A DNA stretch of 36,023 nt from Nitrospirota bacterium (GTDB lineage: Bacteria > Nitrospirota > Nitrospiria > Nitrospirales > Nitrospiraceae). This document shows positions 1-36,023 of the stretch, piece by piece. Position numbers and translations under genes: made by a program. The number at the start of each line of letters is the position of its first letter. The first letter of the stretch is position 1. The DNA lies in assembly GCA_023248295.1 (NCBI GenBank), contig JAHFEU010000006.1, positions 1-36,023 on the forward strand, in the 5' to 3' direction. A model generated the notes under the pieces. It was given only the letters and a program-made list of their open reading frames with translations, did no database searches and had not been told where the DNA came from.

Positions 1-110
1 CGCGCGGCCTCGTCATAGCAACGATCGAGATGCTGGGCCAGAAAGACATAGAGTCGGACCAGCGTCTCGGTGATCTCAATATGTCTCGGCACTGCAGATT
101 GAGCAGACAC
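1..110 (-). CDS. Partial CDS, N-terminus of an unrecognised protein
   Basis: An open frame begins with GTG at 108-110 and runs off the left edge without a stop, giving about 36 residues (MSAQSAVPRHIEITETLVRL...). A strong purine-rich ribosome site (GAGGGAGGGCAAGGC) precedes the GTG. It lies 16 bp downstream of the PDH E1-beta stop on the same strand, so it is probably in the same operon. The visible sequence looks like an amphipathic helix. It does not look like the lipoyl domain that would open an E2 subunit, so I assign no function. The frame was read by hand because it is too short for the ORF track. Confidence 0.5.
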   Translation of the reverse strand, partial: MSAQSAVPRHIEITETLVRLYVFLAQHLDRCYDEAA

Positions 111-126
111 GCCTTGCCCTCCCTCG

Positions 127-1104
127 TTACGACCCCTTGACAACCTGTCTGACGGCCGCGCGCACACGCTCCCGATCAGGAATGGCGGCATCCTCGAGCG
201 GCCGCGTATAGGGCATCGGGACATCCACCCCCGTCACCCGCACGATGGGAGCATCCAAATAATCGAACGCCTGCGCGTAGACCACCTCGGCGATCTGTGC
301 GCCAAGTCCGGCGAAGCGCCAGCCCTCTTCCACAATCACGAGCCGTCCGGTCTTCTGGACGGAGGACACGATGGCCTGCACATCCAACGGCTTGAGGGTT
401 CGGGGGTCCACGACTTCGGCCTGGATGCCTTCCCGGGCCAGATCCTCCGCTGCCTCCAAGGCCAGCAACAGCATCTTGGAGTAGGCCACGATCGTGACAT
501 CGTCGCCCCGACGCTTCACCTCCGCCTGCCCGATCGGGATCGTGTACTCCCCCTCCGCCACGTCTCCTTTCGTCGAGTACAGCAGTTGCGCCTCGATGAA
601 GATGACCGGATTCGAATCGCGCACGGCGCTTTTTAAGAGCCCTTTGGCATCGTGCGGGGTCGCCGGCGCGATGACTTTCAAGCCCGGGACGTGGCAAAAC
701 CACGCCTCCAAACTCTGCGAATGCTGCGCCCCCAATTGATGCGCGGCGCTCCCCGGTCCGCGGATGACGAGGGGAACCGACAACTGTCCTCCCGACATGT
801 ATCTGATTTTGGCCGCGTTGTTCACGATCTGATCCAGCGCCAGGATGCCGAAGTTAAACGTCATGAGCTCGACGATCGGGTGCAAGCCGGCCATGGCCGC
901 GCCGATGGCCAACCCAGTGAACCCTGCTTCCGTAATCGGGGTGTCCAGGACCCGCTGCGTGCCGAACTCTTCCACGAACCCCTTGCTGACTTTGAAGGCC
1001 CCCTGGTAATAGCCCACCTCCTCGCCAATCAGGAAGACGCGGTCGTCCCGCCGCATCTCCTCGCGCATGGCCTGGTTCAACGCTTCGCGGTATGAGATCA
1101 GCAT
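127..1104 (-). CDS. pdhB: Pyruvate dehydrogenase (or 2-oxoacid/acetoin dehydrogenase) E1 component, beta subunit
   Basis: This is the 325-residue beta subunit of a heterotetrameric thiamine-diphosphate E1, which decarboxylates a 2-oxoacid and passes the acyl group to lipoyl-E2. The N-terminal part carries the family blocks GEEVGYYQGAFKVSKG, DTPITEAGF and the FNFGILALDQIVNNAAK helix. The C-terminal transketolase domain has VVDPRTLKPLD and VEEGWRFAGLGA. Length is typical of the family. The gene starts 6 bp after the alpha-subunit stop, so the two are surely co-transcribed. Pyruvate is the likeliest substrate. Acetoin or branched-chain dehydrogenases share this architecture and cannot be excluded without the E2 gene. 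Confidence 0.93.
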   Translation of the reverse strand: MLISYREALNQAMREEMRRDDRVFLIGEEVGYYQGAFKVSKGFVEEFGTQRVLDTPITEAGFTGLAIGAAMAGLHPIVELMTFNFGILALDQIVNNAAKIRYMSGGQLSVPLVIRGPGSAAHQLGAQHSQSLEAWFCHVPGLKVIAPATPHDAKGLLKSAVRDSNPVIFIEAQLLYSTKGDVAEGEYTIPIGQAEVKRRGDDVTIVAYSKMLLLALEAAEDLAREGIQAEVVDPRTLKPLDVQAIVSSVQKTGRLVIVEEGWRFAGLGAQIAEVVYAQAFDYLDAPIVRVTGVDVPMPYTRPLEDAAIPDRERVRAAVRQVVKGS

Positions 1105-1110
1105 GGCGGA

Positions 1111-2076
1111 TTACTCGGCATAGACGTCTTCCTCAAGAGCCGTTGGAGCCGGGAACGGACTCTCATCGGCAAACTTCACCGCGGCAGCCACAATCTCTCC
1201 CACCTCCCGCTCCAGCCGTTTAAAATCGGGTTCCGATCCCAGCCCCCGGTTCATGATGGTCTGGCGGAGCAGCAGCAACGGGTCGCGTGTTCGTTCTTCT
1301 TCCACTTCTTCTTTGCTCCGGTAGTGACCATGGGACGGGTCGGCCATCGAATGACCCATGAACCGGTACGTCAAGGCCTCGACGAAAGAGGGGTGCGGCG
1401 CGGACCGCACCTTGGTGACGACCGTCTTCATGAGCGTGCGCACCGCCAGCACGTCCATCCCATCCACCGTCTCGGCCTCAATGCCGTACGCACGGGCCGT
1501 CTCCGCCACGTTGGAATAGAGCGCGACCGCTCGTTGAACCGGCGTCCCCATGCCGTAGCGGTTGTTCTCGCAGATGAAGATGACCGGCAACTTCCAGAGG
1601 GCTGCGAGATTGAAGGCCTCGTGCGCCTGCCCGGTGGGCACCGCGCCTTCTCCGAAGAAGCACAGGACCACCTGGTCGCGCTTCTGGTACTTGACGGCAA
1701 AGGCCAACCCTGTGGCCAGCGGAAGGTGTCCTCCCACGATGGCATAGCCGCCCATGAAGTTCCGACGGGCGTCCACCAGATGCATGGAGCCTCCCTTCCC
1801 CTTGCACAGACCGGTCGCTTTGCCGAACAGCTCGGCCATGACTCGGCCCGGCTCCGAGCCCTTGGCAAGACAATGACCGTGGTCTCGGTAGGCAGTGATC
1901 ACATAGTCATTCGCCCTGATGGCCGCGATGGCGCCCACGGCAATCGCCTCTTCACCGATATAGAGGTGCAGGAAGCCGCCGATCTTGGCTAAGGCGTACA
2001 TCTCCGCCGATTTTTCCTCGAAGCGGCGGATCAGCAGCATCTGGCGGTAGAGAGACAGGAGGTCGTCGCGGTCCAT
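1111..2076 (-). CDS. pdhA: Pyruvate dehydrogenase (or 2-oxoacid/acetoin dehydrogenase) E1 component, alpha subunit
   Basis: This 321-residue E1 alpha subunit binds thiamine diphosphate and Mg2+ and pairs with the beta subunit encoded just downstream. The thiamine-diphosphate region reads FFGEGAVPTGQAHEAFN, followed by FICENNRYGMGTP, so the usual GDG start of the motif is GEG here. The phosphorylation-loop region SMADPSHGHYRSKEEVEEE is intact. The N-terminal YRQMLLIRRFEEK and HLYIGEEAIAVG blocks are typical. The ATG at 2076 gives a normal family length. The preceding gene on the strand is a Rieske protein ending 51 bp upstream, so pdhA may be read from a promoter further up the cluster. Confidence 0.93.
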   Translation of the reverse strand: MDRDDLLSLYRQMLLIRRFEEKSAEMYALAKIGGFLHLYIGEEAIAVGAIAAIRANDYVITAYRDHGHCLAKGSEPGRVMAELFGKATGLCKGKGGSMHLVDARRNFMGGYAIVGGHLPLATGLAFAVKYQKRDQVVLCFFGEGAVPTGQAHEAFNLAALWKLPVIFICENNRYGMGTPVQRAVALYSNVAETARAYGIEAETVDGMDVLAVRTLMKTVVTKVRSAPHPSFVEALTYRFMGHSMADPSHGHYRSKEEVEEERTRDPLLLLRQTIMNRGLGSEPDFKRLEREVGEIVAAAVKFADESPFPAPTALEEDVYAE

Positions 2077-2127
2077 CAGGACCCATTATGCAGAATGCGG
2101 GCGGGAGACACAAGAAACGGGGTCGCG

Positions 2128-2433
2128 TCAGAGCAAAATCTTGACGTCACTCCCCTCGACCGTCACCTGGTAGGACTTGACACAGGCCGACGGGTTGTTG
2201 ATCGACTTCCCGGACTTCACGTTGTACTGCCAGCCGTGCCACGGGCAGGTGACGGTGTCGCCCTCGAGTTCGCCCTCGCCAAGCGGACCGCCGCGATGCA
2301 CGCAGGTATTGTCGATCGCAAAATAGGTTCCGTCCACATTAAACACCGCGATGGACTGGCCCTTGACCTCGGCGACCACACCACTCCCCGGGGCGACATC
2401 GGCCGCGCCGGTGACTCTCACAAACTCAGCCAT
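2128..2433 (-). CDS. Rieske [2Fe-2S] ferredoxin-type protein
   Basis: A soluble 101-residue Rieske protein with no membrane anchor. The cluster ligands are visible as CVHRGG (C-x-H) and CPWHGW (C-x2-H), about 17 residues apart. This resembles the small NirD/BphF-type ferredoxins that carry electrons to a reductase or oxygenase. The ATG at 2433 follows a clear Shine-Dalgarno sequence (AAGAGGAGGCAGA). It lies between the Mrp ATPase and the PDH genes on the same strand. No partner oxygenase or nitrite reductase is visible, so its redox partner is unknown. Confidence 0.88.
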   Translation of the reverse strand: MAEFVRVTGAADVAPGSGVVAEVKGQSIAVFNVDGTYFAIDNTCVHRGGPLGEGELEGDTVTCPWHGWQYNVKSGKSINNPSACVKSYQVTVEGSDVKILL

Positions 2434-2476
2434 TCTGCCTCCTCTTCTTGGTGAGGTTGAGGTTCACCTATCTTCT

Positions 2477-3370
2477 TCATGTTCCCAGCGGCCGTTTGAT
2501 CTTTTTCAGCAGGCTGTCCAGCGACGCCTTAGGCTGGCCTCCCATCCCTGCATCCGTGCCACTGATCCCATCCGCAAGCTTGGCCGCGATCTCCCTGAAC
2601 ACCGCCGCCTGAGGCGATGCGGGATTGGCCACGACGATCGGCATCCCCGAGTCCCCGCCGGCTCGGATGGCGGGATCGATCGGAATTCGCCCGAGAAACG
2701 GAATGCCCAACTTCTCGGCCGCCCGCTCGCCCCCCCCATGAGAAAAAATTTCAGTCCGTTCGCCGCAGTGCCCGCAGACGAAGAAGCTCATGTTCTCGAT
2801 GATGCCCAGCAACGGGACGTTGACCTTCTGGAACATCATCATGCCCTTCCGCACGTCGTGCAGTGCCACCTCCTGAGGTGTCGTCACCGTCACCGCGCCA
2901 CACATGGGCACCAGTTGAGTGAGGGTGAGCTGGGCATCTCCCGTCCCCGGAGGAAGATCAATGAGCAGATACTCCAGCTCCCCCCAGAGAACATCCCGCA
3001 GGAACTGCTGGATGGCCGTGTGAATCATGGGGCCCCGCCAGACCACGGCCGTCTCTTCCGGCACGAAGAATCCCATCGAGATCAGCTTGACCCCATGGCT
3101 CTCAGCCGGCTTGATCTTGCCGTCCTGCTGCTCAGGCGGTTTCGGGACCCCCATCATCATGGGGATGTTCGGCCCGTACACGTCGGCATCCATCAGACCG
3201 ACTGTCGCGCCCGAGAGACGAAGCGCCACCGCAAGATTGACCGCCACGGTGGTTTTGCCCACTCCTCCCTTGCCGCTGCTGATGGCGATGACATGCTTGA
3301 CGTTCGGGATCAGGTCCTCTTTCCCCTGATTCCGCCCCTGGGTCATCCCCCCGCTGTTCACCTCTCCCAT
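2477..3370 (-). CDS. mrp: Mrp/NBP35-family P-loop ATPase, iron-sulfur cluster carrier
   Basis: This 297-residue ParA/MinD-type ATPase of the Mrp/ApbC/NBP35 family is expected to bind and deliver [4Fe-4S] clusters in the cytosol. The deviant Walker A motif SSGKGGVGKTTVAVNLA starts near residue 31. DADVYGPNIPMMMG, the LIDLPPGTGDAQL Walker B block and the cluster-binding CxxC (FVCGHCGE) follow. There is no N-terminal DUF59 domain. The ATG at 3370 has GGAGGACGGTGGC upstream. The next gene is a Rieske [2Fe-2S] protein, consistent with an Fe-S role, although adjacency alone does not prove a client relationship. Confidence 0.93.
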   Translation of the reverse strand: MGEVNSGGMTQGRNQGKEDLIPNVKHVIAISSGKGGVGKTTVAVNLAVALRLSGATVGLMDADVYGPNIPMMMGVPKPPEQQDGKIKPAESHGVKLISMGFFVPEETAVVWRGPMIHTAIQQFLRDVLWGELEYLLIDLPPGTGDAQLTLTQLVPMCGAVTVTTPQEVALHDVRKGMMMFQKVNVPLLGIIENMSFFVCGHCGERTEIFSHGGGERAAEKLGIPFLGRIPIDPAIRAGGDSGMPIVVANPASPQAAVFREIAAKLADGISGTDAGMGGQPKASLDSLLKKIKRPLGT

Positions 3371-3476
3371 GCCACCGTCCTCCTCACCTCTCCAAGCTCA
3401 GACGCAAGCCGCACTCTCCCTTCCCTGCCATCCGCACCGCTGTCAACGTGGCAACTGAGCGATGTCCGTCGGGCGG

Positions 3477-3680
3477 TCAGCTAAGCTGGGTGGCAAACTT
3501 CTTGCGCGCGCGGCCTATAAGGGGCGACGGACGAGATTCGCGATTGGACGCGATGACCGGATCCAGAATCTCTCCGCACGTGATGCAGCGCCAGCCTTTG
3601 AAGGACAAGGCCCCCGTGTCGTCCCTCATGTCTTCAAAGACATCCTGCACCATGATACCCCTGCAGCGTGGGCATTCCAT
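3477..3680 (-). CDS. Small double-CxxC zinc-ribbon protein of unknown function
   Basis: The start is set at the ATG of MECPRCRGIMVQ (3678-3680), giving 67 residues. AAGGAG lies 8 nt upstream, and a promoter-like pair lies at 3720-3749, so the longer frame in the ORF track would start inside the promoter. Two CxxC knuckles (CPRC near residue 3 and CITC near residue 32) form a zinc ribbon. A basic tail (GRARKKF) follows. Similar tiny zinc-ribbon proteins are common in GC-rich environmental bacteria and have no established function. The gene is codirectional with the Mrp and Rieske genes. Confidence 0.72.
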   Translation of the reverse strand: MECPRCRGIMVQDVFEDMRDDTGALSFKGWRCITCGEILDPVIASNRESRPSPLIGRARKKFATQLS

Positions 3681-3719
3681 CGTGCATCTCCTTCTGAACG
3701 GAGCCAGGTTGGCCTTTTC

Positions 3720-3749
3720 ATGATACGCCACCCTCCGGTGAAGAGACAA
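3720..3749 (-). promoter_or_regulatory. Putative sigma70 promoter of the zinc-ribbon gene
   Basis: On the minus strand, TTGTCT (3744-3749) and TATCAT (3720-3725) are separated by 18 bp. The -10 matches consensus at 5 of 6 positions and the -35 at 4 of 6. The expected transcription start near 3713 leaves a leader of about 33 nt containing the AAGGAG ribosome site. Confidence 0.5.
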
Positions 3750-3788
3750 GGGGGGAAAGCGAAGGCTGGGAGCCGAATGGCGAGAAGG

Positions 3789-4619
3789 TCAGCCGCGATA
3801 CCGCTGCAGATTATAGGCCATGCCTGCTTTCGACAGGGTGAAAACCAGCCACTTGGACGGATCAAAGTTATACCACTTCGGTCCATTGCGATAGTCCCGA
3901 AGGTACATGTGGTGATAGTTGTGGTAGCCTTCCCCGAAGGTCACGAGGGAGACCCACCAACTGTCCCGACTGCTGTCACCATTTCCGTGTGGCTGAGCAC
4001 CCCAGAGATGGCAGATGGAGTTGATGCAAAACGTGGAGTTGAGCACCAAGAACACACGGCACACTCCGGCCAGCAAAAAGCAACTGAGGCCTCCGATCCA
4101 GCCTCCGTGCAGCAGACCTACCCCGAACGGCAGCGCCAGGCCCGACAGCACGATCGGGATATAGTACCGGTGCTGCCACATGATCAACGGGTCTTTCCGT
4201 AACGTGATTTCGTATTTCTCCTCCCGGTAGGGAGAGACCTCAAAAATCCAGCCGCAGTGGCTATGCCAAAATCCCCTCATCGCGTTGTAAGGGTCGTCTT
4301 CCTCATCACACCGGGCATGATGCCGGATATGATCCGCGCACCATCGCAGCGCCGAGTTTTCCAGCGCCCACCCGCCGGCCACGAGCAGGCAGGCCCTCAC
4401 CCAAGGCGGACATTCGAAACTTCGATGCGAGATCAACCGGTGATAGCCGACCGTGATACCGAGTCCGCTGACCATGTACAGCACGCCGAACATGACCCAA
4501 TCGAGCGACGTGAAGCCGACCATGACGCCGAACATCGGCACGCCCACGACTGTGCCTAGCGTGAAGAGTGCAAAAAGTACGATGACAGGGTAATCAAGCC
4601 GCCTGGAAGTTTTCTCCAC
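3789..4619 (-). CDS. Membrane fatty acid desaturase (delta-9 type, acyl-CoA/acyl-lipid)
   Basis: This integral-membrane di-iron desaturase introduces a double bond into acyl chains. All three histidine clusters are visible: HRLISH, DHIRHHARCD and EGYHNYHH. Several hydrophobic segments flank them (VIVLFALFTLGTVVGVPMFG; VMFGVLYMVSGLGITVGY; a Gly-rich stretch near GLALPFGVGLL). I choose the GTG at 4619 (VEKTSRRLDYPV) because it has a strong GGAGGAGGAG ribosome site. The promoter at 4684-4713 would place the ORF-track start (4685) upstream of transcription. The gene is divergent from putA and probably tunes membrane lipid unsaturation. Exact positional specificity cannot be read from sequence. 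Confidence 0.88.
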   Translation of the reverse strand: MEKTSRRLDYPVIVLFALFTLGTVVGVPMFGVMVGFTSLDWVMFGVLYMVSGLGITVGYHRLISHRSFECPPWVRACLLVAGGWALENSALRWCADHIRHHARCDEEDDPYNAMRGFWHSHCGWIFEVSPYREEKYEITLRKDPLIMWQHRYYIPIVLSGLALPFGVGLLHGGWIGGLSCFLLAGVCRVFLVLNSTFCINSICHLWGAQPHGNGDSSRDSWWVSLVTFGEGYHNYHHMYLRDYRNGPKWYNFDPSKWLVFTLSKAGMAYNLQRYRG

Positions 4620-4683
4620 CCTTGCTCCTCCTCCCGGATCGCACAGCCTTGTGCGCGAGCTGCGAGACCTAGCTAATCGGCTC

Positions 4684-4713
4684 ATGCTAGCGAACTGTCA
4701 CGCTGATTTTCAA
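4684..4713 (-). promoter_or_regulatory. Putative promoter of the desaturase gene
   Basis: TTGAAA (4708-4713) and TAGCAT (4684-4689), read on the minus strand, are separated by 18 bp. The expected start point near 4677 leaves a leader of about 58 nt before the GTG at 4619. The -35 hexamer occupies the same six bases as the candidate -35 for putA on the other strand. Confidence 0.5.
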
Positions 4714-4737
4714 GAAAAATCGTTCGCGGTGTATACT
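4708..4737 (+). promoter_or_regulatory. Putative promoter of putA
   Basis: TATACT (4732-4737) is a 5-of-6 match to the -10 consensus. The best-spaced -35 is TTTCAA (4708-4713), a weak match with an 18 bp spacer. A weak -35 is compatible with activator dependence, but no regulator gene is nearby. A small palindrome CCTGCGCAGG lies in the leader before the GGGGAAGG ribosome site. Confidence 0.45.
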
Positions 4738-4770
4738 ATCCATCAATAGGTCTCCTGCGCAGGGGAAGGT

Positions 4771-7746
4771 ATGAAGCTGACCGATTCGGTGCTCGAACCC
4801 GCCATTCGTCGCATAGGCCAGGAGCTGAGGGAACGATCAGCCGGGAGTTCTCCGACGGTGTTCGACCCCCGCTGGTGGTCGGGGAACTTGCTCGAGTGGT
4901 GCATGAAGGATGAGACCTTCAAGGTTCAGTTATTCCGCTTCATCGATGTCCTGCCGTGCCTCCGCGATGATGACCACGTCGCCCGGCTGCTGGAGGAATA
5001 CTTTGGGGAGACGGAGACGCTGGCGCCCTCCCTTCAGTGGGGATTACGCGCGATGTCCGCCACGCGCCTCGGCGCTCGCTTGAGCGCAAAGTCGCTCCGG
5101 CATCAAATCCACCAGATGGCCCGCACGTTCATCGCCGAAGCCTCGATCGAGCACGCAGTGCCGGTCCTGGCGCGCCTCTGGACAGAGGGGCGTGGATTTT
5201 CGGTGGACCTTTTGGGGGAAGCGACGGTCAGCGAGCTAGAGGCCGACCGGTACCGGGATCGCTGTCTCGAAGCGTTGCGGCTGCTGGCCAAGGCCACGGC
5301 CGCCTGGCCCTCCCTTCCGGTGCTGGAGCGGGACCGCATCGGGCCGCTCCCCAGAGTCAACCTGTCGGTCAAATTGTCGGCGCTGTATTCCCAATTGGAC
5401 CCCATCGATCCCGAAGGCTGTTTTCGCGCCGTGGCGGCACGCCTGCGTCCAATGCTAGACCTGGCAGCGACCTTACCGGCCGCGATCACGTTCGACATGG
5501 AACAGGCGGAGCAGAAGGATCTGACGCTGATGATCTTCATGCGCCTCCTGTCCGAAGACGCCTACCGTCGCTATCCCCATGGCGGCCTCGCGATGCAAGC
5601 CTACCTGAAGGAGTCGGCAGCCGACCTCCAGAGCGTGATCCGATGGGTGCGGCAACGTGGCACTCCGGTCACGATCCGGCTGGTCAAGGGGGCGTATTGG
5701 GATTCCGACACGATCCGTTATCAACAGCGGGGCTGGCCGGTCCCGGTCTTTGAAACGAAAGCGGAGACGGATCACAACTACGAGCTCCTCAGCCGGACGC
5801 TGGTCGAGCACGCCAGCCTCATCCGACCCGCATTCGGCACGCACAACCTGCGCAGCCTGGCGCATGCCCAGGCTGCGGCGGAAGCCGCGGGGCTGCCGCC
5901 GGATGCCGCCGAGTACCAGATGATCTTCGGAATGGCCGAACCGCTCCAGACCGCCGTCACCCAGGCCGGAAGACGTGTCAGGATTTACACGCCGGTGGGG
6001 GAACTCCTCCCGGGTATGGCCTACCTGGTGCGCCGCCTGCTGGAAAACACGTCGAACGAATCCTTCCTGCGCAAAGAATACGCTGAATCGCAGCCCCTCG
6101 ATCTCCTCCTGGCTCCCCCGCCCGTCCCGACTCCTCCCACCTCCGGCCGTATTTCTCAGGGACCATCGGAACCGGAACTCGCCGATTGGTTCATCAACGA
6201 ACCTCATACGGATTTTTCGAAAGCGCCGGCCCGAGCGGCCATGGCCCAGGCGATCACCTCGGTCAGGGCGCAGTTTGGCCGTCGACTTCCGTACCCGGTG
6301 GCGCCTGGCCTGTCACCGTCCGGGGCGGATCTCGTCTCACGAAATCCCAGTTCGCCGGGTGAGGTGGTCGGCCGGATGCCCGGCTTCGCTCCCCAGGATA
6401 TCGCCGTGGCAGCCCGGCACGCGCTCTCGAGGCAGCCCGGCTGGACGGCGCTGTCGCCGGCACTGCGGGCCGACATCATGAGCAAAGCGGCTGCCGCGAT
6501 GCGGCAACGGCGTTTCGAGCTGTCCGCCTGGGAAATGTTTGAAACGGGCAAACCGTGGCATGAGGCCGACGCGGACGTTGCGGAGGCGATCGACTTTCTT
6601 GAATTCTACGCCCGCGAGATGCGCCGCACCGGTGCGCCGCGCCGGCTCGGGCGCGAACCCGGCGAGCTGAACCAGATGGCGTTCTCTCCGCGGGGCCTCG
6701 TGGCCGTCATCTCACCGTGGAATTTCCCCCTGGCGATCCCGACCGGCCTGGTGTCCGCCGCGTTGGTGACCGGCAACGCGGTGCTCTTCAAGCCGTCGGA
6801 ACGCGCGCCGATCATGGGACACCTCTTGGCCGACCTGCTGGCCGAGGCGGGAGTGCCCGAAGGGGTCCTGCAATTCACCCCCGGCGGTCCGGATGTCGGC
6901 CAGGCGCTGGTTGCCCATCCGGAGGTGGAGGTCATCGCCTTCACCGGATCAAAGGATGTCGGGTTGCGTATCCTGGCTCAGGCCGCGCGCGTGGACCCGG
7001 GCCAGCGGTCGGTCAAGCGCGTCATCGCGGAGATGGGCGGGAAGAACGCCATCATCGTTGATGACACGGCGGACCTCGACGAGGCGGTGGTGGGAGTTGT
7101 GACCTCCTTCACGGGGTACCAGGGACAGAAATGCTCAGCCTGTTCACGGGCGATCGTCCATGACTCGATCTACGACGTGTTCCTGCAGCGGCTCGCCGAC
7201 GCGGTCATGAGCGTCCGGATCGGGCCTCCGGAGGATCCGAGCAACCGCATGGGTCCCCTGATCGACGAGCGGGCCCGCGCCAAGGTGCGCGAGTACATCG
7301 AAATCGGCAAACGCGAGGGGCGGCTGGTGCTGGAGAGGCCGGTCACGGGAGATGGGTGCTTCATCGGGCCGGCGATCTTCGCCGACATCCAACCGTCTCA
7401 CCGGCTGGCGCAAGAGGAGATTTTCGGACCGGTGCTGGCGGTGATGCGGGCGCGAGACTTCCCCGAGGCGATCCGCTTTGCGAACGCTACGCCATATGCG
7501 CTGACCGGGGGCGTGTATTCACGGAGTCCCGCGAATATCCGGACAGCCCGCGAGACGTTCGACGTGGGCAACCTGTACATCAACCGGCCCATCACGGGGG
7601 CGTTGGTGGGCCGCCAGCCCTTTGGAGGACACCGCCTGTCCGGAGTCGGGACCAAGGCCGGCGGCGAAGGCTACTTGGCCCAATTCATGGTGGCGCGCGT
7701 CGTGAGCGAGAACACGCTCCGCCGTGGGTTCGCACCGTCGGAGTGA
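4771..7746 (+). CDS. putA: Bifunctional proline dehydrogenase / L-glutamate gamma-semialdehyde dehydrogenase
   Basis: A 991-residue PutA that oxidises proline to glutamate in two linked steps, feeding electrons to quinone and NAD+. The N-terminal PRODH barrel shows MEQAEQKDLT, RLVKGAYWDSDT (near residue 303) and the FAD/proline block TPVGELLPGMAYLVRRLLENTSN. The ALDH half shows ISPWNFP (near 646), EMGGKN with the catalytic Glu (near 753) and GQKCSAC with the catalytic Cys (near 785). There is no N-terminal ribbon-helix-helix DNA-binding domain, so it is a non-regulatory short PutA. The length is normal for that class. Its last 228 bp are overlapped in antisense by the next gene. Confidence 0.96.
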   Translation: MKLTDSVLEPAIRRIGQELRERSAGSSPTVFDPRWWSGNLLEWCMKDETFKVQLFRFIDVLPCLRDDDHVARLLEEYFGETETLAPSLQWGLRAMSATRLGARLSAKSLRHQIHQMARTFIAEASIEHAVPVLARLWTEGRGFSVDLLGEATVSELEADRYRDRCLEALRLLAKATAAWPSLPVLERDRIGPLPRVNLSVKLSALYSQLDPIDPEGCFRAVAARLRPMLDLAATLPAAITFDMEQAEQKDLTLMIFMRLLSEDAYRRYPHGGLAMQAYLKESAADLQSVIRWVRQRGTPVTIRLVKGAYWDSDTIRYQQRGWPVPVFETKAETDHNYELLSRTLVEHASLIRPAFGTHNLRSLAHAQAAAEAAGLPPDAAEYQMIFGMAEPLQTAVTQAGRRVRIYTPVGELLPGMAYLVRRLLENTSNESFLRKEYAESQPLDLLLAPPPVPTPPTSGRISQGPSEPELADWFINEPHTDFSKAPARAAMAQAITSVRAQFGRRLPYPVAPGLSPSGADLVSRNPSSPGEVVGRMPGFAPQDIAVAARHALSRQPGWTALSPALRADIMSKAAAAMRQRRFELSAWEMFETGKPWHEADADVAEAIDFLEFYAREMRRTGAPRRLGREPGELNQMAFSPRGLVAVISPWNFPLAIPTGLVSAALVTGNAVLFKPSERAPIMGHLLADLLAEAGVPEGVLQFTPGGPDVGQALVAHPEVEVIAFTGSKDVGLRILAQAARVDPGQRSVKRVIAEMGGKNAIIVDDTADLDEAVVGVVTSFTGYQGQKCSACSRAIVHDSIYDVFLQRLADAVMSVRIGPPEDPSNRMGPLIDERARAKVREYIEIGKREGRLVLERPVTGDGCFIGPAIFADIQPSHRLAQEEIFGPVLAVMRARDFPEAIRFANATPYALTGGVYSRSPANIRTARETFDVGNLYINRPITGALVGRQPFGGHRLSGVGTKAGGEGYLAQFMVARVVSENTLRRGFAPSE

Positions 7747-8532
7747 GGCCGTTTCCGTCTTGACCTCCGCTTCCTCGAGTTCCTCCGTGATCTCGGTGAC
7801 CAGACCCCGGTCCGACCTGAACGGAGGGATCTCCTGCCGCTCGACATACTTGACCAGCCCGACGCCCTTGGCGAACCATGCCGTCATCGTATCGGTTCCA
7901 ACCGCGGTCCGCTGAGCGCCGGAGAGATGGATCTGCATCGTCATCCGGGCCTCGATCTTGAGGGCATCCGGGTAGGAACCGGAGGGCACCGACACGGTCT
8001 CTTTGCCGACCACCGTGACCGACGCTTGCACGTCCGCCTGCTCGTTCCTGTCATCACCATCGAGATCACTGCCGAAGTTGAGCCCCTTGCGGTCGAATTG
8101 CTGAAAAGAGGACGGGAACTCGAGCGGAAATCGGACGATCTGATAAGGAGTCAACTGCTTTTCGAGCGCGGTGCCCGGCTCGGAACCGTAGTACACGATA
8201 CCGGCTGCATCACGCCGATAATAACTGTCGGAAGGACCGTAGTTCCCCGGATTGGTATCGTGAAACACCTTCACGCTGACGCCCTTGATCGTCTCGGCTC
8301 CCTTCACGGTGGACACATTGACGAACCCATTGCCGATTTTCTGGAGGGGGACATCGACCACCTGGCCCCGGTAGCGCCATCGGCTCCCCATGGCATCCGG
8401 AAAATAGTCGTCCGCGTTGGCGACTATCTCGGCTCTCAGCGCAGCAGACCCCAGGTCATGCAGGCCCGGCCCCAGGGTCAGACTCAACCCCACGAAGACT
8501 GTCAGCCCGACAGTGACACGAACCCCCTGCAT
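7519..8532 (-). CDS. Putative exported protein of unknown function, C-terminal frame running into putA
   Basis: I start this at the ATG of MQGVRVTVGL (8532), which has AGGAGGC upstream, giving 337 residues. The N-terminus is a signal-peptide-like segment (VGLTVFVGLSLTLG), so the product is likely exported. The body (YFPDAMGSRWRYRGQ..., a DRNEQADVQ stretch, VSVPSGSYPDALKIE) suggests a beta-rich periplasmic protein, but I recognise no family. After ITEELEEAEVKTETASL the frame continues 228 nt antisense to putA. That tail reads like putA shadow coding and may not belong to the ancestral protein. The body is credible; the C-terminus is doubtful. Confidence 0.6.
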   Translation of the reverse strand: MQGVRVTVGLTVFVGLSLTLGPGLHDLGSAALRAEIVANADDYFPDAMGSRWRYRGQVVDVPLQKIGNGFVNVSTVKGAETIKGVSVKVFHDTNPGNYGPSDSYYRRDAAGIVYYGSEPGTALEKQLTPYQIVRFPLEFPSSFQQFDRKGLNFGSDLDGDDRNEQADVQASVTVVGKETVSVPSGSYPDALKIEARMTMQIHLSGAQRTAVGTDTMTAWFAKGVGLVKYVERQEIPPFRSDRGLVTEITEELEEAEVKTETASLRRCEPTAERVLAHDARHHELGQVAFAAGLGPDSGQAVSSKGLAAHQRPRDGPVDVQVAHVERLAGCPDIRGTP

Positions 8533-8721
8533 CGTTGTTCGCCTCCTGCGCTTCTCTCCCGCACCAGTTGGTGGCCACCGTAACATAACTCCTTGCGAGC
8601 GGCAAGGCCCGGACTGGAGGCCTGGCCGCCTCCCCGGCCGGCCCGCTTCGGCGGCAGACGCGCAGATGCGGCGTCAGCTCCGCGCCCTGCAGGCATGCCT
8701 CGCCGCGGTCATCCGCTGAGC

Positions 8722-8751
8722 TTGCCTTTGCGTTGCGCGTTCCGTGATAAT
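8722..8751 (+). promoter_or_regulatory. Putative promoter of the SDR-bioD pair
   Basis: TTGCCT (8722-8727) and GATAAT (8746-8751, 5 of 6) are separated by 18 bp. Transcription would start near 8758. This supports the ATG at 8771 rather than the upstream GTG used by the ORF track. The rest of the 8533-8770 gap holds GC-rich sequence in which I see no gene. Confidence 0.5.
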
Positions 8752-8770
8752 ACCGGCTCGCGAGGCGTAC

Positions 8771-9538
8771 ATGCCGACATCGTCGCTGGCCGGGACCTCT
8801 CCTTCACCCTCGCCAGTCCCCCATCCCACGGTCCTGGTCACAGGCGGCTCTCGCGGCATCGGCCGCGCCATCTGTCTGGAGTTTGCGCAGGCCGGGTGGC
8901 GGGTCGGCGTCCACTACCGGGAACGCCGGGAGGACGCCGATCGAACCGCCGCCTGGATCAAAGATCGCGGCGGCGAGGGATTCACGGTTTGCGCGGATAT
9001 TCGGGACGCGCGGCAAGTGGACGCCATGGTTCAAGCCCTCGCGGCCCGGTGGGGGAGGCTGGACGTGATGGTCTGTAACGCGGGGCAGGCCTCCAGCACG
9101 CTCCTGCTTCGCACGCGCCCGGAGGACTGGGCGGCCATCATCGACACCAACTTGACGGGGACGTTTCATTGCCTCAAGGCGGCGGGCAGGCTCATGCTGT
9201 CGCAGAGGGATGGCTCAGTGATCGTGGTGAGCTCGTTCGCGGGCGTGCAGGGAAAGAGCGGGCAGTCTGCCTATGCTGCCTCCAAAGCCGGCTTGCTGGG
9301 ATTGGTGAAAACTGCGGCCCGGGAATGGGGGCGCCGGAATGTGAGGGTGAACGCGGTGTTCCCGGGCTGGCACAACACCGACATGTCAGAGGCGGCCATG
9401 CCGGACAAGGCCCGCTTGCATGACCATGCGCTCGGACGCTCCCCCGATCTGGAAGAAATCGCCCGGTCCGTCCATCATCTGGCAGTCTTGAAGGACGCGT
9501 CGGGCCAGGTCTGGAATCTGGACAGCCGCATCCTCTAA
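8771..9538 (+). CDS. SDR-family oxidoreductase, FabG-like
   Basis: A 255-residue short-chain dehydrogenase from the ATG at 8771 (MPTSSLAGTS), which has GAGG 5 nt upstream. The Rossmann cofactor motif is TGGSRGIG, and the structural motif is NAG (VCNAGQASS). The catalytic Ser-Tyr-Lys are in VVSSFAGVQGKSGQSAYAASKAG. The closest functional analogue is 3-oxoacyl-ACP reductase, but the C-terminal region (FPGWHNTDMSEAAMPDKARL) differs from housekeeping FabG. Location directly before bioD, with 86 bp between genes, suggests a role in pimeloyl-ACP or biotin synthesis. That is an inference from position. Confidence 0.85.
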   Translation: MPTSSLAGTSPSPSPVPHPTVLVTGGSRGIGRAICLEFAQAGWRVGVHYRERREDADRTAAWIKDRGGEGFTVCADIRDARQVDAMVQALAARWGRLDVMVCNAGQASSTLLLRTRPEDWAAIIDTNLTGTFHCLKAAGRLMLSQRDGSVIVVSSFAGVQGKSGQSAYAASKAGLLGLVKTAAREWGRRNVRVNAVFPGWHNTDMSEAAMPDKARLHDHALGRSPDLEEIARSVHHLAVLKDASGQVWNLDSRIL

Positions 9539-9624
9539 CGAAGAGCTGATGGCGAATGGCCGATGGCCGGAAGTCATCGGGCACCTGCTTTCCGCCAGTC
9601 GCTATCAGCGATACGCTCCCCATT

Positions 9625-10374
9625 ATGACTCGTGGCTGTTTCGTCACCGGGACCGATACCGGCGTTGGAAAAACCGTGGTGGCGGCAGCCCTGGCGATCT
9701 GCCTCAGGCAGCGTGGCCTCAACGTGGGCGTCATGAAGCCCGTGGAGACGGGCGTCAGGGAACGCGGCTCCACCCTGTCCGACGCGGAGGGCTTACGGGC
9801 CGCCGGAGGAGCGGTGGACCCTGTGGACGTCATCAGTCCCTACCGCTTCGCGGCTCCGCTGGCTCCCCTGGCGGCCGCCAGGCAAGCCGGCAGCGCGATT
9901 GAGATGGATCGCATTCTGGCGGCGTATGAAAGGCTTGCGGCCGGTCACGCGCTGATGGTGGTGGAGGGCGTCGGAGGGGTGATGGTCCCGATCGGCCATC
10001 ACTTCAACGTACGCGACCTCATCGCCCGGCTCGGACTCCCCGCCGTGGTGGTCGGACGGGCCACTCTGGGCGGCGTGAATCACGCCTTGCTGACGGTCGA
10101 GGCGCTGAGACAGCGCCGGATCGCCATCCTCGGGATCGTGCTGAATCACGCCGCGATCCCCTCGGAGCATTCCCGGACGAGGCCGGAGGCGAGCGACACG
10201 AGACAGGGAGATTCCACTGCCGACCTGCTGAAGGAGCTGAGCGGAGTCCCTGTGCTCGGCCCTCTCTGCCATGAGCCCATGCTCGCTCAGGCACGGGAAG
10301 CAGGGTTCGGCAAGGTGGCCACCGAGGAGGCCATCCGCACGCTGGCTGATCTGATCATGACAGACGCGCCATGA
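9625..10374 (+). CDS. bioD: Dethiobiotin synthetase
   Basis: BioD uses ATP and CO2 to close the ureido ring of dethiobiotin, the penultimate step of biotin synthesis. The start is set at MTRGCFVTGTD (9625), giving 249 residues, because the family begins just before the P-loop GTDTGVGKT. Other blocks are MKPVETG, DVISPYRFAAPLAP and VEGVGGVMVPI. No good Shine-Dalgarno sequence precedes this ATG, so translation may be coupled or the start may be upstream (9556). The product supplies cofactor for the AccB protein encoded about 3 kb away. The 3' end overlaps thiE by 20 bp tail to tail. Confidence 0.93.
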   Translation: MTRGCFVTGTDTGVGKTVVAAALAICLRQRGLNVGVMKPVETGVRERGSTLSDAEGLRAAGGAVDPVDVISPYRFAAPLAPLAAARQAGSAIEMDRILAAYERLAAGHALMVVEGVGGVMVPIGHHFNVRDLIARLGLPAVVVGRATLGGVNHALLTVEALRQRRIAILGIVLNHAAIPSEHSRTRPEASDTRQGDSTADLLKELSGVPVLGPLCHEPMLAQAREAGFGKVATEEAIRTLADLIMTDAP

Positions 10375-10996
10375 ACGCCCGGACCGCTCCCGCGATGTCG
10401 GGCGAGTCCACAATCGCGGAGACCACGGCCACTCCGTTCGCTCCCGCACCGACCACCGCCTCCACCGTGTCAACGGTCAAGCCGCCGATCGCAAAGATCG
10501 GCAACCGCGTCAGCGGCCGAACCTGGCGGAGTCCCTCTATGCCCACGACCGGCTCGTCGCGAGGCTTGGTAGCTGTCGGGAAGATCGGCCCGAACCCCAG
10601 GTAATCGGCCCCGCCCTCGGTCGCATCCCGGACCTGGGCCGCCCCATGGGTTGACACCCCGATGATTTTCCCGGCTCCCAGCACGCGCCTGGCAAGGGAC
10701 GGAGGGAGGTCCTCCTGGCCCAGATGGACCCCGTCGGCATCCACTGCCAGGGCGAGGTCGCATCGGTCGTTGACCAGAAAGAGCGCCCCCGCATCCGCTG
10801 CCGCCCGCCGGAGTTGGAGGGCCTGGCGGTAGATCTCTACCGTCGAGGAGGTCTTGTCACGGTACTGAAAGAGCCGGGCCCCACCGGATGCCGCTTCTCT
10901 CAGCGCATCCACGAGCGATCGGCCCCGCAACGCCTGCGCGTCCAAGACCACGTAGAGGCCCTTGAGGGAGGACGCGTGGGTGAGGGGAGAAGACAC
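10355..10996 (-). CDS. thiE: Thiamine-phosphate synthase
   Basis: A 213-residue TIM-barrel enzyme that joins the thiazole and pyrimidine halves of thiamine. Recognised blocks are FQYRDKTSST, FLVNDRCDLALAVDADGVHLGQEDLP, GVSTHGAAQV, GADYLGFGPIFPTATKP and the phosphate-binding IGGLTVDTVEAVVGAGANGVAV. The start is a GTG at 10996 without a convincing ribosome site, and no better internal start is visible. It is the last gene of the aroQ-efp-accB-accC series, separated from accC by a repeat element, and overlaps bioD by 20 bp at its 3' end. Thiamine diphosphate is the cofactor of the PDH E1 encoded in this window. Confidence 0.92.
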   Translation of the reverse strand: MSSPLTHASSLKGLYVVLDAQALRGRSLVDALREAASGGARLFQYRDKTSSTVEIYRQALQLRRAAADAGALFLVNDRCDLALAVDADGVHLGQEDLPPSLARRVLGAGKIIGVSTHGAAQVRDATEGGADYLGFGPIFPTATKPRDEPVVGIEGLRQVRPLTRLPIFAIGGLTVDTVEAVVGAGANGVAVVSAIVDSPDIAGAVRAFMARLS

Positions 10997-11021
10997 GGGC
11001 TACACGATCATGCGCACGGGG

Positions 11022-11237
11022 TAGCCCGCGTTATTCATGACGGTTCGTGGCGAAATCGCGCAGTCGCGTCGCGAGACGGGCGCGTGGAGCCGCGAAGGAG
11101 GGAGGCATACTCCCGGCAGTACGTTGACCGACTGAGCGGCGAGCCCGCCCGCCTGCATGCCGCGGCAGCCGCATGCAGGCTTGTCGCAGCAGCGAATCCG
11201 CGATTACAGCAGAAGCGTTCATGAATAATGCGGGCTA
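11022..11237 (-). repeat. MITE-like inverted-repeat element, copy 1 (216 bp)
   Basis: The ends are TAGCCCGCGTTATTCATGA (11022-11040) and the complement of TAGCCCGCATTATTCATGA (11219-11237), differing at one of 19 positions. Read on the minus strand, its first roughly 180 nt align closely with copy 2 at 25036. They include an internal hairpin with 9-bp arms CCTGCATGC/GCATGCAGG. The outermost TA at both ends fits a TA target duplication. It occupies most of the accC-thiE gap. Short frames inside it are conserved between copies on both strands only because the DNA is conserved. Confidence 0.8.
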
Positions 11238-11256
11238 GGGGCGGCATCCGCCGGTC

Positions 11257-12606
<1,350 letters not shown>

Positions 12607-12635
12607 CGGCTGACTCCTGCGTGAGGATCAGACGA

Positions 12636-13208
12636 TCAGGGCGTTGGTGCGGGATCTATCAGGAACAACGGCTGGCCGAACTCTACGGGCTTGGTGCTTT
12701 CAGCTAGGATCTTGACGACTCGTCCGTCCACTTCGGATTCGATCTCATTCATCAGCTTCATCGCTTCCACCACGCACAAGACCTGCCCTTTCTTGACGAT
12801 ATCGCCCTCCTCGACGTATGGATCGGCGTCCGGGGATGGAGATCGGTAGAAGGTTCCGACGATCGGGGACGTGATGGTGACCTTCCCGATCGTCTCACCC
12901 GGGCCTGAGTCTGCAAGGCGCTCCGCGGGCCTCTCCAGGCCGGCGGGAACGCTTTCCCGCGCTGCAGCGGCCTGGCCGGGACCCGCCTCGCGTTTCAGAT
13001 AGATCCTGAACCCATCCCGCTCGAATTCCAGCTCCGCGAGGTTGTTCCGCTTCAGCAACTCGATCAGCTCTTGAATTTCCCGATGCTGGTCCACGCTCAT
13101 GCCGGTGAGCTCTTGGCTGCTCGATGAGAGATCGGGAAAGGGGTTCGGCACCGCAGCCAGTTGGCCGGGGTCTTTCCTCGGGCGAGGAGGCACGCGCGCT
13201 TTGCTCAC
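12636..13208 (-). CDS. accB: Acetyl-CoA carboxylase biotin carboxyl carrier protein
   Basis: The biotin attachment lysine lies in [15 protein letters not shown] within the C-terminal biotinyl domain. The N-terminal helix [33 protein letters not shown] is typical of BCCP, and a Pro/Ala linker joins the two. With the GTG at 13208 the protein is 190 residues and the start overlaps the efp stop (GTGA), implying translational coupling. An alternative ATG at 13100 (MSVDQHREI) gives the usual shorter family N-terminus but lacks a clear ribosome site. It is co-operonic with accC and depends on the biotin pathway represented here by bioD. Confidence 0.93.
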
Positions 13209-13765
13209 CGGACACGCTCCACGTATTCGCGAGTTCTGGTATCGATTCTGATGACCTCGCCTACTTCCAGGTACAGCGGGACCTTGATGGTCGCGCCGGT
13301 TTCCACCACGGCAGGCTTGGTCCCCCCTGAAGCGGTATCTCCTCGGACGCCGGGTTCCGCGTCAACCACCTTGAGCTCGATGAAAATCGGCAACTCGACG
13401 GCGATCGGCCGGTGCTCATACACCAGGATCGTCGCCACCATGTTTTCCTTCAGGAGGTCCGCGTTCTCCCCCAATTCCTTCTTCTCGTAGGTAAACTGCT
13501 CGAAGCTCTCGGTGTCCATAAACGTATATGAGTCTCCCGCCGCGTACAAGAACTGCATCTCACGCTCTTGCAGATTGGGCTCCTCAAACCGCTCTCCGGA
13601 CCGAAACGTCCGATCGATCACATTGCCGGTCTTACAGCTTTTCAATTTGGTCCGCACGAAGGCTCCGCCCTTGCCGGGCTTGACGTGCTGAAACTCGACG
13701 ATGTCATAGGGCTCCCCATCGAGTTCGAGACGAGCCCCGTTGCGAAAATCCCCTGTCGAAATCAC
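13205..13765 (-). CDS. efp: Translation elongation factor P
   Basis: A 186-residue EF-P that relieves ribosome stalling at polyproline stretches. The N-terminal KOW-like domain has [19 protein letters not shown], in which the loop Lys of PGKGGA is the usual modification position. Two OB domains follow, ending near [20 protein letters not shown]. The start is a GTG at 13765 with GGGAGG 9 nt upstream. No lysine- or arginine-modifying enzyme gene (epmA, earP) is visible in the window. The efp-accB-accC order is widespread in bacteria. Confidence 0.96.
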
Positions 13766-13804
13766 GAAGACATGCCTCCCTCCCCTCGTCGAGGTCCTCT
13801 GACG

Positions 13805-14263
13805 TCATTGGGGTGCGGCCGCCCGTATCGCCTTGAGATGCTCGATCGCGGCCTTGATTCCGAGTAAATACCCCGTCGGGCCGAACCCGGATATCTGGCC
13901 CAGCGCGACCCCCGCGATGTAGGACCGATGCCGAAACGCCTCGCGCCGGTAGATGTTCGTCAGGTGAACCTCGATGGTCGGGATCGCCACCCCCGCGATC
14001 GCATCACGAAGGGCGACGCTGGTATGGGTATACCCGGCTGGATTGATCACGATGGCATCGAATCGATCTCGGGCGTCTTGAATCCAGGTCACGAGCTCCC
14101 CTTCCTGATTGGAATGCCTGATCTCCACCTGCACGCGTTCTTGTTTGGCCAGCTTGGTAATCTCGGTATTGATCGCTTTGAGCGAGACATCCCCATACAC
14201 GGACCGCTCCCGCTTCCCCAGCATGTTGAGATTCGGGCCATGCAAAACAAGAAGGCGGAACAT
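13805..14263 (-). CDS. aroQ: 3-dehydroquinate dehydratase, type II
   Basis: A small dodecameric shikimate-pathway enzyme that dehydrates 3-dehydroquinate. Family blocks are VLHGPNLNMLGKRERSVYG (with the catalytic Tyr), RHSNQEGELVTWIQDA, INPAGYTHTSVALRDAI and EVHLTNIYRREAFRHRS. I choose the ATG of MFRLLVLHGP (14263), giving 152 residues, because the family starts right before the HGPN motif. A GTG at 14290 and an ATG at 14269 are alternatives. It is the first gene after a strong promoter at 14333-14361 and leads into efp, 39 bp downstream. Confidence 0.94.
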   Translation of the reverse strand: MFRLLVLHGPNLNMLGKRERSVYGDVSLKAINTEITKLAKQERVQVEIRHSNQEGELVTWIQDARDRFDAIVINPAGYTHTSVALRDAIAGVAIPTIEVHLTNIYRREAFRHRSYIAGVALGQISGFGPTGYLLGIKAAIEHLKAIRAAAPQ

Positions 14264-14332
14264 AGGCATCCCGTCCGGACGCCGACTCACGACCGGAGCC
14301 GAACATTCAGTCTGGTGGGTGAAGCGACGGTC

Positions 14333-14361
14333 ATTCTAGCAGCCTCGGGCGGAAGGGTCAA
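14333..14361 (-). promoter_or_regulatory. Strong putative sigma70 promoter of the aroQ-efp-accB-accC operon
   Basis: On the minus strand TTGACC (14356-14361, 5 of 6) and TAGAAT (14333-14338, 5 of 6) are separated by the optimal 17 bp. Transcription is expected near 14326, ahead of aroQ. The surrounding 14291-14460 gap contains no other gene. Confidence 0.7.
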
Positions 14362-14445
14362 ACGAGGCACGCAAGTTGTGCGAGACGATGCCACACGACC
14401 GGCCGTCAAATTCTGGAGACTCGCCGTTGCTGGATGCTCGCGAGC

Positions 14446-14459
14446 CGCTGCATGCAGCG
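14446..14459. repeat. 14-bp perfect palindrome after coaBC
   Basis: CGCTGCATGCAGCG is perfectly self-complementary and ends one base before the coaBC stop codon (14461-14463) on the minus-strand side. It could be a weak hairpin or a dyad protein-binding site. There is no loop and no U-tract, so it is not a standard intrinsic terminator. Confidence 0.4.
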
Positions 14460-14460
14460 T

Positions 14461-15714
14461 CTACGTCCTCCCGAGCGGTGGCGTGTGCGCGCGGCGCTTG
14501 GTCGGCAACGTGAGGTCCAGAACGGCGTCCAGTATGCGATCAGCGAGGATACGTTTCGGCATCAGGTCGAGCTGCGTCACATGACCGTCCCGATCGATCA
14601 GAACCGCCGCGTTTGTGTCCGTCCCGAACCCGGAGCCCTCAGCCGCCACGTTATTTCCGACGACCAGATCGAGCCCTTTGCGTCCCAGTTTCTCCTTCGC
14701 ATGTGCGACGACGTGCCCAGTCTCGGCCGCGAATCCCACCAGAACCTGGCTGGTTCTCTGCCTGGCCAGCATCTCCAGAATATCGCCGGTCGGCTCCATC
14801 TCCAACTTCTGCAGAGACGTCGCGCCCTTTTTGATCTTCTCGGACGACGGCCGTTTGGGACGGACATCGGCCACCGCGGCGGCCATGATCACGACCGTCG
14901 ACCAGGCAAACCGGGAGATCAGCGCTTTCCCCATCTCCTCCGCCGTACAGACCGGCACATACTCCACGCCTCCGGGAACCTCGAGCGCAGTGGGCCCGCT
15001 CACCAGCACGACCTCGGCTCCTCGTTCACGGGCAGCCTGAGCCACCGCGTACCCCATCTTGCCGGACGAACGATTGGAAATGTACCGGACCGGGTCGATC
15101 GCCTCCTGTGTCGGTCCCGCCGACACCAGGACCCGCTGGCCGACCCAGTCACGGGCCGGACTCAATCGCGCCTCGATCGCGGCGAGGATGACGCGCTCCT
15201 CGGTCAAACGACCTCTGCCCACCCGCCCCGAGGCGAGGGGACCTTCTTCCGGTTCGAGCACCGTCACGCCTCGGCCGCGCAAGGTTTCCGTGTGGGCCTT
15301 GACCGCGGCCTGCTCCCACATGCCGCCATCCATCGCCGGGGCCAGGATGAGCGGACAACCGGCGCTGAGCACGATCGTGCTCAGCAAGTCATCGGCCAGA
15401 CCGAGCGCGCATTTCGCGAGCACGTTCGCGGTCGCGGGTGCGATCACCATCAGATCGGCCCGCTCCGGCAGGGTCAAATGAAGCATCTCCTGGTGCGCGC
15501 CGAACAGATCCGTCGCGACGGGGCGCCCTGAAAGCACCTCAAAGGTGAGGGGACGCACGAAGCGCGTCGCCGAGTCAGTCATCACCACCGTGACCTCGGC
15601 CCCCTCCTGCACCAGCTCGCGGACCAGCCCGACGGCCTTGTAGGCGGCAATGCTCCCGCTCACCCCGAGCAAGATCCGCTTTCCCAGAAACCGAAGGTTC
15701 CCTGTGGGCAACAT
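14461..15714 (-). CDS. coaBC: Bifunctional phosphopantothenoylcysteine decarboxylase / phosphopantothenate-cysteine ligase
   Basis: A 417-residue Dfp/CoaBC catalysing two steps of CoA synthesis. The N-terminal flavin decarboxylase half begins GVSGSIAAYKAV and has IAPATANVLAK and the active-site His in MLHLTL (near residue 79). The ligase half shows VSAGPTQEAIDPVRYISNRSSGKMGYA and KIKKG. Two classical decarboxylase positions are altered: PAMN reads PAMD (residue 129), and the LACG cysteine is serine in GPLASG (residue 162). From memory the PAMDGGM/LASG form also occurs in other phyla, so this may be a lineage variant rather than loss. The gene starts 11 bp after rpoZ. Confidence 0.94.
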   Translation of the reverse strand: MLPTGNLRFLGKRILLGVSGSIAAYKAVGLVRELVQEGAEVTVVMTDSATRFVRPLTFEVLSGRPVATDLFGAHQEMLHLTLPERADLMVIAPATANVLAKCALGLADDLLSTIVLSAGCPLILAPAMDGGMWEQAAVKAHTETLRGRGVTVLEPEEGPLASGRVGRGRLTEERVILAAIEARLSPARDWVGQRVLVSAGPTQEAIDPVRYISNRSSGKMGYAVAQAARERGAEVVLVSGPTALEVPGGVEYVPVCTAEEMGKALISRFAWSTVVIMAAAVADVRPKRPSSEKIKKGATSLQKLEMEPTGDILEMLARQRTSQVLVGFAAETGHVVAHAKEKLGRKGLDLVVGNNVAAEGSGFGTDTNAAVLIDRDGHVTQLDLMPKRILADRILDAVLDLTLPTKRRAHTPPLGRT

Positions 15715-15725
15715 GATGGGATTCC

Positions 15726-16088
15726 CTAGCCTTCGCCTTCGGGCTCGGCGGCTTTGGGGGAGTCATCCATGTAGACGCTCAGTTCTTTCTTGATTTCGCG
15801 AGCATCCTCGCCGGTCGACGCCATTGCCATCCGTTCCACTTCACTTTCCCTGCCCCGTTTCGCGTCTTTCATCGCTTGGCGGGCGTCCTTCCCCGTGAGG
15901 AACTCGATGAGGCCCTGCAGGACTTCATCGAGCGCGATCGTGGTCTCCTTCGTGAATTTCGACACCCCGAGAGGCTTTCCCCCCTGCAGCAGGTGCTTGG
16001 CGCGTTGGCACGCAGCAATCACCAACCGATGACGGGAATCGAACCGTTCGTGGCTGTGCTCAGGCAGCAAAGACAGTGCGTCAATCAT
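15726..16088 (-). CDS. rpoZ: DNA-directed RNA polymerase subunit omega
   Basis: A 120-residue omega subunit that helps assemble beta' in RNA polymerase. The core signature is DSRHRLVIAACQRAKHLLQGG, followed by the KFTKETTIALDEVLQGLI helix. The charged C-terminal half (KRGRESEVERMAMAS..., ending AAEPEGEG) is longer than in E. coli omega and probably disordered. The start ATG overlaps the gmk stop (ATGA at 16085-16088). The gmk-rpoZ-coaBC order is a classic bacterial arrangement and supports the assignment. Confidence 0.92.
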   Translation of the reverse strand: MIDALSLLPEHSHERFDSRHRLVIAACQRAKHLLQGGKPLGVSKFTKETTIALDEVLQGLIEFLTGKDARQAMKDAKRGRESEVERMAMASTGEDAREIKKELSVYMDDSPKAAEPEGEG

Positions 16089-16762
16089 CGTTTCTGCTTC
16101 TCCTCCTCGATGGCGACGGATACCCCACGGTCCGCCGGCTTCTCGTCCTTCTCCCGAATAAAGTTCTCCTCGAGCCAGGTCATGTCTATTCGCTTCGTCT
16201 TGATCCGCTCGGCCAGGACGATGGCCTCCAGCTCTTTCAGCGCCTGCTTCATGTCCTCGTTCCGGACGATGTAGTAATAATCACGGTAGCTCCACACCTC
16301 TTCGCGAGCCTTCTGGAGTCGCCGGTTGATCTCCTCCGGCGGATCCCCTCCCCGCTGGATCAATCGGGCTCGGAGCGCGTCAATGGAGGGGGGCATGATA
16401 TAAATGAAGACGGCGTCCGCGAACTTCTTCTTGATCTGGATCGCGCCCTGGGCGTCGATCTCCAACAGCACATCCACGCCTTTTTCAATCATCTCGGTCA
16501 GCGCGGTTCTGGGAGTGCCGTAGAAATACGCGTACACAGGCGCCCACTCGGCGAATTCGTTCCGATTCACCATCTCTTGAAACAGGCTCTCCTCGACGAA
16601 GAAGTACTCCCGACCGTGCAGTTCATCCGGTCGAGGCTTCCGGGTCGTATAGGAGATCGAGTGCCGGAGCCCGGGCACCACCGAGATTAGTTCCTTGCAC
16701 AACGTCGTTTTTCCGGCACCGGAAGGCGCCGACACGACAAACAACAACCCTCGTCGTTCCAT
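16085..16762 (-). CDS. gmk: Guanylate kinase
   Basis: Gmk phosphorylates GMP to GDP with ATP. The P-loop is SAPSGAGKTTLCKEL, and the GMP-binding region shows SYTTRKPRPDELHGREYFFVEE and LLEIDAQGA. I choose the ATG of MERRGLLFVVSAPSG (16762), 225 residues, which has an AAGGAGG sequence very close upstream. The ORF-track start (16792) is a TTG without a ribosome site. The basic C-terminal tail (SVAIEEEKQKR) exceeds the minimal enzyme. It follows yicC, as in many bacteria, and overlaps rpoZ by 4 bp. Confidence 0.95.
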   Translation of the reverse strand: MERRGLLFVVSAPSGAGKTTLCKELISVVPGLRHSISYTTRKPRPDELHGREYFFVEESLFQEMVNRNEFAEWAPVYAYFYGTPRTALTEMIEKGVDVLLEIDAQGAIQIKKKFADAVFIYIMPPSIDALRARLIQRGGDPPEEINRRLQKAREEVWSYRDYYYIVRNEDMKQALKELEAIVLAERIKTKRIDMTWLEENFIREKDEKPADRGVSVAIEEEKQKR

Positions 16763-16825
16763 GGCCTCCTTTTCCCTCTGGCTCCGCCTCAACGCAACGG
16801 CTCGACTCTTCGAGGCGGCGTGGCG

Positions 16826-17704
16826 TCACTCGATATTCTGCACCTGCTCCCGGACCTTTTCCAGTTCGCCCTTGATCTGCACGACGTGCGTCGTGATCTC
16901 CGCATCACTGGCCTTGGACCCGATCGTGTTGACCTCCCGCCCCATCTCCTGAAGCAGAAAATCCAGGGTCCTCCCCACCGGCCCCCGGCTGTTCAGCGCC
17001 GCGGTGAATTGCACGAGATGGGACTCGAGCCTGGTCAGTTCTTCGCTGACGTCGCACCGATCCGCATACAGCGCGAGTTCCTGATGGAGGCGTCCCGAAT
17101 CGGCCTGTCCTGAGCCGACCAGCTTCTCAACACTGGCCTTCATTCGTTCGAAATACTCCTGAACCACCAGCGGCGTTCTCGCCGCGATGCCGGCCACAGC
17201 CTGGCGAACGACCTGCAGCCGGCTCTTGGCATCGCGCGCCAACGCTGCACCCTCACGCCGGCGCATCGCGTCGAGGTCCGCCAATGCGCCCGTCACGAGA
17301 CGCTTGACGATCTCGGTCACTCGTCGGTCCACGATCGGCTGATCCGACACCGAGACAATGTCCCTGAACCCCGCGAGCAGCGCCACGTCGATCGTTCCGC
17401 CGAGGCGGAGCTCCTGTTTCAGGTCGCCGAGGAGACGATGGTACTGCTTGGCGAGGGAACGGTCAAGGCTGATGGTTCTTCCGCTTTCTTTCCCGCCATG
17501 CAGCGAGACCGTCATCTCGACCCGCCCGCGCGTGCAACGGCGCTGGATCCTCCGCTTGAAGTCGTCCTCCAGAGAAGACAGCGCTCTCGGCAGCCGGATG
17601 ACGACCTCACAGAAACGGTGGTTGACGGAACGCAACTCCACCGCCACCGAGCCGCCGCGCCAGACGGCCTCCCGCCTTCCATAGCCGGTCATGCTCGTGA
17701 TCAT
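16826..17704 (-). CDS. yicC: YicC-family endoribonuclease
   Basis: A 292-residue YicC/YloC protein, a family described as stress-related endoribonucleases. The N-terminal SMTGYGRREAVW and VELRSVNHRFCEVVIRLPRAL are diagnostic. The C-terminal DUF1732 block LESHLVQFTAALNSRGPVGRTLDFLLQEMGREVNTIGSKA is complete. The ATG at 17704 overlaps the nth stop (ATGA). A second in-frame ATG four codons in gives the canonical MTGYGR start. The gene order nth-yicC-gmk-rpoZ suggests joint transcription. Confidence 0.94.
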   Translation of the reverse strand: MITSMTGYGRREAVWRGGSVAVELRSVNHRFCEVVIRLPRALSSLEDDFKRRIQRRCTRGRVEMTVSLHGGKESGRTISLDRSLAKQYHRLLGDLKQELRLGGTIDVALLAGFRDIVSVSDQPIVDRRVTEIVKRLVTGALADLDAMRRREGAALARDAKSRLQVVRQAVAGIAARTPLVVQEYFERMKASVEKLVGSGQADSGRLHQELALYADRCDVSEELTRLESHLVQFTAALNSRGPVGRTLDFLLQEMGREVNTIGSKASDAEITTHVVQIKGELEKVREQVQNIE

Positions 17705-18408
17705 CGTGGTCGCTTACCCACCCAGGCGCACTCAGCGTAGACCGCGCATTGCTCACACTTCGGCTTACGAGCCAGACAGACATACCGACCATGCAACAGG
17801 AGCCTCTGCGCCCCCGGTGTCCAGCCTCGGCGAGGGATGAGCCGCTGCAGCGCGTGCTCGATCCGCGTCGGATCCTCGCTGGCCGCCAATCCGAGTCGCT
17901 GCGAGACTCGTTTCACATGGGTGTCCACGACCACGGCCGGTTTTCCGAAACAGGTCCCCAGGATCACGTTGGCGGTCTTCCTCCCGACACCAGGGAGCGT
18001 CACGAGTGCGTCCATGGTGTCCGGCACTTGCCCGCCGAACTTCTCGGTCAGCACGCGGCCGCAGGCCACAAGATTGCGTGCTTTGCTCTTGTAGAATCCG
18101 GTCGGGCGAATGATCGCCTCGAGCTCAGCGGGATCAGCTCCGGCGTAATCCGCCGCCCGGCGGTAGCGTCTGAACAACTTCGGCGTGACCTGATTGACCC
18201 GTTGATCGGTGCATTGAGCCGAGAGGATTGTCGCCACGAGTAATTCCAATTGGTTCCGGTGCAATAATTCAACCTTCGCCTGAGGAATGCTCCGCTCCAG
18301 GGATGCCAGAATGCGCGCCACCCGCTTCCGATCCCAAGGGCCTGGCCCTGCGACCTCCTGCTGTCCAACCCGATATCCACGCATCCGGATGGCAACCCTG
18401 TCGGTCAA
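17701..18408 (-). CDS. nth: Endonuclease III (DNA glycosylase/AP lyase)
   Basis: A base-excision repair enzyme for oxidised pyrimidines. It shows LLVATILSAQCTDQRVNQVTP, the helix-hairpin-helix with catalytic Lys (LPGVGRKTANVILG) and the catalytic Asp in VVDTHVKR. The C-terminal [4Fe-4S] loop has spacing C-x6-C-x2-C-x5-C (CLARKPKCEQCAVYAEC). With the TTG at 18408 (235 residues) the start overlaps the hflX stop (TTGA). An ATG at 18384 (MRGYRVGQQEV) is a reasonable alternative. Confidence 0.95.
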   Translation of the reverse strand: MTDRVAIRMRGYRVGQQEVAGPGPWDRKRVARILASLERSIPQAKVELLHRNQLELLVATILSAQCTDQRVNQVTPKLFRRYRRAADYAGADPAELEAIIRPTGFYKSKARNLVACGRVLTEKFGGQVPDTMDALVTLPGVGRKTANVILGTCFGKPAVVVDTHVKRVSQRLGLAASEDPTRIEHALQRLIPRRGWTPGAQRLLLHGRYVCLARKPKCEQCAVYAECAWVGKRPR

Positions 18409-20186
18409 GGTCCGCCGATTCCGCTCCCCACGGACGATGACGCCACCACAGGCGGGCTGGCGGGCGTCCCCCGGAACTCGTGAAGTCGCTCGGCCAGGGT
18501 CCGTTCGAGGCAGTCAGTCAACGGCCTCAGAGTCGATGACTGAAGCGCCGAGATACCGAGCGCCCGGTACCGGTGACACAGCGCCTCCGCCTCTTCCGGG
18601 GGCAATCGGTCGCATTTATTTAAGACCAACAGCCGCGGAATCCGGTCCAGCTCAAGCTCGGACAGGATCGCCTCGACCGACTCAACCTGCCCTTGAACGT
18701 CCCTGGCGCTCGCGTCCACGAGATGCAGGAGGAGATCGGCATCCCGGAGCTCTTCCAGAGTGGTCCGAAACGCTCCCATGAGATCCTTCGGGAGATCGCG
18801 AATGAATCCGACCGTATCCGTAATGATCACCTCCCGGTCGCGGGGGAAACGCAACCGGCGGCTGGAGGTATCCAGCGTTTCGAACGGACGATCCTGGACC
18901 GGGACATGACTCTCGGTGAGCGCGTTCAGCAGCGTAGATTTGCCGGCGTTGGTGTACCCGACGATGGAAATGATGGGGACCATCCGGCGGAACCGGCGAC
19001 CGCGTCGTTGGTCTCGATGACGCGCGAACGCCCCGAGCTCGCGCTCCAGGTGAGCGATACGATCCCGAACCCGGCGTCGGTCGGTTTCCAGTTTGGTCTC
19101 GCCCGGGCCCCGTCCTCCGATGCCGCCGCCCAACCGCGACAGCGCGGTGCTTTGCCCCGACAACCGGGGCAACAAGTAGCGAAGCTGCGCCAGCTCGACC
19201 TGAATTTTCCCTTCACGGCTGTGAGCCCGACGCGCGAAGATGTCCAGGATCACCTGCGTCCGATCGATGACTTTCATCTCGGTCATTTCCGCGATCGTCC
19301 TGATCTGGGCGGCCGTCAAATCTTGATCGAAAATGAGCAGGTCCGCGCCGCGTTGCAAGGCCTTGATCACCACTTCCTTGAGCTTGCCGCTGCCTAGGAG
19401 GTATTTCGGGTGAATGTCGTGGGTCCGCTGGACGACCGTCTCCAGTACCGTGATCTCATCCGAGCGGACCAACTCGGCCAGCTCTTCCAATCGCTCCTGT
19501 TGATCGCCGCGACTGCGTGTTGAGACGCTGACCAGGATCGCGGACTCTTGACCGCCTTGCACGACGTGGTCGGAGGCTACGCGCGTCAACTCGGTTTCCA
19601 GCGCGTCCACGAAGGCGTCACACTCCAACTGGAAGGAGTGGAACGCGGACGGGGCCCACACGTCGTAGACCCGCCCCCTGGGATTCGGCGGCAGGATGTG
19701 GGCCAGGTACACATCGGCCGGCAACCCATGGGACCCCACGCCGATGGCGACGATCAGATCCAGTCGAAGGAGCGCGAGGTCGGTCAAGTCATCCCGAGTG
19801 AGCGGCTCATTGTCGAGGTGTGTATGGACGAGTCTGACACCCCGCAACAACCGGCGCCCCAAACGGAACCTCGACAGGTCGGTGAGCTCCAGTTCCCGCC
19901 CGCTTCCGACGATCACCTGCTCGATGGCCCCGCGGCGGGTGATCACGAGACCGATTTGTCGCCGGATTTCGTGAGATAATTCCGTGCAGGCCCTGGCCAG
20001 TTCCGGGGTGATCACTTTGTCGACCGGCACCCGACGGCGGTACAGGTGCTCCAGCTTCAACAGGTGATTGGCCTTCAGGCCGGTGACATGTCCTCGTAAG
20101 GTCGGGATCTTATCTTCTCCTTGCAGCCGCCATGCGCCGCTTCGGTGAACGGGACACGGCCGCCGCCTCGAGAGGCAGGTCGGCAT
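18405..20186 (-). CDS. hflX: GTPase HflX (ribosome-associated), start uncertain
   Basis: HflX is a GTPase that splits stalled or stressed 70S ribosomes. The GTP-binding motifs are GYTNAGKSTLLNAL (G1), DTVGFIRDLP (G3) and NKCD (G4). The family-specific linker GGGIGGRGPGETKLETDRR precedes the G domain. This is a long HflX with an extra N-terminal domain, recognisable from VTGLKANHLLKLEHLYRRRVPVDKVITPELA onward. The ATG at 20186 makes the frame enter through the tsaD 3' end. The conserved sequence begins only at the tsaD stop, where AGGAGA sits 8 nt before an in-frame ATC (20108). The true start may therefore be 20108 (567 residues) or later. Confidence 0.9.
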   Translation of the reverse strand: MPTCLSRRRPCPVHRSGAWRLQGEDKIPTLRGHVTGLKANHLLKLEHLYRRRVPVDKVITPELARACTELSHEIRRQIGLVITRRGAIEQVIVGSGRELELTDLSRFRLGRRLLRGVRLVHTHLDNEPLTRDDLTDLALLRLDLIVAIGVGSHGLPADVYLAHILPPNPRGRVYDVWAPSAFHSFQLECDAFVDALETELTRVASDHVVQGGQESAILVSVSTRSRGDQQERLEELAELVRSDEITVLETVVQRTHDIHPKYLLGSGKLKEVVIKALQRGADLLIFDQDLTAAQIRTIAEMTEMKVIDRTQVILDIFARRAHSREGKIQVELAQLRYLLPRLSGQSTALSRLGGGIGGRGPGETKLETDRRRVRDRIAHLERELGAFARHRDQRRGRRFRRMVPIISIVGYTNAGKSTLLNALTESHVPVQDRPFETLDTSSRRLRFPRDREVIITDTVGFIRDLPKDLMGAFRTTLEELRDADLLLHLVDASARDVQGQVESVEAILSELELDRIPRLLVLNKCDRLPPEEAEALCHRYRALGISALQSSTLRPLTDCLERTLAERLHEFRGTPASPPVVASSSVGSGIGGP

Positions 20187-21183
20187 CGGCCTCCATCTCC
20201 CACGACGCAAACCGGCCCTGCGCGTATGCCCGCTGACCCGCCGCCGCGATCATGGCCGCGTTGTCGGTGCAGTACTCTGCAGGCGGGAGAGCCAGTCGAA
20301 CGCCCGCCGACTCCGCCCGCGCAGCCAGCCAGGCGCGGAGCCTCGAGTTCGCCGACACGCCACCCACGACGGCCAAGGCCCGCACGCGACATCGTCGAAC
20401 CGCCTCGAACGCCTTCTCCACCAGCACCTCCACGATCGCTTCCTGAAAACTCGCCGCCACGTCCCCCACCGGCCGCGGCCGTCCCGACCGGTCGAGGTCC
20501 CGCAGATAGTACAACAACGCGGTCTTGATCCCGCTGAAGCTGAAATCCAAGCCTCCTTGTTTCAGGTAGGGACGCGGGAAGCGGATCGCGCCCGCGTCAC
20601 CCGTTCGGGCCAATCGATCGATCGCCGGGCCGCCCGGATACTCCAGTTCCAGCATCTTCGCCGCCTTATCGAACGCCTCGCCGGCGGCGTCATCCAACGT
20701 GCGACCGAGCAACTGATAGGATCGGTCCCGACTCACCAGGTACAAATGGGTGTGCCCCCCCGAGACCACCAGCGTCACGCACGGTGTCGGAAAGTCAGGT
20801 TGATCGATCCATGCCGACGCCAGATGGCCTTCCAGATGGTTGATCCCGATCAACGGGATCTGCATCGCATAGGCCAGCGCCTTGCCGAAGCTCACCCCCA
20901 CCAGGAGCGCGCCCGCCAGACCGGGTCCGCGGGTGACCGCGATCGCGTTCAGGTCGGACCAGTCAATCTTTGCCCGCTGCATCGCCTCCAGGACCACCGC
21001 TTCCACGGTCTCGATGTGCCGGCGCGCAGCCAGCTCCGGCACCACTCCTCCATACGGTCCGTGCACATCACCCTGAGAGTATAACGCGCTCGAAGCGACG
21101 TGGCCCTCGCCCCTCACGACAGCTGCCGCGGTTTCATCACAGGAGGTTTCAAGTCCGAGGATGGTGGGGGCTGGTGACGGCAC
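20110..21183 (-). CDS. tsaD: tRNA N6-adenosine threonylcarbamoyltransferase (TsaD/Kae1/Gcp)
   Basis: TsaD transfers the threonylcarbamoyl group to A37 of ANN-decoding tRNAs, working with TsaB and TsaE, which are not in the window. It shows ILGLETSCDETAAAVV, the metal-binding histidines in GINHLEGHLASAW, VVSGGHTHLYLV and GEAFDKAAKMLELEYPGGPAIDRLA. The start is a GTG at 21183 (357 residues). The C-terminal tail SRSPKRRMAAARRR is strongly basic and carries the ribosome site for the next gene. It heads the tsaD-hflX-nth-yicC-gmk-rpoZ-coaBC series. Confidence 0.95.
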   Translation of the reverse strand: MPSPAPTILGLETSCDETAAAVVRGEGHVASSALYSQGDVHGPYGGVVPELAARRHIETVEAVVLEAMQRAKIDWSDLNAIAVTRGPGLAGALLVGVSFGKALAYAMQIPLIGINHLEGHLASAWIDQPDFPTPCVTLVVSGGHTHLYLVSRDRSYQLLGRTLDDAAGEAFDKAAKMLELEYPGGPAIDRLARTGDAGAIRFPRPYLKQGGLDFSFSGIKTALLYYLRDLDRSGRPRPVGDVAASFQEAIVEVLVEKAFEAVRRCRVRALAVVGGVSANSRLRAWLAARAESAGVRLALPPAEYCTDNAAMIAAAGQRAYAQGRFASWEMEADADLPLEAAAVSRSPKRRMAAARRR

Positions 21184-21208
21184 CTGATCGCTTTCGTTCA
21201 GTGGAGCC

Positions 21209-21329
21209 CCGCGGCTTCACAGCCGTGGTCCCTTTAGTATCTTCAGCGAAACCCGCCGAAGCATGTCCTCCTTCGCCGAGGCTTCGGAGGACACCCGCTG
21301 CGCATGCCTCCACGGCTTAACAGCCGTGG
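21209..21329. repeat. Paired-hairpin REP/BIME-like intergenic element
   Basis: Two nearly identical hairpins bracket a third. The first has arms CCGCGGCT/AGCCGTGG (21209-21228) and the last CCACGGCT/AGCCGTGG (21310-21329), each with a 4-nt loop. Between them GTCCTCC (21265-21271) pairs with GGAGGAC (21286-21292). A mutually exclusive pairing CCGAAGC/GCTTCGG (21256-21262 with 21281-21287) is also possible. The layout resembles a REP doublet or a relic of an IS200/IS605-type palindromic end, but no transposase is present. It lies between clpC and tsaD, both on the minus strand. Confidence 0.55.
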
Positions 21330-21413
21330 CTTCCTGCGTAGGCGGGTGAAGAGGACTGTGGGGCGTTGGGACGTGGAGCGCGAAGGCGCCGGCGACCTGC
21401 CGAGACAGAACGA

Positions 21414-21460
21414 CCCTCGTACCGATTCCCGCTACGAGGGCCGTCACACCGTCCGTGACG
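21414..21460 (-). terminator. Two hairpins downstream of clpC, terminator-like without a U-tract
   Basis: CCCTCGTA (21414-21421) pairs with TACGAGGG (21433-21440) around an 11-nt loop. CGTCAC (21442-21447) pairs with GTGACG (21455-21460) around 7 nt. They lie 31-77 nt downstream of the clpC stop on the minus strand. No run of T follows, so they may stabilise the 3' end or act in Rho-dependent termination rather than as a classical terminator. The remaining sequence between 21191 and 21490 holds no credible gene. Confidence 0.35.
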
Positions 21461-21490
21461 TATTCGTGCGTGGCACGGGGGAGGGCCACG

Positions 21491-23920
<2,430 letters not shown>

Positions 23921-23983
23921 CCTTCCTCCTTCGTTCGTCGTCAGGCGACGGAATCGCAGGAACCCTTCGAAAATGTTGCCGTA

Positions 23984-24012
23984 ATTCTATCGGCCAGGTG
24001 GTTGCCTGTCAA
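23984..24012 (-). promoter_or_regulatory. Near-consensus sigma70 promoter of clpC
   Basis: On the minus strand a perfect TTGACA (24007-24012) and TAGAAT (23984-23989, 5 of 6) are separated by the optimal 17 bp. Transcription should begin near 23977, leaving a leader of about 57 nt before the clpC ATG. I see no CIRCE inverted repeat or CtsR heptad, so this looks like vegetative expression. Confidence 0.8.
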
Positions 24013-24096
24013 GCCCTTCGTTCGGTTCGTCGCCTCATGGTCCAGAATTCTTCCGCTGCCGAGTCACCGTGCGCGTCCGTCGCGAGCGATCATTCG

Positions 24097-24126
24097 TTGA
24101 CAAGAAAACGGACCTCCCGATACAAT
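24097..24126 (+). promoter_or_regulatory. Near-consensus sigma70 promoter of nadK
   Basis: A perfect TTGACA (24097-24102) and TACAAT (24121-24126, 5 of 6) are separated by 18 bp. Transcription should begin near 24133, about 51 nt before the nadK ATG. This shows the ORF-track start at 23998 is too far upstream. Confidence 0.8.
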
Positions 24127-24183
24127 CCGACCCCACTTCTATTCGTCGCCCCAGTCCATCGCCGCCACCGGGATTGGAGACCC

Positions 24184-25038
24184 ATGAAGACCATCGGCAT
24201 CCTCACCAAGCCCAAGTTTCCCGACGTCAAGCACATCCTCACAGACCTCGTCGCCTGGCTTCGAGAGCGCAAGAAAGAGGTGGTGCTTGACGCGAAGACC
24301 GCCGCCCTCATCGGCGAATCCGCGTCGCACCAGAAAACTCAAATCGCGACACGGTCTGACATGGTCCTGGTGCTGGGCGGCGACGGAACGATGCTGAGCG
24401 CCGCGCGGCTCCTGGAGGAACGCGCCGTGCCCATCCTGGGCGTGAACATGGGAGGGCTGGGATTTCTCACGGAGATCACCCTCGATCAACTCTACCCGGC
24501 CCTCGAGAAGGTCTTTGCCCAGGAGTTCATGGTCGAGGAACGACTGATGCTGCGTGCCGACATGCATCGCCACGGTGAGCAGGTGGCGAAGGCGACGGTC
24601 CTGAACGACGTGGTCGTGAGCAAGGGTACCCTCGCGCGAATGATCGAGATTCAGATTCTGATCGACGGACAGTTCGTGACGCGTCTACGAGGGGACGGAC
24701 TGATCGTCTCGACCCCGACCGGCTCCACCGCCTACTCGCTCTCCGCCGGCGGGCCGATCATCCACCCGACGGTCCAAGCGCTGATCCTCACCCCGATCTG
24801 TCCGCACACGCTCACCCACCGCCCGCTTCTGGTTCCCCGCGACGTTGCCCTGGAGGTCACGCTGACCAGCCAGGTCGAGGGTGCGATGGCGACGTTCGAC
24901 GGGCAGGTGGGCGTCGCCCTGGTGCAGGGAGACACGGTCGCGATCGCCGTCTCCGAACACCGAACACAGCTCATCCGCTTGCCGGATCGGACGTACTATG
25001 ATGTTTTGAGAAGAAAGCTGAAGTGGGGGGACAGCTAG
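24184..25038 (+). CDS. nadK: NAD kinase
   Basis: NadK phosphorylates NAD+ to NADP+. The start is the ATG of MKTIGILTKPKFPDVK (24184), 284 residues, preceded by TTGGAG and placed downstream of the promoter. The catalytic motif is LGGDGTMLSAARL, followed by GVNMGGLGFLTE, VLNDVVVSKG and the conserved TPTGSTAYSLSAGGPI. The length is typical. The TAG stop codon (25036-25038) is the first three bases of repeat element copy 2. If the element were removed at its TA duplication, the stop would become TAA and the protein would not change. Confidence 0.95.
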   Translation: MKTIGILTKPKFPDVKHILTDLVAWLRERKKEVVLDAKTAALIGESASHQKTQIATRSDMVLVLGGDGTMLSAARLLEERAVPILGVNMGGLGFLTEITLDQLYPALEKVFAQEFMVEERLMLRADMHRHGEQVAKATVLNDVVVSKGTLARMIEIQILIDGQFVTRLRGDGLIVSTPTGSTAYSLSAGGPIIHPTVQALILTPICPHTLTHRPLLVPRDVALEVTLTSQVEGAMATFDGQVGVALVQGDTVAIAVSEHRTQLIRLPDRTYYDVLRRKLKWGDS

Positions 25039-25308
25039 CCCGCGTTATTCATGAACGCTTCTGCTGCAATCGCGGATTCGCCGCTTCGACGAGCCTGCAT
25101 GCGGCTTCCGAGGCATGCAGGCGGGCGGGCTCGCCGCTCAGTCCCTCGACGTACTGTTTCAAGTACGCCTCGGTCCCTCGCGGCTCCTCCCTGACCCATT
25201 GCAACGAGAAGAGCAATGGGTCCCCCTCGCGCGCGACTGCCGGGTACCCCTTGCTCTGAGGGAATGCAAGGGGTGGACGCGACGAACCGCCATGAATAAC
25301 GCGGGCTA
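25036..25308 (+). repeat. MITE-like inverted-repeat element, copy 2 (273 bp), in a convergent junction
   Basis: The terminal inverted repeats TAGCCCGCGTTATTCATG are identical over 18 bp at both ends. The left part aligns with copy 1 read on the minus strand, including the hairpin CCTGCATGC/GCATGCAGG. The right half carries extra sequence absent from copy 1, with stems CCATTGC/GCAATGG and CCCCTTGC/GCAAGGGG. The left TAG is the nadK stop and the right CTA is the complement of the reductase stop. The outer TA pair fits a TA target duplication. It may also act as a bidirectional transcription barrier. Confidence 0.82.
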
Positions 25309-26697
25309 ACGTGCGGCGGGGGCTCGTTCGCGCTCGCGCCGTTCCTGGATGAGCGTCAGCATCAGTTCGTTGGACGGAAATTTGAATTCGCCGATACACT
25401 CACGCGTCATGCCCTGTTCCTTCTCGATGGCCTCCAGGAGTCTGAGGCTTTCCACGTCGATCGCGTGCACCCCTCGCGCCTGCAGCACCGTCCGAAGTTG
25501 ACGAAGCACCCGCTCGTTCACGCGAGGCTCCCGCGGGGGCCGTGATTCCAGATATCGCAGGAGGACCTCGGTGCACCATTCGCCGTCCCGCTTTGCGATC
25601 CCGACCAGGCCCTCGCTGGCCTTTCGCGCCCAGCCCGTCAGAAACACCCCCTCGATCGCCGTTCCGGTTGCTTCATCGTAGGCCTGGAAGAGCGCATCGT
25701 CGGGGTCGTTGCCGGTCGATGTCGGGTTCGTGACGAAGACCCCGCTCTTGTACGGCAGCCCGACCGTCTCGTCCACCCTGTCTCCCACGGCGAACACCAC
25801 GCTGTCGCAGGGGAAGTCGTAGTATTCCTTCAGCCCGACCGCCGCGAAATCCTGCCCCTTGGGCTCCAGCCTGGTTTCCTCGATCTGCAACCCCCGGACA
25901 CGATTCTCTGCGTCGGTCAACACCCGACGGGGAGACGCCAGGAAACGGAGCCCCATCTTCGTCGGGCTGGTCAGCGGCTCGCATTTGGTGAATTCGTCGG
26001 TCATCCCCTTGAGGATTTCGTCCGGGTTCTGCCCCACCGCTTCCAACCGAGGGCGAAGGCGGGCGAACTCCTCCGCCAGCGTCGCCCGATCAATGTTCGA
26101 ACAAATGGCGCGAATCTCCTTGGGGTTATACTTGCGCTCCGCAGGGCCGCGCCTCGCGATCGCGGTGACCTGCTCCACCTGCTTGTAACGAATCAGCCAG
26201 TGGGCGATGTCGACCATCACATCGCCGACCCCGATGATGGCGATCCGCCGGCCCATCTCAAAGGGCCGCTCGCTGAAGCCGGGAAGCCGATTGAAATGGT
26301 AGACCACGTCCTTGGCATGATAGACGCCGGTCGCCGAGTCGCCCTCGACGCCGATGGTCTTCGTCCCCTGGGCGCCCGTGGCAAACACCAGCGCGCTGGC
26401 CTCCAGACTGCGGAGGTCATCGACGGTGAGGTCTTTGGTCTTGCCGACCGACACGTTCCCGAAATAATGCACGTTCGGCCGTTCGTTGATCTCCCAGTAC
26501 GACTTCCGCAGTCCTCCCCGCAGCTTGAGCTTGCTCGGGAAAATGCCGTATTCCGCGAGGCCGCCAAACTTGATGTCCCGGTTCAGAATCACCACCTCAT
26601 GGCCGGCCTTGGAAAGCAGGTTCGCGGCCGCCATGCCGGCCGGCCCGGCGCCTACAATAATAATGAGGTGTGCCTGGCCTATTCCCGCGGTTGCCAT
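25306..26697 (-). CDS. Ferredoxin-NADP reductase, adrenodoxin-reductase-like FAD protein
   Basis: An FAD/NAD(P) flavoprotein of the FprA/adrenodoxin reductase type, expected to exchange electrons between NADP(H) and ferredoxin. The FAD motif is IIIVGAGPAGMAAANLLSKAGHEV, and a second dinucleotide motif is IAIIGVGDVMVDIAHWL. Further blocks are ARRGPAERKYNPKE and the C-terminal FAD contact GWARKASEGLVGIAKRD. I use the ATG of MATAGIGQAH (26697), 463 residues; the longer ORF-track start is a TTG. The extra C-terminal segment after the flavin domain has no recognised fold. The TAG stop lies in repeat copy 2. Confidence 0.85.
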   Translation of the reverse strand: MATAGIGQAHLIIIVGAGPAGMAAANLLSKAGHEVVILNRDIKFGGLAEYGIFPSKLKLRGGLRKSYWEINERPNVHYFGNVSVGKTKDLTVDDLRSLEASALVFATGAQGTKTIGVEGDSATGVYHAKDVVYHFNRLPGFSERPFEMGRRIAIIGVGDVMVDIAHWLIRYKQVEQVTAIARRGPAERKYNPKEIRAICSNIDRATLAEEFARLRPRLEAVGQNPDEILKGMTDEFTKCEPLTSPTKMGLRFLASPRRVLTDAENRVRGLQIEETRLEPKGQDFAAVGLKEYYDFPCDSVVFAVGDRVDETVGLPYKSGVFVTNPTSTGNDPDDALFQAYDEATGTAIEGVFLTGWARKASEGLVGIAKRDGEWCTEVLLRYLESRPPREPRVNERVLRQLRTVLQARGVHAIDVESLRLLEAIEKEQGMTRECIGEFKFPSNELMLTLIQERRERERAPAAR

Positions 26698-26768
26698 GAT
26701 GTGATTCCGGCCCTCTTCTCCGTCGCTCAACCGACCGTCGGGCTCGGGGTTCTAAAAAAGGTTCGCGG

Positions 26769-26798
26769 ACTTTAGCACAGACGCGGAAGAATTGTCAA
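26769..26798 (-). promoter_or_regulatory. Putative promoter of the ferredoxin-NADP reductase gene
   Basis: On the minus strand a perfect TTGACA (26793-26798) and TAAAGT (26769-26774, 4 of 6) are separated by 18 bp. TGC directly precedes the -10, as in extended -10 promoters. Transcription near 26762 leaves a leader of about 65 nt that contains a CCTTTTTTAG run. Confidence 0.65.
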
Positions 26799-26819
26799 AA
26801 GCATCGCGCACTTGCACCC

Positions 26820-27317
26820 TTATCGAGCCATCAGGTGATCGTCGGCAGCGATACGGTCAGCCTCATCCCACCGGGGCATCGTCACCACGAAAAAAACGGC
26901 AGGGGTCTGCCCGAGAGGCGCGAAGGTGTGGACCTGACCGGGTCGGACACGCACCACCGATCCCGTCCGCACCGGCATCCGTTCCGACTCCAGGCGAAAG
27001 ATCCCCTCCCCCTGAAGCAGGTAGAGGATCTCCCGCGTATGCCGATGAAAGTGCGGGGGCAGAGCGGTCCGTACTTGGACCAGCAACGCACTCGAGTCCT
27101 GGTCTTCGATCAATGGGGTGATGCGCAGCTCCTCAGTCGGACCGATGGGGTTCCGGTCGAGCTGTTCACGGAGGTCGGCGAGGCTGCGAAGGGCGACATT
27201 CGGAAGGTCGCCCGGCACGCCGGGCTGTTGCCCCCCGGCGCCGCCCGTCCAGCCGGCCGGCGACGCGAAGATGCACAAGAGACCGACAAGAGACATCGCT
27301 CGGAGGGGCCGTTCCAT
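26820..27317 (-). CDS. Exported cupin-domain protein
   Basis: A small protein with a signal peptide (MERPLRAMSLVGLLCIFASPAGW) followed by a single cupin barrel. The metal-ligand motif is PPHFHRHTREILYLLQGEG and the second cupin motif VRPGQVHTFAPLG, so a metal-binding sensor or enzyme of the periplasm is likely. I start at MERPLRAM (27317), 165 residues, with GGAAG 6 nt upstream; the ATG two codons earlier is an alternative. The gene follows fumC by 24 bp on the same strand. Substrate and function are unknown. Confidence 0.78.
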   Translation of the reverse strand: MERPLRAMSLVGLLCIFASPAGWTGGAGGQQPGVPGDLPNVALRSLADLREQLDRNPIGPTEELRITPLIEDQDSSALLVQVRTALPPHFHRHTREILYLLQGEGIFRLESERMPVRTGSVVRVRPGQVHTFAPLGQTPAVFFVVTMPRWDEADRIAADDHLMAR

Positions 27318-27341
27318 GGTCATCTTCCGGCCGGGGCGCAA

Positions 27342-28856
27342 TCAGCGCCGCCCCCGCTTGCGCGACTCCTCTCCCGGCTCCGTCATCCGCCACGGGTCCA
27401 GCAACGCCTCGAGTCGGGCTTCCGGAAGGATCTGCTGACTACGGGCGACCTCGCGGACGGTTTTTCCGGTCCGATGCGCCTCCTTGGCGATCTTGGCCGC
27501 AGCCTCATAGCCGATCTCGGGCGCCAGCGCGGTACACATGGCCAGGCTCTGTTCGATGGAGTTCCGGCACCGCTCCTCATCGGCGGCAATCCCATCAACG
27601 CACCGCAGCGCGAAATTTTCGGACGCGCGGGCGAGCAGCTCGATGGACTGGAGCAGATTGTGGGCCATCACCGGCAGCATGACGATCAGTTCGAAATTCG
27701 CGGCCTGTCCGCCCACCGTGATGGTGACATCGTTCCCCATCACCTGCGCCGCCACCATGGTCACGGACTCCGCGATCACCGGGTTCACCTTGCCGGGCAT
27801 GATGGAGGACCCGGGCTGCATCTCAGGTATGAGGATCTCGCCCAGTCCGCATCGCGGTCCCGACCCCAGCCAGCGGATGTCGTTCGCGATCTTCATCAGG
27901 CTCACCGCGACGGTGCGAAGCTCACCGCTGGCCTCCACGATGGAGTCCTGCGTGGACTGAGCCTCGAAGTGGTTCACCGCCTCCGTGAGGGGACACCCGA
28001 TTTCCCTCGACAACAGCGCGATCACGCGCGGCGCGAAATCCGGATGCGCATTGAGGCCCGTCCCCACCGCCGTGCCTCCCAGCGCCACTTCGCTCAGCGC
28101 CGCCTGCCCACGCCGGGCCCGGGCCAGCCCCAACTCGATCTGGCGGGCGTACCCGCCGAACTCCTGGCCGAGCCTGATCGGCGTGGCGTCCTGGAGGTGG
28201 GTCCGGCCGATCTTCACCACGCTGTCGAACTCGCGGGCCTTGGCAGCCAAGGCGTCATGCAACCGGGTCAGCGCCGGCAGGAGCTGCCGCTCGATCGTCT
28301 CCACCGCGGCGATGTGGATCGCGGTCGGAATGACATCGTTGCTGGATTGCCCGAGGTTGACGTGGTCATTGGGGTGAACCAGCTTGCCGCCGCGCGCGCC
28401 GCCGAGCAACTCGGCAGCCCGATTGGCAATGACCTCATTCGCATTCATATTGGTGGAGGTGCCGGACCCGGTCTGGAAGACGTCGACCGGGAATTCCGCG
28501 TCCCACCGCCCCTCGACCACTTCCCAACCCGCCTTCCGGATCGCCTCCGCCACCTTCTTCTCGATCAACCCGAGGGACTCATTCACCGTCGCGGCAGCCC
28601 ATTTGAGCAGTCCCAGCGCCCGTAGGAAGGCCCTGGGAAACCGAAGCCCGCTGATGGGAAAATTCCGGATAGCCCGCGCGGTCTGCACGCCGTAGTAGGC
28701 GTCAGCGGGCACCGCCAACTCCCCCATGGTGTCCCGTTCGACCCGCGTCCCGGCTCCGGCGGGTCGTGGATCAGCCGACTGCCCGCCTCGCGGCTGCGGG
28801 GCCGGCCCCCTCTTCGCCGTCTTGGGCCGCGTGGCCACGGTCTTCCCTTTGCTCAT
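27342..28856 (-). CDS. fumC: Class II fumarate hydratase with basic N-terminal extension
   Basis: FumC interconverts fumarate and malate in the TCA cycle, oxidative or reductive. The superfamily signature GSSIMPGKVNP is intact, as are TGSGTSTNMNANEVI, VNLGQSSNDVIPTA, GRTHLQDATP and the FNLAALW-like C-terminal helices typical of FumC. The core starts at VERDTMGELAVPADAYYG. Ahead of it lie about 37 Pro/Arg/Lys-rich residues (SKGKTVATRPKTAKRG...) that normal FumC lacks. No other start codon lies between, so the extension appears to be translated. Fumarase is preferred over aspartase because of overall block similarity, but this was not tested by search. Confidence 0.93.
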   Translation of the reverse strand: MSKGKTVATRPKTAKRGPAPQPRGGQSADPRPAGAGTRVERDTMGELAVPADAYYGVQTARAIRNFPISGLRFPRAFLRALGLLKWAAATVNESLGLIEKKVAEAIRKAGWEVVEGRWDAEFPVDVFQTGSGTSTNMNANEVIANRAAELLGGARGGKLVHPNDHVNLGQSSNDVIPTAIHIAAVETIERQLLPALTRLHDALAAKAREFDSVVKIGRTHLQDATPIRLGQEFGGYARQIELGLARARRGQAALSEVALGGTAVGTGLNAHPDFAPRVIALLSREIGCPLTEAVNHFEAQSTQDSIVEASGELRTVAVSLMKIANDIRWLGSGPRCGLGEILIPEMQPGSSIMPGKVNPVIAESVTMVAAQVMGNDVTITVGGQAANFELIVMLPVMAHNLLQSIELLARASENFALRCVDGIAADEERCRNSIEQSLAMCTALAPEIGYEAAAKIAKEAHRTGKTVREVARSQQILPEARLEALLDPWRMTEPGEESRKRGRR

Positions 28857-28893
28857 GTGTGCCGTGCAGCGTGTCGTTTTCTCGAGGCCCCAC

Positions 28894-29211
28894 TCATTTC
28901 CGCTTCAACTTCTCACCCCAGATTTCATGCAATAATTCCCGCCATTCACGTCGGGCCACTGCCGGCATCGTCGTGATCCGGATATGCCCCAGCGACGCAT
29001 TCAGCACCGCCGCTTTCATCGCCGCGCGGTTGTTCGGGAACTCCAGAATGGCTACCACGTCGTATTCCCCGAGGCAGTAATACGCATCCAGCAGTTTCCC
29101 GCCCAAGGATTCGACGTTCCGCTGGACCGCCTCCGAACGAGCAATTCCCTGCTGTTTCATGGTGGAAATCCCGTGCTCAGTAAACTTGACCAGGCTCACG
29201 TAGACGGGCAT
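28894..29211 (-). CDS. GYD-domain protein (ferredoxin-like fold)
   Basis: A 105-residue protein of the GYD family, small alpha/beta-barrel dimers of unknown function. Family features are the opening VYVSLVKFTEHGI and the central GEYDVVAILEFP, where the name motif GxYD is seen as GEYD, followed by an RAAMKAAV helix. The ATG at 29211 has a strong ribosome site (AAAGGAGGCACTC). It lies 37 bp upstream of fumC on the same strand. A role as a ligand-binding or stress protein is only a guess. Confidence 0.8.
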   Translation of the reverse strand: MPVYVSLVKFTEHGISTMKQQGIARSEAVQRNVESLGGKLLDAYYCLGEYDVVAILEFPNNRAAMKAAVLNASLGHIRITTMPAVARREWRELLHEIWGEKLKRK

Positions 29212-29324
29212 GAGTGCCTCCTTTCGCCTGTCGCGATGAGTTCCAGAGATAATCGGACCGTTACCGGTCGGGCAATCTTAATCCATCGAGCTACCCAGCA
29301 CAAGCCCCTTCCCCGGACGGTCGG

Positions 29325-29353
29325 TTGACAGTCTCACGGCAGCAGGCTATCGT
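29325..29353 (+). promoter_or_regulatory. Putative promoter positioned for a leaderless transcript
   Basis: A perfect TTGACA (29325-29330) and TATCGT (29348-29353, 4 of 6) are separated by 17 bp. The expected start 7-8 bases downstream falls on or next to the A of the ATG at 29361. The ORF-track start at 29325 is a TTG that is simply the -35 box. Confidence 0.55.
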
Positions 29354-29360
29354 GACCTCG

Positions 29361-29612
29361 ATGCGGGACACGCAAGCGGGGGGATCAGCCAACTTCGTGG
29401 TGGATGCGTACGCCGGGTACAAGGGGGAGGAGACCCCCCGTGCGTTCATCCATGAAGGGCTCCGGCATGAGGTCCGGGAGATCGAAGCGCGCTGGTATAC
29501 CGACCGCCACAGTTATTTCAAGCTACGCGCGGACGACGGTCAGCGCTACGTCCTTCGGTACGACGTGGACGATTTGATCTGGGAACTGGTGATGCGTGAA
29601 GCAGACAGGTAG
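29361..29612 (+). CDS. Small conserved-looking protein of unknown function
   Basis: I start at the ATG of MRDTQAGGSANF (29361), giving 83 residues. No Shine-Dalgarno sequence precedes it, and the promoter spacing predicts a leaderless mRNA. The protein is rich in charged and aromatic residues (FIHEGLRHEVREIEARWYTDRHSYFKLRADDGQRYVLRYDVDDLIWELV). This suggests a small beta-sheet domain resembling DUF6504-type proteins, but that match is from memory and weak. There is no signal peptide or membrane segment. It is convergent with citrate synthase, 12 bp away. Confidence 0.68.
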   Translation: MRDTQAGGSANFVVDAYAGYKGEETPRAFIHEGLRHEVREIEARWYTDRHSYFKLRADDGQRYVLRYDVDDLIWELVMREADR

Positions 29613-29624
29613 GGCCCCTGCCGG

Positions 29625-30758
29625 TCAGCGCTTCTCGATCGGCACGTAGGGCCGGTTGTGTTCGCCGGCGTAAATCTGGTCCGGGCGATACAGCTTATTC
29701 TCTTTGAGTTGCTCAAACCAGTGCGCGAGCCAGCCAGCCACCCGCGCCATGGCGAAGATCGGGGTGAAGAACTCCACCGGGATCCCCATCTTGTCGTAGA
29801 TAATCCCGGAATAAAAGTCCACGTTGGGATACACTGCCTTCTCGGCCAGCAACCCCGCCGCGACTCGTTCCACTTCCAGCGCCACCTCGTACAGGGGTGA
29901 CGGCCCGCACGTCCTGAACAGCCGTTCGCAGAGCGACTGTAAAATGGTCGCGCGCGGGTCCTTCACCTTGTACACGCGGTGGCCTAACCCCATGATCTTC
30001 TGCTTGTCCTTCAGCTTCCGTTCGAGGTAGGCCCGGACCCGCCCCGGCGTGCCGATCTCCCTGAGCATCTCGACCACTTCTTCGTTGGCGCCGCCGTGCA
30101 AGGGCCCCTTCAGCGCCCCGATCGAAGAGGCTACCACGGTGTAGGGATCGGCCAGGGTGGAGGCCGTGACCATCCCCGCGAAGGTGGAGGCGTTCATCGT
30201 GTGCTCGGCGTGCAGGACGAGACAGGTGTCCAGGATCTGGCTCCACACCCGTTCCGGCACCTTCTCCGAGAGCATATAGAGAAAGTTCTCGCAGAAGCTC
30301 AGATCATCCCGTGGGGGAAGGTGGTCATCCCCCCGGCGGAGTCTCGCGTAGGCCGCCACGATCGTGGGCAGCTTGGCGATCAGCCTCACGGCGGACCAAT
30401 AGTTATTCTCCCGGTCCTCCACGTTTCGCCCCGGGTAAAACATCCCCAGGGCCGCCACGGCCGCCTGCAGGGCATCCATCGGATGACCCTGCTCGGGCAG
30501 GGTCTTGATCAGGTCCACGATCCGATACTTGATGCGTCGGTGGACGGTAATGTCCCCGACGAACTGATCCAGTTCCGGCTTTGATGGGAGACGCCCGACC
30601 AGCAACAGAGACGCCGTCTCCAGAAACGAAGATTTCGCGCAGAGCTCCTCAACCCGGATGCCGCGGTATTCCAGAATGCCGCGCTCGCCATCCACGTCGC
30701 TCACCGAGGACATGGCCGCGGGCACCCCCGCCAATCCCGGCATGAAATCATGCGGCAT
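29625..30758 (-). CDS. gltA: Citrate synthase
   Basis: A 377-residue citrate synthase of the short (type I-like) bacterial form, condensing acetyl-CoA with oxaloacetate. Catalytic regions are LHAEHTMNASTFA, the His of PLHGGANEEVVEML, the His of IMGLGHRVYKVKDPRA and the Asp of YPNVDFYSGIIYDKMGIP. The C-terminal Arg region is WFEQLKENKLYRPDQIY. The homologous 2-methylcitrate synthase cannot be fully excluded, but no prp genes are nearby. The ATG at 30758 has a GGGGGCGGACG leader and a promoter 50 nt before it. Confidence 0.92.
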   Translation of the reverse strand: MPHDFMPGLAGVPAAMSSVSDVDGERGILEYRGIRVEELCAKSSFLETASLLLVGRLPSKPELDQFVGDITVHRRIKYRIVDLIKTLPEQGHPMDALQAAVAALGMFYPGRNVEDRENNYWSAVRLIAKLPTIVAAYARLRRGDDHLPPRDDLSFCENFLYMLSEKVPERVWSQILDTCLVLHAEHTMNASTFAGMVTASTLADPYTVVASSIGALKGPLHGGANEEVVEMLREIGTPGRVRAYLERKLKDKQKIMGLGHRVYKVKDPRATILQSLCERLFRTCGPSPLYEVALEVERVAAGLLAEKAVYPNVDFYSGIIYDKMGIPVEFFTPIFAMARVAGWLAHWFEQLKENKLYRPDQIYAGEHNRPYVPIEKR

Positions 30759-30815
30759 CGTCCGCCCCCCCCCTCAGTCCTATTGAATCACCGGACCATT
30801 CAGAGAAACAAGCAA

Positions 30816-30844
30816 ACAATAATGGCTCAACGAATCCGCGTCAA
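30816..30844 (-). promoter_or_regulatory. Putative promoter of citrate synthase
   Basis: On the minus strand TTGACG (30839-30844, 5 of 6) and TATTGT (30816-30821, 4 of 6) are separated by 17 bp. Transcription should start near 30809, giving a leader of about 50 nt. It lies back to back with the promoter at 30874-30902. Confidence 0.55.
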
Positions 30845-30873
30845 GCCACGAGGCCTTTTCAGGCGAGGCTCCC

Positions 30874-30902
30874 TTGAAATGAAGCAGACCCTTGGGCATA
30901 CT
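30874..30902 (+). promoter_or_regulatory. Putative promoter of the small exported-protein pair
   Basis: TTGAAA (30874-30879, 5 of 6) and CATACT (30897-30902, 4 of 6) are separated by 17 bp. Transcription near 30909 would precede the ATG at 30950 by about 41 nt. Its presence supports the two small plus-strand frames that follow. Confidence 0.45.
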
Positions 30903-30949
30903 ACGTCAAGAGCAGCCTGTTCTCGGTCAGCCCCACGAAGGCGGGACAC

Positions 30950-31306
30950 ATGCCACGAGCGGCCACAACCTTGCTGACAGTGGGCGGAGTCGCGCTCGCC
31001 GCCGTCCTGATCACGTGGCGTGGAGCTCCGGACCCCTCGCCGCGTGCGACCAGTGGGCGCAGCGCCGTGGGCCTGCCCGCCACCGTCATCGGCACGAGCG
31101 CCCTCAGCCATGGAAACCCTGCGCCCGCTCGTGACGGCGCAAGACCAACACCGGATCCTTGCCCCGTCACGACCATACCGGCCGCTGCAGCCGAGCGGTC
31201 GGATGGCTCCGGGCGCATCCCCTGCGCTTCAGAGAGGGACAGACCATCCCGCGAGATCAGTGACGCCGATGGTTCGACCCGCCCGTCTCGCGGGCGACCG
31301 GACTGA
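30950..31306 (+). CDS. Hypothetical small exported or membrane-anchored protein
   Basis: A 118-residue frame with a plausible N-terminal signal or anchor (MPRAATTLLTVGGVALAAVLITW) and a GGCGGG purine stretch before the ATG. The rest is low-complexity Pro/Ala/Arg/Ser sequence (NPAPARDGARPTPDPCPVTTIPAAAAE) with no recognised domain, so it is probably disordered. A promoter-like pair lies upstream, and the next frame begins 24 bp downstream. GC-rich DNA readily gives spurious frames, so this gene remains tentative. Confidence 0.42.
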   Translation: MPRAATTLLTVGGVALAAVLITWRGAPDPSPRATSGRSAVGLPATVIGTSALSHGNPAPARDGARPTPDPCPVTTIPAAAAERSDGSGRIPCASERDRPSREISDADGSTRPSRGRPD

Positions 31307-31330
31307 TCAACGAAGAGGAACGAGCAGGCT

Positions 31331-31720
31331 ATGAGGCGGCCCAGATGGCTGGAAGTCGGGACAGGACTCTCGCTCCTGCTCTCCGCCGTCTTGGCGATCG
31401 CGCAGCAGGATCCTCTGGTCATCTTTGCCGTCGTCACCAAGGTCTCGAAAGACAGGAAGCAGGTCACGGCGCAGGTGTCCGCCGGTGGAGCTGCGACCGA
31501 GGCCACGTTGATCGCAACCGATCCGATTCTCGATAACCTGATCTGGAAGAAGCTGGAGATCTGCCATTCACTCAAAGCCGAAGCCTGGATGACTCCAGAG
31601 GGCTACCGGCTTGTCTCGGTCAAAATACTCGATGCGGGGATGCTTCCGATGACCCTTCAAGGAGTTGCCGGGGAGTGCCTCTTGAAGAAGGCGTTGGAAT
31701 TCGCCCCGTTGGTGGACTAG
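31331..31720 (+). CDS. Hypothetical exported protein
   Basis: A 129-residue protein with a clear signal peptide (RRPRWLEVGTGLSLLLSAVLAIAQQ) that probably directs it to the periplasm. The mature part (DPLVIFAVVTKVSKDRKQVTAQVSAGG..., LIWKKLEICHSLKAEAWMTPEGYRLVSVKILDAG) alternates short beta strands and has two cysteines (ICHS and GECL) that could form a disulfide. No family was recognised. GAGGAACGAGCAGG before the ATG provides a ribosome site. The TAG stop (31718-31720) is the first three bases of repeat element copy 3. Confidence 0.65.
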   Translation: MRRPRWLEVGTGLSLLLSAVLAIAQQDPLVIFAVVTKVSKDRKQVTAQVSAGGAATEATLIATDPILDNLIWKKLEICHSLKAEAWMTPEGYRLVSVKILDAGMLPMTLQGVAGECLLKKALEFAPLVD

Positions 31721-32000
31721 CCCGCATTCTTCACGAACAAAGCACCGTCGTGAAGAATGCGCCTGCACGTGCGGGCTCCGCGACTCGCCTGCCTGCGACG
31801 AGCTCAGCCGAGGCGAGCTCGCCGAAGTCCGCACCTGCAGGTTTCGACAGGCCGCCTCCGCGGCCTGCTCAAGGCTAGCCCTGAGCGACGCCCCGCAAAT
31901 GCGGGGCGGAGTCGAAGCCCGGAGGGCCCATCGAGACACCTCAGGGCCCTGAGTTTATCGAAGGGCGGATTGTTCACCTCTTCGTGAATAAGCCGGGCTA
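31718..32000. repeat. MITE-like inverted-repeat element, copy 3 (283 bp), divergent interior
   Basis: The ends are TAGCCCGCATTCTTCACGAA and, inverted, TAGCCCGGCTTATTCACGAA, matching at 17 of 20 positions and clearly related to copies 1 and 2. The interior is different. A 13-bp hairpin GCATTCTTCACGA/TCGTGAAGAATGC (31724-31760) is followed by GC-rich inverted repeats, including the perfect palindrome CTCAGGGCCCTGAG (31940-31953). There are also TTCGAC...GTCGAA-type REP words. As with copy 2, both terminal TAGs serve as stop codons of convergent neighbours. Confidence 0.78.
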
Positions 32001-32378
32001 GCCGGTGGAAGACGGGGCGCAAGCCGGGCATTCCGTCCGCTCGTGCTCTGCGTGGAACTCTTCGGAGGTCAGCGGAAAGTGCTGGTCGCATCTCTGACAT
32101 TGCCGGATTTCGAAATAGGCGACCCCCTTCTCATCGATTTCGGTCGGAAGCAGCAATTCCGACGGGTCGTAGCCCAGCAACACCCCGTCAGCGAACTTCA
32201 CTACGGCAAGACGGACGTTGAAGAGTTCAAAGGCCGCCTCCTGCCCTTTCCGTTCCACGACATGACCGACCACGAAGACTGGCTGTCCCCGTCGTTTCGT
32301 CCGCAAATCTTTCAGCGTCCGCTGGGTCGCGGTGGCGACGGTGAAGCCGCCGCTCGAACTGGTTCCCGCCGTCGGCAT
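31998..32378 (-). CDS. Hypothetical protein with C-terminal double-CxxC zinc site
   Basis: A 126-residue protein of unknown function. The N-terminal 20 residues are Thr/Ser-rich. The middle (RGQPVFVVGHVVERKGQEAAFELFNVRLAVVKFADGVLLGYDPSELLLPTE) looks like a small beta-barrel. The C-terminus has two cysteine pairs (CQRC and CPAC) bracketing HAEHERTE, a probable zinc ribbon. The start ATG at 32378 has a modest GGAAGCAAGACT ribosome site. The TAG stop (31998-32000) is the right terminal base triplet of repeat copy 3. It is divergent from the ArsC-like gene. Confidence 0.68.
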   Translation of the reverse strand: MPTAGTSSSGGFTVATATQRTLKDLRTKRRGQPVFVVGHVVERKGQEAAFELFNVRLAVVKFADGVLLGYDPSELLLPTEIDEKGVAYFEIRQCQRCDQHFPLTSEEFHAEHERTECPACAPSSTG

Positions 32379-32522
32379 AGTCTTGCTTCCCGAGCAGGCA
32401 ATAGGTGATGGGCAACAGGCTATGGGCTGATTCGTTCTCCTATCGCCAATGGCCCATCGCCTTGTTCCATTACCACGCGCAGAAAAACCACGTCAAGCAG
32501 CGGTCATTCGGAGAGGGCAACC

Positions 32523-32873
32523 ATGACGATGATCACCATATACCAGAAACCAACCTGCTCCACCTGCCGGGAGGCGGTGAAGATCCTCGAGGCCAGCGGC
32601 CGGGACTACACCGCCGTCAACTACTACGAGACGCCCTTCACCAAGGGGCAGCTCGAAGGGCTGTTGAAGAAGGCGGGGTTGAGGCCAAAGGACGTGCTCC
32701 GGACCAAGGAAGAGATCTATAAGAAGCTGAAGGTCGGCGAGAAGACTCTGTCCGATGGCGAGCTGATTGATCTGATGGTCACGCACCCCGATCTGATCCA
32801 GCGCCCGCTCGTGGAGAAGGGCAACAGGGCGATATTGGCCAGGCCGGCGGAGACGGTGAAGCAACTACTGTAA
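32523..32873 (+). CDS. ArsC/Spx-family thioredoxin-fold protein (arsenate reductase-like)
   Basis: A 116-residue member of the ArsC/Spx/YffB family. The N-terminal active-site region is YQKPTCSTCREAVKILE with a CxxC, and the family C-terminal block is HPDLIQRPLVEKGNRAILARP. True glutaredoxin-type arsenate reductases typically have a single N-terminal Cys plus Arg triad, so the CxxC suggests a redox or Spx-like role instead. No ars genes are nearby. GGAGAGGGCAACC precedes the ATG. The 3' end overlaps the RNase D gene by 9 bp tail to tail. Confidence 0.86.
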   Translation: MTMITIYQKPTCSTCREAVKILEASGRDYTAVNYYETPFTKGQLEGLLKKAGLRPKDVLRTKEEIYKKLKVGEKTLSDGELIDLMVTHPDLIQRPLVEKGNRAILARPAETVKQLL

Positions 32874-34103
32874 CGGGACAGGGGTCAACCGGAGCTTTCC
32901 CGTGTGCCGGTCCACGCTGACCCCCGTGTTCCCGTCCAGCACCTGAAGCAGCGTCTCGCCGGCCAGCTTCCGACGCCAGCCGTGGAGGATCGGCAGGTCC
33001 AGCTTGTCACGATCATGCTTTGCGTCCACGAGCGCTTGCAGATCGGATGCCGTGGCCAGCAGGCTCGGGGCGATGTGCTCGTCTTTCGCAAGGGCCTTGA
33101 GCACCGCTTGCAGCAGTTCCACTTGTCCGGATGATTCCGGCTCATGCTCCCGAGCCGTGGCCACCATGGGCCACTCCGATTCTGGAGCCTCCCAGCCGCG
33201 CTGAATCGCCGCGAGAATCGCCTCCCCCTTCCGCTCGATTTCGGTCACGTGTAGACCTCGCGTTCCCTTCAAGGTCTCCAGGGTCGTGGGAGGGCGGCGG
33301 GCCAGTTCCAGCAGCACTTCATCGCGCACGACGCGGCTGCGTGGGACGTCCCTGCGCCTCGCTTCCTCGTCACGCCACGCAGCCAATTCTTTCAGAACGG
33401 CGCCGGCTCGTGGTTTGAGGTGCTCCCACCCGCGGATGCGCCGGTAAGATTCGGACGGACCTCGCGCGGCAGTGCTCAACGAAGACTGCAATCGCGCGAA
33501 CTCTTCCTGTAGCCAGTCGAGCCGTCCGAGCGATCTGAGTCGTTTGAGGAGATGATCGTGGATCGGGAACAGAAACTGGACGTCTTCGAGGGCGTAGTTG
33601 ATCTGCTCCTGGGTCAACGGCCGCTGGCTCCAGTTGGTGTAGGTGTGGGATTTGTCCAGCTTCTTTCCCGTGATTTTCTGCACCAGTTGTCCGTAGGCCG
33701 CCTGGAGGCCATACCCCACCATGGCCGCCGCCAGTTGCGTGTCGAAGAACGGCAGCGGGAACGTGCCTGTGTGGGCGGAGAGTAATTCCAAATCCTGGCG
33801 TCCGGCGTGGAACACTTTCAGGATCCGCTGGTCGCCGAGTACTTCGGCCAGGTCATGGACGGTCCCGAGGGCCGGCACGTCAATGACCGCACAGAGGTCG
33901 CCTGCCGCCACTTGGATCAGCTCCAAGCGGGCCACAAACCTGCCCTCTCCCACGAACTCGGTGTCCAGGGCGATCCGATCGCTGTCGCGAAGATGCCGAC
34001 AAAGGCTCCGAAGGCTGGCCGCATCGGCGATATAGCGGGGTGGTTGGCCGCTCACTGACAAGGGGTCGCACTCTGAGGGCGAGCGTTCGACATCAGAAGT
34101 CAC
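32865..34103 (-). CDS. rnd: Ribonuclease D
   Basis: A 412-residue 3'-5' exoribonuclease that trims tRNA and other small RNA precursors. The DEDDy exonuclease motifs are IALDTEFVGEGRF (Exo I), VFHAGRQDLELL (Exo II) and INYALEDVQFLFPI (Exo III with the Tyr). An HRDC domain follows (LAAWRDEEARRRDVPRSRVVRDEVLLELARRPPTTLETLKGTRGL) and a second HRDC-like region lies at the C-terminus. The start overlaps the end of the J-domain gene by 11 bp, so the two are coupled. Confidence 0.93.
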   Translation of the reverse strand: MTSDVERSPSECDPLSVSGQPPRYIADAASLRSLCRHLRDSDRIALDTEFVGEGRFVARLELIQVAAGDLCAVIDVPALGTVHDLAEVLGDQRILKVFHAGRQDLELLSAHTGTFPLPFFDTQLAAAMVGYGLQAAYGQLVQKITGKKLDKSHTYTNWSQRPLTQEQINYALEDVQFLFPIHDHLLKRLRSLGRLDWLQEEFARLQSSLSTAARGPSESYRRIRGWEHLKPRAGAVLKELAAWRDEEARRRDVPRSRVVRDEVLLELARRPPTTLETLKGTRGLHVTEIERKGEAILAAIQRGWEAPESEWPMVATAREHEPESSGQVELLQAVLKALAKDEHIAPSLLATASDLQALVDAKHDRDKLDLPILHGWRRKLAGETLLQVLDGNTGVSVDRHTGKLRLTPVPLQ

Positions 34104-34698
34104 GAGGCGGATCGGTCTGCATCAGGCTCAGGTTTTCCCTGAGGTATTGGTAGGCCTCGATAATCCGTCGCAGCTCCGGCTCCGAGCTTCGATCCCCTTT
34201 CCTGACATCGGGGTGAAGCCTCTTTGCGCGCTGGCGAAACGCCGCGGTGATCGCCGCCATCGAACATCCGGAGTCGAGGCCCAGCGCGTTGAGCGCGTCG
34301 GACGCATTGGTAATCTCGCCGCGGGAACCCGGCGCGTCCCCGCCCTCGCCGGCCGCCTTGAAGAAATCGGACATGTTGAGCCTGCGGCGGCGTCGCCGCG
34401 GCCGCTGGCGCGCTTCGCTGTCAAGCTCCTCAAAGAGGTCTTCGATGAACTCCAGGCGCGAATCAAGACGGAGCGCGCCTGATAAATCACGGATCTCATC
34501 GAGGTCTTCCTCGATCAGTCCCAACGTCCGATCGATTTCCTCCAATCCTTCCTCCACCTTAAAATAGGAGTCCACCCGGTCCTGCATCATGGTGTCGAGC
34601 GCGAAGTCGAGGCTGTCTACGGTTTTCGTCCGGAGGGCCTCGATACGCCGCCGCATCCCGGCCCGGTATCTGGCCAGCTTCGTCCGATCGAAGGCCAT
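34093..34698 (-). CDS. C-terminal J-domain protein
   Basis: A 201-residue protein from the ATG of MAFDRTKLARYRAGM (34698), preceded by AGGGGCGTG. The N-terminal half is charged and helical, likely coiled coil (VDSYFKVEEGLEEIDRTLGLIEEDLDEIRDL). A basic run RPRRRRRRLN follows. The C-terminal J-domain (MAAITAAFRQRAKRLHPDVRKGDRSSEPELRRIIEAYQYLRENL) carries the HPD motif needed to stimulate DnaK. It lacks the Gly/Phe and zinc-finger regions of DnaJ, so it is a class III J-protein of unknown client. Confidence 0.82.
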   Translation of the reverse strand: MAFDRTKLARYRAGMRRRIEALRTKTVDSLDFALDTMMQDRVDSYFKVEEGLEEIDRTLGLIEEDLDEIRDLSGALRLDSRLEFIEDLFEELDSEARQRPRRRRRRLNMSDFFKAAGEGGDAPGSRGEITNASDALNALGLDSGCSMAAITAAFRQRAKRLHPDVRKGDRSSEPELRRIIEAYQYLRENLSLMQTDPPRDF

Positions 34699-34761
34699 CA
34701 CGCCCCTGCGGGAACTCGCCTCTGGCACACGACGGCCGCCGACCGTCTGCGTGCCGGCGCC

Positions 34762-34770
34762 ATTCTAGCA
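34762..34770 (-). promoter_or_regulatory. Putative extended -10 promoter of the J-domain/rnd pair
   Basis: TGCTAGAAT on the minus strand combines an extended -10 (TGn) with a 5-of-6 -10 hexamer. No good -35 lies at the usual distance, where the end of the malic enzyme gene occurs. The start point would be near 34755, about 57 nt before the ATG at 34698. Confidence 0.42.
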
Positions 34771-34786
34771 TAACGCGGATGACGAC

Positions 34787-36023
34787 TCATGTCTTACGAA
34801 GTCGGCAGGCGACGCCTGTCTCCCGGGCGGCAGCGGCGACCACCTTCGACACCCGCGGCACCACCTGCTTGTCGAAGACGCTGGGAATGATGTACTCCTC
34901 GCTGAGCGTCCCCTCGGGGATGATGTCGGCGATGGCCTGGGCCGCGGCCAACTGCATGGCCTCATTGATATCCCGGGCCTGGACATCCAGGGCGCCGCGA
35001 AAGAGGCCCGGAAAAGCCAGGACATTGTTGATCTGATTCGGATAATCCGACCGGCCGGTGGCAAAGACCCGGCAACGCGGTATGGCCAGCTCCGGCGCGA
35101 TTTCCGGGTCCGGATTGGCCATCGCGAACACGATCCGATCCTCGGCCATCAAGTCCAGGTCTTCAGGGCGCAGGACGTTTCCCACCGAGAGGCCGATGAA
35201 GACGTCGGCGCCCTTCAGGGCATCCTGGAGCGTCCCCGTCGGACGGTCCTGATGCAGGCACGGGGCCAGGTCGCGCCGGCAGGCGCGAAGCTTGTCCGGG
35301 TCTCCGGACAGCACGATGCCACGCCGACCGCAGCCCACCAGATGCGAAACCCCCGCCGCCAACAGGATCTGACAGCAGGCGGTCCCGGCCGCACCGAGCC
35401 CGTTGACGACCACCCGCACCTCTTCGAAGCGCTTCTTGATCACCTTGAGCGCGTTCTTGAGCGCGGCCAGGATGACCACGGCGGTGCCGTGCTGATCATC
35501 ATGCATCACCGGAATGTCCAGCGTGTCTTTCAAGCGGCGCTCGATGGCGAAGCAGCGGGGCGCGCTGATGTCTTCCAGATTAATGCCCCCGAAGCTGGGC
35601 GCGATGCCTTGCACGATCCGGACGATTTCATCGGGGTCCTGCGTGTTCAGGCAGATCGGCCAGGCGTCGATGCCGGCGAACTCCCTGAACAACATGGCCT
35701 TCCCCTCCATGACCGGGAGCGCCGCCTCCGGGCCGAGATTGCCCAGGCCCAGCACCGCCGATCCATCCGTGACCACCGCCACGCTGTTGCTCTTCGTCGT
35801 GAAGGCGTAGACTTTCGCCCGGTCCTTCGCGATCGCCCGGGAGACTCGCCCCACTCCCGGCGTGTACACCATCGACAGCGCGTTCCGCGTCGTGAGCGGC
35901 AGTTTGCTTTCGACGCGAATCTTGCCTCCAAGATGCAAGAGGAAGATGCGATCGGAAGCGGAGAGCACCTTCACGTCGGGAATCGCGCCTAACCGCTGAA
36001 GCACCTGCTCACCGTGCTCCTCG
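34787..36023 (-). CDS. NAD(P)-dependent malic enzyme, 5' end beyond the window
   Basis: Malic enzyme decarboxylates malate to pyruvate. Visible blocks are SMVYTPGVGRVSRAIAKD with the catalytic Tyr, VAVVTDGSAVLGLGNLGP, PVMHDDQHGTAVV, the dinucleotide site VVVNGLGAAGTACCQILLAAG and FAMANPDPEI. The frame is open beyond the ORF-track GTG (36004) to the window edge (reading EEHGEQ before it). The upstream sequence VLQRLGAIPDVKVLSASDRIFLLHLGGKI is typical of the linker after an N-terminal ACT-like domain. The true start therefore lies outside. No C-terminal phosphotransacetylase domain is present. Confidence 0.93.
   Translation of the reverse strand, partial: EEHGEQVLQRLGAIPDVKVLSASDRIFLLHLGGKIRVESKLPLTTRNALSMVYTPGVGRVSRAIAKDRAKVYAFTTKSNSVAVVTDGSAVLGLGNLGPEAALPVMEGKAMLFREFAGIDAWPICLNTQDPDEIVRIVQGIAPSFGGINLEDISAPRCFAIERRLKDTLDIPVMHDDQHGTAVVILAALKNALKVIKKRFEEVRVVVNGLGAAGTACCQILLAAGVSHLVGCGRRGIVLSGDPDKLRACRRDLAPCLHQDRPTGTLQDALKGADVFIGLSVGNVLRPEDLDLMAEDRIVFAMANPDPEIAPELAIPRCRVFATGRSDYPNQINNVLAFPGLFRGALDVQARDINEAMQLAAAQAIADIIPEGTLSEEYIIPSVFDKQVVPRVSKVVAAAARETGVACRLRKT

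Follow-up and report, generated by a model that had tools for sequence, protein, structure and literature searches.

The window, i.e., the whole stretch of 36,023 nucleotides analyzed here, is one contig of a MAG of 2.5 Mb (220 contigs, 89% complete) that appears to belong to the Nitrospira family. An inverted-repeat element occurred in it three times, at 11022-11237 (copy 1), 25036-25308 (copy 2), and 31718-32000 (copy 3). Copy 3, a non-autonomous, MITE-like inverted-repeat element, lay between two convergent genes, and its two terminal TAGs were the stop codons of both, on the + strand ORF 31331-31720 and the - strand ORF 31998-32378, as had originally been predicted. Copy 1, in contrast to copies 2 and 3, coincided with no stop codon and lay 25 and 19 bp away from its tandem neighbor genes. 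The features were as follows.

31331..31720, + strand: flanking gene for an exported-looking protein of 129 aa with no Pfam match, ending on TAG at 31718-31720
31717..31720: left-hand CTAG of the 4-bp target duplication, whose TAG is the stop of ORF 31331-31720
31721..31997, - strand: type-B element proper, 277 bp, with inverted ends CCCGCATTCTTCACGAA / CCCGGCTTATTCACGAA and, as read on the - strand, a fold of nine helices
31781..31828: palindrome of 48 nt inserted into one hairpin loop, seen in alignments and missing from minimal 195-bp type-B copies
31998..32001: right-hand CTAG of the 4-bp target duplication; its CTA forms the stop codon (TAG) of the - strand ORF
31998..32378, - strand: flanking gene for a Cys-rich, zinc-ribbon-like protein of 126 aa (weak CSL zinc finger match, below cut-off); its stop is the right terminal TAG of the element, CTA at 31998-32000 on the + strand
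25039..25305: type-A element (copy 2), the second double-stop copy, with CTAG and CTAA flanks
23998..25038, + strand: NAD kinase, which ends on the left terminal TAG of copy 2
25306..26730, - strand: FAD/pyridine-nucleotide oxidoreductase, which ends on the right terminal TAG of copy 2
11025..11234: type-A element (copy 1), between the tandem genes thiE-like and accC-like

Superfamily ends and their distribution

The superfamily has ends of the form (YTAR)CCCGSATTATTCATGA. Ends were matched 91 times at up to three mismatches in the 2.5 Mb of the window's own genome and 0 times by a reversed-pattern control, placing the inverted ends far above chance in a genome-wide search. The 91 ends paired up into approximately 45 elements, mostly of roughly 180-330 bp. 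The attributes of a MITE were found in these elements: terminal inverted repeats, dispersal in some 45 copies without coding capacity, a target-site duplication, and an empty site in a relative; a matching autonomous parent, which this class does not demand, was not found in the loci described below. Two interior types were observed in the genome, type A in 36 elements (including copies 1 and 2) and type B in six, namely copy 3 and those on contigs C2, C11, C76, C35, and C28. The original prediction described the related, inverted ends of copy 3 and their coordinates correctly; its statement that the interior was unrelated held with respect to copies 1 and 2 but not with respect to the five other copies in the genome that share this interior. 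Its further claim that ends, not interiors, define the family was supported at the level of the superfamily, in which several unrelated interiors occurred. For copy 3, the notion that interiors do not matter was wrong, because its interior forms a multi-hairpin fold that is conserved and covaries.

The 16 bases directly inside YTAR were conserved across phyla, and the interiors varied by lineage. Ends were detected in Nitrospirota, Planctomycetota, Acidobacteriota, Pseudomonadota, Myxococcota, and deltaproteobacterial groups, and also in Krumholzibacteria, Eisenbacteria, Armatimonadota, Thermobaculum, and others; they define a superfamily that spans at least nine phyla. Most carriers were MAGs, for which contamination of a single record is possible, and two, Nitrospira moscoviensis and Dokdonella immobilis, were isolates. 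Named records with the same ends were mostly from Nitrospira, including N. moscoviensis. A literature search returned no match for the end sequences and nothing relevant on Nitrospira MITEs.

On plasmids, only diverged relatives were found, all in Persicobacter plasmids (L206-L209), where Bacteroidota elements of ca. 220 bp had a family-like left end and a diverged right end (TTAACCCGAATTATTCACCGC). Phages gave only single short matches at chance level. One contig classed as viral (IMGVR_UViG_3300015264_000082; L204, 801-1044) carried a complete superfamily element, a possible route between phyla. Collapsed copies, consisting of a near-perfect 32-33-bp palindrome alone (TAGCCCGGATTATTCATGAAnAATCCGGGCTA), were observed at L150 2044-2076, at L090 3084-3115, and on the - strand of L128 with an end at 5123. 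As the octamer TTCATGAA is palindromic, both ends carry TTCATGAA in direct orientation, which could drive deletion of the interior.

Empty sites and the target duplication

The joined flanks of eight elements were searched against genomes of the family, and a same-genus genome, G001, contained the empty sites of copy 2 (93.0% over 302 nt, ungapped) and copy 3 (93.7% over 302 nt, ungapped). The gene pairs of G001 overlapped by exactly 4 bp at both sites. The empty site of copy 3 read GGATTAGCCTG, with the pair overlapping on TTAG, i.e., the TAG and TAA of the two genes, and at the site of copy 2 the overlap was CTAA, made up of the TAA of the NAD kinase and the TAG of the oxidoreductase. The empty site reconstructed in the original prediction, with both genes ending on TAG stops that overlap as CTAG, was therefore real, allowing for T instead of C before TAG and a few differences further out. 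The empty sites and the 4-bp gene overlaps also confirmed that the elements were inserted with both stops preserved.

The target-site duplication is a 4-bp YTAR direct repeat, and its commonest form is CTAG. Among 111 elements with TA intact on both sides, an inner base A at one end was accompanied by an outer A beyond the opposite end in 25 of 28 cases, compared with 31 of 194 for inner G (P=1.5e-14), and the inner base had no relation to the outer base on its own side (P=1). The inner base tracked the far outer base and not the near one, the pattern that a 4-bp direct duplication predicts. A 2-bp TA duplication, our initial reading after the empty-site test, was abandoned in light of the flank correlation; a length of 4 bp suited most of the informative copies, and a fraction were compatible with either length. 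At 31 ends, the outer base was A but the inner base G. Copy 2 was among such cases, with an empty site reading CTAA, yet CTAG on its filled left side today. Such ends could be due to later correction of the palindrome or to a second mode of 2 bp, and a 2-bp TA duplication with an element-borne G was kept as a minority reading for these copies.

Interiors and the type-B fold

Copy 3 consists of the minimal 195-bp type-B sequence and two extra inserts, one of which is common to the copy on C35. A type-B covariance model (R1), trained on four copies from the window's own genome and one deltaproteobacterial copy with copy 3 left out, recovered copy 3 over model positions 1-195 of 195 (E=7e-48). 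It also picked up new copies in five additional genera of the family, and there were more matches in other MAGs. Type B thus ranged over six Nitrospira-family genera and deltaproteobacterial MAGs. Its fold has nine helices. In an alignment of 16 copies, standard pairs made up 94% of pair cells, and 33 of 74 pairs had changed on both sides, compared with 13.2 after shuffling and 5-10 when the pairing was slid; an alignment not fitted to the structure still gave 26 of 60 pairs, and type A gave 16 of 72. The folds were far more stable than shuffled sequences (z -9.8 for copy 3, and -6.5 and -6.7). In Rfam, no family scored above its gathering score and the weak matches were far below cut-offs, making type B a covarying multi-hairpin type without an Rfam entry. 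Mispairs of the G-U and A-C kinds were near balance (24 vs 20, with one conserved G-U pair excluded), and therefore the data gave no preference for a strand or for RNA over DNA as the functional form.

The fold may serve transposition, may form an RNA 3' end or a barrier that separates convergent transcripts, or may be maintained by palindrome-templated repair. A possible reading, which we put forward tentatively, is that type B represents an undescribed structured mobile nucleic acid of ca. 195 nt and nine helices, present across phyla, whose fold is selected as RNA or ssDNA and for which the 4-bp overlap of convergent stops is a safe harbor. It is rather doubtful that the structure is instead useful to the host, acting as a bidirectional RNA barrier or mRNA stabilizer at convergent 3' ends and thereby selecting stop-codon positions. 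The very stable folds, the strong covariation in type B with some in type A, and the higher frequency of type B on double stops (4 of 18 vs ca. 1 of 131 other elements, P=7e-4, in small samples split by hand from the survey) all fit such a role; however, the region 31600-32100 has no T-rich terminator tail, the balanced mispairs indicated no RNA strand preference, and copies were found in divergent and tandem spacers too.

Somewhat unlikely as well is a fold that is not under selection, in which template switching at replication corrects imperfect palindromes and so leaves matched changes on both arms. This would agree with terminal variants that were matched at the two ends of single elements (TAGCCCACATT, TAGCGCG, and TAGCCTG; genome G013), with duplicated target bases whose A:C and G:T mismatches had seemingly been converted to G:C in many copies, and with the occurrence of collapsed perfect palindromes of 32-33 bp. 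Template switching alone, however, does not account for the hairpin order that Nitrospira-family and deltaproteobacterial copies have in common. In several copies, a TTCGAC...GTCGAA arm with CTCAGGG...CCTTGAG hairpins was doubled or lengthened (A6 columns 141-296; L391, L403, L019); we take this arm to resemble a palindromic repeat motif of environmental genomes.

Mobilization and the use of stop codons

An IS5-like transposase is our best guess as the source of these elements, because the YTAR target-site duplication is highly conserved in the IS5 family (PMC10359306) and because MITEPsy1 of Pseudomonas syringae, probably derived from that family, is described in part of its report as duplicating CTAG or YTAA (PMC3189936). 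IS5 itself carries a transposase, which the elements described here do not. Of what is expected of an IS5-derived MITE, the 4-bp YTAR duplication was found, and ends in common with an IS5-family transposon were not. The same portion of the MITEPsy1 report (PMC3189936) describes a similarly short, non-autonomous element with 18-nt terminal inverted repeats and a 4-nt duplication; it differs in its length of 100 bp, its ends (GGAAGGTCTGAAAAAGCC), its known probable parent, ISPsy2, and the restriction of its reported well-conserved copies to a few P. syringae pathovars, and stop-codon or multi-hairpin traits are not part of the description given there. RUP, Correia/NEMIS, and ERIC (PMC2229807) are likewise small, mostly intergenic, TA-terminated, and hairpin-forming, with a target duplication, but all are TA-ended (RUP inserts at TA) and confined to one or a few genera, as opposed to a 4-bp YTAR duplication and ends in at least nine phyla here. 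REPINs (REP-RAYT systems) share two inverted short units around a spacer, many copies, and no internal transposase, according to part of PMC3116915. They differ in that the Y1 transposase genes of relatives, the criterion for a REPIN/RAYT system, were not flanked by superfamily ends. A symmetric YTAR target with duplication is also not typical of Y1.

A transposase gene bearing superfamily ends was sought without success among the IS701, IS630, IS4/IS5, and Y1 loci of relatives, in 117 stretches from many phyla, and in four viral contigs, and the IS5-family loci (PF01609 and PF13586) were without flanking ends of the superfamily. A search of all fetched loci for an autonomous partner with ends 0.6-3.2 kb apart yielded only two convincing pairs (L240 and L241), both elements interrupted by IS110, and ORFs adjoining unpaired ends, considered as partner genes, appeared by eye to be ordinary genes. 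The two interrupted elements (L240 601-1960 and L241 601-1941, genome G013) are different type-A-like elements. Both are interrupted at one and the same internal site by near-identical insertions of the IS110 family (PF01548, PF02371), which might suggest that this IS targets the type-A-like element.

The main rival to an IS5-like source is mobilization of the IS630/Tc1 type, which we consider unlikely: only TA would be duplicated, CTAG would be preferred, and the element itself would bring the G that completes the TAG stop. Preferential transposition of IS630 into the TA of CTAG is reported in the title of a reference in PMC2170065; two IS630s in Nitrospira relatives (L254, L252) sit in C-TA-G and have ends that start GTGTAGTG / GTGTTGCG, i.e., with G; RUP, the best-attributed bacterial MITE, is linked to IS630-Spn1 (PMC2229807); and the CTAA-to-CTAG change at copy 2 is in agreement. 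A 2-bp duplication does not, however, predict the observed dependence of the inner base on the far outer one, superfamily ends were on no fetched IS630 locus, and the window's own genome had no IS630 match despite its more than 40 copies.

The original prediction held that two insertions of the same geometry made coincidence with stop codons less likely. The geometry was indeed repeated independently, as 4 of 18 type-B copies and the type-A copy at 25036 lay exactly on double stops. In the window's own genome, 18 of 41 elements were on at least one stop (2 on both, 16 on one), and of the 43 gene ends that faced an element, 20 coincided exactly with its terminal stop. One stop was used by 9 of 23 elements in genome G013 and by 25 of 75 in named genomes, a sample drawn by exact end match, in which decayed copies are therefore under-represented. 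In seven cases, a gene running into an end in another frame stopped 19 bases in, on the TGA of TTCATGA. With genes called by a simple hexamer caller in a fragmented MAG and background CTAG sites drawn from the neighborhoods of elements, stop use exceeded that of non-coding CTAG sites only slightly, both in the window's own genome (18 of 41 elements vs 10 of 43 available sites, P~0.06) and in all sets (52 of 139 vs 80 of 284, P~0.06). By contrast, ca. 3 of 139 elements were inside genes, compared with 237 of 521 resident CTAG sites (P=7e-27). The excess at stops was small, and the avoidance of gene interiors overwhelming.

As YTAR is the overlap of TAR on both strands, its duplication leaves a full stop for each gene. 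Stop-codon use is then not a separate property of the element, because a YTAR target, a 4-bp duplication, and selection against gene damage bring it about; target preference plus selection is the simplest account of most of it. In Agrobacterium, the CTAG target of IS870 is also connected with a stop codon, but in that case it is the IS's own gene that obtains its stop from the target, while the stops at the present elements belong to host genes.

Taken together, we consider it likely that a non-autonomous element is moved by a transposase in trans, with a YTAR duplication that spares both stops and selection as a filter. The transposase, which we infer to be an IS5-like, YTAR-duplicating DDE enzyme, would insert the element at YTAR, preferably CTAG, and duplicate those four bases. 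At an overlap of convergent stops, each gene would receive a complete stop and both proteins would be unaltered. Selection would probably remove other genic insertions, causing surviving copies to gather at stops and between genes, and copy 3 would be such a survivor with a type-B interior, its nine-helix single-strand fold maintained by compensatory changes. A YTAR duplication that recreates both overlapping stops of facing genes would provide a simple rule for harmless entry into compact genomes.

That stop codons or convergent gene pairs are actively targeted by the element, over and above its preference for YTAR, is very improbable, as the overall excesses toward stops were non-significant in each comparison and selection alone could produce them, although type B on double stops exceeded non-coding CTAG sites (4 of 18 vs 2 of 284, P=1e-4, small samples). 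The bias of type B to double stops may arise because selection is stricter for an insert that folds strongly. The four double-stop type-B copies, in the window and at L399, L393, and L181, were from four genomes and lay between four unrelated gene pairs.
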